DNA of 64,000 nucleotides from Mycolicibacterium fluoranthenivorans (lineage in GTDB: Bacteria; Actinomycetota; Actinomycetes; Mycobacteriales; Mycobacteriaceae). Of the stretch, positions 1 to 64,000 are shown piece after piece. The first letter of the stretch is position 1, and every line of letters begins with the position of its first letter. Below the pieces are notes generated by a model. It saw nothing but the letters and a program-made list of their open reading frames with translations, was not told the origin of the DNA and searched no databases. The position numbers and the translations under genes were made by a program. Location: NCBI RefSeq assembly GCF_011758805.1, contig NZ_JAANOW010000001.1, forward strand, positions 2,666,001 to 2,730,000, in the 5' to 3' direction.

Positions 1-2
1 TG

Positions 3-311
3 GTCAACAAGATCGACGCCGCCGGCGATCTGGCCCTGGCGCAACTGCGCCGTGCGCTACCCGACGCGGTGTTCGTGTCCGCACGCACCGGCGAGGGACT
101 CGACCTGCTGCAGCAGCGGTTGACCGCCCTGGTCGAACCGACCGACGCCTTCATCGACGTCACCATCCCGTACGACCGGGGTGACCTGGTGGCGAGGGTG
201 CACGCCGAGGGGCGTATCGACGCGACTGAGCACACCGCGGACGGCACCAGGATCACCGCGCGGGTGCCGGTTTCGCTGGCCGCGAGCCTGCGCGAGTACA
301 GCAGCGGATAA
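3..311 (+). CDS. hflX: GTPase HflX, C-terminal part (gene starts before the window)
   Basis: HflX is a ribosome-associated GTPase that splits or rescues stalled ribosomes. Only the end of the protein is present. The first codons read VNKID, the G4 (NKxD) motif of the G domain. A G5-type SARTGEGLDLL segment follows about 20 residues later, and then the small C-terminal domain that ends in REYSSG. The frame is open to the window edge, so the start lies upstream. In mycobacteria hflX lies near lexA, which agrees with the neighbourhood here. The family assignment rests on these motifs and on position. Confidence 0.85.
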   Translation, partial: VNKIDAAGDLALAQLRRALPDAVFVSARTGEGLDLLQQRLTALVEPTDAFIDVTIPYDRGDLVARVHAEGRIDATEHTADGTRITARVPVSLAASLREYSSG

Positions 312-321
312 CGCGGACGGG

Positions 322-1980
322 TCAGGCAGCCGCCGCGGCGGTTGAAGTGCTGTCCTTGGCGGCCGCCGGTGTGGTGGATTCCGCGGTGGTGCTGGGGGTT
401 TCGGGCTTCGATTCAGGTGTGGTGTCCGGTTTGGCGGCGGGCTGGGTCTGTGCTTCGGTGCCGGTCTTGGTGGTGCCGGAGGTGGTGCCGTGCTTGCCGG
501 TCACGGTGTCGTGGAACTGACGTACCAGCTGGGCCAGCGGCGCGGAGCCGATCGGCCCACGCACCTTGGGCCGGGGTGTGACGGGCGTGCTCGGCGGCTC
601 GGTCTTGGTGTCGGTGGTCTCCGGGGTCTCGGTCTTCTTGTTGTCGCCGGGATCAGTGGCCTCGGTCTTGTTGTCCACCAAGGTTTTCGGGGTTTCCTGG
701 GTGTCCTTCTTGGCGGTCGCCAGGTTGGTCGCCAGGTTGGTCGCCAGGTTGGTCGCCGTGGTGGTCGTCGTGGTGGTCGCTGTGGTGGTCGCCGTGGCAT
801 TCGCCGCGGCCAGGTTGGTCGAGGTGACCGGCGCGGGCTTTGGCGGCGCTTTGATGCCGATATCGGCGAGGGCGGCCTTGACGCCTTCGCCGAGGGCCTT
901 GACGATATCGCCGGTGAGCTTGACGGGATTGATGTTGAGCGGGATCAGCCGGAAGGGGGCCGGCACGCCGGGGCTGAGGGTGCGGTCGTACCCGGTGTCG
1001 ATGAGCACGCGCAGGACCGGTTCGAGCAGGTCCACGATCGGCTTGACGATGAAGCTGGTGTGGGTGAACCCGCCGAATTCCAGGAACGGCCGGACCAGCG
1101 GCAGCGTCTTGGTGGGGATGGTGATGTAGCGGGTGTCGCCGTAGTCGCTCCAGTTGGCCTGGTTGTCGAGTTCGGCTTTCAGTTCGTCTTCGGTGTACCC
1201 GTCGGGTAGTTCGTTGGGACCGGTGCGGCCATTGGGTGCCAGGTAGCTGCCGTGCACGTACCAGAAGCCGGCCAGGGCGTTGAGGGTGGCCAGTGCGTTG
1301 AGCGGATAGAGCGGGAAGTCGGATACGCCGTCGTATTCGAACGCGATATCGGTGGCGCAGCGCTCGTCACAGGTGTTGGTCGGCGCGGGCAGGCCGAAGG
1401 TGGCGTCCAGGATCGGTACGTGCCCCAGGAGGGCGAGCCGTTCGAACAGTCCGCCGTTGGGCCGGTTGGTGTTCCCGATCATCACGAATGAGATGGCGTC
1501 CGGATTGGCGCCCAGGTCGCCGAGATTGCGCTTCTCGCGGCTGACGATATTGCCGCCCTGCGAGTACCCGAAGATGACGATCGGGGTGTTCGGTGTTCCG
1601 GGTGGCGTCGGATGCAGTGTCCCGTCGAGGGTGGATTCGAGAGTGGCCAGGCCCTTACCCGTCGACACATCCCACTTGGCGCCGCTGAGGCCGCCCCACC
1701 CGGCCAGCGGGATGGGCCAGAACTGTGCCGGGTAGTCGATGGGTTTCACCGTGCAGTCGGTCGACGTGCTCGAGCACGACGGTGTGTAGGGCGCGACGTA
1801 GTAGTCCAGTGCGTGGGCGATGTAGTTGTCCACCTTGGTCGCATCCGGGACGCCGGTGCCGGGCACCAGGAGCACGGTCGCGGCCAGGGCGACGGCCATG
1901 CTCATCGTCGCACCGATGGCGACGAACACGGCCGTCAGCAGCGCCAGCACGGTCAGTACGGATCGTTTTGCGATATCCAT
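322..1980 (-). CDS. Exported PE-PPE-domain serine hydrolase with low-complexity tail
   Basis: The protein has 552 residues. Residues 8-38 form a hydrophobic signal or anchor segment, so it is probably exported. Residues 35-370 form an alpha/beta-hydrolase domain of the PE-PPE C-terminal type (PF08237-like), starting LLVPGTG and with nucleophile elbow GYSQGG (Ser140). There is no PE or PPE module at the N-terminus. The last 170 residues or so are Thr/Pro/Ala/Lys rich, contain LATN repeats and look like a flexible wall-spanning or surface tail. An AAGGTGAG ribosome site precedes the ATG. Substrates are unknown; members of the family act as esterases on short acyl chains. It is transcribed away from the catabolic operon that starts at 2164. 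Confidence 0.8.
   Translation of the reverse strand: MDIAKRSVLTVLALLTAVFVAIGATMSMAVALAATVLLVPGTGVPDATKVDNYIAHALDYYVAPYTPSCSSTSTDCTVKPIDYPAQFWPIPLAGWGGLSGAKWDVSTGKGLATLESTLDGTLHPTPPGTPNTPIVIFGYSQGGNIVSREKRNLGDLGANPDAISFVMIGNTNRPNGGLFERLALLGHVPILDATFGLPAPTNTCDERCATDIAFEYDGVSDFPLYPLNALATLNALAGFWYVHGSYLAPNGRTGPNELPDGYTEDELKAELDNQANWSDYGDTRYITIPTKTLPLVRPFLEFGGFTHTSFIVKPIVDLLEPVLRVLIDTGYDRTLSPGVPAPFRLIPLNINPVKLTGDIVKALGEGVKAALADIGIKAPPKPAPVTSTNLAAANATATTTATTTTTTTATNLATNLATNLATAKKDTQETPKTLVDNKTEATDPGDNKKTETPETTDTKTEPPSTPVTPRPKVRGPIGSAPLAQLVRQFHDTVTGKHGTTSGTTKTGTEAQTQPAAKPDTTPESKPETPSTTAESTTPAAAKDSTSTAAAAA
721..756. repeat. Three tandem 12-bp repeats in the hydrolase tail
   Basis: The 12-mer CAGGTTGGTCGC occurs three times head to tail and encodes the LATN repeats on the minus strand. 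Diverged 12-mers of the form CGTGGTGGTCGT continue to about 793 and encode a Thr-rich run. The unit is a multiple of three, so gain or loss of copies would change tail length without a frameshift. Confidence 0.85.
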
Positions 1981-2114
1981 CTGCTCACCTTGTCGTCCGA
2001 CGGCATCCGTCCCGCAGCGATCGTCGCACCGGGGCGCGGTAACGGAGACGTTAATAGCGAATTTGCCGCGGCGACCTGCGATGCATGCGGCTTCTTCTGT
2101 GGAGGAATTGAAAG

Positions 2115-2129
2115 TAGAATCTTATTCTA
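2115..2129. promoter_or_regulatory. Palindrome TAGAAT-CTT-ATTCTA, candidate TetR operator
   Basis: Perfect 6-bp arms with a 3-bp spacer lie 35 bp upstream of the ATG at 2164, in the divergent gap between the hydrolase and the catabolic operon. A TetR-family gene closes that operon at 6042. Operators of this size and symmetry are typical for TetR regulators of fatty-acid and steroid catabolism in actinobacteria. Binding by the neighbouring regulator is an inference. Confidence 0.55.
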
Positions 2130-2163
2130 ATAATGTCGCCTGGTCTGGAGAAGGGAGCGCCGC

Positions 2164-3369
2164 ATGGGATTGCGGGGCGAGGCCGCCATCGTCGGCTTCC
2201 ATGAGTTGCCGGCCACCCGGAGGCCGGCCGGTGCACCGGAGTTCATCCTCGAACAGTGGGCCCGGTTGGCCGCGGCGGCGATCGCCGACGCGGGACTGTC
2301 GGCCGATCAGGTCGACGGCCTGGTGACCTGCGGAGTGATGGAATCGCAGCTGTTCGTGCCGTCGACCGTCGCCGAGTATCTGGGGCTGGCGGTGAACTTC
2401 GCCGAAATCGTCGATCTGGGCGGCGCCTCCGGTGCGGCCATGGTCTGGCGCGCCGCGGCGGCCATCGAATTGGGGATCTGCCAGGCGGTGCTCTGCGCGA
2501 TCCCCGCCAACTACCTCACCCCGATGTCGGCACAGCGGCCGTACGACCCGGGGGACGCCCTGTACTTCGGTGCGTCCAGCTTCCGCTACGGGTCCCCGCA
2601 GGCCGAATTCGAGATTCCCTACGGCTACCTGGGGCAGAACGGCCCCTACGCGCAGGTCGCCCAGATGTACGCCGCCGCATACGGTTACGACGAGTCGGCG
2701 ATGGCCAAGATCGTCGTCGACCAACGGGTCAACGCCAACCACACCCCGGGCGCGGTGTTCAAGGACAAACCGCTGACCATCGCCGAGGTGCTCGACAGTC
2801 CCATCATCGCGTCACCGCTGCACATGCTCGAGATCGTGATGCCGTGCATGGGCGGTTCGGCGGTGCTGGTCACCAGCGCGGAACTGGCCCGTAAGAGCCG
2901 TCACCGGCCGGTGTGGGTGAAGGGCTTCGGCGAGCGGGTGCCCTACAAGTCACCCGTCTACGCGGCAGACCCGTTGCAGACCCCGATGGTCAAGGTCGCC
3001 GGGTCGGCCTTCGGTATGGCGGAACTGACTCCCGCCGATATGGACATGGTGTCGATCTATGACTGCTACACCATCACCGCGCTGCTCACCCTCGAAGACG
3101 CCGGCTTCTGCGAGAAGGGCAAGGGGATGCAATTCGTCACCGACCACGACCTCACGTTCCGCGGCGACTTCCCGATGAACACCGCGGGCGGCCAGTTGGG
3201 CTACGGCCAGCCCGGCAATGCCGGTGGGATGCACCATATCTGCGATGCCGCCCGGCAGTTGATGGGTCGAGCCGGCCAGACCCAGGTGCCCGACTGTCAC
3301 CGCGCCTTCGTCTCGGGCAACGGCGGTGTGCTGAGCGAACAGGAAGCGCTCGTCTTGGAGGGCGACTAG
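2164..3369 (+). CDS. Thiolase-fold protein, SCP-x/Ltp2-type (probable retro-aldolase or thiolase partner)
   Basis: This is a 401-residue thiolase-superfamily protein of the type annotated as lipid-transfer protein or acetyl-CoA acetyltransferase. At the place where classical thiolases carry the nucleophilic Cys the sequence reads LGGASGAAMVW, with no Cys. This is known for Ltp2-like aldolases, which use Tyr residues and pair with a DUF35 protein. The C-terminal GNAGGMHHICDAARQL segment and the end with SGNGG are conserved family features. GGAGAAGGGA precedes the ATG. The next gene starts directly after the stop codon and encodes a DUF35 OB-fold protein, which supports a two-subunit enzyme. 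The likely role is C-C cleavage of a CoA-activated side chain; the substrate is unknown. Confidence 0.75.
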   Translation: MGLRGEAAIVGFHELPATRRPAGAPEFILEQWARLAAAAIADAGLSADQVDGLVTCGVMESQLFVPSTVAEYLGLAVNFAEIVDLGGASGAAMVWRAAAAIELGICQAVLCAIPANYLTPMSAQRPYDPGDALYFGASSFRYGSPQAEFEIPYGYLGQNGPYAQVAQMYAAAYGYDESAMAKIVVDQRVNANHTPGAVFKDKPLTIAEVLDSPIIASPLHMLEIVMPCMGGSAVLVTSAELARKSRHRPVWVKGFGERVPYKSPVYAADPLQTPMVKVAGSAFGMAELTPADMDMVSIYDCYTITALLTLEDAGFCEKGKGMQFVTDHDLTFRGDFPMNTAGGQLGYGQPGNAGGMHHICDAARQLMGRAGQTQVPDCHRAFVSGNGGVLSEQEALVLEGD

Positions 3370-3795
3370 ATGACCATTCCGTTGAGCAGGCCGCTTCCGC
3401 TGGCCACGCCGACCTCCGCGCCCTTCTGGGAGGGGTTGCGGCGCCACGAGATCTGGATCCAGTACTCGCCGTCGTCGGGCGCGTACGTGTTCTACCCTCG
3501 GGTCCTGGCGCCCGGCACCCTGGCCGATGACCTGGAATGGCGCCAGATCTCGGGCGCGGGAACGGTCGTCAGTTTCGCTGTCGCGCAGCGGCCCGTCGCG
3601 CCGCAGTTCGCCGACGCCGTGCCACACCTGCTCGGGGTCGTGCAGTGGCGGGAAGGGCCGCGGCTGGCCACCGAGTTCGTCGGCATCGACGCCGACGAAC
3701 TGCGGGTGGGGATGCCGGTCACCCCGGTGTTCACCGACATCCCCGGCGACGAACCGGACGCCGGGGTGACACTCTTGCACTACACCGCAGGCTAG
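3370..3795 (+). CDS. DUF35 OB-fold protein, partner of the upstream thiolase-like protein
   Basis: The protein has 141 residues and starts with ATG immediately after the stop codon of the thiolase-like gene. It matches the OB-fold acyl-CoA-associated family (DUF35): an N-terminal helical PFWEGLRRHEIWIQ segment, a degenerate rubredoxin-like part (FYPRVLAPG, without the usual Cys pairs), and then a beta-barrel core with GAGTVVSFAVAQRPV. Such proteins bind thiolase-fold enzymes and help position the CoA thioester, as ChsH2 does for Ltp2. The missing zinc cysteines suggest a degenerate ribbon. Confidence 0.75.
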   Translation: MTIPLSRPLPLATPTSAPFWEGLRRHEIWIQYSPSSGAYVFYPRVLAPGTLADDLEWRQISGAGTVVSFAVAQRPVAPQFADAVPHLLGVVQWREGPRLATEFVGIDADELRVGMPVTPVFTDIPGDEPDAGVTLLHYTAG

Positions 3796-3809
3796 GGAGG
3801 GCCCACACC

Positions 3810-6035
3810 GTGGCATTGGCGCTGACCGACGAACAGGTGCAGATCACCGACGCGATGGCAGGTTTCGCGGCCAGGCACGGCGGTCTGGAGCTGACCCGGT
3901 CGCAGTTCGACGAGCTCGCGGCCGGGGGGCGGCCGGGGTTCTGGGCTGCACTGGTGGATCAGGGCCTGCACGCGGTACACCTGCCCGAACACATCGGGGG
4001 ACAGGGTGGCGGCCTGGCCGAGGCCGCCTGCGTCATCGACGCCGCCGGCTACGGCCTGCTGCCCGGAGCGCTGCTACCGACCGTGATCGCCGGGGCGGTG
4101 GCCGCGACCGCGGAACCGGGAACCGGCACCGAGCGGCTGCTCGGCGATATCGTGGCCGGTCACCCGGCGACGCTGATCCTGCCGCAGGCCGGGCAGCTGC
4201 GCGCGGCCGCCATCGACGGCGGCTGGTCGTTGTCAGGTGCCGTCGGCCCGGAGATCGGCCTGTGTGGGGCCGAACGGGTCATCGTCAGTGCGGGCACCGA
4301 TTCCGGTGCGCTGCACTGGTTCGTCCTCGACACCGCCACGGCCGGGGTGCACGTGGCGGCGCAGACCCCCACCGACCTGACCCGTGATGTGGGCGTGCTG
4401 CAGATCGACGGTGTGCGCGTCGGTGTCGACGATCTGCTCACCGGTATCGATGCGGTGCGTGCCCGATGTATCGCCGTGAGCCTGCTGGCGGCCGAAGCCG
4501 CCGGTATCGCCCGCTGGTGTGTGGACAACGTGGTGGCCTACCTGAAGGTCCGGGAACAGTTCGGCCGGCCCATCGGGTCGTTTCAGGCCCTCCAGCACAA
4601 AGCCGCGATGCTGTTCATCAACAGTGAGCTGGCCGCCGCGTCGGCGTGGGACGCGGTCCGCGCCGCGGACCAGCCCGTGCCCCAGCACCATATCGCCGCC
4701 GCCGGCGCCGCCATCGTGGCGGTCTGTCGGCTGCCCGAGCTGGTGGTCGACGCGCTGACCATGTTCGGCGCCATCGGCTACACCTGGGAGCACGATCTGC
4801 ATCTGTACTGGAAACGCGCGATCAGCCTGGCCGCCGCCGTGGGATCGCGCTCCGAATGGGCGCACGCCCTGGGCGATCCGAGCTGGCCGGGACGCGATTT
4901 CAGCATCGAGATCGATGACGTGGAACCGGATTTCCGGGCCATCGTCGCCTCGGCCCTGGACCGTGCGGCGCAGTTGAGCAACGACACCCCGGGCCGGCAG
5001 AACCCGGAATACGCGGAGTTCTGGACCGGGCCGCAGCGGACCGCCCTGGCGGACACGGGCCTGGTCGCGCCGTACCTGCCCGCGCCGTGGGGACTGGATG
5101 CCAGTCCCGTCCAACAGTTGATCATCGACGAGGAGTTCGAGAAGCGGCCGAATCTGGTCCGCCCGTCACTGGGCATCGCGCAGTGGATCCTGCCGACCGT
5201 GCTGGCCGCCGGATCCGATGCGCAGCGGTCGCAGTTCGCCGATCCGACACTGCGCGGCGAGATCGGCTGGTGCCAGCTGTTCTCCGAGCCCGGCGCGGGG
5301 TCCGATCTGGCGTCGTTGTCGACGCGGGCCACCAAGACGGACGGCGGCTGGCTGGTGAACGGGCAGAAGGTCTGGACCTCGTCGGCGCAGCGTGCCGACT
5401 GGGGCGCTCTGCTGGCCCGCACCGATCCGGATGCCAAGAAGCACAAGGGAATCGGGTACTTCCTGGTGGACATGACGACACCGGGCATTCGGGTGCGGCC
5501 GTTGCGCACGGCAAGCGGTGAGGAACACTTCAACGAGGTGTTCTTCGACGACGTCTTCGTGCCCGACGCCATGCTGGTGGGGGAGCCGACCGCCGGCTGG
5601 TCGCATGCGCTGGCGACTATGGCCAACGAGCGGGTCGCCATCGGCGCCTACATCAAACTGGACAAGGAGAGCGAACTGCGCACGCTGGCAAGCCGGTCCG
5701 GCGCAGACGCGGGCGCGGTCCGGCAGGCTCTCGGTGAGGTCAGGGCCGGGTCGAATGCCATTGGCGCGCTGGCCGTTCGGGACACCCTCAATCGGCTGGC
5801 GGGCCACGGGCCCGGGCCGGCCTCCAGCGTCGGCAAGGTGGCGACCGCGCAGATCGTGCGGCGGGTCACCGCCGATGCGCTGGCTTTCAGCGGGCGTGCG
5901 GCGATGGTGGGCGGTGGCGAGCACTCGGCCGTGGCGCAGAGTCTGATGATGCCCGCCGAGGTGATCGGCGGTGGCACCGTCGAGATCCAGCTGAATATCA
6001 TCGCGACGATGATCCTGGGACTGCCGAAGAATTGA
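3810..6035 (+). CDS. Fused two-domain acyl-CoA dehydrogenase (FadE34-like)
   Basis: The 741-residue product has two acyl-CoA dehydrogenase domains in tandem. Domain 1 (about residues 1-370) ends with MFGAIGYTWEHDLHLYWKRA and lacks an obvious catalytic Glu. Domain 2 (about 380-741) has FSEPGAGSDLASL for FAD binding, WTSSAQRADWGALLARTD, and a C-terminal IGGGTVEIQLNIIA with the probable active-site Glu. Single-chain dehydrogenases of this kind correspond to alpha2-beta2 heterotetramers in steroid side-chain catabolism (FadE34/ChsE3 type). The GTG start at 3810 is chosen because AGGGAGG lies 9 bp upstream and the protein then begins like other dehydrogenases. It lies in an operon with the DUF35 and TetR genes. 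Confidence 0.82.
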   Translation: MALALTDEQVQITDAMAGFAARHGGLELTRSQFDELAAGGRPGFWAALVDQGLHAVHLPEHIGGQGGGLAEAACVIDAAGYGLLPGALLPTVIAGAVAATAEPGTGTERLLGDIVAGHPATLILPQAGQLRAAAIDGGWSLSGAVGPEIGLCGAERVIVSAGTDSGALHWFVLDTATAGVHVAAQTPTDLTRDVGVLQIDGVRVGVDDLLTGIDAVRARCIAVSLLAAEAAGIARWCVDNVVAYLKVREQFGRPIGSFQALQHKAAMLFINSELAAASAWDAVRAADQPVPQHHIAAAGAAIVAVCRLPELVVDALTMFGAIGYTWEHDLHLYWKRAISLAAAVGSRSEWAHALGDPSWPGRDFSIEIDDVEPDFRAIVASALDRAAQLSNDTPGRQNPEYAEFWTGPQRTALADTGLVAPYLPAPWGLDASPVQQLIIDEEFEKRPNLVRPSLGIAQWILPTVLAAGSDAQRSQFADPTLRGEIGWCQLFSEPGAGSDLASLSTRATKTDGGWLVNGQKVWTSSAQRADWGALLARTDPDAKKHKGIGYFLVDMTTPGIRVRPLRTASGEEHFNEVFFDDVFVPDAMLVGEPTAGWSHALATMANERVAIGAYIKLDKESELRTLASRSGADAGAVRQALGEVRAGSNAIGALAVRDTLNRLAGHGPGPASSVGKVATAQIVRRVTADALAFSGRAAMVGGGEHSAVAQSLMMPAEVIGGGTVEIQLNIIATMILGLPKN

Positions 6036-6041
6036 GGTCCG

Positions 6042-6644
6042 ATGACCGCGAGCACGGACTTGCCGGGCTACAAACAGGCGCGCCGGTCGCAGATCGTGGC
6101 GGCGGCGCTGGCGGCGCTCAAGGTGCACGACTATGAGCAGATCCAGATGCGGGACGTCGCCGTCGCGGCCGATGTCGCGCTGGGCACGCTCTACCGCTAC
6201 TTCAGTTCCAAGGAGCACGTCTACGCCGCCGTGCTGATGGAGTGGGCGCAGCCGGTGTTCGACGACACCGCCCGGGACGATCGCCCGGCCGAGCGCCGGG
6301 TGCGGCAGAAGGTGCGCAATATCATCACCAGCTTCGAGCGCTGGCCCGCCTTCTTCAAGGTGTGCATGCTGTTGCAGAACACCACCGATGCCAACGCCCA
6401 GCCGTTGATGCAGCAGTTCGCCGAAACCGCTCAGCGCACTCTGGCGGCGGACTTCGCTTCGCTGGGACACCAGGAGTCGTTCGATACCGCAATCATGTTG
6501 TGGGGCATCGTCAGCACCATGCTGTCCGGAACGATCCACAACGGCTACCCGATCGGGGACGCTTACCGGGTGGCCGACGCGTTCATCGACCTGGTGGCCC
6601 CCCGGCTGCCCGCCGATCAGCGCTCGGCGACCACCGGAGGCTGA
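6042..6644 (+). CDS. TetR/AcrR-family regulator, probable repressor of the 2164-6035 operon
   Basis: The 200-residue protein has an N-terminal helix-turn-helix, IQMRDVAVAADVALGTLYRYFSS, of the TetR type, similar in style to KstR regulators. The C-terminal ligand domain is about 140 residues long and ends with LVAPRLPADQ. It starts 6 bp after the acyl-CoA dehydrogenase, so it is the last gene of the catabolic operon and may respond to an acyl-CoA intermediate. Its 3' end overlaps the convergent oxidoreductase gene by 28 bp. The target is probably the palindrome at 2115-2129 and/or that at 8933-8950. Confidence 0.8.
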   Translation: MTASTDLPGYKQARRSQIVAAALAALKVHDYEQIQMRDVAVAADVALGTLYRYFSSKEHVYAAVLMEWAQPVFDDTARDDRPAERRVRQKVRNIITSFERWPAFFKVCMLLQNTTDANAQPLMQQFAETAQRTLAADFASLGHQESFDTAIMLWGIVSTMLSGTIHNGYPIGDAYRVADAFIDLVAPRLPADQRSATTGG

Positions 6645-8899
6645 TGAGCCCGCACCGGTGGTAGGGGCCCGGCGAACTTCTCCACCTGCACCAGCACGTG
6701 CGCGCCGGTGCAGCCCCGCGCCAAGGCGGATGTCCCGACATCGTCGGTGAGCACGTTCGGGTTGCCGTGCACACACAGCGCATCCGGGTCCGCCGGGTCC
6801 AGCGGGTCGAACCAGGCACCCGTCGACAGCTGGACCGCCCGGGGGCGCACACCGGCGTCGGTGACCACTCCGGCCAGACATGCGCCCCGGTCGTTGTACA
6901 CCCGCACCACGTCGCCGTCGGTCACTCCGCGTTCGGCGGCATCCTCGGGGTGCATCCGGATGGGTTCGCGCCCAGACACTTTCGATCCCTGGCTGAGTGC
7001 GCCGGTGTCGAGCTGGCTGTGCAGGCGGGATGCGGGCTGGTTGGCCAGCAGGTGCAGCGGGAAGCTGGCGGCCCGAGCGCCGCCGAGCCATTCGGTGGGT
7101 TCGAACCAGGCCGGATGGCCCACGCAGTCGGCGTAACCGAAACCATCGATATCGGCCGAGAAGATCTCGATGCGCCCACTCGGGGTGTTCAACCGGTGGG
7201 TGTGCGGATCGGCGCGGAAGTCCGACAGCAGGGTCAGCCCGGGTTCGGTGGGCAGGCGCAGCTGACCGTCGGCCCAGAACTGGTCGAAGGTCGGTGCCGC
7301 GAAATCGAGGCCGGCCGCCCATTTCTCGTACATGTGCTGCAGCCACTGCCGCGCGGTGCGGCCCTGGGTGAACTGGTCGCCCACCCCGAGACGCTCGGCC
7401 AGGGCGGCGAAGGTGTCGTAGTCGTCCCGGGACGCGGCGTAGGGCTCGGTCAGCGCGCGCATCGCGACCAGCAGCGGGTCGTTACGCGACCCCGAATAGT
7501 CTTCGCGCTCATAGGCGGTGGTCGAGGGCACGACGATATCGGCGTGTTTGGCCATCGCCGTCCAGTACGGGTCGTGCACGACGACGGTGTCCGGCCGGGC
7601 CAGGGCGCGCCGCAGCCGCGGGATGTTCTGGTGGTGATGGAACGGGTTCCCGCCGGCCCAGTACACCAGCCGGATATCGGGGTAGGTCAGCCGCTGCCCG
7701 TTGTAGTCGTACTCCTGCCCGGGGTGCAGCAGCATATCGCTGATCGCGGCGACCGGGATGAACGTCGACACCGGATTGGGGCCCTGGGGCAGCACGGGCA
7801 GCCGGTAGCGCAACGGGGCGAGGCCCGGTTCGTTCATCGAGCCGTAGCCGTGCCCGAATCCGCCACCGGGCAAGCCGATCTGGCCGAGCATCGCGGCCAG
7901 CGTCAGGCCCATCCACGGGGCCTGCTCGCCGTGCCGGATGCGCTGGAGCGACCAGCTGACGGTGACCAGGGTGCGGGCGGCGGCCATCCGGCGGGCCAGC
8001 GCGGTGATGGTCTCGGCGGGCAGTCCGCTGAGGGCCGACGCCCAGGCAGGTGACTTCGGGACGCCGTCGTCGCTGCCGAGCAGGTAGCGCTCGAACCGGT
8101 CGTACCCGGTGCAGTAGGTGTCCAGGAACTCCCGGTCCGCGAGGTTCTCGGTGGCCAGCACATGGGCCAGCGCCAGCATGATCGCCACATCGGTACCGGG
8201 TACCGGTGCGTGCCATTCGTAGTCGCCCTCGACATCGTCGCGCAGTGGGGAGAAGGACACGATGTGCCCGCCGCGGTCGCGGAACCGGCGCAGTGCCGCA
8301 CGGGCCGGATGTGCCGTGGTGCCACCGTGATTGATGCCGGTGTTCTTGAGTGCGACACCGCCGAAGCAGACCAGCAGCTCGGTGTGCTCGACGATGACAT
8401 CCCATCCGGTGGAGCGTTTGAACAGGTCGTCGTGGGTGCCGACCACCCGCGGCATGATGACCCCGGTGGCGCCCAGGCTGTACGAGTGGCGCGACGAGGT
8501 GTAGCCGCCGAGCAGTTTGAGGAACCGGTGCACCTGGCTCTGGGCGTGATGGAAGCGCCCGGCGCTGGCCCAGCCGTAGGACCCGCCGTAGATGGCCTCG
8601 TTGCCGTGGATGTCGATGACGCGGCGCAGTTCGTCGGCAAGGAGTTCGGTGAGTTCGTCCCACGTGACCGCGACGAATTCGTCGGCACCGCGGGCGCCGC
8701 TGGGCCCGGGCCCGTCGTCCAGCCAGCCGCGACGCACGGCCGGCCCCGCCACCCGAGCCCGGTGCCGCAGCGAACCGGGGAGGTTCGCCAACAGTGGCGA
8801 GGGATCGGTGTCGGTGGCCATCGGCGTCACGGCCGAGATGTCACCGGCGTGCAGTTCGGCGGTGAAGGCACCCCAATGCGAGTGGCTGGCGCGTGACAC
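6617..8899 (-). CDS. Molybdopterin-dependent oxidoreductase, BisC / DMSO-reductase family
   Basis: The 760-residue protein begins with HWGAF close to the N-terminus, as in biotin sulfoxide reductase BisC, and has no Tat signal or N-terminal Fe-S cysteine motif, so it is probably cytoplasmic. Features in order are GNEAIYGGSYGW, then RHSYSLGATG with Ser141 as the likely molybdenum ligand, molybdopterin-guanine-dinucleotide binding segments (YWAGGNPFHHHQN, VVHDPYWTAMAKHADIV), and a C-terminal aspartate-decarboxylase-like beta-barrel (LANQPASRLHSQ, RMHPEDAAERGVTDGDVVRVYNDRG split over two strands). It probably reduces S- or N-oxides; the substrate is unknown. The start is GTG, apparently leaderless. 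Its end overlaps the tetR gene. Confidence 0.85.
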   Translation of the reverse strand: MSRASHSHWGAFTAELHAGDISAVTPMATDTDPSPLLANLPGSLRHRARVAGPAVRRGWLDDGPGPSGARGADEFVAVTWDELTELLADELRRVIDIHGNEAIYGGSYGWASAGRFHHAQSQVHRFLKLLGGYTSSRHSYSLGATGVIMPRVVGTHDDLFKRSTGWDVIVEHTELLVCFGGVALKNTGINHGGTTAHPARAALRRFRDRGGHIVSFSPLRDDVEGDYEWHAPVPGTDVAIMLALAHVLATENLADREFLDTYCTGYDRFERYLLGSDDGVPKSPAWASALSGLPAETITALARRMAAARTLVTVSWSLQRIRHGEQAPWMGLTLAAMLGQIGLPGGGFGHGYGSMNEPGLAPLRYRLPVLPQGPNPVSTFIPVAAISDMLLHPGQEYDYNGQRLTYPDIRLVYWAGGNPFHHHQNIPRLRRALARPDTVVVHDPYWTAMAKHADIVVPSTTAYEREDYSGSRNDPLLVAMRALTEPYAASRDDYDTFAALAERLGVGDQFTQGRTARQWLQHMYEKWAAGLDFAAPTFDQFWADGQLRLPTEPGLTLLSDFRADPHTHRLNTPSGRIEIFSADIDGFGYADCVGHPAWFEPTEWLGGARAASFPLHLLANQPASRLHSQLDTGALSQGSKVSGREPIRMHPEDAAERGVTDGDVVRVYNDRGACLAGVVTDAGVRPRAVQLSTGAWFDPLDPADPDALCVHGNPNVLTDDVGTSALARGCTGAHVLVQVEKFAGPLPPVRAHQPPVVAER

Positions 8900-8911
8900 G
8901 CACCAATCCTA
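8900..8911 (-). promoter_or_regulatory. Candidate -10 element for a leaderless oxidoreductase transcript
   Basis: The minus strand reads TAGGAT at 8911-8906, six bases before the GTG start codon at 8899. No ribosome-binding sequence lies between. A TANNNT box at this distance places transcription start on the start codon, the usual arrangement of leaderless mRNAs in mycobacteria. Confidence 0.45.
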
Positions 8912-8915
8912 GGGT

Positions 8916-8927
8916 GGTGGGCCCACC
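8916..8927. promoter_or_regulatory. 12-bp palindrome GGTGGGCCCACC in the divergent gap
   Basis: A perfect uninterrupted palindrome lies between the oxidoreductase and the acyl-CoA dehydrogenase starts, just upstream of the -10 box of the oxidoreductase. It could be a regulator site or a chance GC palindrome. Confidence 0.35.
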
Positions 8928-8932
8928 GTCCG

Positions 8933-8950
8933 ACCAACCATCTGGTTGGT
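8933..8950. promoter_or_regulatory. Palindrome ACCAACCA-TC-TGGTTGGT, candidate TetR-type operator
   Basis: Perfect 8-bp arms with a 2-bp spacer. It abuts a TATGTT -10-like box at 8950-8955 that could drive the acyl-CoA dehydrogenase at 8996, so a bound repressor would block the promoter. The site also lies upstream of the divergent oxidoreductase. The arm sequence is of the type bound by TetR/AcrR regulators; which regulator binds is unknown. Confidence 0.6.
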
Positions 8951-8995
8951 ATGTTGGGCGCCACACACCCGAAATCCAGTACCGGAGGTCACACC

Positions 8996-10153
8996 ATGGG
9001 CGTCGTCAAGTTCGAGCGCACCCTGTTCGAACCGGAGCACGACCTGTTCCGCGAGTCCTACCGCGCATTCCTCGACCGGCACGCCGCACCGTTCCAAGAA
9101 GAATGGGAGAAGGCCAAGATCGTCGACCGCGAGGTCTGGCGCGAGGCCGGTAAGCAGGGCTTTCTCGGTATGGCCGTACCCGAGGAGTACGGCGGCGGGG
9201 GCAACCCGGACTTCCGCTACAACGTCGTCGTCACCGAGGAGACCAGCGCGGGCCGGCACAGCGGTCTGGGTTTCACCCTGCAGAACGACGTCATCGCGCC
9301 CTATTTCCTGGAGCTCGCCGATGAGGAACAGAAGAAGCGCTGGCTGCCCGGATTCTGCAGCGGCGAATTGATCGCGGCGATCGCAATGACCGAACCGGGC
9401 ACCGGAAGCGACCTGCAGGGCATCAAGACCCGGGCGGTCAAGCACGGCGACCATTACGTGCTCAACGGTGCGAAGACGTTCATCACCAACGGTATCCACG
9501 CCGACCTGGTCATCGTGGTGGCCTGCACGGACCCGGACAAGGGGGCTCAGGGTTTCAGCCTGCTGGTCGTCGAACGGGGGATGGCGGGTTTCGAACGCGG
9601 CCGCCATCTCGACAAGATCGGGCTCGACGCGCAGGACACCGCGGAGCTGTCGTTCACCGATGTGAAGGTGCCCGTGGAGAACCTGCTCGGTCAGGAAGGG
9701 CTCGGCTTCATCTATCTGATGCAGAACCTGCCGCAGGAGCGGATCAGCATCGCCGTCATGGCGGCCGCCGCGATGGAGGCGACCCTGGAGGCGACGCTGC
9801 AGTACACCAAGGAGCGCAAGGCGTTCGGCAAGCCGATCGGCAGCTTTCAGAACAACCGATTCGTGCTCGCCGAACTGGCCACCGAGGCCACCGCGGTGCG
9901 GATCATGGTCGACGAGTTCATCCGCCTGCACCTGGACCGCAAGCTGACCGTCGACCAGGCGGCGATGGCCAAGTGGTACTCCACCGAGGCTCAGGTCCGG
10001 CTGGTCGATCGCTGCCTGCAGCTGCACGGCGGCTACGGCTATATGCGTGAGTACCCCATTGCCAAGGCCTTCCTGGATTCCAGGATCCAGACCATCTACG
10101 GCGGTACCACCGAGATCATGAAGGAGATCATCGGCCGCGGCCTGGGCGTCTGA
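8996..10153 (+). CDS. Acyl-CoA dehydrogenase (FadE type)
   Basis: A standard single-domain acyl-CoA dehydrogenase of 385 residues, which oxidises acyl-CoA to trans-2-enoyl-CoA with FAD. Visible motifs are AIAMTEPGTGSDLQGI (substrate/FAD), FITNGIHADLVIVV, ERKAFGKPIGSFQNNRF, LQLHGGYGYMREYPI, and YGGTTEIMKEIIGR with the catalytic-type Glu near the C-terminus. The ATG at 8996 is chosen over one 45 bp upstream because GGAGG lies 7 bp before it. It is divergent from the molybdopterin oxidoreductase and may share its operator. The electron acceptor is probably ETF. Confidence 0.92.
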   Translation: MGVVKFERTLFEPEHDLFRESYRAFLDRHAAPFQEEWEKAKIVDREVWREAGKQGFLGMAVPEEYGGGGNPDFRYNVVVTEETSAGRHSGLGFTLQNDVIAPYFLELADEEQKKRWLPGFCSGELIAAIAMTEPGTGSDLQGIKTRAVKHGDHYVLNGAKTFITNGIHADLVIVVACTDPDKGAQGFSLLVVERGMAGFERGRHLDKIGLDAQDTAELSFTDVKVPVENLLGQEGLGFIYLMQNLPQERISIAVMAAAAMEATLEATLQYTKERKAFGKPIGSFQNNRFVLAELATEATAVRIMVDEFIRLHLDRKLTVDQAAMAKWYSTEAQVRLVDRCLQLHGGYGYMREYPIAKAFLDSRIQTIYGGTTEIMKEIIGRGLGV

Positions 10154-10288
10154 GGTTCGATGCCGACGCGCCGCGGGCCCGACACGCATTCGCTACAGGT
10201 CGCGATATCCCACGAGATGACGCCCCGCTGACGCAAAGTTGACGAAAGCGATACTTTTCTCATGCTTTGCACACGTTGGGGAGGACCG

Positions 10289-12373
10289 ATGACCAGGCAG
10301 CGAACCCGGCTGCGTACCGCCGCCGGGCGCGCGTTGCTAGGGCTGGCGGCGCCGATGATGGTGGTGGCCGGCGTGCTGGCAATGGTGCTCGCGGCACCGG
10401 CGTCGGCCACGCCCGAGAGCGACGCCGACGCAGCGATCAGCGCCGCGTGGGACGATGCCGGTGGCGACACCGGACCCCTGGGTGGCAAGGACGGCGACGT
10501 CTACGCCGTCGGTGCGGGCTTCGGGCAGAACTTCGCCGGAGGCAAGATCTTCTTCACTCCGCAGACCGGTGCGCACATCATGGCCGGCGCGATCCTGGAC
10601 AAATACCAGTCTCTGGGCGGTCCCGCGGACAGCGACCTGGGTTTTCCGACGATCGATGAGGGACCGGGCCGCGCGCCCGGCAGTCGCAACACCACCTTCA
10701 GTGCGGCGGACAACCCCGTCATCTTCTGGACACCGGACAACGGAGCCAGGGTGGTGCGCGGGGCGATCAACGCCGCGTGGGACAAACTCGGCGGATCCGC
10801 CGCGGTGCTCGGAGTGCCCACCGGGGATGAGATCTCGCGCGGGGAGGTGATCTCCCAGCAGTTCACCGGCGGTGAGGTGTCGTGGAACCGGAAGACCAAG
10901 GCCTTCACCACGACGCCGCCCGAACTCGCCGATCAACTCGCCGGCCTGGAGGTCCCGTCCGACGCCACTTCGGAGATCGCGGCGGCCCGCCGCGCTGCCG
11001 GTGGAGCGCTGGGTCCGCTCGGCGCCCCGGACGGCGGTCAGTACGCCATCGGTTCCGACGGTGTCGGCCAGAACTACGCCGGCGGCAAGATCTTCTACAG
11101 CCCGGCCACCGGCGCCGATGTCGTCACCGGTCAGGTGCTGGCCAAGTACGAGAGCGTCGGCGGACCCACCGGCGATCTCGGCTTCCCGACCGCCAGCGAA
11201 TCCGACGGCGGGCTGGCCCCGGCCAGCCGGTTCGTGCCGTTCGCCGCCGCGGACAAGCCCGTCATCTTCTGGACTCCCGACTTCGGCGCCGTGATCGTCC
11301 GTGGTGCCATGAACGCGGCGTGGGACAAACTCGGCGGTGCCACCGGGGATCTGGGTGCGCCCAAGAGCGATCAGACCCAGAACGGTGATGTCATCACCCA
11401 GCAGTTCAACGGCGGCAGCATCTCGTGGGACCAGTCGACCCATAAGTTCACGACGGAGCCCGCGAATCTGCAGTCGCAACTGGCCGGCCTCGAGGTGCCC
11501 GGTGCCGATGCGCCCAAAGCCCCCGCCGCAGAGCCCAGCAGTACCGCCGGCAAGAAGTGGTACGCGTGGAGTTGGTGGTGGCTGCTGGGCCTGATCCCGC
11601 TGCTCGCACTGGTCGGCCTCATCATCACGGCGGTGCTGCGCAACCGGCGGTCGCGGGATGACCATTTCGGTGAGCACTACGACGGCGAGCACCACGAGGG
11701 CGATGGCTACGACGGCGATCGCTACGGTGAGGACGAGTACGCGGCCGGCTACCGAGGCCCGCACGATTCGGGTTTCGACGGCCGCGCCGAGTCACACGAG
11801 CCCGACGAGTACGAGAGTGGGCCCGCCGCATTCGGCCAGGAGCCCGGCGGTTACTCGCCGCAGAGTCCCTGGGCGCTGGCGGGGCTCGGCGCCGAAGAGC
11901 ACGACGAAGCCGGCGAACCGGCCCAACCCGATGCCCACGAATCGCTGGAATTCGACTCCGATGCCGACTCTGTCGACACGGCCCCCACCCGCATCCAGTC
12001 TGATGTCCCCGAGGATGACGACGACCTCAGCGATCGCGACGAGGTGGACCACGACGACGAGCCCGAACCGGAGACTGCCGCCGTACCCCTGGTGGCGGGC
12101 CTACCGCCGATTCCGCGCTCGACCTACGAACCCGACTTCCCCAGCGGACGCCATGCGGCGATCCATATCGAGGAGCCGGATCCCGCAAATACCTCGATGC
12201 GCCTGGCGGGTAGCGACCCGTACCGCGCACCCGAGGGCTATCTGATCAAGGCGCACACCGGCACGGGCGAGTATTGGACGCCCGGTATGCCCGGCTATGA
12301 CCAGACACCGGCTGAGATCTGGTTCGTCAATGAGGAATTCGCGGTGACGAACGGATTCGTTCGCGCCAACTGA
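10289..12373 (+). CDS. LGFP-repeat membrane protein with acidic cytoplasmic tail and SunSET-like end
   Basis: The 694-residue protein begins with a signal-type hydrophobic segment that ends ASATPES. Residues about 45-390 hold two copies of a block of LGFP repeats (motifs GPLGGKDGDVYAVG, DLGFPT, VLGVPTGDE, then GPLGAPDGGQYAIG, DLGFPT, DLGAPKSD). LGFP repeats bind or organise cell-wall material. A Trp-led transmembrane helix at about 430-452 is followed by an Asp/Glu/His/Tyr-rich tail of about 150 residues. The last 50 residues (YLIKAHTGTGEYWTPGMPGYDQ) resemble the SunSET domain. The ATG at 10289 has GGGGAGG 6 bp upstream; a start 27 bp earlier is possible. The repeat blocks are outside, the tail inside. 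Confidence 0.75.
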   Translation: MTRQRTRLRTAAGRALLGLAAPMMVVAGVLAMVLAAPASATPESDADAAISAAWDDAGGDTGPLGGKDGDVYAVGAGFGQNFAGGKIFFTPQTGAHIMAGAILDKYQSLGGPADSDLGFPTIDEGPGRAPGSRNTTFSAADNPVIFWTPDNGARVVRGAINAAWDKLGGSAAVLGVPTGDEISRGEVISQQFTGGEVSWNRKTKAFTTTPPELADQLAGLEVPSDATSEIAAARRAAGGALGPLGAPDGGQYAIGSDGVGQNYAGGKIFYSPATGADVVTGQVLAKYESVGGPTGDLGFPTASESDGGLAPASRFVPFAAADKPVIFWTPDFGAVIVRGAMNAAWDKLGGATGDLGAPKSDQTQNGDVITQQFNGGSISWDQSTHKFTTEPANLQSQLAGLEVPGADAPKAPAAEPSSTAGKKWYAWSWWWLLGLIPLLALVGLIITAVLRNRRSRDDHFGEHYDGEHHEGDGYDGDRYGEDEYAAGYRGPHDSGFDGRAESHEPDEYESGPAAFGQEPGGYSPQSPWALAGLGAEEHDEAGEPAQPDAHESLEFDSDADSVDTAPTRIQSDVPEDDDDLSDRDEVDHDDEPEPETAAVPLVAGLPPIPRSTYEPDFPSGRHAAIHIEEPDPANTSMRLAGSDPYRAPEGYLIKAHTGTGEYWTPGMPGYDQTPAEIWFVNEEFAVTNGFVRAN

Positions 12374-12379
12374 TCTCCG

Positions 12380-13054
12380 TCAGATCTTGCGGATGACGGT
12401 GACGACCTTGCCCAGCACCACTGCGTCGTTGCCGGGGATCGGATCGAACACCGGGTTGTGCGGCATCAGCCACACCTGACCCCGGGTGCGCTTGAACGTC
12501 TTGACCGTGGCTTCGCCGTCGATCATCGCCGCGACGATATCGCCGTTCTCGGCGACGTTCTGCTGACGGATGACCACCCAGTCGCCGTCGCAGATCGCTG
12601 CGTCGATCATGGATTCGCCGACCACCTTCAACAGGAACAGCGACCCTTCGCCGACGAGTTCGCGGGGCAACGGGAACACGTCCTCCACGGCCTCCTCGGC
12701 CAGGATCGGGCCACCGGCGGCGATCCGGCCCAGCACCGGCACGAAGGTCGGCTCGGGAAGCGCGTCGGATCCGGCGACGTCGGTGGCGACGATCGGCGTC
12801 ACCGTATCGTCGGAACCCCGGACGTCCACCGCGCGAGGACGGTTGGGATCGCGACGGAGATAGCCCTTCTTCTCCAGTGTCCGGAGTTGGTGTGCGACAG
12901 ACGAGGTCGACGTCAGGCCGACCGCGTCACCGATCTCCCGAATGCTCGGCGGGTAGCCACGGCTGGTCACCGACGCGCGGATGACCTCCAGAATGGTGCG
13001 CTGCCGCTCGGTGAGTCCTGAACGCGCCTCAGGGGTGTCGGTGTGCTCGCTCAT
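12380..13054 (-). CDS. lexA: SOS repressor LexA
   Basis: LexA represses DNA-damage genes and cleaves itself when RecA filaments form. From the start MSEHTD at 13054 the protein has 224 residues. An N-terminal winged helix-turn-helix (about 15-75) includes [15 protein letters not shown]. The Ala113-Gly114 cleavage site lies in GRIAAGG, and Ser148 (GESMID) and Lys185 (ATVKTF) form the catalytic dyad. The C-terminal S24 peptidase domain ends [10 protein letters not shown]. The start at 13054 is preferred over one 36 bp upstream, which would overlap the control region. An SOS box lies 33 bp upstream and implies autorepression. It is divergent from chiZ. Confidence 0.97.
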
Positions 13055-13086
13055 GGCGCCGAATCTAGTCGCCCCGGGACCATTAA

Positions 13087-13102
13087 TCAAACATGTGTTC
13101 GA
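13087..13102. promoter_or_regulatory. SOS box of lexA (TCAAACATGTGTTCGA)
   Basis: The site matches the mycobacterial LexA consensus TCGAAC-N4-GTTCGA at 11 of 12 defined bases. It lies 33 bp before the lexA start and is the expected autoregulatory operator. Confidence 0.85.
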
Positions 13103-13158
13103 GGCGTGTCGGCGTGCGCCGCCACTTGTCGGTGGGTGCCTTTATCGTTTGCAACAGT

Positions 13159-13194
13159 TCGATCACATGTTCTATCCATCGAACACATGATCGA
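13159..13194. promoter_or_regulatory. Two further SOS boxes upstream of chiZ
   Basis: TCGAACACATGATCGA at 13179-13194 matches the LexA consensus with one mismatch. TCGATCACATGTTCTA at 13159-13174 matches with two. They are 20 bp apart centre to centre, about two helical turns. A third, weak half-site (TCGAAC) starts at 13201. They lie 60-90 bp before the chiZ start and fit its known induction by DNA damage. Confidence 0.75.
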
Positions 13195-13251
13195 CTATCT
13201 TCGAACACACAAGCGAACGATCGGCAGGCCCACTCGGCGAAAGGCGGAGAA

Positions 13252-13794
13252 ATGACCATTCTGGAGACTCGATTCGACACCCAGTTCGACCGCGAGTTCG
13301 ATCGCGAGTTCGAATCTCACTTCGACGCGCGCCCCGTGGGCCGCGGCCAGGTCGAGGTCCGGCGGCGCGCCGCGGCCGAGGTGTGGCCGTTGCCGCGGGA
13401 TGTGGTCGTGCGGCGCCGTCGCCCGCAGGTGCGCCGGCCCTCGGGTGCCCCGCTCGGGCACCGCGGCACCGGCGTCCTGATGTCACGGGCCTCGCACCGC
13501 CGCCGCCCGATCACCCCGGTCACCACCGTGGTGCTGGCGCTGATCGCCGCCGCGATCACGGTGTGGCTGGGTCTGGTCGCCCAGGTGGGCGGTGACGTCG
13601 GCCAGGCTGCGGTGCAGGTACCCACCCGGCTGTCGGTGGTGCAGGTCGAAGCGGGGGAGACGCTGCAACATGTGGCGCAGCGGGTCGCTCCCGACGCACC
13701 CGTCGACTCGGTGGTCGACCGGATCAAGGAACTCAACAAGCTCGACTCCGCTGCGGTGCCCGCCGGGCGGACCCTCATCGCGCCGATCGGCTGA
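13252..13794 (+). CDS. chiZ: LysM-domain cell-division inhibitor / wall hydrolase ChiZ (Rv2719c-like)
   Basis: The 180-residue protein has an Arg/Asp-rich cytoplasmic N-terminus of about 85 residues, a transmembrane helix (TTVVLALIAAAITVWLGLVA) and an external LysM-like domain (VQVEAGETLQHVAQRVAPDA to TLIAPIG) that binds peptidoglycan. Rv2719c/ChiZ is induced by DNA damage and blocks division through the septal machinery. GGCGGAGA stands just before the ATG at 13252. The lexA-divergent position and the SOS boxes support the call. The protein has no separate catalytic domain. Confidence 0.85.
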   Translation: MTILETRFDTQFDREFDREFESHFDARPVGRGQVEVRRRAAAEVWPLPRDVVVRRRRPQVRRPSGAPLGHRGTGVLMSRASHRRRPITPVTTVVLALIAAAITVWLGLVAQVGGDVGQAAVQVPTRLSVVQVEAGETLQHVAQRVAPDAPVDSVVDRIKELNKLDSAAVPAGRTLIAPIG

Positions 13795-13953
13795 CTCGTG
13801 AGTGGCCAAACGCGCTGCCGCCCAATGTCGGCGGTGCCCGGCCGGCCGCCCGTCCAGCGCCCAATCAGGACAGACGGGCGACGCCTGCGGGTGGTGCAGG
13901 TAGGCTCGGAGTCGTTCGAAGTGGTCGACATTCGGTGCGGCGAAGGAGCGGTG

Positions 13954-14418
13954 ATGCACTGTCCGTTCTGCCGTCACCCTGATTCACGGGTCGTCGACTC
14001 GCGCGAGACCGATGAGGGGCAGGCCATCAGGCGCCGCCGCTCCTGCCCCGAGTGCGGGCGCCGGTTCACCACCGTGGAAACCGCGGTGCTCGCCGTGGTG
14101 AAGCGCAGCGGCGTCACCGAACCGTTCAGTCGTGAGAAGGTCATCAAGGGTGTCCGTCGCGCCTGCCAGGGACGTCAGGTGGACGACGATGCGCTCAACC
14201 TGTTGGCCCAGCAGGTCGAGGATGCGGTGCGGGCCGCGGGCTCGCCGGAGATTCCCAGCCACGAGGTCGGGCTCGCCATCCTCGGGCCGCTTCGCGACCT
14301 CGACGAGGTCGCCTACCTCAGATTCGCGTCCGTGTACCGGTCGTTTAGCTCGGCCGCCGATTTCGAGCGCGAGATCGAGGCGTTGCGCGCCCATCGCCGT
14401 GTGACGAGCACCGGCTGA
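13954..14418 (+). CDS. nrdR: Transcriptional repressor NrdR
   Basis: NrdR represses ribonucleotide reductase genes in response to nucleotide pools. The 154-residue protein begins [17 protein letters not shown]. Its N-terminal zinc ribbon uses Cys3, Cys6, Cys31 and Cys34. An ATP-cone domain follows ([19 protein letters not shown] to [11 protein letters not shown]). The ATG at 13954 has GAAGGAG 6 bp upstream, and the family's conserved first residues define it; a GTG lies one codon earlier. The length is typical. The gene follows chiZ in the same direction after 159 bp. Confidence 0.96.
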
Positions 14419-14424
14419 GCCCGC

Positions 14425-15114
14425 TCATTCGACCACGGTGTCGCTGTCGCGGGTCACGCGCCCGGCGATCTTGACCCAGCCCTGCGGATCCCACCAGGTG
14501 TGTATCTCCGAGCCCTTGCCCTGGGTGATGTGCAGATCCCGGCTGAGATAGTCGGTCATCCGCACCGCGGCAGCGCCGGTCGCCTCGTCCTCGACGATTC
14601 CCACGTGTGGGGCGAACACCCTCGACCGCAGCGCCCCGTCTGCGGCGCTGGTCCAGGCCCACACGTAGTGCCCGGTGTCGCCGGGGTAGTCCGACGGGTC
14701 GGCATCGCGCACCTCGGCCACCGAATCCAGCTCGTAGATCGCGAATTCCGGTGCCCACTCGGCACGGGCGCTGACGGCGGTGAGACCGTCCTCGGTGTAT
14801 TCGACCTGTACCAGGCCGGCGGGTACCGACAGGGTCCGCACCGGGGTGCCGCGGTCACGCAACCACCAGGCCGCACCCACGGTGGGATGCCCGGCGAACG
14901 GCAACTCGGTGGCGGGAGTGAAGATATGGGCGCGTGCAGTCGTCGCACCCGGTTCCGGAATGTCGATGAAAATGGTTTCGCTGTAACCCAATTCGGTAGC
15001 CAACCGTTGCCGGTCGGCCGGATCGACGGCGGCGGCGTCCACCACGCCGAGCGGATTGCCGAACTCGCCTTCGGGACTGGTGAACACTCGCAGCACGCTG
15101 ACCTCGACCGCCAT
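14425..15114 (-). CDS. PhzF-family epimerase/isomerase-like protein
   Basis: The 229-residue protein carries the PhzF signatures: [19 protein letters not shown] at the N-terminus, SETIFI, and [20 protein letters not shown], which is the conserved FAGHPT motif. PhzF proteins are two-lobed isomerases of the diaminopimelate-epimerase fold. This one is shorter than the usual 270-300 residues, mainly in the second lobe. The substrate is unknown. It lies 14 bp beyond the end of the hydrolase gene in the direction of transcription, so they may be cotranscribed. Confidence 0.8.
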
Positions 15115-15128
15115 GACGTCGATGGTAG

Positions 15129-16151
15129 TCAGGTGGCGCTTCGCTCGTCCCCGCCGATCGCATCGAGCACGGCGACTCGGGTGTCGAGTGGCCCGGTGAT
15201 CGCCTTTTCGCTGATGCCGGCCCGCAACAGGTCCCGGAGGAGTTCCTGGTCGTAGGGGGCCGGCTGGGTGGAGTCGATGAAGCGCTCGACGATCTCGACG
15301 AAGCGGTCGGGATCGTCGTGGAACGGGAAATGCCCGGAACCGTCGAAGATCTCCAACTTCGATCCGGGCATCGCGGAGTGTGCAAGGTGGGCGTGACTGA
15401 CCGGGATGACGGAATCCTTCTTGCCCCAAACGAGCTGAACGGGAACCGATTCCGTCAAATAACATCGGTCCAGCATGGTGACCACCTGGCCGCGCCAGTC
15501 GACGACCGCCCGCAGGGTGCGCGCGAACGCCGAGGACGCCGTCGGCTCGGGCAGATCGTTGAGCACCCGCAGCATGTCGGGCAGATCACGCCCGACCCCC
15601 GTCGAACCGAACAGTGCGCCGCCGACCCGCCCGGCCATCTGAAGGGCGGGCAGCACCAACGGCAGTCGCAGCAGCGCCAGCGCCTCGCTGCCCATCGGCA
15701 TCGAGGCGATCCGCAGGGCGACGTTGACATCCTTGGTGACGCCGCCGGAACCGACCAGCACCAGCCGGTCGACCAGCTGGGGGAATTGGTAGGCGAACTG
15801 CATGGCCACCCCACCGCCGAGCGAATGGCCGACAACCGTCACATGGTCGATGTCCAGCACAGATAACAGATCGCGCATGCCGTTGGCGTATGCGGCCACC
15901 GAGTAATCGGCGCGCGGCTTGTCGGACTGGCCGTGACCGAGGAGGTCGGGGGCGATGACGGTGAACCGCTGCGCCAACGCGGTCTGCACGGTGTGCCACG
16001 TCGTGGAGTTGTCACCGATCCCGTGGATCAACAGGATCGCCGGCCCCGACCCGCAGATGCGGAAGGCACGCCGGTACCCGTGGATGGTGCGGAACTGCAG
16101 GGACGGCGTACTTTCCCGCACCGAGTGCAGCTTGGGTTTCCGTTCGGTCAT
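15129..16151 (-). CDS. Alpha/beta-hydrolase (Rv2715-like)
   Basis: The 340-residue alpha/beta-hydrolase resembles M. tuberculosis Rv2715. The oxyanion-hole strand reads [11 protein letters not shown], the nucleophile elbow VVGHSLGGG, the acid strand [13 protein letters not shown], and the catalytic His lies in [12 protein letters not shown] start at MTERKPKLH (16151) gives the same length as Rv2715; the frame stays open further upstream into the end of the PAC2 gene. It lies downstream of the PAC2 gene on the same strand, probably in one transcript. The substrate is unknown; an ester or lactone is likely. Confidence 0.88.
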
Positions 16152-16194
16152 CTCCGCCACATCCTCCCAAGCCTCGTCATCGAAGCTGTATCGG

Positions 16195-17163
16195 CTAGCT
16201 GTCGTCCTCGTCGTTGTCGTCAGCTTGCTGTGCCAGGAACCGCTCGAATTCTGCGCCCAGTTCCTCGCCGCTGGGCAGGTTCTCGTCATGGGCCAGCAAC
16301 GAGCGGTTCTCCTGTGCGGCGACGAATGCATCGTACTGTCGCTCGAGTGCCGTCACCACCTGAGCGACTTCGGCGCTCGCCCCCACCTGCTCGTTGATCT
16401 TGGTGTGCACCTCGGCGGCGGCCTCACCCAGCGCGGTCAGCGGGATCTGCAGTGTTGCGGCCCGGGCCACCTCTGCCAGCAACGTCTCGGCTGCCGGGGG
16501 GAAGGGTGTCTGCGCGAGGTAGTGCGGGACATGCACGGTGAAACCCATCGCGTCGTGACCGTGTTGGCCCATCCGGAACTCCAGCAGATTCGACACGCTG
16601 GCCGGAACCTGCACCTCGCCGACCCACGGCGTGTACTCCTTGATGAGGTCCTTGTTGGTCGAGTGCGCGGTGAGCGTCACGGGCCGGGTGTGTGGCACAG
16701 CCATCGGGATGGTGCCCAGTCCGATGACCTGACGGACCCCGAGTCGCTCCGCCAGCAGGCGCACCGCGGTGATGAACCGCTCCCAGCGCAGATCCGGCTC
16801 AAGACCGGCGAGCAGCAGGAACGGTGTGCCCGCGGTGTCTCGTAGCGCGTACAGGTTCAGTTCCGGCTGCTCGTAGCTGGTGAAATGGTCGGTCTTGAAG
16901 GTCATCAACGGGCGCCGGGAGCGGTAGTCCAGCAGTTCGTCGACCGCGAACGACGCGACCAACTCGGTGTCCAGGGTGTCCTTCAAGTGCTGCGCGGCCA
17001 GCTTGACCGCGTGCCCCGCGTCCGAGAACCCCTCGAGCGCGTGGATGAGCACCGGTCCCCGCCCATCCGACGAGGACAGCTGGGGCGCCGGAAACTCCAG
17101 CTCGTACATGCCGGTCTGTTCGGGCTGGTAGCGCGGGTCCGGATGACCTGTCTGATCGTCCAT
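16195..17163 (-). CDS. PAC2-family protein (Rv2714-like)
   Basis: The 322-residue protein belongs to the PAC2 (proteasome-assembly-chaperone-like) family, as does Rv2714. It contains GPVLIHALEGFSDAGHAVKLAAQHL, a Rossmann-like core with RQVIGLGTIPMAVPHTRP, and an acidic C-terminus rich in Asp and Glu. The start MDDQTG at 17163 is preceded by GAGGAGG at good spacing. Actinobacterial PAC2 proteins have no settled function, although an adaptor role with the proteasome or the envelope has been suggested. It leads the run that continues with the hydrolase and PhzF genes. Confidence 0.85.
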   Translation of the reverse strand: MDDQTGHPDPRYQPEQTGMYELEFPAPQLSSSDGRGPVLIHALEGFSDAGHAVKLAAQHLKDTLDTELVASFAVDELLDYRSRRPLMTFKTDHFTSYEQPELNLYALRDTAGTPFLLLAGLEPDLRWERFITAVRLLAERLGVRQVIGLGTIPMAVPHTRPVTLTAHSTNKDLIKEYTPWVGEVQVPASVSNLLEFRMGQHGHDAMGFTVHVPHYLAQTPFPPAAETLLAEVARAATLQIPLTALGEAAAEVHTKINEQVGASAEVAQVVTALERQYDAFVAAQENRSLLAHDENLPSGEELGAEFERFLAQQADDNDEDDS

Positions 17164-17275
17164 GTGCGTCACCTCCTCTTCACCTAGTGTCTCGCATTTT
17201 GTCGCCCGGCCGGCGCGGGGCCCCGGCCTGCACGCTCCCAGCACTTTCAACAGGTTTCTCGGGCAGGATCATCTC

Positions 17276-18049
17276 GTGCGCGTGACGGTGAGGGTACTGG
17301 TGGTGGCACTGACGGGTGCGCTGCTCGCCGGGTGCACCGCCGTGCCCCAGATCGTGCACAGTTCGACCGTCGCGACCGGCACCCCGGAGGCCGCCCCGGT
17401 GGCGCCCGACCGGCGCATCGGCGCGCTGTTCGTCGGAGGGGGCGACCTGCACGCGTGCACCGCGGCGGTGCTGGACTCACCCACCGGGGACCTGATCCTG
17501 ACTGCGGCACACTGTCTGGACGGGGGCGCGGACGCGAACTTCGCGGCCGGATTCGCCGGGGTGGCCTCGGCCGACGACCTCTGGCATGTCGACGCCGTCT
17601 ATCTGGATCCGCGGTGGAGCGCGAACCAGAACCCCCGCGCCGATTTCGCGATCGCGAGGGTGAGCCGCGCCGGTGGTGGATCGTTGGCCGCGTCGGTCGG
17701 GGGCGGGCTGCGGCTGGGAACCGCGCCGGCGCCCGGCACCGATGTGGCGGTCACCGGCTACCCGATGGGAGTGGGGGGCGGTCCGATCGGCTGCCGCGGC
17801 ACGACGAGTACCACCAAGGCCGGGTTCCCGCTCCTGCGCTGCGGTGGCCTGGTCGACGGCACCAGCGGTTCACCGTGGCTGGTCGGCTCCGTCATCACCG
17901 GGCTGACGGGTGGGCTCGACGGCGGTGGATGTGCCGAAAATCTCTCCTACTCACCACCTTTCGACCAGGCGCCGGAAGATTTGCTGGTCCGTGCCGAGGC
18001 GCGTGGGCCGGGGGACCAGACCCCGGATTCCTCGGAGGTGGACTGCTAG
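17276..18049 (+). CDS. Secreted trypsin-like serine protease lipoprotein
   Basis: The 257-residue protein has a lipoprotein signal with lipobox LAGC (Cys about 19), so it is probably anchored outside the membrane. The chymotrypsin-fold triad is visible: His in LTAAHCLDG, Asp in [10 protein letters not shown], and Ser in [13 protein letters not shown] second Cys in CRGTTST and LLRCGG may form a disulfide. GTG at 17276 is chosen because it gives the signal peptide. The gene runs convergent to sthA and the two overlap by 4 bp. The substrate is unknown. Confidence 0.82.
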
Positions 18050-19461
18050 CGCTTGAACTGGCTCAGCGCGCGCAGCTTGTTCATCACGTCCAGCGCCGCC
18101 ACCTTGTAGGCCTCGGAGAAGGTGGGGTAGTTGAAGACCGCATCGACGAGATACTCGACGGTGCCTCCGCAACCCATCACCGCCTGACCGATATGCACCA
18201 ATTCGGTGGCCGCACTGCCGAAGATGTGGACGCCCAGGATCTTGAGATCCTCGGTGGACACCAGCAGCTTGAGCATGCCGTAGGAGTCACCGGCGATCTG
18301 GCCGCGGGCCAGTTCCCGGTAGCGGGAGACGCCGACCTCATATGGGATCGAGTCCTTGGTCAGGTCGACCTCGGTGAGGCCGACATAGGACACCTCGGGA
18401 ATCGAGTAGATCCCGATCGGTTGCAGGTCCATCATGCCTTTGGTGGGCTCGCCGAACGCGTGGTAGGCGGCCAGCCGCCCTTGTTCCATCGACGTCGCGG
18501 CCAGGGCGGGGAAGCCGATGACGTCGCCGACGGCGTAGATATGGTCGACCTTGGTGGCGAAGTTGTCGTCGACGAAGATCCGGCCACGGGCGTCGGCCTC
18601 CAGGCCGGCGTTGGCCAGGTCGAGGTGATCGGTCTGGCCCTGACGGCCCGCGGAGTACATCACCGTCTCGGCCGGGATCTGCTTACCACTGGCCAGGGTG
18701 GTCACCGTGCCGGCCGCACCGACGTCGACGGCCGTGACCTCCTCGCCGAACCGGAACGTGACGGCCAGATCGCGGAGATGGAACCGCAGCGCCTCGACGA
18801 TCTCCGGGTCACAGAACTCGAGCATCGCGTCGCGTTTCTCGACGACGGTCACCTTGGTGCCCAGGGCGGCGAACATCGAGGCGTACTCGATGCCGATCAC
18901 CCCGGCGCCCACCACCACCATGGAGGTCGGGATGGCCTTGAGGTCAAGGATTCCGTCGGAGTCCAGCACCCGGTTCTCGTCGAACTCGACGCCGCTCGGA
19001 CGGGCGGGTTTGGTGCCGGTGGCGATGACGAAATACCGGCCGCGCACCGTGATCCGTTCCGCGCGGCCGGGATCGTCGATCGCCACGGTGTGGTCGTCGA
19101 CGAACCGGCCGTGCCCGACATAGAGCTCGACCCGGTTGCGCATCAGCTGCGAGCGCACCACGTCGATCTCCTTGCCGATCACGTGCTGGGTCCGGGCCAG
19201 CAGATCGGCGGGGGTGATCTTCTCCTTGACGCGATAGCTGGCGCCGTACAGTTCGCGCTGGCTCATCCCGGTCAGGTAGACGACGGCTTCGCGCAACGTC
19301 TTCGACGGAATGGTGCCGGTGTTGACGCAGACGCCGCCCAGCATCGCGCCCCGCTCGATGACCGCCACGGACTTGCCGAGCTTGGCGGCGGCGATGGCCG
19401 CCCGCTGGCCGCCGGGGCCGGAACCGATGACGACGAGGTCATACTCCTGCATGGAACCCAT
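18046..19461 (-). CDS. sthA: Soluble pyridine nucleotide transhydrogenase SthA
   Basis: The FAD enzyme moves reducing equivalents between NADPH and NADH. It has 471 residues from MGSMQEYD, or 468 from the second Met, the length of Rv2713. Motifs are the FAD-binding [28 protein letters not shown] (in which the redox Cys pair of dihydrolipoamide dehydrogenases is replaced, as usual for SthA), the NAD(P)-binding [13 protein letters not shown], and the C-terminal dimerisation domain with [17 protein letters not shown]. It is divergent from the DUF4192 gene. Confidence 0.95.
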
Positions 19462-19623
19462 GTGTGAAGTCCTACGCCGGTTCCGGCGATCTCGCACGCC
19501 GACGGCGGGTAATGGCGTGTGAACAACAGTCGATCAATCCACAGTTACCGATTCATCCACAGCCGGTGCCGCCGGGGCCCGTTTATCGCCTTGGGTGACG
19601 GTGCGGCCTGTGACGGTCTGGAT

Positions 19624-20658
19624 ATGACCACACAACCTCGCTTCACAGATCTCGACCGGCCTGCCGCCCTGATCGCGGCGCTGCCCGCGGTCCTCGGCTT
19701 CGTCCCCGTCCACTCGCTGGTCCTGGTCACCCTCGACCGCGGTGACATCGGCCCCGTTCTGCGGGTGGACCTCAGCGCCGCTCTCACCGCAGGCACCGAG
19801 CATTTCGCGGCGGTGGTGGCGTCGTCGTGCCCGGACGCGGCGATAGCCGTCATCGTCGATGAGAACATGCCGGACTGCAGCGCCTGCGCCAGTGATCACC
19901 TTGACCTCGCCGACCGGCTGGCGGAGTCGCTGGACGGGCACGCGATCACGCTGCTGGCCGCGCTCGTGGTGGACCGGGTCACCCCGGGCGGACGGTGGCG
20001 CTGCGCCGACGGATGCGGTGCCGGCGGCGTGATCGACGATCCCGAATCGTCGCCGCTGGCGGCGGCGGCGGTGCTCGAGGGACGCAGGCTCTACGGTCGA
20101 CGTGAGGAGCTGGAACAGGTCGTCGATATCGTCGACCTGGACCATTGCGATCGGCTGGCCGAGCAGATAGCGCGTCACGCCACAGGTGACCCGACCCCTG
20201 CCGCGGAGGCGGTGCGGTTGGCACTGAGGATGGCCGCACAGGTCGGTGCCGGGACCGATCCCGACGATGCCGAGGTGGCGGTGCTGGCGTGCGCGCTCAC
20301 CGACCCCCGGGTTCGGGACACGCTCTATGCGCTGGCGGTCGGGGAGCGGGCCGCCGAGGCCGAGGCGCTGTGGACGCGGTTGGCACGCCTCCTGCCGCAA
20401 CCGTGGCGGACGGAAGCCCTGGTGCTGGTGGCCTTCTCGGCCTACGTGCGCGGCGACGGCCCACTCGCCGGGATCTCCCTGGAAGCGGCGCTGAAATGCC
20501 AGGCGACCCATCGGATGGCCGGCATGCTGGACCAGGCTCTCCAGTCGGGGATGCACCCGCGGCAGATACGCGAGCTGGCGCTCACCGGCTATCGGACCGC
20601 GGCGCAACTCGGCGTGCAACTACCTCCGCGACGCGCGTTCGGTCAGCGCGCCCGATGA
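19624..20658 (+). CDS. DUF4192-domain protein
   Basis: The 344-residue protein matches the actinobacterial DUF4192 family, with IAALPAVLGFVPVHSLVLVTLD near the N-terminus and a C-terminal Ala-rich helical part that includes LVAFSAYVRGDGPLAGISLEAAL. No catalytic motif is recognised, and no signal peptide or membrane helix is evident. The ATG at 19624 is chosen from the family's usual N-terminus; the frame is open upstream. The gene faces sthA and ends 5 bp before the ideR stop. Its neighbour position next to ideR is conserved in mycobacteria; the function is unknown. Confidence 0.75.
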   Translation: MTTQPRFTDLDRPAALIAALPAVLGFVPVHSLVLVTLDRGDIGPVLRVDLSAALTAGTEHFAAVVASSCPDAAIAVIVDENMPDCSACASDHLDLADRLAESLDGHAITLLAALVVDRVTPGGRWRCADGCGAGGVIDDPESSPLAAAAVLEGRRLYGRREELEQVVDIVDLDHCDRLAEQIARHATGDPTPAAEAVRLALRMAAQVGAGTDPDDAEVAVLACALTDPRVRDTLYALAVGERAAEAEALWTRLARLLPQPWRTEALVLVAFSAYVRGDGPLAGISLEAALKCQATHRMAGMLDQALQSGMHPRQIRELALTGYRTAAQLGVQLPPRRAFGQRAR

Positions 20659-20663
20659 CCTGG

Positions 20664-21368
20664 TCAGGCCTTCTCCACCTTGACGGCGTGCGCCATATGG
20701 TGCGGTAGTTCGACTTCCTGATGCCCGGGAATCAGGATCAGCACGCCGCCCTGGCCGCCTGGTTCGTCACTCACCTGCACGGTGACCCTGGCGTTGGGGA
20801 CGACGCCGGCGTCCTTGAGCCGGCCGATCAGCTCGACATCGCCCTGCACATGCTCGGTGAGCTGGCGCACCACCACCGCGACCGGCGATCCCGCCGGTAA
20901 CTCGGTGAGGCGCACCAGGTTTGCGTCCTCGGCTATGCCCGATTCGCCGTAGCCCAGCTCGGACAGCCCGGGGATGGGGTTGCCGAACGGGGACGTGGTG
21001 GGGTTGTTGAGCACCTGCAGGAGGCGGCGCTCCACGTCCTCGCTCATCACGTGTTCCCAGCGGCAGGCCTCGGCGTGCACTTCCTCCCAGGGCAGGCCGA
21101 TCACATCGACCAAGAGGCGTTCGGCGAGGCGATGCTTGCGCATCACCGAGACGGCCAGGTAACGGCCCTTCTCGGTGAGTTCCAGATGGCGGTCACCCGC
21201 GACGTGCAGCAGGCCGTCGCGCTCCATCCTGGACACGGTCTGACTGACGGTCGGCCCGCTCTGCTCAAGGCGTTCGGCGATACGGGCACGCAACGGCACC
21301 ACGCCCTCTTCCTCGAGGTCGTAGATGGTCCGCAGATACATCTCCGTGGTGTCGATCAGATCATTCAT
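20664..21368 (-). CDS. ideR: Iron-dependent regulator IdeR (DtxR family)
   Basis: IdeR with Fe(II) represses siderophore genes and activates iron storage. The 234-residue protein has an N-terminal winged helix (about 1-70), a metal-binding and dimerisation domain, and a C-terminal SH3-like domain. The metal ligands sit at the DtxR positions: site 1 at His79, Glu83 and His98; site 2 at Met10, Cys102, Glu105 and His106. The start is ATG with GGAAGG upstream. It lies downstream of sigB on the same strand, separated from it by a hairpin. Confidence 0.97.
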   Translation of the reverse strand: MNDLIDTTEMYLRTIYDLEEEGVVPLRARIAERLEQSGPTVSQTVSRMERDGLLHVAGDRHLELTEKGRYLAVSVMRKHRLAERLLVDVIGLPWEEVHAEACRWEHVMSEDVERRLLQVLNNPTTSPFGNPIPGLSELGYGESGIAEDANLVRLTELPAGSPVAVVVRQLTEHVQGDVELIGRLKDAGVVPNARVTVQVSDEPGGQGGVLILIPGHQEVELPHHMAHAVKVEKA

Positions 21369-21454
21369 GCGCTACCTTCCAGGCCCTCCGTCAGCTGCCG
21401 AGTCTACCGGTCTGGCTGCCTGAACAGGGCTCCAACATCCCCCTTGCCGACAGT

Positions 21455-21488
21455 GTGATGCCCGCCGCGCGAACGCGACGGGCATCAC
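21455..21488 (-). terminator. Strong hairpin after sigB
   Basis: GTGATGCCCG and CGGGCATCAC form a perfect 10-bp stem. The inner CGCG arms extend it around a CGAA loop with one mismatch. It starts 13 bp after the sigB stop codon and lacks a clear U tract, as is common for mycobacterial terminators. It would separate sigB from ideR. Confidence 0.7.
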
Positions 21489-21501
21489 CTGAGGAGGAAA
21501 C

Positions 21502-22461
21502 CTAGCTGGCGTAGGAGCGCAACCGCTCGGCACGCTCGCCATTGCGGAGCTTGGCCATCACTTCACGTTCGATCTGGCGCACCCGCTCACGGGACAGCCC
21601 GAACAGCTTGCCGATCTGGTCGAGCGTGCGCGGCTGCCCGTCGTCCAGGCCGAAGCGCAACCGGATGACCTGCTGCTCGCGCTCGTCCAGCGTCGCGAGC
21701 ACGTACCGGATATCGGTGTGCAGCAGCTCGGCGATGACCGCGTTCTCCGCCGACATGGCCTCGGCGTCCTCGATGAAGTCGCCCAGCGGGGCCTCTTCGT
21801 CGGTGCCGACCGGCATGTCCAGGCTCACCGGATCGCGGCTGTGCTCCAGCAGGTCGTTGATCTTCTCCACCGGGATGCCCGACTCTTCGGCGAGCTCCTC
21901 GTCGGTGGCCTCGCGGCCCAGGTTCTGGTGCATCTCGCGCTTGATCCGGGCCAGCTTGTTCACCTGCTCCACCAGATGCACGGGCAGCCGGATGGTGCGG
22001 CTCTGGTCGGCCATGCCACGCGTGATGGCCTGACGGATCCACCACGTCGCGTAGGTGGAGAACTTGAATCCCTTTGTGTAGTCGAACTTCTCCATGGCGC
22101 GGATGAGCCCGAGGTTGCCCTCCTGGATCAGGTCCAGCAGCGGCATACCGCGCCCGGTGTAGCGCTTGGCCAGCGACACCACGAGGCGCAAGTTGGCCTC
22201 CAGCAGATGGCGGCGGGCGGCATCGCCGTCACGCACCACCGCGGCCAGATCCTTCTTGCGGGCATCTCCGAGACGCTTGCGGGTGTCGAGCACATGCTGG
22301 GCGTACAGGCCCGCCTCGATGCGCTTGGCCAACTCGACCTCGTCCGCGGCGGTCAACAGCGCGGTCTTACCGATGCCGTTGAGATACACCCGGACTAGAT
22401 CGGCGGCTGGGCTCTGAGCGTCCAGATCGCTGTCGACACGACTGATGCTGGCGATCGCCAT
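21502..22461 (-). CDS. sigB: Sigma factor SigB
   Basis: This is the group 2 sigma factor for general stress and stationary phase. The 319-residue protein has sigma region 1.2 ([17 protein letters not shown]), region 2 with [16 protein letters not shown] and [12 protein letters not shown], region 3, and region 4 with the helix-turn-helix [19 protein letters not shown]. It lacks the long N-terminal extension of SigA. The start is ATG after GGAGG. A promoter of the SigE/SigH type lies 40-66 bp upstream. The position upstream of ideR, with DUF3099 on the other side, matches Rv2709-Rv2711. Confidence 0.97.
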
Positions 22462-22500
22462 TTACGGGCCTCCTGATCGGCTGGAACTTTCACTGCGTTC

Positions 22501-22527
22501 AACGTCCGTACAGTGCTCAGAGTTCCC
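22501..22527 (-). promoter_or_regulatory. SigE/SigH-type promoter of sigB
   Basis: The minus strand has GGGAAC at 22527-22522 and CGTT at 22504-22501 with a 17-bp spacer. This matches the extracytoplasmic sigma consensus GGAAC-N(16-19)-GTT. sigB of M. tuberculosis is known to be transcribed by SigE and SigH from such a promoter. Confidence 0.75.
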
Positions 22528-22586
22528 GTTGGTTCCCGATGTCACACCTATTGACCTGCGGTTTTTTCGCGGTGACCTGAGAATGT

Positions 22587-22616
22587 CCTGAGAAGTGCGC
22601 AAGAAGCGCGCTCAGG
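22587..22616. terminator. Weak hairpin, possible terminator of the DUF3099 gene
   Basis: CCTGAG and CTCAGG flank inner GCGC arms with an AAGAA loop, in the gap between the DUF3099 stop (22631) and the sigB control region. The stem is imperfect with an asymmetric bulge. Confidence 0.35.
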
Positions 22617-22630
22617 TGGGAACGCAGCGA

Positions 22631-23023
22631 TCAGGCGGTGCGGTCGGTGTCGGGGTCCCGTTCGGTGCGCGGCGCGTGTTCCAGTGCGGGACGCTCGGCG
22701 GTGGGGAACAGGGGAGTGCGGCGTGGGCCGGCGGCCTCGTAGCGGCGCGGCTCCGTCGCCTTGCGCGGCGGGCGGTCGTTGGCGATCAGCACGGCCATCC
22801 ACGGCAGGGGCACGGACAACACGATGATGCCCAGTGAGATGAGCCCGTTGTGCCAGATTCCGTAGGTGACGGCGGCCAGCACCAGGGCCGGGATCCGGAA
22901 CGCCATCAGGGTGAAGTACTTGCGCATCCTGGCGCGATGCTGCTCTTCATAGGGTAGGGCGGCGCGGGTGATCAGGATCGGTCGACCGTCGTCGTCGAAA
23001 CCCAGCTCCGGGCCGTGTTTCAT
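22631..23023 (-). CDS. DUF3099 membrane protein (Rv2709-like)
   Basis: The 130-residue protein has two predicted membrane helices (FRIPALVLAAVTYGIWH and LISLGIIVLSVPLPWMAVLI) and a polar Arg/Pro-rich tail that is probably cytoplasmic. It matches the DUF3099 family found next to sigB in mycobacteria. The start MKHGPELGFDDDG at 23023 is used; an upstream ATG would overlap the gap to the divergent DUF3039 gene. The function is unknown. Confidence 0.8.
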   Translation of the reverse strand: MKHGPELGFDDDGRPILITRAALPYEEQHRARMRKYFTLMAFRIPALVLAAVTYGIWHNGLISLGIIVLSVPLPWMAVLIANDRPPRKATEPRRYEAAGPRRTPLFPTAERPALEHAPRTERDPDTDRTA

Positions 23024-23079
23024 AACTTCCACTCTCCCACATCTTCGCAACGCCGGACCCGGCCAGGCACAATGTACGG

Positions 23080-23316
23080 ATGCAGACCCAGACGATCGAA
23101 CGCCCGGATACCGACGAACGCGTCGATGACGGAACCGACGACGACGCCCCCAAGGTCTTCCACTACGTGAAGAAGGAAAAGATCGCCGAAAGTGCCGTCA
23201 TGGGTACGCATGTCGTCGCGCTCTGCGGTGAGGTGTTCCCGGTGACGAAGGCCGCCAAACCCGGTTCGCCGGTCTGCCCGGACTGCAAGCGGATCTACGA
23301 ACAGCTCAAGAAGTAG
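23080..23316 (+). CDS. DUF3039 small zinc-ribbon-like protein (Rv2708c-like)
   Basis: The 78-residue protein has Cys in VVALCGEVFPV and a C-terminal CPDCKRIYEQLKK, which together may bind one metal. It matches the actinobacterial DUF3039 family. It is divergent from the DUF3099 gene (56 bp apart), and its 3' end overlaps the convergent YihY gene by 11 bp. The function is unknown. Confidence 0.8.
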   Translation: MQTQTIERPDTDERVDDGTDDDAPKVFHYVKKEKIAESAVMGTHVVALCGEVFPVTKAAKPGSPVCPDCKRIYEQLKK

Positions 23317-24250
23317 CCGCGTCGCCGCCGCTGCGGCTGTCGGCCTTCTCCTCGATCCACTCCCGCAGCCGGCGCGCATGGGTGTCCGGGGCCGGCCACT
23401 CCTCCTGGACCGCCGCGTTCAGCTCGGCGCCGATCATGATGGCGAACCCCAGCAGGAACGCGAACAGCAGGAACGCGATCGGTGTGGCCAGCGCGCCATA
23501 GGTATAGCCGGTCGCCGTGATCCAGGTCAGATAAATCCGCAGACCCACCGTCGCGATCAGGAAGACGGCCGTGGCCAGCACCGCGCCCACCACCAGCCGG
23601 TGCGTCGGCAGCGGTGCAGGCAGTGAGACCCGGTACAGGATCGTCACCGCCACGATCAGCACGATCACCAGCACCGGGTAGTAGCCGTACTGCAGCACGT
23701 TGTCCCAGCTCTCCGGGATGGACTCGGAGATCTTGCGCGGGCCGAGCGCGATGAACGGCGCGGTCAGTACCGCAGACATCAGCATCACCACATACAGGCC
23801 CAGGGCGAAGAAACGCTGCCGCACCGGGTGGCGGAGCTCGGTCTGATCGTGGGCCTCGACCACCGAGTCGACGAACGCCGAGATCGCCGACGACCCGGCC
23901 CACAACGAGATGACGAAACCGAGGGACACCACCTCGCCGCGGGCGCCTCGCACGATGTCGTAGATCGTCGGCGCGATGATCTCGTTGACGACGTTCTGCG
24001 AGAAGAACCGGCCCGATGTACTGATCAGCTGGTTCTCGATGGTGGGCAGGGTGTCCGGACCGAACAGCGGTGCCAGGTAGGCCAGGCTGCCCAGCATCCC
24101 CAGCAGCAACGGCGGCAGCGATAACGCACACCAGAAAGCGGCTTGGGCGGCCTCGGAGAAGATCGAATCGTCCCAGGCCTTGGACAGGGTGCGCCGGGTG
24201 ATCGGCCAGATGTGGTGGCGCGTCGGTTTTGCGGGGGGCTGGTCGCTCAT
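23306..24250 (-). CDS. YihY/virulence factor BrkB family membrane protein (Rv2707-like)
   Basis: The 314-residue protein has about six transmembrane segments and matches the YihY/BrkB family. Conserved parts are AAFWCALSLPPLLLGMLGSL, SLWAGSSAISAFVDSV, and a C-terminal FLLGFAIMIGAELNAAVQEEWP motif. The end is polar. The biochemical role of the family is not settled; transport or envelope functions have been proposed. It is followed in the transcript direction by the end of the DUF3039 gene on the other strand. Confidence 0.88.
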   Translation of the reverse strand: MSDQPPAKPTRHHIWPITRRTLSKAWDDSIFSEAAQAAFWCALSLPPLLLGMLGSLAYLAPLFGPDTLPTIENQLISTSGRFFSQNVVNEIIAPTIYDIVRGARGEVVSLGFVISLWAGSSAISAFVDSVVEAHDQTELRHPVRQRFFALGLYVVMLMSAVLTAPFIALGPRKISESIPESWDNVLQYGYYPVLVIVLIVAVTILYRVSLPAPLPTHRLVVGAVLATAVFLIATVGLRIYLTWITATGYTYGALATPIAFLLFAFLLGFAIMIGAELNAAVQEEWPAPDTHARRLREWIEEKADSRSGGDAATS

Positions 24251-24267
24251 GACCAGTCCAGCATTCC

Positions 24268-24459
24268 CTATGCGTCGACCGACTTGACCTCCAGCACCGC
24301 GGCCAGCTCGATCAGCTTGGCTTCGTGCTCATTGGCGTGGTGTTGGCAGAACAGAAGCTCGGCGCCCGACGGAAGCGTTGCGCGCACTTGCGCAGCCGCA
24401 CCGCAGCGGTCGCAGCGATCGGCCCGGGTCAGCTCCGGACTGGTCAGGATTGCGTTCAC
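24268..24459 (-). CDS. Small zinc-ribbon protein (DUF7455-like)
   Basis: The 63-residue protein begins MNAILTSPELTRADRCDRCGAAAQVRA when translated from GTG. The CDRC motif and CQHHANEHE could form a metal site. GGAGG lies 7 bp before the start. Similar small proteins occur between sigA and sigB in mycobacteria and are annotated DUF7455. It lies 17 bp upstream of the YihY gene in the same direction, so they are probably cotranscribed. Confidence 0.75.
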   Translation of the reverse strand: MNAILTSPELTRADRCDRCGAAAQVRATLPSGAELLFCQHHANEHEAKLIELAAVLEVKSVDA

Positions 24460-24594
24460 GGCACGTCCTCCGTTCTGCTTGTCGCGTTGTTCTACTGTGT
24501 CAGACGTATGAGGTTCCGGCCTTGTTCCCTTGGGGTTTACCGGTGTGTCGTGTCTCACTGGCCACTCGGATTGCAGGGCGGGCAGGCTGGGCGC

Positions 24595-24957
24595 ATGATT
24601 CACGACCCTGAGGCGTTCGTCCATCTGTGTGCCGCGCAGGAGTGGGAAACCGCGCAGCGGGCGGGTGAACATCGCCCGTCTTCGTTGGAGGAAGTGGGCT
24701 TCGTTCATCTTTCCGCACCTGAACAGGTGCATCTGCCCGCCAATCGGCTGTACGGCGGTCGCACCGATTTGGTGTTGCTGAGTATCGACCCGGCTAAGTT
24801 GGCCGATCCGGTGCGCTGGGAGCCGGGCGTGCCGACCGATCCGGAATCGATGCTCTTCCCGCATCTGTACGGGCCGCTCCCGGCGACCGCTGTGACGAGT
24901 GTCACCCGATACCTGCCTGCTGCCGACGGGCGGTTTGCTGAGTGGCCCGCGCGATGA
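24595..24957 (+). CDS. DUF952 protein
   Basis: The 120-residue protein matches the DUF952 family, with FVHLCAAQEWETAQRAG, GFVHLSAPEQVHLPANR and a C-terminal LFPHLYGPLPATAVTSV. The two HL motifs are the family signature. DUF952 proteins are related in fold to glutathione S-transferase-like or ADP-ribose-binding proteins, but no activity is established. Its stop codon overlaps the start of the SDR gene (ATGA), so the two are translationally coupled. Confidence 0.8.
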   Translation: MIHDPEAFVHLCAAQEWETAQRAGEHRPSSLEEVGFVHLSAPEQVHLPANRLYGGRTDLVLLSIDPAKLADPVRWEPGVPTDPESMLFPHLYGPLPATAVTSVTRYLPAADGRFAEWPAR

Positions 24958-25757
24958 CGGGCGGGCCAGTCGCGGTGGTGACCGGTGCCAGTAGGGGTGC
25001 CGGCCGCGGTATCGCGGCGGCGTTGAGCCGCCATGGCTGGCGGGTGTACGCCACCGGCCGGACCATCTCGCAGGCCCCGCCGGGCGGTGTCGCGGTGCGG
25101 GTGGACCACGCCGACGACGATGCTGTCGCCGAGTTGTTCGCGCGAGTCGATTCGGCCGAGGGCGGGCTCGATCTGCTGGTGAACAACGCCGCCGTCGTCC
25201 ACGATGAGCTGACCGGTTCGAAACCCTTCTGGGAGAAGCCCGTCGGTCTCGGTGATGTCCTCGACGTGGGCCTGCGGTCGGCGTATGTCGCGTCCTGGCA
25301 TGCGGCGCCACTGTTGGTGCGGCGTGAGCGTGGGCTGATCGCGTTCACCTCGTCGCCGGGTTCGGTCTGTTATATGCACGGCCCCGCGTACGGCGCGCAG
25401 AAGGCCGGCATCGACAAGATGGCCGCCGATATGGCCGTGGACTTCCGCGGTACCGGGGTTGCCTGTGTGTCGATCTGGATGGGCATCCTGTTGACCGAGC
25501 GATTCCGTGCCGCGTTCGACGGTCATCCCGAGGCCCTGGCGAAGACGGCCGCGCACGCGGAGACCCCGGAGTTCACCGGCCATCTGATCGACGCGCTCTA
25601 CCGTGATCCGGACCTGGCCGATCTCAGCGGGCACACCCTGATCGGTGCCGAGCTCGCACAGCGCTACGGCATCACCGACGAGGACGGCAGAAGGCCGCCG
25701 TCGCACCGCGAAATGCTCGGTGAGCCGCGCGAACCCAGCGCGGTGGTGATCCGCTGA
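24954..25757 (+). CDS. Short-chain dehydrogenase/reductase
   Basis: The 267-residue NAD(P)-dependent oxidoreductase has the Rossmann TGASRGAGRG motif at the N-terminus, NNAAV, a catalytic Ser near SSPGSV, and the YGAQK active-site Tyr-Lys pair. The ATG overlaps the DUF952 stop. Its C-terminal part is close to SDRs with a conserved LIGAELAQRYGITDEDGRRPPS end. The substrate is unknown. Confidence 0.85.
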   Translation: MTGGPVAVVTGASRGAGRGIAAALSRHGWRVYATGRTISQAPPGGVAVRVDHADDDAVAELFARVDSAEGGLDLLVNNAAVVHDELTGSKPFWEKPVGLGDVLDVGLRSAYVASWHAAPLLVRRERGLIAFTSSPGSVCYMHGPAYGAQKAGIDKMAADMAVDFRGTGVACVSIWMGILLTERFRAAFDGHPEALAKTAAHAETPEFTGHLIDALYRDPDLADLSGHTLIGAELAQRYGITDEDGRRPPSHREMLGEPREPSAVVIR

Positions 25758-25818
25758 GGTACCCCGGCGGCCCGCGCGCGGAGTGACAAATGCACCGCAT
25801 TTCGTAAACTGACCCACC

Positions 25819-26607
25819 GTGGCCATACTGTCGGGTTTCGCGCCGTGGATCGTCTACTGGGTGCTGGTCGGGAATGTCCCGTTCGGGGTGGCCGCCCTGG
25901 CCGCACTCGCGGTCGCGGTGGCGTCGTCGGTGGTGAGCCGGATCAGGGGAGTCGCCTGGCGCACGCTCGAGATCGGCGCCCTCGCGGCGTTCGTGGTTCT
26001 GGCGGTGCTCACCGTCACCGTGAGCGAGGTATTTCTGGAGCGCTGGATCCAGCCGCTGAGCACCGCCGCCCTCCTGGTCGTGGCGCTTGCCGGGGCGCTG
26101 GCCGGGCGACCGTTCGTGCGGGAACTCGCCGAGGCCGATCAGGCGCCCGAGGTGCGCAAGAGTGATCTGTTCGGGCCGGTCACCACCAGGATCACCTGGA
26201 TCTGGGTCGGCGCCTTCGCCGCCATGACGGTGTCGGCGGCCATCCCGCCGATCGTGTCCGACAACGCCGGCATGCTGGACGCCGGGACACCGTTGTCCTA
26301 TCTCTGCTACTGGGTGGTGCCGTTCGTCGTGTTCGGTGCCGCCGTGGTGGCCGCGCGGGCACTGACAGAACAGCTGATCGCCGAGGCGACCAGTCCGCAC
26401 ACCGTGCGGAAGACCACGTTCGTGGCGTTCAAGGAATTGGAGATCGATCAGCTGTACTACCTGGCCAGGGAGAAGGCCGATCGTGAGGCGGGCGCCGAGA
26501 TGGAGGCCTACGACGTGAAGCTGGGTTCCCAGGGCGTGCCACTGACCGGTGATGAGTCCCGCGAGTCGTGGCCTGCCTCATACAAATTGCGGCCACGCAG
26601 ACACTGA
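25819..26607 (+). CDS. Polytopic membrane protein of unknown function
   Basis: The 262-residue product starts with GTG. It has about six hydrophobic segments: FAPWIVYWVLVG, the Ala/Val helix after it, IGALAAFVVLAVLTVTV, LSTAALLVVALAGAL, WIWVGAFAAMTVSAAIPP and YLCYWVVPFVVFGAAVVAA. A soluble C-terminal 70 residues follow. It resembles conserved mycobacterial integral membrane proteins without known function. It follows the SDR gene after 61 bp. Confidence 0.65.
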   Translation: MAILSGFAPWIVYWVLVGNVPFGVAALAALAVAVASSVVSRIRGVAWRTLEIGALAAFVVLAVLTVTVSEVFLERWIQPLSTAALLVVALAGALAGRPFVRELAEADQAPEVRKSDLFGPVTTRITWIWVGAFAAMTVSAAIPPIVSDNAGMLDAGTPLSYLCYWVVPFVVFGAAVVAARALTEQLIAEATSPHTVRKTTFVAFKELEIDQLYYLAREKADREAGAEMEAYDVKLGSQGVPLTGDESRESWPASYKLRPRRH

Positions 26608-26741
26608 CGCGGCACCTCTCCTGTCAGTTTGCTGGGAGTCGGTACGCATGGGCTACCCGCCGGCGCCACCGATCTCCGATAATTCAGCGTCAGCACCGTC
26701 GATTTGGGTCCTCCCAATTCGTTCTACCGAGCAGAGGATCC

Positions 26742-29700
26742 ATGGCGCGTCGAGCACGACACCGGTCCACGCGTCAACGCTCCGGCGGGCGCCGGGAACC
26801 CTTTGCCTGGCTCGGCGCCGGGGCCGTGACGTTAGGGGTGGGCGCGGCACTGGCCGCCGGCCCGGCCGTGGCGCGCGCCGATGACACGAGTTCATCGTCG
26901 GCGTCATCTTCGGCCACGTCATCGTCAGCCACGACGGGCGCCTCGACCACGTCGACCACGTCCGGTGTGGCCGAGACGAGCCGGCCCACCTCCGTTCATG
27001 TGTGGCACCTGCCCACCCTGGGCGTGCCGAAGAAGCCGCACCATTCCGCGCATTCGGGCAATCCGTCTGCTGACGCGGCGGCGACTCCGAAGACGTCGGC
27101 AGGGTCCACCGCCGCGGCGGATACCCCTTCGGCGCCACCCGCCCGGCACGGCGAGACCGCGGCTGAGCAGGACGCGCTCGCGCCGGCGCGCCCGGTTCCG
27201 GCTGCGGCGCCCACGGAAGTGGCCGCGGTACGGGTGAATTCGGTGACGCCACACGTCGTTCCGGGGTTGACGCAGACGTTCCGCGCCGTGGTGCGCGCCT
27301 TGACGGCGCCGTGGACCGCGAGTGGGTCGGGCCGCGGTACGCCGGCGGAGTCGCCCGCGGTGTGGGTGCTCGCCGCGGCCGCTCGCCGCCAGGTCGGGGC
27401 GACCGAGGACGCCGTCGTCGCACCGGCCGCGGCCACCGCGACCGTCAGTGCGCTGGCGGTGGCGACCGCCAATGCCGATCCGGTGTTCGGCACGGCCATG
27501 GTGGGCACGCCCAACAGCAGCACCGGGGTGGTGACCGGGAAGGTCGTCGCCACCGACGCCGACAAGGACACGCTGACCTATACCGCCGCCGCGCAGAGCA
27601 CCGCGGGCGGCACCGTGGTGCTCAACTCGTCCACCGGGACCTTCACCTACACCCCGACCACCGCTACCCGGCATGCGGCCGCGGCCATCGGTGCGACGAC
27701 GGCCACCTCCGACACCTTCACCGTCGAGGCGTCGGACGGCAACGGCGGCAACGCAACCCAGACGGTCACCGTGAAGGTGGCACCGCTCAACACCGCGCCG
27801 GTGCTCGCCGCGACACAGGTGGCCGGCGCGGTCACCGCCACCGATGCCGACGGTGACACGTTGACCTACACCGCGACACCCACGAAAGGCGCCATCGCCT
27901 TCTCGTCGACGGGTGCGTTCACCTACACCCCGACCGCGGCAGCCCAGCACGCCGCGGCCGCCACCGGGGCGTCGTCCTCGGTGAAGACCGACACCTTCAC
28001 CGTCACCGTGTCCGACGGCTACGGCGGCACGGTGGCAACCAAGGTGACGGTGACGATCACCCCGGCCGATACGGCCCCGGTCATCAGCACCATCCCGACC
28101 GCGAGTGCACCGAACGCCGCCACCGGTGTCGTGACCGGCACGGTCGCCGCCACCGACGCCGACAACGACAAGCTGACCTATGCGGCCACCGCGGCCAAAG
28201 GCACCGTCAGCATCAACTCCGGCACGGGCGCGTTCACCTACACCCCGACCGCCGCCGCCCGGCACGCCGCGGCCTCCGATACCGCCACCGACGCCGACAA
28301 GTCCGACACCGTGACGATCACCGTGTCCGACGGCCACGGTGGCACCGTCACCAGCGCCGTCGACGTGACCGTTGCCCCGAGGGACAGTGCGCCGAAAGTC
28401 TCGGCCACCGTGGGCAGTCCGAACTCGGCGACCGGAGTGGTGACCGGCACGATCAAGGCCACCGACGCCGAGAAGGACACCGTCGTCTACAGCGTGACCA
28501 CTGCCACCGCCAAAGGCACCCTCACGCTGGACGCGAGTTCCGGGGCGTACACCTACACCCCGACCACCGACGCGCGCCTGGCCGCCGCGGCCAAGGGTGC
28601 CGGCACGGCCGACAAACACGACACCTTCACCGTTGCGGTCGACGACGGTCACGGCGCCACGGTCACCAAGACCGTCACGGTGTCGGTGTCCCCGTTGGGG
28701 GATAAGCCGGTCGCGGGCACCCCGAGTGTCGGCTCGGCAGACTCGACCGGAACCGTCACCGGCACAGTCGAATTCACCGAGCCCTACACACAGCTGCCGC
28801 TGACCTACGCGGTCACCACGGCGACCACCAAGGGCACGATCACCCTGGATGCGGTCACCGGTGAATTCACCTACACCCCGAACACCGTCGCCCGCCTGGC
28901 CGCGGGAGTCTCGACCACACCGGTCACCGACAAATTCACCGTGAGCGCCGCGAATTCGATCACCTCGACCGCCGAGACCGTCACCGTGACCGTGGCCCCC
29001 GCCGTGCTCGGGGTCACCGACGGCACCGGCACGGGTGGTACCCCGTTCGTCCGGACCAGCACGCTCAGCCCCGACGGTAAGACCGCCTATGTCGCGAACG
29101 CGAGCGCGGGCACGGTGTCGGTCACCGACATCGCGAGCAACGCCGTCACCGGAACCATCACGGTCGGAAAGAACCCCGGCGCCATCGCCGTGAGCGCCGA
29201 CGGTGCCACCGTCTATGTCGCCAACGCGGGTTCGGGCACCGTGTCGGTGATCAACACGGCCACCGACACCGTCATCAAGACCATCAGGGTGGGCAGCACG
29301 CCCTCGGGGCTGGCGCTGCGGCTCAACGGCAGCAGGCTCTATGTCGCCAATGCGGGTTCGGGCACGGTGACGGTGATCAACACCGCGACCAGGATCGTCA
29401 CCAAGACCATCAGGGTGGGCAGTGCACCGGTCGGGCTGGCGATCAGCGCCGACGGGAGCGCGCTCTACGTCACCAACACCGGCGCCGACTCGGTGTCGGT
29501 GATCAACGCGGCCACCAACAGGCTGGCCGTCACCACCGGACTCGGTGTCGCGGTCGGCACGCTGCTCAGCGGCTCCGGTGCCACCCTCTCCGTCACCAAC
29601 GGCGTCGACACACCGGTCGCGGGGACTATCACGGTCGGCACGCCCAGCACGACCACCGGTGCGGTCACCGGCACCGTCTCCTACACCGACCCGTCCGGAA

Positions 29701-30716
29701 AGACGTTGACGTACAAGGTGATCACCGCGCCGACCGACGGCACGGTGAAGGTGACGTCGACCGGTGCGTTCACCTACACCCCGACCGTCGCCGCCCGCCT
29801 GGCCGCCGCCCTGACCGGTGGCAGCACGGACACGTTCACCGTGGTGGCCACCAACGGCTTGGCGACGACCGCCCAGACCGTCACCGTGCCGGTCTCGGCT
29901 GAGGTCAATGCGTCAGTCGCGCTGAAGATGGTCTACGGCACCGAGCCGGTGATCCGCATCTCGGTCAATGGTGGGCCGAGCGTGCCGGTGCTGGTCGACA
30001 CCGGATCCGTGGGACTGGTGATCACCTCCAAATATGTCGGGACACAACAGGACCTGGGTACCTCGACAGGATCGGGAGCCAGCGGATACTCCGGTGGGCT
30101 GAGCTACACCTTCGACACCTACACGACCACAGTGGATTTCGGTAACGGTATCGTCTCCGGGCCCACCTCGGTCGATATCGTCAGTGCGGCCTCACAGTCG
30201 GCGTTCGCCTCGTTCGCCGCCCGCGACGGCGTGGTCGGCATCCTCGGTATCGGGCCGAATTCGTATGGGCCGGGCCCCAGTTCGGTGATCTCCGCGCTGC
30301 CAGGCGACCTGAACTACGGCGTGCTGATCGACGAGCAGGACGGTCTGCTGGAATTCGGACCCAACCCGCGGTCGGCTCTCGTGACGCTCAGCGGGTCACC
30401 CTGGACGACGCTGGAGGTGCAGGTCGGCACGGGGGTCGTCACGCAGGTGTTCACGGTGATCGATTCCGGCGGCGTCTACGGCACCATCCCGTCGTCGCTG
30501 GTCGGGGGAGGGTCGAGCGTGGCCGTCGGCACGGTCATCAGGGTCTACACGAGCGACGGCGCGACGTTGCTGTACTCGTACACGACGACGTCCGGGAACC
30601 GTCCGACCGTCACGTCGGACACCTACATGAACTCCGGTACGGCGCCGTTCGCGCTGGGGCCGATTTACATCTCCTATACGGGATCCAGCGCGGGCCAGAC
30701 GATCTTCGACGTCTAG
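26742..30716 (+). CDS. Secreted repeat protein with YVTN propeller blades and PecA-like aspartic protease domain
   Basis: The 1,324-residue protein begins with an Arg-rich signal sequence (about 1-45, ending AVARADD). A Ser/Thr/Ala-rich linker follows to about residue 245. Five cadherin/VCBS-like Ig repeats (about 247-755) each carry TDAD and FTYTPT motifs. Four YVTN beta-propeller blades (about 765-935) and one more Ig repeat (about 955-1055) come next. The last 265 residues form a pepsin-like aspartic protease domain: Asp1086 in LVDTGSVGL and Asp1241 in VIDSGG, with ILGIGPN and LEFGPNP as in PE_PGRS35/PecA of M. tuberculosis. No PE domain is present. It may cleave proteins at the cell surface. 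The ATG at 26742 is chosen because the signal peptide starts there. Confidence 0.82.
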   Translation: MARRARHRSTRQRSGGRREPFAWLGAGAVTLGVGAALAAGPAVARADDTSSSSASSSATSSSATTGASTTSTTSGVAETSRPTSVHVWHLPTLGVPKKPHHSAHSGNPSADAAATPKTSAGSTAAADTPSAPPARHGETAAEQDALAPARPVPAAAPTEVAAVRVNSVTPHVVPGLTQTFRAVVRALTAPWTASGSGRGTPAESPAVWVLAAAARRQVGATEDAVVAPAAATATVSALAVATANADPVFGTAMVGTPNSSTGVVTGKVVATDADKDTLTYTAAAQSTAGGTVVLNSSTGTFTYTPTTATRHAAAAIGATTATSDTFTVEASDGNGGNATQTVTVKVAPLNTAPVLAATQVAGAVTATDADGDTLTYTATPTKGAIAFSSTGAFTYTPTAAAQHAAAATGASSSVKTDTFTVTVSDGYGGTVATKVTVTITPADTAPVISTIPTASAPNAATGVVTGTVAATDADNDKLTYAATAAKGTVSINSGTGAFTYTPTAAARHAAASDTATDADKSDTVTITVSDGHGGTVTSAVDVTVAPRDSAPKVSATVGSPNSATGVVTGTIKATDAEKDTVVYSVTTATAKGTLTLDASSGAYTYTPTTDARLAAAAKGAGTADKHDTFTVAVDDGHGATVTKTVTVSVSPLGDKPVAGTPSVGSADSTGTVTGTVEFTEPYTQLPLTYAVTTATTKGTITLDAVTGEFTYTPNTVARLAAGVSTTPVTDKFTVSAANSITSTAETVTVTVAPAVLGVTDGTGTGGTPFVRTSTLSPDGKTAYVANASAGTVSVTDIASNAVTGTITVGKNPGAIAVSADGATVYVANAGSGTVSVINTATDTVIKTIRVGSTPSGLALRLNGSRLYVANAGSGTVTVINTATRIVTKTIRVGSAPVGLAISADGSALYVTNTGADSVSVINAATNRLAVTTGLGVAVGTLLSGSGATLSVTNGVDTPVAGTITVGTPSTTTGAVTGTVSYTDPSGKTLTYKVITAPTDGTVKVTSTGAFTYTPTVAARLAAALTGGSTDTFTVVATNGLATTAQTVTVPVSAEVNASVALKMVYGTEPVIRISVNGGPSVPVLVDTGSVGLVITSKYVGTQQDLGTSTGSGASGYSGGLSYTFDTYTTTVDFGNGIVSGPTSVDIVSAASQSAFASFAARDGVVGILGIGPNSYGPGPSSVISALPGDLNYGVLIDEQDGLLEFGPNPRSALVTLSGSPWTTLEVQVGTGVVTQVFTVIDSGGVYGTIPSSLVGGGSSVAVGTVIRVYTSDGATLLYSYTTTSGNRPTVTSDTYMNSGTAPFALGPIYISYTGSSAGQTIFDV
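27478..29010. repeat. Five Ig-like repeats of about 300 bp
   Basis: Each unit encodes GxVTGTVxATDADxDxLTY, then GxFTYTPTxAARHAAA, then DTFTVxVSDGxGGTV. The units are diverged at the DNA level. A sixth copy lies at about 29600-29910, after the YVTN blades. Confidence 0.75.
29088..29510. repeat. Four YVTN beta-propeller repeats of 126 bp
   Basis: YVANASAGTVSV, YVANAGSGTVSVIN, YVANAGSGTVTVIN and YVTNTGADSVSVIN recur every 42 residues. The middle two are nearly identical at the DNA level (TATGTCGCCAA starts at 29214 and 29340). Four blades are fewer than the usual seven. Confidence 0.8.
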
Positions 30717-30924
30717 ACCGACCGTGGCCGGCAAACGGGGTGCGGCGAAGGCCGGTTAGCCCACGCGGGGACCGGCGAATGTTTGCGTGTACATCCAGCG
30801 GCGGGAGGCTTACATTCGAGATGGCGCGTGAAGGGTCTGACTGATCCGAGAGCCGACTTCGCGTGACTTCCCTGAGCGGCTCAGCCCGTCACAGCCGAAT
30901 ATCGGATCGGCGGAAGGAACGGCA

Positions 30925-31317
30925 ATGTCAGAGGAACAGGACAACATCGAACTCGTCACCAGGGGCTACCAGGCCTTCGCCAGCGGCGACTTGGAGGCCG
31001 TGATGGCGTTGTTCGACGACAGCATCGAGTGGGTGCAGCCCGGCAACAGCACGATCAGCGGTACCTACCACGGCAAGGGTGAGCTGGGTCAGTACCTGGC
31101 CAGGCTGGGCGAGAAGAGCCCGACGGTGACGATGAACAAACTGCTCGCCGACGGAGACACGGTGGTGGCGCTCACCGAGGTCGCCGCCGCCGGTGAAAAG
31201 GCGCGCGACGCCGAAGTTTTCACCATTCGCGACGGAAAGACGATCCGGGTGGTGGTACATACCGATACCGCGATGATGGAGCGCGTCTACGGCTCCAAAC
31301 AGCACGCGGCCCACTAG
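30925..31317 (+). CDS. SnoaL/NTF2-like protein
   Basis: The 130-residue protein belongs to the NTF2-like (SnoaL) superfamily. The N-terminal helix IELVTRGYQAFASGDLEAVMALFDDSIEWVQPG and the strand EVFTIRDGKTIRVVVHTDTAMM are typical of the cone-shaped ligand-binding fold. GGAAGGAAC lies before the ATG. It stands alone after a 208-bp gap and convergent to sigA. No substrate or partner can be named. Confidence 0.8.
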   Translation: MSEEQDNIELVTRGYQAFASGDLEAVMALFDDSIEWVQPGNSTISGTYHGKGELGQYLARLGEKSPTVTMNKLLADGDTVVALTEVAAAGEKARDAEVFTIRDGKTIRVVVHTDTAMMERVYGSKQHAAH

Positions 31318-31330
31318 AACGGCGAATGGC

Positions 31331-31351
31331 CGCCACCCCAACCGGGTGGCG
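31331..31351. terminator. Bidirectional hairpin between the SnoaL-like gene and sigA
   Basis: CGCCACCC and GGGTGGCG form a perfect 8-bp stem with a CAACC loop. The hairpin lies in the 57-bp gap between the ends of two convergent genes and could serve both. Confidence 0.65.
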
Positions 31352-31374
31352 ACCATGTCGTCGTTCTCGCGAAC

Positions 31375-32808
31375 CTAGTCCAGGTAGTCCCGCAGCACCT
31401 GCGAGCGGCTGGGGTGGCGCAGCTTGCTCATCGTCTTGGACTCGATCTGGCGGATGCGTTCCCGCGTCACGCCGTAGACCTGCCCGATCTCGTCGAGGGT
31501 GCGGGGCTGACCGTCGGTCAGACCGAAGCGCAGCCGGACCACACCGGCCTCGCGCTCGGACAGCGTCTCCAGCACCGACTGCAGCTGATCCTGCAGCAGG
31601 GTGAAGCTCACCGCGTCCACGGCCACCACGGCCTCGGAGTCCTCGATGAAGTCACCGAGCTGTGAATCGCCCTCGTCGCCGATGGTCTGGTCCAGGGAGA
31701 TCGGCTCACGCGCGTACTGCTGGATCTCCAGCACCTTCTCCGGCGTGATGTCCATTTCCTTGGCCAGCTCTTCGGGCGTGGGCTCGCGGCCCAGGTCCTG
31801 AAGCAGCTCGCGCTGGATACGGCCCAGCTTGTTGATGACCTCGACCATGTGCACCGGGATACGGATGGTGCGGGCTTGGTCGGCCATGGCGCGGGTGATG
31901 GCCTGGCGGATCCACCAGGTGGCGTACGTGGAGAACTTGTAGCCCTTGGTGTAGTCGAACTTCTCGACCGCGCGGATCAGACCGAGGTTGCCCTCCTGGA
32001 TCAGGTCCAGGAACGCCATACCGCGGCCGGTGTAGCGCTTGGCCAGCGACACCACCAGACGCAGGTTGGCTTCCAGCAGGTGGTTCTTGGCGCGGTCACC
32101 GTCGCGGCAGATCCACTGGTAGTCGCGGCGCTGCGCGGTGGTGAGCTTCTCGCCCTTCTCGGCGAACTCCACCATCAACTGGGTGCAGTACAGCCCGGCC
32201 TCGATGCGCTTGGCGAGCTCGACCTCTTCCTCGGCGTTGAGCAGCGCGACCTTGCCGATCTGCTTCAGATACGCGCGGACCGAGTCGGCCGATGCCGTGA
32301 GTTCGGCGTCCTTGCGGGCCTGGCGCAGGGCCTCGGATTCTTCCTCGTCCCAGACGAAGTCACCGGAGGCCTTGTCCTTCTCCGTCGGCTCCGGATGCTC
32401 CTCGTCGGCGGCCTTCACGGCCGGCTTGGCGCCCGGCACGACCACCGCGACGATCTCGACCTCGCCGTCGACCTCGGCGTCTTCACCGTCCTCGTCGCCG
32501 TCGGTGCTCTCGTCCGCGTCGTCGGTGTCGAGGTCGTCGTCGATCTCGACCTCCTCGACCTCGAGATCGTCGCCCGGCTCCGCCTCGAGATCGTCGGTCT
32601 CCAGATCCTCGGCGAGGTCTACGACGTCGGTATCGGGGTCGGGTGCGCCCGCAGCCTTGGCTGCGGCCTTCTTGGCGGGAGCCTTGGTTGCGCGCTTCGC
32701 GGGGGCCTTGGCAGCTGCGGCCTTGGCGGGAGCCTTTTTGGCAGGAGTCTTGGCGGCGGTGCGCTTCACCGGCTCGTCGGTTGCCGGGCTTGCTTTTGTC
32801 GCTGCCAC
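31375..32808 (-). CDS. sigA: Primary sigma factor SigA
   Basis: The essential housekeeping sigma factor, 477 residues. The N-terminus is rich in Lys/Ala/Pro ([10 protein letters not shown]) and then strongly acidic, as in other actinobacterial SigA proteins. Regions 1.2-2 ([29 protein letters not shown]), region 3 and region 4 ([19 protein letters not shown], ending SQVLRDYLD) follow. The GTG start at 32808 gives MAATKAS, as in M. tuberculosis, and GAAAGGG lies just upstream. Confidence 0.97.
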
Positions 32809-33004
32809 GTACACCCTTTCGGTCTTGCGGATTCCGGGGCGCACGCATGCGTCACCGGAAAGCGTCGGCTGTGTCGAATATCGGCGATGATCTCTGCTCG
32901 GAAACCCGCCGCTATTTCGGTAGGCGGCCGCCGTTGACCATTGTAACGACAGTGTGAGATACGGCTGCGCCGTGCGGCAAATTGGCCGTCCCGCGCGCGT
33001 CGCG

Positions 33005-33802
33005 TCAGGCGGTGCCGTGCGCCGTGTCGGCGGCCAGCGCGGCGCCGACGATGCCCGCCTCGTTGAGCAGGGTCGCGGCCACCACCGGGGTGCGGTTCTT
33101 CAGCAGCGGGATCCATTTGTCGGCCTTGCGGCTGATGCCTCCACCTGCGATGAACAGGTCCGGCCAGATCGCATTCTCGATGGCCACGAGCACCTTGGTG
33201 ACCTCTTCGGTCCAGCGCTCGTAGCTCCATTCCTTGCGTTCCTTCACCGAGGACGCGGCCCGGTGTTCGGCCTCCTTGCCGCCGACTTCCAGGTGGCCGA
33301 ACTCGGTGTTGGGCAGCAGCACGCCGTTGTGAATCACCGCCGAACCGATCCCGGTCCCGAACGTCAGCAGCACGATCACCCCGGTCTTGTCCTTGCCGGC
33401 GCCGAACCGGGCCTCGGCGATTCCGGCCGCGTCGGCGTCGTTGAGCACCGTCACGACCTGCCCGCCCAATTCGTTGCCGATGATCTCGGCGGCGTTGGCG
33501 CCGATCCAGCCCTTGTCCACGTTGGCCGCGGTGCGCACGATCCCGTCGGTCACCACACCCGGGTAGGTGACACCGAGCGGGCCGGTCCAGCCGAATTCGC
33601 GGACCACGGTGGCCACCGTCTTGGCCACGGCCTCCGGGGTGGAGGGCTGCGGCGTCAGGACCTTCACGCGATCGCCGATGAGGGCGCCGGTGTCCAGGTC
33701 GACGATGCCGCCCTTGATCCCGCTGCCGCCCACGTCGACGCCGAATCCGCGGCGTGGGGTGCTGCTACCGGCTTCGGCGGCGGGCGGTTCGGTGGCGGTC
33801 AT
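33005..33802 (-). CDS. ppgK: Polyphosphate glucokinase PpgK
   Basis: PpgK phosphorylates glucose with polyphosphate or ATP. The 265-residue ROK-family protein has the phosphate-binding [12 protein letters not shown] motif, GVTYPGVV, the catalytic Asp region [16 protein letters not shown], and [22 protein letters not shown] precedes the ATG at 33802. It is divergent from suhB with a gap of 50-80 bp, as in M. tuberculosis Rv2702/Rv2701c. Confidence 0.95.
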
Positions 33803-33885
33803 AGAACGCTCCTCGTACAAGGTCCGGCGGGTGCGACGCGCCACACACATTAGTGCCCCGAGACGTGCTGTGTTGCGATGGTCGA

Positions 33886-34719
33886 GTGGAAACCAACAAC
33901 TGTGATCCGCTGACTTTGCGCGCCGTGGCCGAGCAATTGGCCACCGAGGCCGCTGCTTTCGTGGTGCGCCGCCGCGATGAGGTGTTCGGAGACGACGCCG
34001 GCACTCCCGGCCCTGACGGTCCGGTCCGGACCAAGAGCACGCCGACCGATCCGGTCACCGTGGTGGACACCGAGACCGAGCGGATGATCCGCGACCGGCT
34101 CGCGGTGCTGCGGCCGGGCGATCAGGTCCTCGGTGAGGAGGAGGGCGGTGCCACGGACGTCGTACCGGGTCGTCCGGTCTGGGTGATCGACCCCATCGAC
34201 GGCACGGTGAATTTCGTCTACGGGATCGCCGATTACGCCGTGTCGGTCGGGGTCCAGGTCGACGGCCGGTCCGTCGCGGGCGCGGTCGCCAATGTGCCGA
34301 CCGGAGAGCTGTACTCGGCAGCACTCGGGCACGGCGCCACCGTGACGCGCCACGGTCGGTCAACGGTGTTGAGTTGCAACGCTATCGACGACCTGTCGCT
34401 CGCGCTGGTCGGTACCGGTTTCTCCTACGAGTCGCGGCGCCGGGCCCGGCAGGCGCAGGTGCTTGCCGGCTTGCTGCCGGACGTACGTGACATCCGCAGG
34501 ATCGGCTCGTGTGCGCTGGATCTGTGCATGGTGGCGGCCGGGCAGTTGGACGCCTACTACGAGGACGACGTGCATGTCTGGGACTGGGCGGCCGGGGTCC
34601 TCATCGCGACCGAAGCCGGTGCCGTCGTCGGCTTGCCGGACCCGGATCTGCTGTGCGCGGCCGCCCCTGGGGTGGCCACCGCGCTCGGTGACGCCCTGCG
34701 GACCCTGGGCGCCCGCTAG
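33886..34719 (+). CDS. suhB: Inositol monophosphatase family protein SuhB
   Basis: It dephosphorylates inositol 1-phosphate, a precursor of phosphatidylinositol and mycothiol. The protein has 277 residues from the GTG at 33886; a GTG at 33853 would add 11 residues, and neither has a clear ribosome site. The metal-binding motifs are GEEEGG, the IDPIDGTVNFVYG signature, and VWDWAAGVLIATEAGA. Family alignment favours the shorter form. Confidence 0.92.
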   Translation: METNNCDPLTLRAVAEQLATEAAAFVVRRRDEVFGDDAGTPGPDGPVRTKSTPTDPVTVVDTETERMIRDRLAVLRPGDQVLGEEEGGATDVVPGRPVWVIDPIDGTVNFVYGIADYAVSVGVQVDGRSVAGAVANVPTGELYSAALGHGATVTRHGRSTVLSCNAIDDLSLALVGTGFSYESRRRARQAQVLAGLLPDVRDIRRIGSCALDLCMVAAGQLDAYYEDDVHVWDWAAGVLIATEAGAVVGLPDPDLLCAAAPGVATALGDALRTLGAR

Positions 34720-34720
34720 C

Positions 34721-35371
34721 TCAGCAGGCGGCGCCGTGGATGGTGCGCAGCAGCGCCGGATCGGGCGGCTGGGTGGCGTCCGGGCGCAAGCTGGCCAGCA
34801 TCGCGTCGGTATCGTCGTTGTGGCTCAGCTCGCCGAACTCGGTGCCGATCGCCAGGTCGACGGAGTCGTCGGTGCGCTGGTCCTGGAACAGCTCCGTGCA
34901 CGGCGCCACCAGCCAGACCGCCGCGGCGGCCGCCCGGCCGGCCGGGCCGAACCGGATCTGGCCCTGGCACTCCAGCCGGGTGCCGGCGTAGATGGGGTCG
35001 TTGGACGCGGTCGGCTGGGCGAAGCCCAGATCACGCAGGGCGCTGGACACCTCGGCGGCCTGACCGCCCTGGCCGCTGGCGTTGAGCACCTTGGTCTTGG
35101 TGTCGGCGAGCTTGGCCGGCACCACCTCGGTCATGGTCTCGCGCGAGACCTGCTGGCCCAGTTTCGGCTGATTCGGGTCGGTGGCCGCCGGGGGAGCGTT
35201 GCAGACGACGGCTTCGTGGACGTCGGTCGGCCGGTTCAGGGCGATCACCCACACCACGCCGGTCGCTATTGCCAGCGCCAGGAACAAACTCAGGACGGGA
35301 ATATGGTTCCGTCTGCGGAACGGGCGACCGTGCTTGTCGAACGCCGTGCCGTCGGTGATGAGAGCGACCAC
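34721..35371 (-). CDS. cei: Envelope integrity protein Cei (LytR C-terminal domain)
   Basis: The 216-residue protein matches Rv2700/Cei, which is needed for envelope integrity and antibiotic tolerance. A short cytoplasmic part is followed by a transmembrane helix (PVLSLFLALAIATGVVWVIAL) and an external LytR_C-like domain with TKVLNASGQGGQAAEVSSAL. Cys pairs (VVCNAPP, LECQGQ, VAPCTEL, GAAC) could form disulfides. The start is GTG, with AAGGTG upstream. The CRP-type site at 35425 lies 54 bp upstream. Confidence 0.9.
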   Translation of the reverse strand: MVALITDGTAFDKHGRPFRRRNHIPVLSLFLALAIATGVVWVIALNRPTDVHEAVVCNAPPAATDPNQPKLGQQVSRETMTEVVPAKLADTKTKVLNASGQGGQAAEVSSALRDLGFAQPTASNDPIYAGTRLECQGQIRFGPAGRAAAAAVWLVAPCTELFQDQRTDDSVDLAIGTEFGELSHNDDTDAMLASLRPDATQPPDPALLRTIHGAAC

Positions 35372-35424
35372 CCCTGCACCTTAAGGGCACAGACCGGCAC
35401 CATCCCCTACCTGGGGATTTGGGA

Positions 35425-35440
35425 TGTGATATAAATCACA
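35425..35440. promoter_or_regulatory. CRP/FNR-type site TGTGA-TATAAA-TCACA
   Basis: It matches the TGTGA-N6-TCACA consensus of mycobacterial CRP (Rv3676) without a mismatch. It lies in the 160-bp divergent gap, 54 bp before cei and 91 bp before the DUF4193 gene. Both genes could be controlled. The corresponding intergenic region of M. tuberculosis (Rv2699c) is, as I recall, a known CRP target. Confidence 0.85.
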
Positions 35441-35531
35441 CCCGTTCTGAGCGGATTCGGGGCACGAATCATTTGGTGTAGGCGTTCGACGCTGGTACAA
35501 AGCTCTGCTGCAAGGTAACGGAGGGGATGAG

Positions 35532-35834
35532 ATGGCTACCGACTACGACGCTCCGCGGCGTTCAGAGACCGATGACGTGTCCGAGGATTCGCTTGAGGAG
35601 CTCAAAGCGCGGCGTAACGAGGCTCAATCGGCGGTCGTTGACGTCGATGAATCCGAGTCCGCGGAATCGTTCGAACTGCCCGGCGCGGATCTGTCGGGCG
35701 AAGAGCTGTCGGTGCGTGTCGTGCCGAAGCAGGCCGACGAGTTCACCTGCTCGAGCTGCTTCCTGGTGCATCACCGCAGCCGTCTCGCGAGCGAGAAGAA
35801 CGGCGTGATGATCTGCACCGATTGCGCGGCCTGA
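35532..35834 (+). CDS. DUF4193 protein (Rv2699c-like)
   Basis: A 100-residue acidic protein with a C-terminal zinc-ribbon-like part: FTCSSCFLVHHRSRL and MICTDCAA supply four Cys in two CxxC pairs. It matches the conserved actinobacterial DUF4193 family. The ATG follows a GGAGGGGATG-type ribosome site. It is probably CRP-regulated. It ends 1 bp before the stop of the convergent DUF3093 gene. The function is unknown. Confidence 0.85.
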   Translation: MATDYDAPRRSETDDVSEDSLEELKARRNEAQSAVVDVDESESAESFELPGADLSGEELSVRVVPKQADEFTCSSCFLVHHRSRLASEKNGVMICTDCAA

Positions 35835-35835
35835 A

Positions 35836-36321
35836 CTACGAGCGAAGGGCTGCCAGCACCCGGTCCGGGTGCCGGCAGCTCACCAACCAGTACGGGGTGG
35901 GGTCGTCCGGATCATCGAGGACGACCAGAACCATGGGCCCTACCCAGGCCCGGTGCAGGACGTAGGCGGCGGGGTCGAGCTGGCGACCAAGGGCCGCCGA
36001 TTTCGCCGACTTGGGCACCTCCGCCGACCGGGCGATGACACCCACCGGCAAGTGCGCCGGGCCGGCCCACAATTCGGCTTCGGTCCGGCCGTCGACGCCG
36101 TCGACGACCCGGACCTCCCAGCGGCCCATCCAGAGCAGCGTGGCGGCGGCCACCGGCAGCAGGACCGCGAACGGCACCCAATCGGGGAGGGCGGCGACGC
36201 CCATGTTGACCTCGGTGGCGATCAGGGCCGCCAGGCCCAGGGCCGGCGGCCAGAACCACCACGGCACCCGGAGCCGTTCCCGATAACGGACCGATTGGGT
36301 GGCTGCGCGCGTGTCCGACAC
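35836..36321 (-). CDS. DUF3093 membrane protein (Rv2698-like)
   Basis: The 161-residue protein has two membrane helices near the N-terminus (WWFWPPALGLAALIATEVNMG and WVPFAVLLPVAAATLLWMG). A soluble domain follows with the highly conserved KSAALGRQLDPAAYVLHRAWVG and DDPDDPTPYWLVS segments. The GTG at 36321 gives the same length as Rv2698. It is divergent from dut with 40 bp between the starts. The function is unknown. Confidence 0.85.
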   Translation of the reverse strand: MSDTRAATQSVRYRERLRVPWWFWPPALGLAALIATEVNMGVAALPDWVPFAVLLPVAAATLLWMGRWEVRVVDGVDGRTEAELWAGPAHLPVGVIARSAEVPKSAKSAALGRQLDPAAYVLHRAWVGPMVLVVLDDPDDPTPYWLVSCRHPDRVLAALRS

Positions 36322-36361
36322 GTGCCCAAGAGTAATCGCCGCGGTTGTAGAGTAAGCCGTC

Positions 36362-36826
36362 GTGTCAGCCACTTTGGCGGTCGTGCGTCTGGACCGCGAG
36401 CTACCGATGCCCTGCCGGGCCCACGACGGCGACGCAGGCGTGGACCTGTTCAGTGCTGTCGACGTGGATCTGGCACCCGGTCACCGTGCCCTCGTGCCGA
36501 CCGGGATCGCCGTCGCCATTCCGCACGGGATGGTCGGATTGGTGCATCCGCGTTCGGGTTTGGCTACGCGCGTGGGGCTTTCGATCGTGAACAGTCCCGG
36601 CACCGTCGATGCCGGGTACCGCGGCGAGATCAAGGTGGCGCTCATCAATCTCGACCCTGACCAGCCGATAGCGATCAAGCGCGGTGACCGCATCGCCCAA
36701 CTGCTGGTGCAACGGGTCGAACTTCCCGAGCTGGTCGAGGTGTCGTCGTTCGACGAGGCCGGGCTGGCTGACACTTCCCGTGGCGCTGGTGGCCACGGTT
36801 CCTCCGGCGGACATGCGAGTTTGTGA
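36362..36826 (+). CDS. dut: dUTP diphosphatase (dUTPase)
   Basis: Dut converts dUTP to dUMP and PPi, which keeps uracil out of DNA and supplies the thymidylate precursor. The 154-residue trimeric-type enzyme has motif 1 ([13 protein letters not shown]), motif 2 (PRSGLATR), motif 3 ([13 protein letters not shown]), motif 4 ([12 protein letters not shown]) and the C-terminal motif 5 ([11 protein letters not shown]) that closes over the active site. The start is GTG. The stop overlaps the start of the DUF3710 gene. Confidence 0.97.
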
Positions 36827-37512
36827 TGGCAGATAACGACGAAGATTTCGACGGCCCGTTCGATATCGAGGACTTCGACGATCCCGAGGTGGCCACGGTG
36901 GCCCGCCTGGACCTCGGCTCCGTGCTGATCCCGATGCCCGAGGCCGGGCAGGTACAGGTCGAGCTGACCGAGCAGGGGGTACCCAGCTCGGTGTGGGTGG
37001 TCACCCCCAGTGGCCGGTTCACCATTGCGGCGTACGCGGCGCCGAAGTCGGCCGGGCTCTGGCGTGAGGTTGCCGGCGAGCTGGCCGATTCGCTGCGCAA
37101 GGACGGTGCGAAGGTGCGGATCGAGGACGGCCGCTGGGGCCGTGAGGTCGTCGGCGTCACCGCGGCTCCACAGGGTCAGGGCACCGGCGTGGTGCGTTTC
37201 ATCGGTATCGACGGCTACCGGTGGATGATCCGGTGCGTGGTCAACGGCTCGCCCGACACCATCGACGCACTTGCGGTCGAGGCCCGGGAAGCGTTGGCGG
37301 ATACCGTGGTCCGGCGCGGCGACACACCGCTGCCGGTGCGCACCCCGCTGACCGTGCAGCTGCCGGACCCGATGGCCGAACAGCTGCGCGCAGCACAGGC
37401 ACAGGCACAGGCACAGGCGCAGGCCGAGGAACCGGCACCGCCCTCGCCGGATGCCCGGCGCACCGCGATGTCGGCGATGCAGCAGCTGCGCAGCACCATC
37501 ACCGGCGGCTAG
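36826..37512 (+). CDS. DUF3710 protein (Rv2696c-like)
   Basis: The 228-residue protein begins [19 protein letters not shown], a very acidic N-terminus. A globular part follows with GSVLIPMPEAGQVQVE, GRFTIAAYAAPKS and EVAGELADSLRKDGA. Gln/Ala repeats encoded by a hexanucleotide repeat come near the end. It matches the actinobacterial DUF3710 family that always follows dut. The start ATG overlaps the dut stop (TGATG); a GTG one codon upstream is equally possible. The function is unknown. It is convergent with the next gene and overlaps it by 4 bp. Confidence 0.85.
   Translation: MADNDEDFDGPFDIEDFDDPEVATVARLDLGSVLIPMPEAGQVQVELTEQGVPSSVWVVTPSGRFTIAAYAAPKSAGLWREVAGELADSLRKDGAKVRIEDGRWGREVVGVTAAPQGQGTGVVRFIGIDGYRWMIRCVVNGSPDTIDALAVEAREALADTVVRRGDTPLPVRTPLTVQLPDPMAEQLRAAQAQAQAQAQAEEPAPPSPDARRTAMSAMQQLRSTITGG
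37393..37422. repeat. Hexanucleotide repeat GCACAG x5
   Basis: Four perfect copies and one GCGCAG variant encode alternating Gln-Ala near the C-terminus of the DUF3710 protein. Copy-number change would alter length in units of two residues and keep the frame. Confidence 0.8.
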
Positions 37513-38210
37513 AGATCCAGGAGGGCACCGACACACGCCGCGCCCAGTGCGCCCGGGTCGGTGCCCATCTCGTGCAGGGTGACCGTGCGCAGCGCGGCGT
37601 GCGGCGCCGCGGCCACCCATTCCAGGGCCACGTCGACCGGGTGGATCGGATCGTCGGTCGCTGCGGCCACGCCCATCGGGACCGGCAGAGTGGCCAGTTC
37701 CGCGCTGGTGGGCGAGACGTGTCCGGCCGCCGCGTCCATCGCGTCGGGCAGTGCCGGCCACTGCGCCAGCCAGGACCGGGTGAGTTCCTCTCCCAGCCAT
37801 GACGGGCTGGAGGCGCGCATCGTGGCCACCGTTGCGGCCAGCCCGTCGGTGCGCAGCAGTTGTGCGGTGTGCCGGGCCGACAAGGCCGCCGGCGCACCGT
37901 CGGGCGGTCCGGTCCACGCCGGCAGGGCGACCAGCACCGCGACGGTATGCGCCGGATGGGCGAGGGCCCAGGACGTCGCGACGGCCGCGCCGATCGACAC
38001 GCCACCGACGGCGATAATGTTGCGTTCGTCACCACGCGCCGCCTCGTCCAACGCGGCCAGGTAGCCCGCGATGAGCTGTTCGGGTTGCGGCGGTGGGGTC
38101 ACCAGCACCGCGCCGACCTCGTGCAATGCACCCGAAAACGCCCGGTACACATAGTCGTCGTCGGACCCGGTACCGGCCAGCAGGACCGTCGTCACCCCAC
38201 GCAAATTCAC
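37509..38210 (-). CDS. Alpha/beta-hydrolase-like protein (Rv2695-like)
   Basis: The 233-residue protein starts MNLRGVTTVLLAGTGSDDDYV at the GTG at 38210. AVGGVSIGAAVATSWALAHP gives a GxSxG nucleophile elbow (GVSIG). The acid and His lie near AAATDDPIHPVD and VTLHEMGTDPG. It is close to M. tuberculosis Rv2695 in the same place. Other in-frame GTG codons lie 6 and 9 bp upstream. Its substrate is unknown. Confidence 0.82.
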   Translation of the reverse strand: MNLRGVTTVLLAGTGSDDDYVYRAFSGALHEVGAVLVTPPPQPEQLIAGYLAALDEAARGDERNIIAVGGVSIGAAVATSWALAHPAHTVAVLVALPAWTGPPDGAPAALSARHTAQLLRTDGLAATVATMRASSPSWLGEELTRSWLAQWPALPDAMDAAAGHVSPTSAELATLPVPMGVAAATDDPIHPVDVALEWVAAAPHAALRTVTLHEMGTDPGALGAACVGALLDL

Positions 38211-38339
38211 TGCCACCACATGATGGTGCACCCATCGGTGCGACGCGCCCGACGCGACGTGGCGATTCGGACCCAAGAGGTCTACCGTGGCGACAGTCAG
38301 GAAGTAAATCCACGACGGATTTGCGGCAAGGGAGAGGCC

Positions 38340-38711
38340 ATGGCTACGGCCGAAGGGTATCTGCGCCGGCTCACTCGGCGGCTCACAGAAGACCCGGAGC
38401 AGCTCGACGTCGAAGAGCTCAGTGGCGAGGCGGCGAGCACCGGCGCGCAGCGCGCAATCGACTGTCATCGCGGTCAGGAAGTCACGATGGTCGGCACCCT
38501 GCGTTGTGTCGAGACCAACGCGAAGGGTTGTGGCAGCGGCGTCCGCGCCGAACTCTTCGACGGCACCGATTCGGTGATGCTGGTCTGGCTGGGGCAGCGC
38601 CGTATCCCCGGTATCGAATCCGGCCTCACCCTGCGGGTGCACGGCCGCCTCGGCACGCTGGAGAACGGCGCCAAGGCGATCTATAACCCGCACTACGAGA
38701 TTCAGAAGTGA
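38340..38711 (+). CDS. OB-fold nucleic-acid-binding-type protein (Rv2694c-like)
   Basis: The 123-residue protein starts ATGGCTACGG at 38340 after AAGGGAGAGG. The C-terminal 80 residues form an OB-fold (VTMVGTLRCVET, VRAELFDGTDSVMLVWLG, LTLRVHGRLGTL) of the type found in tRNA-binding and RecG-wedge domains. The first 45 residues are helical. The next gene overlaps its stop (GTGA). The function is unknown; conserved synteny with the DUF3159 and TrkA genes is seen in mycobacteria. Confidence 0.82.
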   Translation: MATAEGYLRRLTRRLTEDPEQLDVEELSGEAASTGAQRAIDCHRGQEVTMVGTLRCVETNAKGCGSGVRAELFDGTDSVMLVWLGQRRIPGIESGLTLRVHGRLGTLENGAKAIYNPHYEIQK

Positions 38712-39367
38712 CCCACCCCGACCAGGGGACAGAACGGAACAATGCACGCGCGGTTCTCGACCAAATGGGCGGCATCAGCGGCCTGATCTACTCGTCGCTC
38801 CCGGTGGTCGTCTTCGTCCCGGTATCGACCACAGCGGGCCTCATGCCCGCCATCTTCGCCGCACTCGGCGTGGCGGCCCTCGTTCTCGTCTGGCGGCTTG
38901 TTCGTCGGGAATCGCTGCAGCCCGCGGTGTCCGGTTTCATGGGCGTGGGAATCAGCGCGCTGATCGCCTACCTGGTGGGCGCCTCGAAAGGCTATTTCCT
39001 GCTGGGAATCTGGTCATCGCTGGTGTGGGCCGCAGTGTTCGGCCTGTCGGTGCTGATCCGGCGACCGATCGTCGGTTACGTGTGGGGCTGGATCAACGAC
39101 CACGGGCGGGGCTGGCGCGAAGTGCGCCGCGCCGTACTCGCTTTCGACATCGCCACCCTGGTATGGGTGGCGGTGTTCGCCGCACGCTTCGCGGTGCAGC
39201 ACCACCTGTACGACTCGGATCAGACCGGCTGGCTCGGCGTGGCCCGCATCGCCATGGGATGGCCGCTGACGGGAGTCGCCGCGGTGGTCACGTACTTCGC
39301 CATCCGGTTCGCCCAGCGTGCCGTGCACGCGCAGCACGCCGCACAGAGTGAGCCGGCGGAAAGCTAA
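38708..39367 (+). CDS. DUF3159 membrane protein (Rv2693c-like)
   Basis: The 219-residue protein has about six hydrophobic segments, with the conserved MGGISGLIYSSLPVVVFVPV at the N-terminus and a glycine-rich helix GFMGVGISALIAYLVGASKGYF. It belongs to the DUF3159 family. The GTG start overlaps the stop of the OB-fold gene. Its 3' end overlaps the trk gene by 4 bp. The function is unknown; its place next to the Trk genes suggests a link to ion homeostasis. Confidence 0.82.
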   Translation: MTHPDQGTERNNARAVLDQMGGISGLIYSSLPVVVFVPVSTTAGLMPAIFAALGVAALVLVWRLVRRESLQPAVSGFMGVGISALIAYLVGASKGYFLLGIWSSLVWAAVFGLSVLIRRPIVGYVWGWINDHGRGWREVRRAVLAFDIATLVWVAVFAARFAVQHHLYDSDQTGWLGVARIAMGWPLTGVAAVVTYFAIRFAQRAVHAQHAAQSEPAES

Positions 39368-40029
39368 GCCCGCTCGGGACGCAACAGCAGCTCGCGCAAT
39401 TCGGTCTCGACTTCGGCGACCGCCACGAAGATCAGTTCATCGCCGCCCTCAAGCGGTTCGTCGCTCTCCGGGACGATCACTCGCGAGCCGCGCAGAATCG
39501 TCACCAGAGAGGCGTCACGCGGCAATTGGAGGCGTTTGACGGCCTTGCCGCCCCACGGGGTGTCGTCGGGCAGGGTGATCTCGACCAGATTCGCCTGTCC
39601 CGTGCGGAAACTCATCAGCCGCACCAGATCACCCACGGCGACCGCCTCTTCGACCAGTGAGGCGAGCATCCGTGGCGTGGACACCGCGACGTCGACGCCC
39701 CAGTTGTCGTCGAACAGCCACTCGTTGCGGGGGTCGTTGACCCGGGCCACCACCCGCGGTACCGCGAACTCGGTCTTGGCCAGCAGGCTCAGCACGACGT
39801 TGGCCTTGTCGTCGCCGGTCGCGGCGATCACGACGTCGAACTCCTCGAGCTTCACCGATTCCAGCAGGCTCAGTTCGCAGGCATCGCCGAGCCGCCACTG
39901 CGCGGCGGGGATGGCGTCGACGTCGATGTGTTGAGGATCACGTTCCAGCAGGGTGACGTCGTGGCTCTCGACGAGCTCGCGGGCGATGGAGCGGCCGACG
40001 GCGCCGGCACCGGCGATGGCTACCTTCAT
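39364..40029 (-). CDS. ceoC: TrkA-type potassium transport regulatory subunit, second copy (CeoC-like)
   Basis: The 221-residue protein carries a RCK_N Rossmann domain with the NAD-binding GAGAVGRSIARELVES at the N-terminus. AATGDDKANVVLSLLAKTEF and a C-terminal RCK_C domain follow (LVEITLPDDTPWGGKAVKRL to LIFVAVAEVETEL). It matches Rv2692. Its start overlaps the stop of the upstream trkA by one base (TGATG), so the two subunits are translationally coupled. They gate a K+ channel or transporter that is not in this window. Confidence 0.9.
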   Translation of the reverse strand: MKVAIAGAGAVGRSIARELVESHDVTLLERDPQHIDVDAIPAAQWRLGDACELSLLESVKLEEFDVVIAATGDDKANVVLSLLAKTEFAVPRVVARVNDPRNEWLFDDNWGVDVAVSTPRMLASLVEEAVAVGDLVRLMSFRTGQANLVEITLPDDTPWGGKAVKRLQLPRDASLVTILRGSRVIVPESDEPLEGGDELIFVAVAEVETELRELLLRPERA

Positions 40030-40697
40030 CAGTTCTCGTCCTCGCTCGGCGGCAGTGCGGAGATGGCCATGGCTTCGGCGATATGGCCGGAGATCGCGGC
40101 CAAGAACACGTGGTCGCCGGCCTGGATGACGGTTTTGGCGTCCGGGAGCAGTCCCGTCCCCAGCCGGAGCAGGAAGGCGACGCGGCCGCCGGTGGCGGTC
40201 TCCAGGGCGGTGATCGGCCGGCCCGCCCACTCCTCGTGCAGCGGCAGTTCTGCCACGCCGACGTTGCCGGACGGGTCGCGCCACTTGGTGGTCTCGGTTT
40301 CGCGGGTCAGCACGTTGAGCAGCCGGTCAGTGGTCCACGGCACCGTCGCCACCGTGGGGATGCCGAGGCGCTCGTAGACCGCGGCGCGCTTGGCGTCGTA
40401 GATGCGGGCCACCACGCGCTCCACCCGGAACGTCTCCCTGGCCACCCGTGCCGAGATGATGTTGGAGTTGTCGCCCGAGGACACCGCGGCGAACGCGCCG
40501 GCCTCCTCGATACCTGCCCGCAGCAGCACATCCCGGTCGAAACCCATTCCGAGCACGCGCTCCCCGGTGAACTCGGGGCTGAGCCGGTTGAAGGCCGTGC
40601 TGTCACGGTCGATCACAGCTACCTCATGGCCGATTCGGGACAACCCGTCGGCCAACGATGCGCCCACTCGGCCGCATCCCATCACCACTACCCGCAC
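40029..40697 (-). CDS. ceoB: TrkA-type potassium transport regulatory subunit (CeoB-like)
   Basis: The 222-residue RCK protein has an N-terminal MGCGRVGASLADGLSR NAD-binding motif and VIDRDSTAFNRL. The C-terminal RCK_C part (VAELPLHEEWAGRPITAL) ends with DHVFLAAISGH. The start is GTG. It matches Rv2691. It precedes ceoC in one operon. Its start is divergent from the permease gene, 110 bp away. Confidence 0.9.
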   Translation of the reverse strand: MRVVVMGCGRVGASLADGLSRIGHEVAVIDRDSTAFNRLSPEFTGERVLGMGFDRDVLLRAGIEEAGAFAAVSSGDNSNIISARVARETFRVERVVARIYDAKRAAVYERLGIPTVATVPWTTDRLLNVLTRETETTKWRDPSGNVGVAELPLHEEWAGRPITALETATGGRVAFLLRLGTGLLPDAKTVIQAGDHVFLAAISGHIAEAMAISALPPSEDEN

Positions 40698-40807
40698 CCT
40701 GGGTCCTCTCGGCCGTCTGCCAGGAACAGCGTTTCATCCACAGTCCATTCAACCCTGCGCACCCGGAACGCTACAGCCAATCGCCGGTGGGCTTAGTCTT
40801 GGCACTC

Positions 40808-42799
40808 GTGTCCAAGCTCTCGACCGCCGCGCGACGGCTGGTCCTCGGAAGGCCGTTCCGTAGCGACAAGCTCGCGCACACGCTACTGCCGAAGCGGATC
40901 GCGCTGCCCGTGTTCGCCTCCGATGCGCTGTCGTCGGTCGCTTACGCACCCGAGGAGATCTTCCTGGTGCTGTCAGTGGCCGGGCTGAGCGCCTACACCA
41001 TGGCGCCGTGGATCGGGTTGGCCGTCGCCGCCGTGATGATGGTCGTGATCGCCAGTTACCGGCAGAACGTGCACGCCTACCCGTCCGGCGGTGGTGACTA
41101 CGAGGTGGTCACCACCAACCTGGGCGGCACCGCGGGACTGACGGTGGCCAGCGCGCTGCTGGTCGACTACGTCCTCACGGTGGCGGTGTCGATGGCCTCG
41201 GCGATGTCGAACATCGGGTCGGCGGTACCGTTCATCGCCCAGCACAAGGTGCTGTTCGCGGTGGCCGCCATCTTGATCCTGGCCTCGCTCAACCTGCGCG
41301 GTATCCGCGAATCCGGTACCGCCTTCGCCATTCCCACCTACGCGTTCATGATCGGCATGTACCTCATGCTGGCCTGGGGGTTCATCCAGATCTTTGTGTT
41401 GGGCCATGAACTGCGCGCCGAGTCGGCCGGCTTCGATGTGCATTCCGAGCACGGCGACGTGCTCGGGGTGGCGATGGTGTTCCTGGTGGCCCGTGCGTTC
41501 TCCTCGGGATGTGCGGCGCTGACCGGCGTGGAGGCCATCAGCAACGGCGTGCCCGCGTTCCAGAAACCCAAGTCGCGCAACGCGGCGACCACTCTGCTGC
41601 TGCTCGGCGGCATCGCCACGACGCTGTTCCTCGGCATCATCGTGCTGGCCAAGAAGACCGGCGCGAAGATGGCCGAGAGCTCCGATCAGCTCATCGGGGC
41701 ACCGCCGGGGTATCACCAGAAGACGTTGGTGGCGCAGCTGGCCGACGCCGTGTTCCACGATTTCCCGATCGGCCTGTACGCCATCGCCGGTGTCACGGCG
41801 CTGATCTTGGTGCTGGCCGCCAACACCGCGTTCAACGGGTTCCCGGTACTGGGCTCGATCCTGGCCCAGGACCGCTATCTCCCGCGGCAGCTGCACACCC
41901 GCGGTGACCGGCTGGCGTTCTCGAACGGCATCCTGTTCCTGGCGTTCGCGGCCATCGCCTTCGTCGTCGCGTTCCGCGCCGAGGTGACGGCGCTGATCCA
42001 GCTCTACATCGTCGGGGTGTTCGTCTCGTTCACCCTGAGCCAGATCGGCATGGTCAAGCACTGGACCAGACTGCTGCGCATCGAGACCGATTCGGCGGTG
42101 CGCAGGCACATGATGCGGTCCCGGGTGATCAACGCCATCGGTCTGGTGTGCACGGGCACCGTGCTGATCATCGTCGTCATCACGAAATTCCTTGCCGGCG
42201 CCTGGATTGCGATCCTGGCGATGTCCTCCCTGTTCGTCATCATGAAGCTCATCCACAAGCACTACGACACGGTGGCCCGTGAGTTGGTGGCTCAGGAGGA
42301 GTCCGAGGGTGACATCGTGCTGCCAAGCCGCAACCACGCCGTCGTGCTGGTGTCCAAGCTGCATCTGCCGACCCGGCGTGCGCTGGCATACGCGCGCGCC
42401 ACCCGCCCGGACGTGCTGGAAGCCATCACCGTGAGCGTGGACGACGCCGAGACACGGCAGCTGGTGCACGAATGGGAGGACAGCGATGTCACCGTCCCGC
42501 TGAAGGTGATCGCGTCGCCTTACCGGGAAATCACCAGGCCGGTACTCGATTACGTCAAGCGGGTCACCAAGGAGTCGCCACGGACGGTGGTGACGGTGTT
42601 CATCCCTGAGTATGTGGTGGGGCATTGGTGGGAACAGGTGCTGCACAACCAGAGCGCCCTGCGCCTGAAGGGCCGGCTGTTGTTCGAACCCAACGTGATG
42701 GTGACCTCGGTGCCGTGGCAGCTGAGCTCGTCGGAACGGCTCAAGAAGCTGGCGCCGCAGTCCGCGCCCGGTGATGCGCGCAGAGGATTCCTGGATTGA
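40808..42799 (+). CDS. APC-family permease (Rv2690c-like)
   Basis: The 663-residue protein has about 12 transmembrane helices. The first is preceded by KRIALPVFASDALSSVAYAPEE, a typical APC / KUP-like signature. NVHAYPSGGGDYEVVTTNLGG and ALTGVEAISNGVPAFQKPKSRNA are conserved. The C-terminal 180 residues are cytoplasmic. It matches Rv2690c. The GTG at 40808 starts MSKLSTAARRL. The substrate is unknown, but the divergent TrkA genes suggest ion or amino-acid transport under osmotic control. Confidence 0.85.
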   Translation: MSKLSTAARRLVLGRPFRSDKLAHTLLPKRIALPVFASDALSSVAYAPEEIFLVLSVAGLSAYTMAPWIGLAVAAVMMVVIASYRQNVHAYPSGGGDYEVVTTNLGGTAGLTVASALLVDYVLTVAVSMASAMSNIGSAVPFIAQHKVLFAVAAILILASLNLRGIRESGTAFAIPTYAFMIGMYLMLAWGFIQIFVLGHELRAESAGFDVHSEHGDVLGVAMVFLVARAFSSGCAALTGVEAISNGVPAFQKPKSRNAATTLLLLGGIATTLFLGIIVLAKKTGAKMAESSDQLIGAPPGYHQKTLVAQLADAVFHDFPIGLYAIAGVTALILVLAANTAFNGFPVLGSILAQDRYLPRQLHTRGDRLAFSNGILFLAFAAIAFVVAFRAEVTALIQLYIVGVFVSFTLSQIGMVKHWTRLLRIETDSAVRRHMMRSRVINAIGLVCTGTVLIIVVITKFLAGAWIAILAMSSLFVIMKLIHKHYDTVARELVAQEESEGDIVLPSRNHAVVLVSKLHLPTRRALAYARATRPDVLEAITVSVDDAETRQLVHEWEDSDVTVPLKVIASPYREITRPVLDYVKRVTKESPRTVVTVFIPEYVVGHWWEQVLHNQSALRLKGRLLFEPNVMVTSVPWQLSSSERLKKLAPQSAPGDARRGFLD

Positions 42800-43971
42800 G
42801 CGAGTCGACAACCGCGCTGACCCTGACCACGGGGCCTGCGGCCAACGGTGGTAGCTGCGTGGCGCGCCACGACGGCCGAGTGGTGTTCGTGCGGTACGCG
42901 CTGCCCGGTGAAACCGTCCGGGTACGGGTCCGTGCCGAACGCGGATCCTATTGGCACGCAGACGTTGTCGAGGTACTGGAAGCATCACCTGACCGTGTCG
43001 AGGAACTGTGTCCGATCGCCGGCGTGGATGGTGCGGGATGTTGTGACCTGGCCTTCGCCGCGCCGGAGGCCGCTCGCCGGATCAAGGGTGAGGTGGTGGC
43101 CAATCAGTTGGGCCGACTGGGCGGCTACGAATGGTCGGGGGCGGCCGAGCAGGTCGGCGCGGTGGGCTCCACCGGTTGGCGCACGCGGGTCCGTCTCGAC
43201 GTCTCCGCATCCGGGCACGCCGGGTTTCACCGCTACCACAGCACCGAGCTGTATCCCGAACTGAACTGCGGCCAGCTTGCGCCGGGGCTGGTGGACGGTG
43301 TGGACGGTGCGCGCTGGCCACCGGGTGCGCAGCTGCACATCGCGGTCGACGACGACGGTGTGCGCCACATCGTTCAGACGGGGCCGGCCAAGCAGACTCA
43401 GGTGGTCGAGGGACAGTACGAGGCGCTGCAGCGGATCGGGGACCGCGAATGGCATGTGCCGGTGACGGCGTTCTGGCAGGCGCATCGCGATGCACCTGAG
43501 GTCTACAGCGCGTTGATCCGTGATGCCGCGCGGCTGGAGCCCGGCATGACGGCGTGGGATCTGTATGGCGGCGCAGGGGTTTTCGCGGCGGCGCTGGCGA
43601 CCGAAGTGGGTGAGACCGGGCAGGTGCTGACGGTCGACACCTCGCGCGGCTCGGCACGTGCGGCCCGGACCGCGCTGGCCGATATGCCGTGGGTGTCGGT
43701 GGTGACCGACTCCGTGCGCCGGGCGCTGACCGGGCGGCGTGACAGCGCGGATGTCGCGGTGCTCGACCCACCCCGGACAGGTGCCGGCCGGGAGATCATC
43801 GACCTGATCGCCGGGGTGCCGCGGGTGATCCACATCGGTTGTGAGGCAGCATCATTCGCCCGCGATGTGGGGGAGTACCTGGGGCACGGCTACACCGTGG
43901 AGCAGCTGCGGGTGTTCGACGCGTTTCCGTTGACACATCACGTGGAGTGCGTGGCGGTACTGAACCGCTGA
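42796..43971 (+). CDS. Class I SAM-dependent RNA methyltransferase, TrmA/RumA type (Rv2689c-like)
   Basis: The 391-residue protein modifies a uridine at C5 in tRNA or rRNA by homology. It has an N-terminal TRAM-like domain (GGSCVARHDGRVVFVRYALPGE) and Cys residues in EELCPIAGVDGAGCCDLAF that may hold an Fe-S cluster. The SAM-binding YGGAGVFAAALA and the active-site region LDPPRTGAGREI follow; the usual catalytic Cys and C-terminal Glu are near HIGCEAA and HHVECVAVL. The TTG start overlaps the permease stop. Confidence 0.88.
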   Translation: MSESTTALTLTTGPAANGGSCVARHDGRVVFVRYALPGETVRVRVRAERGSYWHADVVEVLEASPDRVEELCPIAGVDGAGCCDLAFAAPEAARRIKGEVVANQLGRLGGYEWSGAAEQVGAVGSTGWRTRVRLDVSASGHAGFHRYHSTELYPELNCGQLAPGLVDGVDGARWPPGAQLHIAVDDDGVRHIVQTGPAKQTQVVEGQYEALQRIGDREWHVPVTAFWQAHRDAPEVYSALIRDAARLEPGMTAWDLYGGAGVFAAALATEVGETGQVLTVDTSRGSARAARTALADMPWVSVVTDSVRRALTGRRDSADVAVLDPPRTGAGREIIDLIAGVPRVIHIGCEAASFARDVGEYLGHGYTVEQLRVFDAFPLTHHVECVAVLNR

Positions 43972-43972
43972 G

Positions 43973-45235
43973 TCATGCCGCCCTGCGTGGCATGACAAGG
44001 TGGATGTCGCGGGTCAGTACCCGCATACCGCCGGCGATCGGTGGCGCGGTGGACCGGTAGACCGCACCGGTGGGGGTGGTGTACTCGGCGGTATGCCGGC
44101 CGGATTCGCCGGGAACCACGCGGACCGCCCAGCCGGATTGTTCTTTGACGTAATTGCAGTGTTCGCACAGGCCCTCGCCGTTGACGGCAGTGGTCGGTCC
44201 GCCCCGACGGGCTGGGTGAGCGTGGTCGATGTGCCGGATGGGGGCGTTGCAGTACGGGGTGCGGCACGTGTCATCGCGGAACCGGATGAACTGGGCCAAC
44301 GCCTTCGGGAAGGTGCGCGACTTCGACTCCATGGCGACCAGCGCGCCGCCGGCCGGGCCGGCGTACAGGCGGCGCAGGGCGACCTCGCCGTCGTTGTCGA
44401 GGCTGTCGGTGATCAGCGAGCGTGCCACATCGGCCGGGACCGGTCCGTAACCCTCCACAGTGGCTGCGTGGTTGCCGCCGTCGACCAAGGTGTCGTCGGA
44501 GAGCACCACATTCACGGTCACGGGGACGGGCTCTTCGGCGGGCCGCCCGGTGACCCGTTCGACCAGGGTGTCGGCCATGACCTGCCCGCGGGTGCGGTCA
44601 TCGGTGTTGGTCTTGACGGCCTTGTCGAGGGTGGCGCACACGGCGACGCCTTGTGGCATCGGCACACACGCCGTCACGAAGGCCATGCCCTCCGGCGCGG
44701 GACGGACGGAGACGTAGCGGTCCCTGGGGGCTTTCGCGGCGTGGTCGACCACGGCCTGCGGGTCGAGTCGGTAGGCGATCTTCTTGGCTTCGGCGGTGAT
44801 TCGAGCGTCCCCGAAGCCCTCCAGAGCGTTCGGGTCGGCGCACAGTTCGTTGTCCAGCCGGCGGCGGTCTTCGACGGTCAGGCAGGCCGATTCCCGCACG
44901 ATCAGCGTGGCGCGCCACTCCGAGAGCAGCCCCGCCGTCAGCAGCGCCAAGGTGTGGGGCATTTCATGGACCAACGCCTTGGCCAACCCGAGCAGTTTGG
45001 ACCCCTGGTTCGGGGACTCGCGGCGGGCGAGCGCGATCTCGGTGCCGAGACCCCGACCGCGTTTGGACGCGGGCACGCCGGCCGTGGCCTCGGCGGTCCG
45101 GCGCAGTTTCTCCCACGCCACGCTCAGGCGGGCTTGCTCGGCCGCCGCGGCCGATTTCTGCCGTTCGAGCTCGGCGATGCGGTCCCGCAAGGCTGCCTCG
45201 CGGGCGTGCGGGTCGACTGCCGACTGTTCGAACAT
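43973..45235 (-). CDS. DUF222 / HNH endonuclease protein (13E12-like)
   Basis: The 420-residue protein has an N-terminal coiled-coil-type region (EAALRDRIAELERQKSAAAA). A DUF222-like central region and a C-terminal HNH motif follow: RDDTCRTPYCNAPIRHIDHAHPARRGG and LCEHCNYVK, with Cys pairs for zinc. It is the family of the 13E12 proteins, which are multi-copy in mycobacteria and of unclear function. TAGTAT followed by CGCACAT stands before the ATG, so the mRNA may be leaderless. It lies between rRNA/tRNA methyltransferase and nhaA genes, a place where M. tuberculosis has no such gene. Confidence 0.85.
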   Translation of the reverse strand: MFEQSAVDPHAREAALRDRIAELERQKSAAAAEQARLSVAWEKLRRTAEATAGVPASKRGRGLGTEIALARRESPNQGSKLLGLAKALVHEMPHTLALLTAGLLSEWRATLIVRESACLTVEDRRRLDNELCADPNALEGFGDARITAEAKKIAYRLDPQAVVDHAAKAPRDRYVSVRPAPEGMAFVTACVPMPQGVAVCATLDKAVKTNTDDRTRGQVMADTLVERVTGRPAEEPVPVTVNVVLSDDTLVDGGNHAATVEGYGPVPADVARSLITDSLDNDGEVALRRLYAGPAGGALVAMESKSRTFPKALAQFIRFRDDTCRTPYCNAPIRHIDHAHPARRGGPTTAVNGEGLCEHCNYVKEQSGWAVRVVPGESGRHTAEYTTPTGAVYRSTAPPIAGGMRVLTRDIHLVMPRRAA

Positions 45236-45394
45236 ATGTGCGATACTACCTCGGCTCTGTGACAAGTGCCGGCGCCGGCTCGCGCATCGTCGGCCGCGGT
45301 CGGACACGGCGAGGTGGCGGTGCGCACGATAGCCTTGGTGCCGGGTGTGCCGGGAAGTCTGGTCGGCGTCGCTTTCTGCTGACCGAGGAACGAG

Positions 45395-46663
45395 ATGATC
45401 ACGCGCCGACTGTTCACCCGCAGCTCCTGGCCGGAGACCAAGCGGCTCACCGAAACCCTGCGCAGCGAAACCGTTGGTGGCGTCTTGCTGCTCATCGCGG
45501 CGGGAGCGGCGCTCATCTGGGCCAACTCGCCATGGGTGGCGGATTACAAAGAGCTCTCGGACTTCGTCCTGGGCCCAGAGAAACTCCATCTGAATCTGTC
45601 CGTCAGCGCGTGGGCGGCCGACGGCCTGCTGGCCATCTTCTTCTTCGTCGTGGGAGTGGAGCTCAAACGTGAGTTCGTGGCCGGCGACCTCCGCGACCCC
45701 GCCCGCGCCGCTCTGCCCATCGCGGCCGCCATCGGCGGCATGATCGTCCCGGCGGGCATCTTCATCGCCGTCAACGCGCACCACCGGGAGAACCTCGGCG
45801 GCTGGGCGGTGCCCATCGCCACCGACATCGCGTTCGCACTCGCGGTGCTGGCGGTGCTGTCCACCCACCTGCCGACGGCCCTGCGAACCTTCCTGCTCAC
45901 CTTGGCCGTCGTCGACGACCTTCTGGCGATCACCGTCATCGCCGCCTTCTACACCGACCACCTGGCGCCCGGGCCTCTGCTCGCGGCCTTGGTCCCTATC
46001 GCGCTCTTCGGGCTGGCCGTCCAAAAAGGCATCCGGCATCCGGCACTGCTCGTCCCGCTGGCCGTGGCGGCGTGGGCGCTGGTGCACGCCAGTGGTGTGC
46101 ACGCGACGGTGGCCGGCGTGTTGCTCGGGTTCACGGTGCCCGCACTGGGCCGCCACGCCTCCGCCGAGACGATCGAGCACGCGATCAGGCCGCTGTCGGC
46201 GGGGGTGGCGGTACCGGTGTTCGCGTTCTTCGCCGCAGGTGTCACCGTCGGCGGATTTCACGGCTTCGCCGATGCGCTGACACATCCCGTGACGCTCGGT
46301 GTCATCGCGGGTTTGGTGGTGGGCAAGCCGATAGGTGTGTTCGGCACCACATGGTTGTTGGCCCGATTCACCAAGGCCAGCCTCGACGACGAGCTGGCCT
46401 GGCGTGATGTGCTCGGTGTCGCGCTGCTGGCCGGGATCGGGTTCACCGTGTCGCTGCTCATCGGTGAGCTGGCCTTCGAAGACGGCAGCGTGGCCGATGT
46501 CGATGTGAAGATCGCGGTGCTGTCCGGATCTGTGCTGGCCGGGGCGTTGGCGGCCGTCGTGCTGGTCAGTCGCAATGCCGTATACCGGCGGATCCATGTG
46601 CTGGAAACCACCGACGCGGACAGCGATGGCGTGCCCGACATCTATCAGGCTCGACGGGACTGA
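45395..46663 (+). CDS. nhaA: Na+/H+ antiporter NhaA
   Basis: The 422-residue protein has the NhaA fold with about 12 helices. Signatures are [38 protein letters not shown], the Asp pair in [14 protein letters not shown] and [14 protein letters not shown], and the C-terminal [23 protein letters not shown] precedes the ATG. The last 20 residues ([16 protein letters not shown]) form a calcium-type DxDxDG loop not typical for NhaA. It is probably transcribed with or just before dxs. Confidence 0.93.
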
Positions 46664-46690
46664 CACGTGGTGCGTGCGTAAACTGGCGGG

Positions 46691-48601
46691 ATGCTTGAAC
46701 AGATCCGCGGCCCCGCAGATCTGCAGCACCTTTCCCAGTCGCAGCTCGACGACCTGGCCGGTGAAATCCGTGAATTCCTGATTCACAAGGTTGCTGCAAC
46801 CGGCGGTCATCTCGGCCCGAACCTGGGCGTGGTCGAACTGACCCTTGCGCTGCACCGGGTCTTCGACTCCCCGCACGATCCCATCATCTTTGACACCGGC
46901 CATCAGGCCTACGTGCACAAGATGCTCACCGGACGCTGCGCGGACTTCGTGAATCTGCGGATGAAGGGTGGCCTGTCGGGCTACCCGTCCCGCGCCGAGA
47001 GTGAGCACGACTGGGTCGAATCCAGCCATGCCAGCACCGCACTGTCCTACGCAGACGGGCTGGCCAAGGCCTTCGAGCTGACCGGCCACCGCAATCGCCA
47101 CGTGGTCGCGGTCGTCGGCGACGGGGCGCTCACCGGCGGTATGTGCTGGGAGGCGCTCAACAACATCGCCGCGGCCAACCGGCCCATCGTCATCGTCGTC
47201 AACGACAACGGACGCAGCTACGCACCGACCATCGGTGGGCTCGCCGACCACCTGGCCACGCTGCGGCTGCAGCCGGGCTACGAGAAACTGCTGGAGAAGG
47301 GCCGCGACACCGTGCGCGGTGTGCCGTTGATCGGCGAGCTCTGCTACCAGTGCATGCACAGCGTGAAGGCGGGTATCAAGGATGCGCTGTCGCCGCAGGT
47401 GATGTTCACCGACCTCGGCGTGAAGTACGTCGGCCCGATCGACGGGCATGACGAGCGTGCGGTCGAGGCCGCCCTGCGCAGTGCGCGCGGGTTCAACGCC
47501 CCGGTGATCGTGCACGTCGTCACCCGCAAGGGCAACGGGTATTCGCACGCCGAGAACGACGAAGCCGAACAGATGCACGCCACCGGCGTCATCGACCCGC
47601 ACACCGGTCGGCCCACGTCGGTGGCGGCGCCCGGTTGGACGGCGGTGTTCTCCGACGAACTCATCAAGAAGGCCGCCCGGCGTCGCGATATCGTCGCGAT
47701 CACCGCGGCCATGCCGGGACCGACGGGGCTGAGCGCGTTCCGCCAGGAGTACCCGGACCGCTTCTTCGACGTCGGGATCGCCGAGCAGCATGCGATGACG
47801 TCGGCGGCCGGGCTGGCGATGGGTGGCATGCACCCGGTGGTGGCCATCTACTCGACATTCCTGAACCGGGCGTTCGACCAGTTGATGATGGACGTCGCGC
47901 TGCACAAGCTGCCGGTCACCATGGTGCTGGACCGCGCCGGTGTCACCGGCAACGACGGTGCCAGCCACAACGGTATGTGGGACCTCTCGATGCTGGGCAT
48001 CGTGCCCGGTATCCGGGTCGCCGCGCCGCGTGACGCGGCCCGGCTGCGCGAGGAGTTCGGCGAGGCGCTCGACGTCAAGGACGGCCCGACCGCCATCAGG
48101 TTCCCCAAAGGCGCAGTGGGCGAAGATATTCCGGCGCTGGAGCGGCGCGACGGGGTCGACGTGCTGGCGGTACCGGCCGACGGTCTGTCAACCGACGTGC
48201 TGCTCGTCGCGGTCGGTTCGTTCGCGGTGATGGGACTCGCCGTCGCCGAGCGTCTGCAGCAGCAAGGCATCGGTGTCACGGTCGTGGACCCACGCTGGGT
48301 GATCCCGGTTCCCACGGCGCTGCACGCGCTGGCCTCCGCGCATAAACTCGTGGTCACCCTCGAGGACAACGGGGTCAACGGCGGGATCGGTTCGCTGATC
48401 TCGGCTGCGTTGCGCCGCAACGAGATCGACGTTCCATGTCGCGACGTCGGGGTTCCGCAGGAGTTCCTGGAGCACGCGTCGCGCTCGGAGATCCTCACCG
48501 AGATCGGACTCACCGATCAGCATCTCGCCCGGCAGATCACCGGCTGGGTGGCGGCGCTGGGCAGCCCGGTGGGCGACCACGTCGCCGAACAGGTCGACTG
48601 A
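46691..48601 (+). CDS. dxs: 1-deoxy-D-xylulose-5-phosphate synthase
   Basis: The first enzyme of the MEP isoprenoid pathway, which condenses pyruvate and glyceraldehyde 3-phosphate with thiamine diphosphate. The 636-residue protein has [35 protein letters not shown] (ThDP motif GDG...N), [14 protein letters not shown] and the transketolase-type [20 protein letters not shown]. The start is ATG at 46691, 28 bp after nhaA. The product feeds carotenoids, menaquinone and decaprenyl phosphate. Confidence 0.97.
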
Positions 48602-48618
48602 GCGACAGCGCCGCGCTC

Positions 48619-49884
48619 TCAGCTCACGTCGATCGTGAGCGCTGCCGTCAGCACCGGCCCGGTGAGTTCGCGCTGCCAAGGTCGTGCACCGGCCTGGGTC
48701 AGGAACTCGTCGACGGCGGTCGCCACGTCGGGCACCGGCTGCCAGTCCCAGCACAGCCGGCGCAGCGTGTCCGGAGTCAACAGGTTCTCCGCGGGAACCG
48801 AAACCCGTTGGGACAGTTCGGCCAGCCCGGCGCGTGCCTTCTCCAGTCGCTCGGCGGCCTCGGGTTTGCGCCGCGACCACCGCGACGTCGGCGGCGGGCC
48901 GTTGACGGGTTCGGTGCCGGTCGGCGGATCGGGGTCCTGACGGGCCCGGGCCAGCGCATCCAGCCAGACCTGCGCGCTGCGCCGCTGTCGACTTCCGCCG
49001 AAAATCGGTAGTGCGGTGAGCTTTTCGATGGTGTCCGGATCGGCGGTGGCGGCGCTGATGATCGCCGAGTCGGGCAGGATCCGGCCGGGCGCGATATCCC
49101 GGCGGGCGGCGATGTGATCGCGAGTGGTCCACAATTCCCGCACCGCGGCAAGAGCCCGTGGGTTGCGGACCTTGTGGATACCGGAGGTGCGGCGCCACCG
49201 GTCCCGCCGGGTCGGCGTCGACTCGACACTGCGCAGGTACTCGAATTCCTGTGCAGCCCAGTCGGATTTGCCTTGCTCCTCGAGTACCGCGGCGACTGCG
49301 TGACGCAGTTCCACCAGCACCTCGACGTCTAGTGCGGCGTAGTTCAGCCATTCCTGGGGGAGCGGCCGTTTGGACCAGTCGGCCGCGCCGTGCCCCTTCA
49401 CCAGGCCCAGTCCCAGCAGCCGACGGACTTCCTCGGCAAGGTTCACCCGCTCGAAGCCGGCCAGCCGGCCGCCGAGTTCGGTGTCGTAGAGCCGCGGTGG
49501 CGTCATCCCGAGCTCGGCCAGGCACGGCAGATCCTGATCGGCCGCGTGCAGTATCCACTCGTCGGAGCCGAGTACCTGGGCGATCGGGGCCATCACCTGC
49601 AAGGAGTCGCCGCCGTGGTTGACCGGATCGATCAGAACGGTGCCGGCCCCGGCGCGCCGGATCTGCACCAGGTATGCCCGGTTGGAGTAACGGAAACCCG
49701 ACGCCCGTTCGGCATCGATGGCGAACGGGCCGGTACCGCCGGCCAGCCGTTCGGCAGCACGGGCGATATCGCTCGGATAGATCGACAGCGGTGGCACGCC
49801 CTCGGCGGGGGCCAGGAGGGGAATCGCCTCTGGCTCGACGCTGTCAGAGGCGGCGCCGTCAGGCTCGGGGTCGGTCTCGGTCAT
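48619..49884 (-). CDS. rnd: Ribonuclease D
   Basis: A 3'-5' exoribonuclease of the DEDD superfamily that trims tRNA ends by homology. The 421-residue protein has the exonuclease motifs FAIDAERASGFRY (Asp, Glu), LHAADQDLPCLAELG (Asp) and LNYAALDVEVLVELR (Tyr, Asp). HRDC domains follow with RNPRALAAVRELWTTRD and ALARARQDPDPPT. Its ATG overlaps the stop of the DUF3000 gene by one base. It matches Rv2681. Confidence 0.92.
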   Translation of the reverse strand: MTETDPEPDGAASDSVEPEAIPLLAPAEGVPPLSIYPSDIARAAERLAGGTGPFAIDAERASGFRYSNRAYLVQIRRAGAGTVLIDPVNHGGDSLQVMAPIAQVLGSDEWILHAADQDLPCLAELGMTPPRLYDTELGGRLAGFERVNLAEEVRRLLGLGLVKGHGAADWSKRPLPQEWLNYAALDVEVLVELRHAVAAVLEEQGKSDWAAQEFEYLRSVESTPTRRDRWRRTSGIHKVRNPRALAAVRELWTTRDHIAARRDIAPGRILPDSAIISAATADPDTIEKLTALPIFGGSRQRRSAQVWLDALARARQDPDPPTGTEPVNGPPPTSRWSRRKPEAAERLEKARAGLAELSQRVSVPAENLLTPDTLRRLCWDWQPVPDVATAVDEFLTQAGARPWQRELTGPVLTAALTIDVS

Positions 49885-50465
49885 CAGGCGCGGGTGCGGG
49901 AGCCCAGGCTGGTGACTCCCGCCGGCGGAAGGCCGGCCGCATGCTCGAGAACCTCACAGAACGCCTGCACGTGCGGACCGAGCTCGAGGTTGGTGGCGGT
50001 CCACGACGCGCGCAGCTCCAGTTGGTGGGCCCGCGGCGGGCCGGAGATGTCGCCGTAACGCACCGACGTGGTGGCGGTGACGGTGCCGCCCAGCGCGGTG
50101 ACGGCCTCGGCGTGCGACTCCAGGGCGTCCACCAGCCAGCTCCAGGCCACTTCGGGCAACAGCGGATCGACGGCTTCGGTGGAGTCCAGATCGGCCTGGA
50201 TATAGGCGACCAGGCGCATGGTGCCGTCCCAGGCCTCGGCGCCCTCGGGATCGTGCAGCAGGATCAGTCTGCCGAAGGCGTCACCCTCGGAACGCTCGGG
50301 AACGATCGTCGTCTCAGGGTGGCGTACCTCGGCGCCCAGCGCGTAGCTGAAGGGGGCCAGCCGTTGCGGCGGCCTGATCGGGCCCAGCTCGATTTCCGGC
50401 CGCACCGTCGCAGCATTCATTGCTGCGACCGCGGTACGGAACTGGGCCGGTTCGGCGGACGTCAC
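49884..50465 (-). CDS. DUF3000 protein (Rv2680-like)
   Basis: The 193-residue protein matches the DUF3000 family. It starts with GTG ([19 protein letters not shown]). [26 protein letters not shown] and [30 protein letters not shown] are conserved. No motif for a reaction is known. It is the first gene of the operon with RNase D and is divergent from hemE. Confidence 0.85.
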
Positions 50466-50575
50466 ACCAAATCACGCTAGACCCAACCGGCCCCGGGGGT
50501 GCGCAGGCGCGCCGGATTTCTGCCGCGAGGCACGCCAGAGTCCGGCGCAGACCCCCGCGGCTAACATGGGGGCCG

Positions 50576-51625
50576 ATGAATACCCGCCGTGACCTGCCCG
50601 AGTCTCCCTTTCTCGCCGCTGCCGCCGGACGTACGCCCTCGCGTATACCCGTGTGGTTCATGCGTCAGGCGGGTCGTTCGCTGCCCGAGTACCGGGAGTT
50701 GCGCGCCCACCACAAGATGCTCGATGCGTGTTTCGACCCGGAGTTGGTTGCCGAGATCACCCTGCAGCCGGTGCGACGCCACGGTGTCGACGCGGCCATC
50801 CTGTTCTCCGACATCGTGGTGCCACTGCGGGCCGCCGGTGTCGGGCTGGACATCGTGCCCGATGTCGGTCCGGTCATCGACCACCCGATACGCACCCGCG
50901 CCGACGTCGACGCCTTGAAACCCCTTGAGCCGCACCAGGTCGCGCCCGTCTCCGACGCGGTCAAGCTGTTGGTGTCCGCCCTGGGCGAGGTGCCGCTGAT
51001 CGGTTTCGCGGGCGCCCCGTTCACCCTGGCGTCTTATCTGGTGGAGGGCGGGCCCAGCCGCAACCACGAGAAGACGAAGGCCATGATGCTCGGCGACCCG
51101 GACACCTGGCATGCGCTGATGACGGCGCTCACCGACCTGACCATCGCCTTCCTGACCGCGCAGCTCGCTGCCGGCGTGGACGCCATCCAGGTGTTCGACT
51201 CCTGGGCGGGCACCTTGTCGCTGGCTGATTACCGGGCCTCGGTGCTGCCGCACAGCTCACGGGTGTTCGACGCGCTCAAGGGCGAAGGCGTGCCGATGAC
51301 GCACTTCGGGGTGGGAACGGCCGAACTGCTCGGCGCCATGGGTGAGGCCGGGGCCACCGTGGTCGGCGTGGACTGGCGGACCTCGCTGGCCGACGCCGCG
51401 ACGCGGGTGCGACCGGGCACCGTCCTGCAGGGCAACCTGGATCCGGTCGTGCTGCTGGCCGGCTGGCCGGTGGTGGAACGTGCGGCACGCGCCGTCGTGG
51501 CCGACGGTCGACGCGCTCAGGAGGCCGGCGCGGGCGGGCATATCTTCAATCTCGGTCACGGCGTGCTGCCGGCCACCGATCCCGGGGTGGTGACCGATCT
51601 GGTGGAGCTGGTGCATTCATTGTGA
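50576..51625 (+). CDS. hemE: Uroporphyrinogen decarboxylase HemE
   Basis: HemE removes four carboxyl groups from uroporphyrinogen III to form coproporphyrinogen III. The 349-residue protein has the N-terminal [16 protein letters not shown] motif, an active-site Asp in [33 protein letters not shown], and the C-terminal [15 protein letters not shown]. The ATG at 50576 gives the family start. It is the first gene of hemE-hemG-hemQ; the stop overlaps the start of hemG. Confidence 0.97.
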
Positions 51626-52977
51626 AATCGGCGTACTGCGTTGTCGGCGGCGGCATTTCGGGCTTGACCGCCGCGTATCGGCTGCGCGTTGCCGCCGGGC
51701 CGGAAGCGTCGATCACCCTGTTCGACCCGGCCGACCGCCTCGGCGGGGTGTTGCGCACCGAACAGGTCGGCGGTGTGCCGGTGGACCTGGGTGCCGAGGC
51801 GTTCATCGCGCGGCGGCCCGAGGTGCCCGCGCTGCTCGACGAGCTCGGCCTGGCCGGCAGGCAGGTCGCCAGCACCGGGGCGCGGCCGCTGCTGTTCACC
51901 CAGGGCCGGTTGCACCCGGTGCCCACCGGAACCTTGCAGGGCATCCCGGCGCAGGCCGCGTCGGTGGCGGGTCTGGTCGACGAGGCGACGGTGGCGCGTA
52001 TCGAGGCCGAACCCGGGCGCCCGCTGCGCTGGCGCACCGGCGCGGATCCGTCCGTCGCCGAGCTGATCGGGGACCGCTTCGGCGAGCAGGTGGTGACGCG
52101 TTCGGTGGAGCCGCTGCTCACCGGGGTGTACGCCGGCTCGGCCCAGACCATCGGGATCCGCTCGGCGGTTCCCACCCTGGCCGCCGCACTGGATCGGGGC
52201 GCCCGCAACCTCAGCGACGCGGTACGCGACGCCTTGCCGCCGCCGCGGGACGGCGCGTTGTTCGGCGCTATCGCGGGCGGCTACGGATTACTGGTCGACG
52301 AACTGGCCCGGCGGGCCGGTGTGCGCTGGGTACAGGTCGGCGTCGATCGAGTGATGCGGTCGGCGCGCGGCTGGGATCTGGTGGACGACGAAGGCGGCCA
52401 CTGGAGTGCGGACGCGGTGGTGCTTGCGGTGCCGGCGCCGCGGCTGAGCAGACTGATCGAGCACGTCGCGCCGCGCAGCGCCGCGGCGGCACGGCGGGTG
52501 ACGGTGGCCTCGTCGGCTGTGGTCGCCCTGGCCCTGCCCGGCGGCACCCCGCTGCCCCAGCAGTCCGGTGTGCTGGTCGCAAGCGGAGAAGCCCTGCACA
52601 CCAAGGCGATCACGCTCACCTCGCAGAAGTGGGGACGCCGCGGCAATGTCGAACTGGTGCGGCTGTCGTTCGGCCGCTACGGCGATCAACTGGCCCGCAG
52701 CGTGGGCGACGACCGGCTGCTGAGCTGGTCCCTGGAGGACCTGGACCGGCTCTTCGGGATCGTCGCCGACCCGGTTGACTGCCGGGTGCAGCGGTGGATC
52801 GACGCGATGCCGCAGTACGGTCCGGGACACGCCGATCTGGTGGCCGAAGTGCGGGCCGGGCTGCCGCCGACACTGGCGGTCGCGGGCGCCTACCTGGACG
52901 GTATCGGGGTGCCCGCATGTGTCGCGGCCGCCACCCGGGCGGCCGGGAAACTGGTGGGCCCCGGCGTGGCACGATAG
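51622..52977 (+). CDS. hemG: Protoporphyrinogen/coproporphyrinogen III oxidase (HemY/CgoX type)
   Basis: The 451-residue FAD enzyme oxidises coproporphyrinogen III (coproporphyrin-dependent branch). The FAD motif is [16 protein letters not shown], followed by [22 protein letters not shown] and [29 protein letters not shown] at the end is the second flavin contact. The GTG start overlaps the hemE stop. Since hemQ follows, the coproporphyrin route is likely. Confidence 0.93.
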
Positions 52978-52981
52978 CCCC

Positions 52982-53674
52982 ATGGCCAAGCTCGATTACG
53001 ACGCGCTCAACTCGATGACCCGATACATGATGATCTCGGTTTTCGCCGTGCAGCCTGACTCGCTGGACGCGGACCGGTCCGCGCTCATCGATGAGACCGC
53101 GACGTTCCTCAAACAGCAGGAGGAGCGGGGTGTCGTGGTGCGCGGGCTCTATGACGTCGCCGGCTTCCGCGCCGATGCCGATTTCATGATCTGGACTCAT
53201 GCCGAGCGGGTCGAGGACCTGCAGACCACCTACCGGGACTTCCGGCGCACCACCCTGGGACAGGCCAGTGATCCGGTCTGGAGCGTGGTTGCGCTGCACC
53301 GCCCGGCCGAGTTCAACAAGAGCCACGTCCCGGCCTTCATCGCGGGCGAAGACCCGGGCGACTACGTCTGCGTCTACCCGTTCGTGCGGTCCCTGGAGTG
53401 GTACCTGCTGCCCGACGACGAGCGCCGCAAGATGCTCGTCGAGCACGGGATGGCGGGCCGGGAGTACCCGGATGTGCGGGCCAACACGGTGCCCGCGTTC
53501 GCGCTCGGCGACTACGAGTGGATCCTGGCCTTCGAAGGTCCGGATCTGGGGCGCATCGTCGAGCTGATGTGGAAGCTGCGCTACACCGACGCCCGTCGCC
53601 ATGTCCGGGAGGAAACCCCGTTCTTCACCGGCCCCCGGGTGGCGGTCGAGGATCTGCTGGCCCGTCTTCCCTGA
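52982..53674 (+). CDS. hemQ: Coproheme decarboxylase HemQ (ChdC)
   Basis: The 230-residue chlorite-dismutase-family protein converts coproheme to haem b, the last step in actinobacteria. It starts [33 protein letters not shown] includes the active-site Tyr, and [31 protein letters not shown] is conserved. The ATG is 5 bp after the hemG stop, so the three haem genes form one operon. The ferrochelatase is not in the window. Confidence 0.95.
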
Positions 53675-53728
53675 TCCCACGCCAAACCTCGGGCGCTGGC
53701 GACGACAATTTTGCTAGCCTCACGTCCG

Positions 53729-56038
53729 ATGCCACGGTTCGCATGGGTAGCGAGTGCGGCGACGGTCACCACCGCCGCGTGGTGTGCATGGCTGATGGCG
53801 GGCTGGGGCGGACCAGACGTGGTATCGGCTGCCGATGATCTCGGTTTCGTGGCGGTGTCCGGATTTGCGACGAGCTGCGCCGGTTACACCGCGAGGCGTG
53901 CTCTCGATCGGCAACGGCTGGCGTGGATTCTCATCACGATCGGGCTGTTCGGCTGGACCGTGGGGTCGGCCGTATGGGCCTACTACGAATGGTGGTTGGG
54001 GACCGCGCCGTTTCCGTCCATCGCCGACGCCGGCTATCTCATGTTTCCGGTCTTCGTCTGCGCCGGGCTGCTGGTCCTGCCCGTCGGTGCGTCGCGGTAC
54101 ACCTATACCCGCCTCGTGCTGGACGGCGTGATCGTCGCGGGCTCGCTGTTCGTCATCGCCTGGTTCGCCGTGGTGCGGCAGATGTTCGAGAACGGCGGGG
54201 CAACGACATTCGAAGTCGGGCTGTCGCTGGCCTATCCGCTCACCGATCTGGTGGTGGTGACGGTGGCACTGCTGGTACTTGCGCGCGCCCGGCCCGGCAA
54301 CCGTGCCCCGCTGGTGCTGTTGACCGCCGGTGTCGTGCTGATGGCCCTGGCCGACTGCGGCTGGGCATATCTGACCTCCCACGACGACTACCGCACGATC
54401 AGCGTCGTCGATCTCGGCTGGGCGTTGGGGCTGCTGCTGATCGGGGTCGGCGCACTGCTGTCGTCGCACCTTCCGCGCTCCCATGTCGACGGAGCGAGCG
54501 CGCCGACAGCCGCCGCACTGTGGGTGCCGTATGTGCCGTTGGCCGTCGCCATGGTGATCGGCGTGGCCAATGTGGTGTGGGTACCGGAGCTGGCACCGGC
54601 GCTGGTGGCTTTCGTCCTGTTGGTGAGTGCCGTGGTGTTCCGTCAGGTCATCGTGGTGGGGGAGAACCGCCGGCTGCTGGCCAATGCCGAGGCGCAGGCC
54701 ATGCACGACCCGCTGACCGGGCTGGCCAACCGGGCCCTGTTCCAGGACCGGTTGACTCATGCGTTACTGCTGCATCGTCGCGACAAGCAGCCGGTGGCGG
54801 TGCTGTCGCTCGACCTCGACGATTTCAAGCTCGTCAACGACGGCCTGGGTCATCCGACCGGCGATATCCTGCTGACCAGCGTCGCCGAACGCATCGTGGG
54901 TGCCGCACGCAGCAGCGATACGATCGCCCGACTGGGCGGTGACGAATTCGCCGTACTGCTCGAAGGTGATGCCGAGCAGTCCATCCAGGTCGCACAGCGC
55001 ATTGCCGCCGGTTTCGGCGACCCGTTCGCCATCGAGGGCCACCACCTGCCACTTCGGCCCAGCGCAGGTCTGGCGATCGCGGCGCCCGAGGATCCGGAAC
55101 TGTCCGCCGAGGCGTTGATGGAGCGTGCCGACGTGGCGATGTACTCGGCGAAGCGGGCCCGAGCGCGCGAGGTGCGGGTGTTCTCGGCGGAGATGCAGCG
55201 CTCGGAGGGGCGATTGGCGAGTCGGACCCCGGTGGGAGGTGCCGCGACCCTGCAGATGCTCGGCGAGTTGCGCTCGGCGATTGACAACGACGAACTCATC
55301 CTGATGTATCAGCCGAAGTTCGACCTGCGTGACGAATCCATCGTCGGTGTCGAGGCACTGCTGCGCTGGCCACATCCCTCGCGCGGGCTGCTCTCGCCGG
55401 ACGAGTTTCTGGCGCTGGTCCGTGAGCACGGGTTGATACGTTCGGTGACCGAACTGGTGGTCACCCAAGCCCTGGATCAAGCGGCGCTGTGGCGCGATCG
55501 CGGGTTCACGGTGCCGATCGCGGTGAACCTGTTCGCTCCATCGCTGGCCGATCTGACCATGTCCGACCGCATCGTGCGGGCACTCGACGAGCGCGGCCTG
55601 GCATGCGAGACGCTGACGGTCGAGGTCACCGAGGATCTGTTGCTGGACAACGTCGACCGGACCCGCGCGGTAATCGAGACGCTGCGCGGGCACGGTGTGC
55701 GGGTGGCGCTCGATGACTTCGGTAGTGGGTATTCGACACTGGCCTACCTGCGCGATCTCCCGATCGACGAGATCAAACTTGATCGCGACTTCGTCAGCGC
55801 CGTACGCGGTGATCGACGGGCCGGAGTGATCGTGCGCACGGTCATCGCGCTGGCGCACGAACTGGGCATGACAACGGTCGCGGAGGGGATCGAGAACGCC
55901 GAAACCGTTGCGCTGCTTCGTGAATACGGCTGCCGCTATGTGCAGGGGTACTTCTACAGCGAGCCGCTTTCGGCCGCCGCGATGCTGGAACTACTCACGT
56001 CGGGTCGGACGGCACGAGACGCAGCGATACCGAGTTGA
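53729..56038 (+). CDS. Membrane-anchored GGDEF-EAL bifunctional c-di-GMP enzyme
   Basis: The 769-residue protein makes and/or breaks down cyclic di-GMP. Residues 1-310 form about nine transmembrane helices (a 7TM/MASE-like sensor). The GGDEF domain (about 325-480) keeps RLGGDEFAVLL and an inhibitory RxxD site (RSSD) five residues before it. The EAL domain (about 520-765) keeps GVEALLRW, the Asn in AVNLF, DDFGSGYSTL, IKLDRDF and EGIENAE, so both look active. TAGCCT stands 8 bp before the ATG, so a leaderless start is possible. Its end overlaps msrB by 44 bp. Confidence 0.88.
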   Translation: MPRFAWVASAATVTTAAWCAWLMAGWGGPDVVSAADDLGFVAVSGFATSCAGYTARRALDRQRLAWILITIGLFGWTVGSAVWAYYEWWLGTAPFPSIADAGYLMFPVFVCAGLLVLPVGASRYTYTRLVLDGVIVAGSLFVIAWFAVVRQMFENGGATTFEVGLSLAYPLTDLVVVTVALLVLARARPGNRAPLVLLTAGVVLMALADCGWAYLTSHDDYRTISVVDLGWALGLLLIGVGALLSSHLPRSHVDGASAPTAAALWVPYVPLAVAMVIGVANVVWVPELAPALVAFVLLVSAVVFRQVIVVGENRRLLANAEAQAMHDPLTGLANRALFQDRLTHALLLHRRDKQPVAVLSLDLDDFKLVNDGLGHPTGDILLTSVAERIVGAARSSDTIARLGGDEFAVLLEGDAEQSIQVAQRIAAGFGDPFAIEGHHLPLRPSAGLAIAAPEDPELSAEALMERADVAMYSAKRARAREVRVFSAEMQRSEGRLASRTPVGGAATLQMLGELRSAIDNDELILMYQPKFDLRDESIVGVEALLRWPHPSRGLLSPDEFLALVREHGLIRSVTELVVTQALDQAALWRDRGFTVPIAVNLFAPSLADLTMSDRIVRALDERGLACETLTVEVTEDLLLDNVDRTRAVIETLRGHGVRVALDDFGSGYSTLAYLRDLPIDEIKLDRDFVSAVRGDRRAGVIVRTVIALAHELGMTTVAEGIENAETVALLREYGCRYVQGYFYSEPLSAAAMLELLTSGRTARDAAIPS

Positions 56039-56408
56039 TGCAGTACCGCTGATCGGTGGGGGTCGGGTAGCCCTCGCCCTCGAACACATGGCCCAGGTGG
56101 CTGTGGCAGTTGGCGCACAGCACCTCGACGCGCGTCATCCCCAAGATGTCGTCCCTGCGCAGGATCACCGCCTCGGAGTCTTTCGGGTCGAAGAAAGACG
56201 GCCAGCCGCAATGGGATTCGAATTTCTCCGTGCTGCGGAACAGCTCTGCTCCGCAGGCCCGGCACTCGTAGACGCCGGGGGTCTTGGTGTCGGTGTACTC
56301 ACCGGTGAACGGCCGCTCCGTGCCGGCACGGCGGAGCACCGCGAACTCGGCCGCGCTGAGCTTCTCGCGCCACTCGTCATCGGTGAGCTGAATCTTCGGC
56401 TCGGTCAT
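55995..56408 (-). CDS. msrB: Peptide methionine (R)-S-oxide reductase MsrB
   Basis: MsrB reduces methionine-R-sulfoxide. The 137-residue protein has zinc sites CRAC and CANC, HCGWPSFFDPK, and the catalytic Cys in RYCINSVSLRL. Its ATG overlaps the stop of aftC (ATGA), so it is translated with aftC. The last 44 bp overlap the convergent c-di-GMP enzyme. Confidence 0.95.
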   Translation of the reverse strand: MTEPKIQLTDDEWREKLSAAEFAVLRRAGTERPFTGEYTDTKTPGVYECRACGAELFRSTEKFESHCGWPSFFDPKDSEAVILRRDDILGMTRVEVLCANCHSHLGHVFEGEGYPTPTDQRYCINSVSLRLVPSDPT

Positions 56409-57691
56409 GACGCCACGCTAGCGCGCGGCCGGTCTTCCGTCATCCAGGGTGGATCGATACCGGAATCCAGCCGGCCGTCGGCCTTGGCGTCCAGGTAGCG
56501 GTAATACAGCACGCAGAACACCACCACCAGCAGCAGTGACCAGCCGTAGGTGATCTTCATGTACTCCAGGAACCGTCCGGTGGTCGGCCAACGCCACATC
56601 AACCACCGGTCCATCGTGAGGAACCCGTAGACCCCGAGCCAGGCCGGCCAGTTGCGCACCACCGAGTTCGGCAATACCACCGTCATCAGGAACGGGAACA
56701 ACATCATCGAGTAGTAGCCCTGCGCCAGCGACAGCACCAGCCACGAGGTGATCAGCAGGACACCGGAGGAGGTCAGCATCCAGAACAGCGGATCGCGCAC
56801 CCGGTAGTACCGGTACAGCAGCCACAAGCTGACCGCGGCCAGCACCAGCGCGACCACCCGCAACAACAGGATCAGCCACATCGGTAGGCCGTAGTAGATG
56901 CCGTTGCCCAGGATCGAGGAGTTGAAGTAGTCCCGGGTGGACAGGATGTACGGGACGGTGTTGCGGAGGAAACCCATCGGGTCGGCGGACAGGGGCCAGG
57001 CCACCGCGTTGAACACCAGCGGCACCGCGAACGCCGTCACCAGGGCACGCCACTGCCGGTTGAGCAGCGGCAGCAACAACAGCACGGCCAATAGGGGCTT
57101 GAGTACCAGCGTCAGCCCGATGGCCGCGCCCGCCCACCACTGATGGCTCACCTTGCCGGACAGCAACCAGTAGAAGAACAGCACCTCGGCCAGCAGCAGG
57201 CAGCCGTTGATATTGGTGAAGACCAAGGTGTTGGTCACCGATTCGGTGCAGTACACCGCCAGCAGCAGGGCCGGGAATGCCACCGAGGTCAGCGAGAATT
57301 TGAACAGCCGTACCAGAATGCCGCAGGCGATGATGATCGCGATCGAGTTGAACGCGACAAACCAGAAGCGCGACGCGAACTCCGGCAGGAACCCGAACGG
57401 GGCCAACAGCAGGGTGCCGCCCGGGGGGTACAGGTAGTGCGGATCGACGTAGTTGAAGTGCTCGTTGTAGATGTCCCAGTGCCGCCGGAAATTCGAGACC
57501 GCACGGTACACCGTCCCGAAGTCGTCGGTGATGTAGCCATTGGTGGTGAGCACGTAACTGCGGTGGATGATCGACATGATGGCGATCGGCCACAGCGCGG
57601 ACCGGACCACATCGGCGGTGGTGGGAGCGGACGTGCGAGGTCGAAAGACGCTCAGGATGGTATCGGTTGGCGCCACCAGCGCACCGTACAC
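56405..57691 (-). CDS. aftC: Alpha-(1->3)-arabinofuranosyltransferase AftC
   Basis: AftC adds alpha-1,3-arabinofuranose branches to arabinogalactan and lipoarabinomannan in the cell envelope from decaprenyl-phosphoryl arabinose. The 428-residue GT-C enzyme has about ten membrane helices. GYITDDFGTVYRAVSNFRR holds the external Asp-Asp motif, and YVDPHYLYPPGG follows. VLTTNG, RDYFNSSILGNGIYYGLP and SLAQGYYSMMLFPFLMTVVLP are shared with Rv2673. The GTG at 57691 (MYGALV) is the homologous start. Confidence 0.93.
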   Translation of the reverse strand: MYGALVAPTDTILSVFRPRTSAPTTADVVRSALWPIAIMSIIHRSYVLTTNGYITDDFGTVYRAVSNFRRHWDIYNEHFNYVDPHYLYPPGGTLLLAPFGFLPEFASRFWFVAFNSIAIIIACGILVRLFKFSLTSVAFPALLLAVYCTESVTNTLVFTNINGCLLLAEVLFFYWLLSGKVSHQWWAGAAIGLTLVLKPLLAVLLLLPLLNRQWRALVTAFAVPLVFNAVAWPLSADPMGFLRNTVPYILSTRDYFNSSILGNGIYYGLPMWLILLLRVVALVLAAVSLWLLYRYYRVRDPLFWMLTSSGVLLITSWLVLSLAQGYYSMMLFPFLMTVVLPNSVVRNWPAWLGVYGFLTMDRWLMWRWPTTGRFLEYMKITYGWSLLLVVVFCVLYYRYLDAKADGRLDSGIDPPWMTEDRPRASVAS

Positions 57692-57711
57692 CGGAGTGCG
57701 GCGGGCTCCGT

Positions 57712-59274
57712 TCAGGCGGGGCAGAACGTGTCGTTGCCCGGCAGCTTCCCAGTGTCCAGATAGCCCAGTACCGGCGCGAGGGCACACGGTGAGTAGATGC
57801 TGGCGCCATGGCCGATGCCCTGCCAGATCACCCGCTTGCTGGTGGCGCCGGCGTTGATCATGGTGGCGGCCACCGCGGCCACCCCCTCATTGCCGATGAT
57901 CGGATCGTTCTGTACGCCGAGCAGCAACACCGGGATCTTGAGGTCCTTGGGATCCTTCGGTGCGGTGCCGCTCGGCCAGCTCAGGCAGTTGACCATGCGC
58001 AGCGCCCCGACAGCACCGAACTGCGGGTACAGCTTCGGCCAGGCGACGACGAGTTCGCGGACCCGGTCCGGAGTGGGCCGGTTGAGTGCGTCGCTGCAGC
58101 CGTTGACGAACTGACCATCGGTCTGGCGTGTGGCTTCGGCCTGGCTGATCAGAGTGTTCAGTGCAGCTGCGTCGCCCCCGCGGGCCGAGGCGAGTGCTCC
58201 CGCAAGCGCATTGGTGGCCGCGACGCGGTCCCCGCGCGGGAAGGCCAGTGCGGTGCTGATCGCGTCGGTGATGGCGGCGACGGAGGCGCCGCCGGGACCG
58301 TTGCCGGCTCGGGCGGAGGAGAGGATCGCGTCGATGGCGCCCTTCGGGTCCGGGCCGAGCGGGCAGTTCACGGCGGCGCATTGCGCGGCGAACGCATCCA
58401 ATGCGGCCTGCTGCCCCTTCACCTTCTGCTCGGCGGTGGCTTCGGCGTTGATGGCCAGCGGCAGCGGCGAATCGAGGACCAGGCGGGACACCTTGTTCTG
58501 ATGGGATCCGGCGTAGGCGAGCGCCACCTGCGCGCCGTTGCCGATGCCCAGCAGCGCGACGGTGTCGACATCCCAGGTGCTGCGCAGCCGCTCGATGTCC
58601 TCCGCGGCGTGCGCATTGTCGTAGGCGGAGTCGCCGGGGGCGATGGTGTCGGTGCAGCTGGTGGTGGCGGTCTGGGCGATCGCGCTCAGGTTGGCCACCG
58701 GGTCGTCGCCGGACTCGAACTGGGCCTGGTCGATCATCTCCTGGCGGTCGTAGGAGTCGCGGCAGTTGATGGCCGCCGACAGGCCGATACCGCGCCGGTC
58801 GATGGCGACGACGGGATGTGTCTTGAGCACATCGGCGCCGCTGCGGGTCAGCCAGACCGGCAGCTGGCTGGACGACGGCAGGTCGCTACCGGTGGTCATC
58901 ACCAGCGGGCCGGCGTCGGCGGGGGTGTCGGCCGTGGTGGCCCGGACCACGCCGATGGCGATGCTGCCGTTGGCGCCGCTGATCGGGTCCAGATCGGCGT
59001 CGAAGGTGGCGCAGTCCAGTTTGATCCCGGGCACCGGGGCGGTCGACGCGGCGGTGAACGTCTGAGCCGTGCAATCCCGCCACTGCAGAGCTTGATCGTT
59101 CTTGGGTGCAGCGATCGGTGGCGGGCCGGCGACCGTGCTGGTGGTCGCGGGCTGGCCCTGCGGGCCGGCACCGGCGTCGGTGGCATAGCGCGGGTTTGCG
59201 GCCAGCAACGGGGCACACGATGTCAGCAGCAACACCGCAGCCGAGATACTCGCGGCCCGAACCAGATGACGCAT
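57712..59274 (-). CDS. Alpha/beta-hydrolase lipoprotein, TAP/SlpD-like, nucleophile missing (Rv2672-like)
   Basis: The 520-residue protein has a lipoprotein signal ending LLTSC. The body is an alpha/beta-hydrolase of the tripeptidyl-aminopeptidase type: PVVAIDRRGIGLSAAINCR, a C-terminal TAP-like part with PVLLLGVQNDPIIGNEG, and GIGHGASIYSPCALAPVLGYL. At the nucleophile elbow the sequence is LLGIGNGAQVALAYAG, with Gly where Ser is expected in GxSxG. It is therefore probably catalytically altered or inactive. It lies between ribD and aftC on the same strand, with 20 bp to each. Confidence 0.82.
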   Translation of the reverse strand: MRHLVRAASISAAVLLLTSCAPLLAANPRYATDAGAGPQGQPATTSTVAGPPPIAAPKNDQALQWRDCTAQTFTAASTAPVPGIKLDCATFDADLDPISGANGSIAIGVVRATTADTPADAGPLVMTTGSDLPSSSQLPVWLTRSGADVLKTHPVVAIDRRGIGLSAAINCRDSYDRQEMIDQAQFESGDDPVANLSAIAQTATTSCTDTIAPGDSAYDNAHAAEDIERLRSTWDVDTVALLGIGNGAQVALAYAGSHQNKVSRLVLDSPLPLAINAEATAEQKVKGQQAALDAFAAQCAAVNCPLGPDPKGAIDAILSSARAGNGPGGASVAAITDAISTALAFPRGDRVAATNALAGALASARGGDAAALNTLISQAEATRQTDGQFVNGCSDALNRPTPDRVRELVVAWPKLYPQFGAVGALRMVNCLSWPSGTAPKDPKDLKIPVLLLGVQNDPIIGNEGVAAVAATMINAGATSKRVIWQGIGHGASIYSPCALAPVLGYLDTGKLPGNDTFCPA

Positions 59275-59294
59275 GCCGACCACAGTAGCGATGG

Positions 59295-60083
59295 TCACTG
59301 CGGGTGCTCGTGCGCCGCACGGCTGTAGCGCGTGTAGAGGTAGCCCTCCGAATCGGTGAGCACATGCCGGCGCTGCATCCGGTGCAGCGCCTCGGTCGGG
59401 CTGTCGGTGACCCGTTTGGCTTTACCGCCGACGACGAACGGCGCGATGGTCAGACACAGCTCGTCGAGCAGGTCGGCGGCGATGAAGGTGCCCAGCAGGC
59501 TGGGACCACCCTCGGTGAGCACCCGGGTCAACCCGAGCCCGGCCAGGGTGGCGACCATGGCGTGTGGGTCCACCTCATCGGGGTCGGCGGCCGAACAGTC
59601 GTGCACCGCGGCCAGCCCGGACAGCCGGGTTCGGGCGTCGATGGCGGCATTGTGGGAGGTCAGCACGAGCGGTGGGATCTCGGTGTGGCTGAACACGAGC
59701 AGGTCGTGGTTCAGCTGCGCCGACCGGGTGACGATCGCGATGGGGGGCACCTCGGCCTGGCCACGGTCTTGGCGAGCGGCACGTTCACCGGCGCCCAGCT
59801 GTGCGCCCGAATAGTTCTCGGTACGGACGGTCCCGGCACCGACCACCACGACATCGGCGAGTTCGCGCATCAGTCCGAACAGTGCCCGGTCCCCGGCACC
59901 GCCGAGCCCACCCGAGCGGCCACCGGTGGTGGCCGCGCCGTCCAGGCTGGTGACGAAGTTGGCCCGAACCCAGCAGGCGGTCAGGGCGTCGGGATAGGCG
60001 TACTGCCTGGCCAGCCCGCCGTCGGTGGCGCCGTCTGCGGGTTGCAGTGTTGTGAGTTCCGTCCCAGCAGCGGCATCCGACAT
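59295..60083 (-). CDS. ribD: RibD C-terminal reductase-domain protein (Rv2671-like)
   Basis: The 262-residue protein contains only the reductase domain of RibD (DHFR-like fold) and no deaminase part. Signs are WVRANFVTSLDGAATTGGRSGGL, LADVVVVGAGTVRTENYSG, LTRVLTEGGPSLLGTFIAADLLDELCLTIAPFVVGG. The M. tuberculosis homologue Rv2671 reduces dihydrofolate as a side activity and confers p-aminosalicylate resistance when over-produced. The start MSDAAAG at 60083 is used; an ATG 9 bp upstream is possible. It is divergent from zapE. Confidence 0.9.
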   Translation of the reverse strand: MSDAAAGTELTTLQPADGATDGGLARQYAYPDALTACWVRANFVTSLDGAATTGGRSGGLGGAGDRALFGLMRELADVVVVGAGTVRTENYSGAQLGAGERAARQDRGQAEVPPIAIVTRSAQLNHDLLVFSHTEIPPLVLTSHNAAIDARTRLSGLAAVHDCSAADPDEVDPHAMVATLAGLGLTRVLTEGGPSLLGTFIAADLLDELCLTIAPFVVGGKAKRVTDSPTEALHRMQRRHVLTDSEGYLYTRYSRAAHEHPQ

Positions 60084-60118
60084 GGGGATCATTGCAGCAC
60101 GTCGATAGGGTGCACGAC

Positions 60119-61156
60119 ATGCAAAGCGGCGCGGGCGTCGAAGCTCTGGTGGATCGGCATCCCAAGGTCACACCGGAACAGCTGGTCGCACGGTTGGTAC
60201 CGCCGCCGACGTTCGCCGATGTCAGTTTCGACACCTACCGTCCAGATCCGGCCGAGCCGTCGCAGGCCGCGGCCGTGGTCAAGTGCCGCACATTCACCGA
60301 GCAGGCGCTGGACCGGCGCGCGGGCAAGAAGAAGCTGTTCGGCAAACGGGAGGTGCTGCCCGGAGTCGGGGTCTACCTCGACGGTGGGTTCGGTGTCGGC
60401 AAGACGCACCTGCTGGCCTCCACCTATTACGCGCTGTCGAACGCCGAGGTGGCGCCGACGGCGTTCGCGACCTTCGGCGAGCTGACCCAGTTGGCCGGGG
60501 TGTTCGGTTTCACCGAGTGCATCGATCTGCTCGCCGAGTACGTGGTGGTGTGTATCGACGAGTTCGAACTCGACGACCCGGGCAACACCACGCTGATCTC
60601 CCGGTTGCTCTCGGCTCTGGTGGAGCGCGGGGTGTCGATCGCGGCCACCTCCAACACGTTGCCCGAGCAACTCGGTGAGGGCCGGTTCGCCGCGCAGGAT
60701 TTCCTGCGCGAGATCAACACGCTGGCCTCGATCTTCACCACCGTGCGGGTCGAGGGCCCGGACTACCGGCACCGTGGGCTGCCGCCCGCTCCGGAACCGC
60801 TGTCCGACGAGGATGTGCGCGCTCGGGCGGTCGGGGTGTCGGGGGCGACGCTGGACGATTTCGACGCGCTGTGTGCCCATCTGGCGACCATGCACCCGTC
60901 GCGGTATCACGCGTTGATCGACGGGGTCGACGAGGTGTTCATCACCGGGGTGCACCCGATCACCGATCAGAGTGTGGCGCTGCGGTTGGTGGCGCTGACC
61001 GACCGGCTCTACGACGCGGGCGTGCCGATTCTGGCCTCGGGCACCAAGCTGGACACCATCTTCAGCGAGGAGATGCTGGCCGGTGGGTTCCGCAAGAAGT
61101 ACCTGCGTGCCACGTCGCGCCTGTTGGCGCTGACCGCGGCCGCCCAGGTTTCGTAG
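60119..61156 (+). CDS. zapE: AFG1-type ATPase, cell division protein ZapE family (Rv2670c-like)
   Basis: The 345-residue AAA-type ATPase has Walker A GGFGVGKTHL, Walker B VVCIDEFEL, sensor IAATSNTLPEQLGEGRF, and the C-terminal LDTIFSEEMLAGGFRKKYLRATSRL. ZapE/AFG1 proteins act in division under stress or in quality control of membrane proteins. The ATG at 60119 or the GTG at 60110 may start it. It is divergent from ribD with 35 bp between. Confidence 0.9.
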   Translation: MQSGAGVEALVDRHPKVTPEQLVARLVPPPTFADVSFDTYRPDPAEPSQAAAVVKCRTFTEQALDRRAGKKKLFGKREVLPGVGVYLDGGFGVGKTHLLASTYYALSNAEVAPTAFATFGELTQLAGVFGFTECIDLLAEYVVVCIDEFELDDPGNTTLISRLLSALVERGVSIAATSNTLPEQLGEGRFAAQDFLREINTLASIFTTVRVEGPDYRHRGLPPAPEPLSDEDVRARAVGVSGATLDDFDALCAHLATMHPSRYHALIDGVDEVFITGVHPITDQSVALRLVALTDRLYDAGVPILASGTKLDTIFSEEMLAGGFRKKYLRATSRLLALTAAAQVS

Positions 61157-61188
61157 CGGAGGGCAGGAGCGCAGCGACCCGGGAATCG

Positions 61189-61713
61189 TTACAGCGGTCG
61201 CACCATCACGTAGTCGTTCTCGACGTGTCCGCCCAGCCGGAACGTCTTGGTGCCGCTGACGGTGAATCCCGACTTGGCGTAGAAGCGTTGGGCCCGTTGG
61301 TTTTCCTGGTTGACGCCCAGCCACACGCACGCCGCCCCGAGCGCCGCGCTGTGGTCCAGCACCTCGACCATCAGCGCCGCGGAGACCCCGGCGCCGTGCA
61401 CGTCGGGCAGGGCGTACATCTTGGACAGTTCCACCGCCGGCCGCAGCGTGACTGCGCCGGCCACCGCGGGATCGTCGGGCACGCCCCGAATCAGCATGGC
61501 GTAGCCCAGGATTCGGGTGTCATCGCGCGCGATCAGCACCACCCGGGCCGGGTCGTCGAGATACTTCGCGAAGTTCTGCACCGCGAGGTTGTCCGCGACG
61601 AAGGCCGCGACATTGTCGGGGGACACCGCGGGTGGGCAGGCCAGCGGGAAGGTGGTCGCGGCAACCTCGGCCAGTTCGGGCAGATCCGCAGGGGTGGCTG
61701 ACTCGACGCGCAT
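61189..61713 (-). CDS. GNAT-family N-acetyltransferase (Rv2669-like)
   Basis: The 174-residue protein has the GNAT fold. The acetyl-CoA-binding region is VELSKMYALPDVHGAGVSAALMVEVLD, where the usual Q/RxxGxG/A motif is altered to PDVHGAGVSAAL. WLGVNQENQRAQRFYAKSGF is the conserved end. The ATG at 61713 starts MRVESATPADL. Its substrate is unknown. It follows the secreted protein gene after 5 bp in the same direction. Confidence 0.88.
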   Translation of the reverse strand: MRVESATPADLPELAEVAATTFPLACPPAVSPDNVAAFVADNLAVQNFAKYLDDPARVVLIARDDTRILGYAMLIRGVPDDPAVAGAVTLRPAVELSKMYALPDVHGAGVSAALMVEVLDHSAALGAACVWLGVNQENQRAQRFYAKSGFTVSGTKTFRLGGHVENDYVMVRPL

Positions 61714-61718
61714 GCGCC

Positions 61719-62273
61719 TTACGGTAGCGGGGTGCCGGGCTGCCAGATGTTCCACTGCGCCAGGTGGGTTCCCGTCTGCGGGTTGAGCATCACCACATTG
61801 GTTACCAGGCCGCGGTACACATCCCAGTAGATCGCGCCGTTGACGGTCGACCCCGGAGCAGCGTTGAGTAGCGCGGTCTCCAGTGAGTCCGGCGCGTCGG
61901 TGTGCTTGGCGGCGTAGGCGTCGGCGTAGGGGGTGACACCGCTGAACGTGGTCGCGATCGCCAGCTTGTACGGGTTGGGCGCCGAGAGGACGTGCACGGT
62001 GATCGGTGCCTTCCACGGTCCGCCGGTGGCCCGCCAGCGCGGCGAGCCGTTCCAGGTCCAGCCCGGCGGCACGTCCGTGGGAACGACATCGTGCACGGTG
62101 ACGTCGGCGGCGAAATCGTCGAACTGCACGTGCAGGGTGTCACCCAGATTGCCGATCGGGGTGATCGGAGCGGCGGCCGGCGGTGCGGCCGGGGCCGCAG
62201 GAGCCAGCCCCACGGCCATCACCGCCGTCAAACCAGCAAGCACTACCGACATCATCCGAAGCATGTCTGGCAT
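61719..62273 (-). CDS. Secreted protein, DUF1942-like (Rv2668-like)
   Basis: The 184-residue protein has a signal peptide (MLRMMSVVLAGLTAVMAVGLAPAAPA, split by a few residues from the first Met) and then a beta-rich domain (LGDTLHVQFDDFAADVTVHDVVP, APITVHVLSAPNPYK). It resembles the MPT63-like DUF1942 family of exported immunogenic proteins. ATG codons at 62273 and 62264 could start it. It is the first of two genes with the GNAT gene. The function is unknown. Confidence 0.8.
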   Translation of the reverse strand: MPDMLRMMSVVLAGLTAVMAVGLAPAAPAAPPAAAPITPIGNLGDTLHVQFDDFAADVTVHDVVPTDVPPGWTWNGSPRWRATGGPWKAPITVHVLSAPNPYKLAIATTFSGVTPYADAYAAKHTDAPDSLETALLNAAPGSTVNGAIYWDVYRGLVTNVVMLNPQTGTHLAQWNIWQPGTPLP

Positions 62274-62304
62274 CTTGGCACATGGTTTGCCGCGCGTCGG
62301 AGCT

Positions 62305-62730
62305 TTACTCCACCCAGGGGCCGTGGCCGCCGATCGAGTCGATGCGGATCCGGGTCAGGAAACCTTCGGGGGAGTTGGGCGGGGGGAAGTGTTCGTCGGA
62401 GCCCAGCAGTGCGATGGCCAGGTCCTTGAGCAGTTCCGGCGCCCCGCCCTCGACGATCCGCGCGCTTCCGCTCACGGACAGGTACTCGCGCTGCTGCCCG
62501 GGTTTGGGCGAGGCCAGGATGGTGACCGCGACGTTCGGCTCCCGGCGCACGTTACGCACCTTCTTGTAGCTGTCGGACAGGTGCGCGGCCACCAGTTCGT
62601 CACCGTCGGGAGTGGACTGAACGGCCACCCAGACCACCGATACCTGCGGACTGCCGTCGGGGTTGATGGTGACGAGCGTGGCGTCGGCGCCCGCTCCGAT
62701 CAGGGCACGTGCCGCGTCGTTGAGTGTCAT
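62305..62730 (-). CDS. PPOX-class flavin/F420-dependent oxidoreductase
   Basis: The 141-residue split-barrel protein of the pyridoxamine-5'-phosphate-oxidase type has ATLVTINPDGSPQVSVVWVAV at the N-terminus, KVRNVRREPNVAVTIL and YLSVSGSARIVEGG. These are typical of F420-dependent mycobacterial members. The substrate is unknown. It lies 8 bp after clpC2 on the same strand and is probably cotranscribed with it. Confidence 0.88.
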   Translation of the reverse strand: MTLNDAARALIGAGADATLVTINPDGSPQVSVVWVAVQSTPDGDELVAAHLSDSYKKVRNVRREPNVAVTILASPKPGQQREYLSVSGSARIVEGGAPELLKDLAIALLGSDEHFPPPNSPEGFLTRIRIDSIGGHGPWVE

Positions 62731-62738
62731 GGCATCTT

Positions 62739-63458
62739 CTACTCCGTGGTGGCCTGATTCATTCCCGGTAGTGCGGAAAGCAACGCGACCACATCGGTCT
62801 CGGCGCGGACCTTGTCGATGCCGGCGCTGTGCAGGGGACCGGTGCCGTCTTCGGATTCCAGCACTGCCAGCAGCAGGTGCTCGGTCCCGATGTAGTTGTG
62901 GCCCAGCCGAAGTGCCTCGCGGAAGGTCAGTTCCAGGACTTTCTTAGCGGGACCGCTGAACGGGACCAGATCGAGTTTCTCGCCGGTGTCGGGTGGCAAC
63001 TGCACCGCATCGCGGATCGTGGCGGCGTCGATGCCCTGGGCTTTGACGGCGGCGACACCCAGCGATCCCTCATCGGCGAGCAGCCCGAGGATGAGGTGCT
63101 CGGGGGTGATCTCGGTGTTGCCGGCGTCGCGGGCGGCATCCTGGGCGGCGACGACGGCGGCGCGGGCCCGCGGGGTGAATCGGGCGAAGCCCTCATTGGG
63201 GTCGATGGTGTCGCCCTTGGGGACGAAGCGCTTCTGTGCGGCCTGTTTGGTGACGCCCATTCGGGCGCCGATGTCGGTCCAGGAGGCGCCGGACCGGCGG
63301 GCCTGATCGACGAAGTGGCCGATGAGGTGATCAGCCACTTCGCCGAGATGTTCGGCGGCCAGCATGGCGTCGGCGAGTTGATCGAGTGCGTCGCCGTGGA
63401 CCGACTTGATGGCGCGGATGAGGGTGTCGAGGCTGACGGATGAGGTGGTGTCGCTCAT
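62739..63458 (-). CDS. clpC2: ClpC2: Clp N-domain protein with helix-turn-helix (Rv2667-like)
   Basis: The 239-residue protein has no ATPase. Residues about 1-85 carry a helix-turn-helix-like part (SWTDIGARMGVTKQAAQKRFV). Residues about 90-230 hold the Clp_N repeat pair (FTPRARAAVVAAQDAARDAG, ITPEHLILGLLADEG, NYIGTEHLLLAVLESEDG). ClpC2 of M. tuberculosis binds cyclomarin and similar compounds with its Clp_N domain and so shields ClpC1. As I recall, it also represses its own promoter. The palindromes at 63461-63505 lie exactly at its promoter. Confidence 0.9.
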   Translation of the reverse strand: MSDTTSSVSLDTLIRAIKSVHGDALDQLADAMLAAEHLGEVADHLIGHFVDQARRSGASWTDIGARMGVTKQAAQKRFVPKGDTIDPNEGFARFTPRARAAVVAAQDAARDAGNTEITPEHLILGLLADEGSLGVAAVKAQGIDAATIRDAVQLPPDTGEKLDLVPFSGPAKKVLELTFREALRLGHNYIGTEHLLLAVLESEDGTGPLHSAGIDKVRAETDVVALLSALPGMNQATTE

Positions 63459-63460
63459 GC

Positions 63461-63505
63461 GTCAACCGTAGGTTGACTCCCGTGGATCGTCAACTGACGG
63501 TTGAC
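63461..63505 (-). promoter_or_regulatory. clpC2 promoter with two GTCAAC-N5-GTTGAC operators
   Basis: Two palindromes with identical arms lie at 63461-63477 and 63489-63505, 28 bp apart centre to centre. On the minus strand TTGACG (63493-63488) and TACGGT (63470-63465) are spaced by 17 bp, a near-consensus promoter. The first operator covers -10 and the second covers -35. Transcription would start at or within about 2 bp of the ATG at 63458, giving a leaderless mRNA. Confidence 0.8.
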
Positions 63506-63978
63506 GATTTCGGGTAGCCGCGTCGGACGGCGCGTTCCAGGATGCCCAGGGTGGCGCGCAGCGCGCTCTCCGAGATCACCGGAAAGATGCCGGCCTCACG
63601 CCATTTCGGGTCGATCTGTGACCAGTCGTAGAACGACGTGACGACCGTGCCGTCGGCGCCGGGCTCCAGGCGGTAGCCGTACACATGGCCGATCTGCGGT
63701 TTGAGCTGGCCCAGAATGGTCCAGGCGATCAGTCGGTCCTGCTCGAACTCGGTGATGCGGACGGTGACGTCGTAGCGGCCCAAGGGGAAATCGTTGAGTG
63801 ACTCGCGATCCATGTGCACCGTGAAGCTGTCGTCGACCGCCGTGACCCGCTCGCCGTCGGCGTCCTGCAGCATCCCGGACGAGTCGATCGCCACGTGACC
63901 CTGCGGATCGGTTAGCACCGCGAAGATCGCGGCAGCGGGCTCGGCGATGGTGCGACTCACTTCGATGCGTTCTGTCAT
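63490..63978 (-). CDS. SRPBCC / polyketide-cyclase-type protein
   Basis: The 162-residue protein is a START/SRPBCC-fold ligand-binding protein. It begins MTERIEVSRTIAEPAAAIFAVLTDPQGH and includes VTVRITEFEQDRLIAWTIL and GADGTVVTSFYDWSQID. Small hydrophobic ligands are typical of the family; none can be named. Its last codons (SSTVS) overlap the second clpC2 operator. It lies 31 bp upstream of clpC2 in the same direction. Confidence 0.85.
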   Translation of the reverse strand: MTERIEVSRTIAEPAAAIFAVLTDPQGHVAIDSSGMLQDADGERVTAVDDSFTVHMDRESLNDFPLGRYDVTVRITEFEQDRLIAWTILGQLKPQIGHVYGYRLEPGADGTVVTSFYDWSQIDPKWREAGIFPVISESALRATLGILERAVRRGYPKSSTVS

Positions 63979-64000
63979 GGCTGCAGTCTGGCACCCGGCC

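What the first reader, a model, noticed from the sequence alone, without database searches (positions are those of the whole stretch)
26742..30716. Secreted chimera of Ig repeats, YVTN blades and a PecA-like aspartic protease
The last 265 residues carry both catalytic motifs of a pepsin-type protease (Asp1086 in DTGS, Asp1241 in DSGG) and the ILGIGPN context of the protease domain of PE_PGRS35/PecA, which trims PE proteins in M. tuberculosis. Here the domain is fused to six cadherin/VCBS-like repeats and four YVTN blades instead of a PE-PGRS module. The fusion is seen directly; a surface processing role is inference. The N-terminal architecture suggests substrate choice by repeat or propeller binding.
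Basis: partly seen in the sequence, partly recalled or inferred. Interest (0 to 1): 0.75.

Follow-up and report, generated by a model that had tools for sequence, protein, structure and literature searches.

The report
PecA-type protease on signal-peptide repeat scaffold
A mycobacterium in which no PE_PGRS proteins (the known targets of the surface protease PecA) could be found still carries a well-kept PecA-type enzyme, apparently exported by an ordinary signal peptide and mounted on a long repeat stalk, so this enzyme family probably does more than trim PE_PGRS proteins.

Summary

It is no lone chimera: eight other sequences share the architecture, one named relative also the neighbourhood. 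The PE-trimming frame fits poorly: no PE_PGRS and no ESX-5 candidate was found in this genome, and 47 of 112 domain-bearing genomes of a genus sample are similarly PE-poor. Across the genus the domain sits on PE, PPE or signal-peptide N-termini; one clade of all PE/PPE forms is rejected (p-AU 0.0002). Repeat and blade numbers differ between close relatives, which suggests a spacer, not a substrate reader.

Best reading: an exported, stalk-displayed envelope endoprotease of the PecA family, PE_PGRS trimming being one specialisation. Activity, location and substrate are untested; a PPE68-like gene is present, and PPE68, reported as Pec-sensitive in M. marinum, remains a candidate. New variant of a known kind.

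The parts
26742..30716 (+). gene for the 1324-aa signal-peptide/VCBS/YVTN/PecA-type aspartic protease
   Evidence: relatives P0002-P0006 begin at the matching Met
26742..26879 (+). signal peptide, about residues 1-46 (basic n-region, RREPFAWLGAGAVTLGVGAALAAGPAVARA/DD)
   Evidence: read by eye; the same AWLGAGAVTLG type occurs in many relatives; no signal-peptide predictor was run
26880..27434 (+). Ser/Thr/Ala/Pro-rich linker, about residues 47-231
27435..29012 (+). five VCBS/Big_9/cadherin-like repeats, about residues 232-757
29058..29540 (+). four four-stranded YVTN beta-propeller blades, residues 773-933
   Evidence: TIGR02276 four stretches; AlphaFold model; VIA-align rows 1l0q, WDR5, 6r5y
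29541..29612 (+). decayed fifth blade / linker, about residues 934-957, mostly under pLDDT 50
   Evidence: motif LSVTNGV at 949; low confidence there
29616..29894 (+). sixth Ig-like (Big_9/VCBS) repeat, about residues 959-1051
29901..30713 (+). PecA-type pepsin-fold aspartic protease domain, residues 1054-1324
29997..29999 (+). catalytic Asp1086 (DTGS)
30462..30464 (+). catalytic Asp1241 (DSGG)
24942..25757 (+). neighbour: short-chain dehydrogenase-like gene, also upstream of the relative in L139
   Evidence: product recognised by eye
31375..32844 (-). neighbour: primary sigma factor-like gene, followed by a glucokinase-like gene (33005-33850, -); same order in L139
   Evidence: products recognised by eye

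Best explanation
The gene encodes a signal-peptide-exported aspartic endoprotease of the PecA type. The signal peptide takes it across the inner membrane; the linker, VCBS repeats and YVTN blades form a long, length-variable stalk that spaces the C-terminal pepsin-like domain away from its anchoring point in the cell envelope; the two Asp cut exported proteins of the envelope or the surroundings. PE_PGRS trimming, known for PecA, would be one specialisation of this domain in species that have ESX-5 and PE_PGRS. Shown here: architecture, predicted fold, conservation of the catalytic pair, lack of a PE or PPE domain in the protein, and that searches found no PE_PGRS and no ESX-5 candidate in this genome. 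Inferred: export, activity, final location, spacer role, substrates.
For: Domain and fold. Catalytic Asp pair in 170 of 170 full-length domains, whatever the delivery tag. No PE or PPE family among the Pfam matches of the window protein. Genome: one PecA domain; five PE-profile matches, of which two are plain PE genes, adjoining ESX-3-type and ESX-1-type eccC genes, and none of the five is a PE_PGRS; three EccC-type systems, the third without PE/PPE matches and with ESX-4-like neighbours. 112 of 297 genus genomes have the domain, 109 over the curated cut-off; 47 of those 112 have no PE match stronger than 1e-25. Stalk variability with a conserved protease. In the same genome, similar signal-peptide/VCBS/YVTN scaffolds carry M4 metallopeptidases (2) and a GH5-like hydrolase (1).
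Against: No activity, location or substrate data. The signal peptide was judged by eye and a rough script. How such a protein would cross the mycomembrane is unknown. PPE68, an ESX-1 substrate whose surface level rises in an M. marinum pecABC mutant (PMC9765416), has a likely homologue here, so a T7SS-linked substrate is not excluded. The relative in L139 has a frame break inside the protease domain, so the gene may be dispensable in some strains, or that assembly has an error.
Confidence: 0.6

Rival explanations
1. It still serves type VII secretion: it trims or degrades the few PE/PPE proteins of this species (ESX-1 PE35/PPE68-like, ESX-3 PE5-like and its partner) at the cell surface, as Pec proteases do for PE_PGRS proteins and, it seems, PPE68 in M. 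marinum.
For: A PE35-like/PPE68-like pair lies next to the split eccC of ESX-1 and a PE5-like gene beside eccC of ESX-3. PPE68 is more abundant on the surface of a pecABC mutant (PMC9765416 passages).
Against: PE matches are near-universal in the genus sample (288 of 297 genomes) but the protease domain is in 112 of 297, so most species handle their PE/PPE proteins without it. The PPE68 processing pattern was unchanged in that mutant.
Confidence: 0.25
2. It is a nutritional or scavenging exoprotease of a saprophyte, one of a set of hydrolases displayed on VCBS/YVTN scaffolds.
For: Sibling scaffolds in the same genome carry M4 metallopeptidases and a GH5-like domain; the domain is present in only some species.
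Against: The studied relative is a processing protease, and its authors report strongly reduced self-cleavage in E. coli or in vitro (PMC6819658).
Confidence: 0.25
3. It is catalytically dead and acts as a structural or adhesive surface protein.
For: No proteolytic activity was observed for the related PE_PGRS16 domain (as told in PMC6819658).
Against: Both Asp and the Gly of each motif (1088, 1243) are unchanged in 170 of 170 domains.
Confidence: 0.06
4. The fusion is an assembly or frame artefact.
For: None found; a repeat-rich gene could in principle be misassembled.
Against: Single open frame in a 3.7 Mb contig; same architecture in P0002-P0006, L108 and (partial) L111; same neighbourhood in L139.
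Confidence: 0.01

Closest known systems
PecA (PE_PGRS35, MMAR_2933; NCBIfam NF038019)
   Same: Homologous C-terminal aspartic protease domain (305 bits, cut-off 150), both catalytic Asp, C-terminal position behind a long repeat or linker region.
   Different: PecA has an N-terminal PE domain, belongs to the PE_PGRS proteins and is an ESX-5 substrate that cleaves PE_PGRS proteins and itself (PMC6819658); this protein has a signal peptide, VCBS repeats and YVTN blades, in a genome where no PE_PGRS and no ESX-5 candidate was found.
PE_PGRS16 (Rv0977) protease domain, PDB 4EHC
   Different: Carried by a PE_PGRS protein; no activity observed (PMC6819658).
YVTN propeller/PKD surface-layer protein of archaea, PDB 1L0Q
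   Different: The window protein has four intact blades and a protease domain.
M4 metallopeptidases on VCBS/YVTN scaffolds in the same genome (L100, L102)
   Same: Signal peptide, Big_9 repeats and propeller blades ahead of a protease.
   Different: Unrelated catalytic domain; signal peptides of another type (GRVGALAVALG).

Membership tests
PecA-type aspartic protease domain (PF20729 / NF038019) | profile score above the curated cut-offs | tested here: met
   332 bits against 33; 305 bits against 150
PecA-type aspartic protease domain (PF20729 / NF038019) | two catalytic Asp in DTG/DSG | tested here: met
   D1086, D1241; aligned Asp in 170 of 170 full-length domains
PecA-type aspartic protease domain (PF20729 / NF038019) | bilobed pepsin fold | tested here: met
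PecA proper (PE-domain-processing PE_PGRS protease) | N-terminal PE domain and PGRS | tested here: not met
   no PE or PGRS match in the window protein at E up to 1
PecA proper (PE-domain-processing PE_PGRS protease) | secreted by ESX-5 | tested here: not met
   no ESX-5 candidate among the EccC-type hits of the genome (model TIGR03928; ESX assignment from neighbours); signal peptide instead (by eye)
PecA proper (PE-domain-processing PE_PGRS protease) | cleaves PE_PGRS proteins and itself | not testable with these tools
   bench assay needed; no PE_PGRS among the five PE-profile matches of the genome
YVTN beta-propeller (TIGR02276, 1L0Q) | YVTN repeats above cut-off | tested here: met
   127.8 bits against 27.85, four stretches
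YVTN beta-propeller (TIGR02276, 1L0Q) | closed ring of blades | tested here: inconclusive
   four blades modelled; they overlay on part of larger propellers and on 6r5y, a ring of two four-bladed fragments

The most novel reading that the evidence does not exclude
PecA-type proteases began as signal-peptide-exported envelope enzymes and were later captured by type VII tags more than once (PE repeatedly, PPE once), so PE_PGRS trimming is secondary and the original substrates are to be sought in species without ESX-5, such as this one.
Probability: 0.4. Interest if true: 0.6.

Novelty: new variant of a known kind. Interest (0 to 1): 0.45.

Why it matters
The authors of the PecA study leave open whether its specificity goes beyond PE_PGRS or even ESX-5 substrates (PMC6819658 discussion). 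A species with a single PecA-type gene, and in which no PE_PGRS and no ESX-5 candidate was found, gives a simple background for that question. It also suggests that the database name 'PE domain-processing' is carried over too widely: the near-identical M. fluoranthenivorans protein P0002 bears that name, while the window's own genome offers no PE_PGRS to process. I did not examine the M. fluoranthenivorans genome.

Tried and rejected
Assembly artefact: rejected (independent relatives). Propeller or repeats as substrate reader: disfavoured by variable numbers. Plasmid-borne gene family: 1 of 72,556 plasmid records matches, a Mycobacterium riyadhense plasmid at 41.5% identity. RNA elements near the gene: 0 Rfam matches in 26000-32000 at gathering scores. 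Spread beyond mycobacteria: 0 of 24 out-of-genus relatives; 6 of 396 phylum genomes over the cut-off, all of this genus, and 2 of another genus below it; 18 of 401 family genomes over the cut-off, all of this genus, and 1 of another genus below it; but the control Deinobacterium chartae rings with PF20729, and L187 (Pseudonocardiales MAG, lipoprotein-like by eye) is a distant relative, so an older origin is not excluded. A first motif count by pattern gave other first hits in 20 domains; on an alignment all 170 have Asp/Asp, so the pattern had mis-picked. My first phmmer labels for Big_9/YVTN gave nothing and were replaced by blastp. Comparing PE-poor with PE-rich genomes for PE-tagged copies is partly circular, because a PE-tagged copy would make a genome PE-rich; only the presence of the domain in PE-poor genomes is used as evidence. 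Literature: among the titles and abstract starts listed I saw no paper on a PecA-type protein without PE (open-licence library only); PMC4758615 (passages) says the aspartic proteinase domain was only detected for PE proteins.

Full report
What is there. The window lies in a 6.41 Mb genome of a mycobacterium, to judge by its relatives: the closest named protein match is from Mycolicibacterium fluoranthenivorans (P0002, 98% identity over the protease domain), and 49 of the 50 named loci are mycobacterial. ORF 26742-30716 encodes 1324 aa. From the N-terminus: a signal peptide of about 46 residues (judged by eye), a Ser/Thr/Ala/Pro linker, five VCBS/Big_9 repeats, four YVTN blades, a decayed fifth blade, a sixth Ig-like repeat, and the protease domain at 1054-1324.

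PecA's PE_PGRS substrates were not found in this genome. The PE profile finds five places. Two are plain PE genes: one directly behind an EccC gene of ESX-3 type and one between EccCb and a PPE68-like gene, as in ESX-1. The other three are weaker; by eye they are WXG- or Esp-like proteins of type VII clusters, not PE_PGRS (L004, L005, L006). EccC-type hits (model TIGR03928) form three systems plus one hit that I take for FtsK and did not inspect. The third system has EccB-, MycP/EccD- and EccC-like genes around it and no PE match nearby, as in ESX-4. None is an ESX-5 candidate, which fits the published statement that ESX-5 is only present in slow growers (abstract of PMC4418733, seen in the listing). 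These ESX assignments rest on gene order recalled from general knowledge.

This is not peculiar to one genome. In a sample of 297 genus genomes the domain is present in 112 at E up to 0.001, 109 over the cut-off. Of those 112, 47 have no PE match stronger than 1e-25. I chose that threshold after seeing the distribution; at most 16 PE candidates per genome were scored, and some of the 47 are incomplete genomes. Of 33 full-length domains read from PE-poor genomes (27 genomes), 29 have another signal-peptide N-terminus, 2 are VCBS/YVTN, 1 is signal peptide plus PGRS and 1 (L017) is unclear; none is on PE or PPE, which is partly true by definition. PE-rich genomes give 38 PE, 7 PPE, 24 signal-peptide, 9 truncated and 2 unclear; 57 further domains had no genome of the sample to be sorted by.

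Delivery tags. Of 175 non-redundant domains in hand (all that the calls up to 45 brought in, not an even sample), the script labels 68 signal peptide with other linkers, 45 PE, 19 truncated, 14 signal peptide plus PGRS, 12 unclear, 9 VCBS/YVTN and 8 PPE. The signal-peptide label is a rough script; I checked by eye the 19 rows of the largest class that no motif class caught.

Trees. On the quick tree of 170 rows the eight VCBS/YVTN rows with a full-length domain are one clade (100), and all 43 PE and 8 PPE rows lie on one side of a branch (98, SH-aLRT); the other side holds 43 signal-peptide, 8 VCBS/YVTN and 2 unclear rows and the distant outgroup L187, while the PE/PPE side also holds 39 signal-peptide rows, some with PGRS. 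For a careful tree I took only rows labelled PE, PPE or signal peptide, dropped ten long or doubtful ones and thinned near-copies, which left 72. There the 24 rows of the signal-peptide side are again one side of a branch, but support is only 69/92. PPE rows are one clade (99/92), the tree needs at least 7 switches between signal-peptide and T7SS tags, and one clade of all PE and PPE rows is rejected (p-AU 0.00023; I chose the test after seeing the tree). Direction depends on the root: the only outgroup is a single very long branch, so 'signal peptide first' is a lead, not a result.

How it may work. By analogy with the published idea that PGRS modules carry C-terminal enzymes on the mycomembrane (PMC9436101 passages), the VCBS/YVTN stalk may do here what PGRS does in PecA. 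In the same genome, comparable scaffolds carry two M4 metallopeptidases and one GH5-like domain. The PE-PPE hydrolase domain PF08237 has six matches, none of them on a PE or PPE protein in the frames I read (L244 has no readable N-terminus in its frame). This suggests that enzymes known from PE/PPE proteins elsewhere are delivered by signal peptides here.

The main rival. In M. marinum a pecA-pecB-pecC mutant has more of the ESX-1 protein PPE68 on its surface, with an unchanged processing pattern (PMC9765416 passages). Since a PPE68-like gene is present here, trimming or turnover of ESX-1 or ESX-3 PE/PPE proteins is a real alternative. The PecA authors themselves leave specificity open (PMC6819658: passages and sections 6 and 14 read).

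Verdict. It is a new variant of a known kind, a near-identical protein being already in databases under a PecA name (P0002), and its main value is as a simple test case for what this protease family cuts when PE_PGRS proteins are absent.

Noticed in passing
L139:2082-5820: The relative in Mycolicibacterium sp. J2 has a frame break inside the protease domain: decay or an assembly error.
   Followed up: no
window 985-1752, minus strand (G000:C1:2666985-2667752, L243): A PF08237 'PE-PPE' hydrolase domain on a protein with a signal or membrane segment and no PE/PPE, one of six such matches in the genome.
   Followed up: partly
L029, L117, L133, L211, L214, L216, L217, L220: PPE proteins that end in the PecA-type protease domain; the seven of them on the careful tree are one clade. 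PMC4758615 says this domain was only detected for PE proteins.
   Followed up: partly
L105, L109, L161, L162, L164, L166, L167, L208, L209: Signal peptide plus long PGRS-like repeats plus protease, without a PE match, several in named Mycolicibacter species.
   Followed up: partly
L024, L042, L043, L060, L179: Short signal-peptide PecA-type proteins of about 400-460 aa encoded as tandem neighbours; L179 is from Mycolicibacter sp. MYC123.
   Followed up: no
NZ_OY970457.1:400109-400915: A PecA-type gene on a 473-kb Mycobacterium riyadhense plasmid.
   Followed up: no
L100, L101, L102: Large VCBS/YVTN proteins of the same genome carrying M4 metallopeptidase or GH5-like domains behind a GRVGALAVALG-type signal peptide.
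   Followed up: partly
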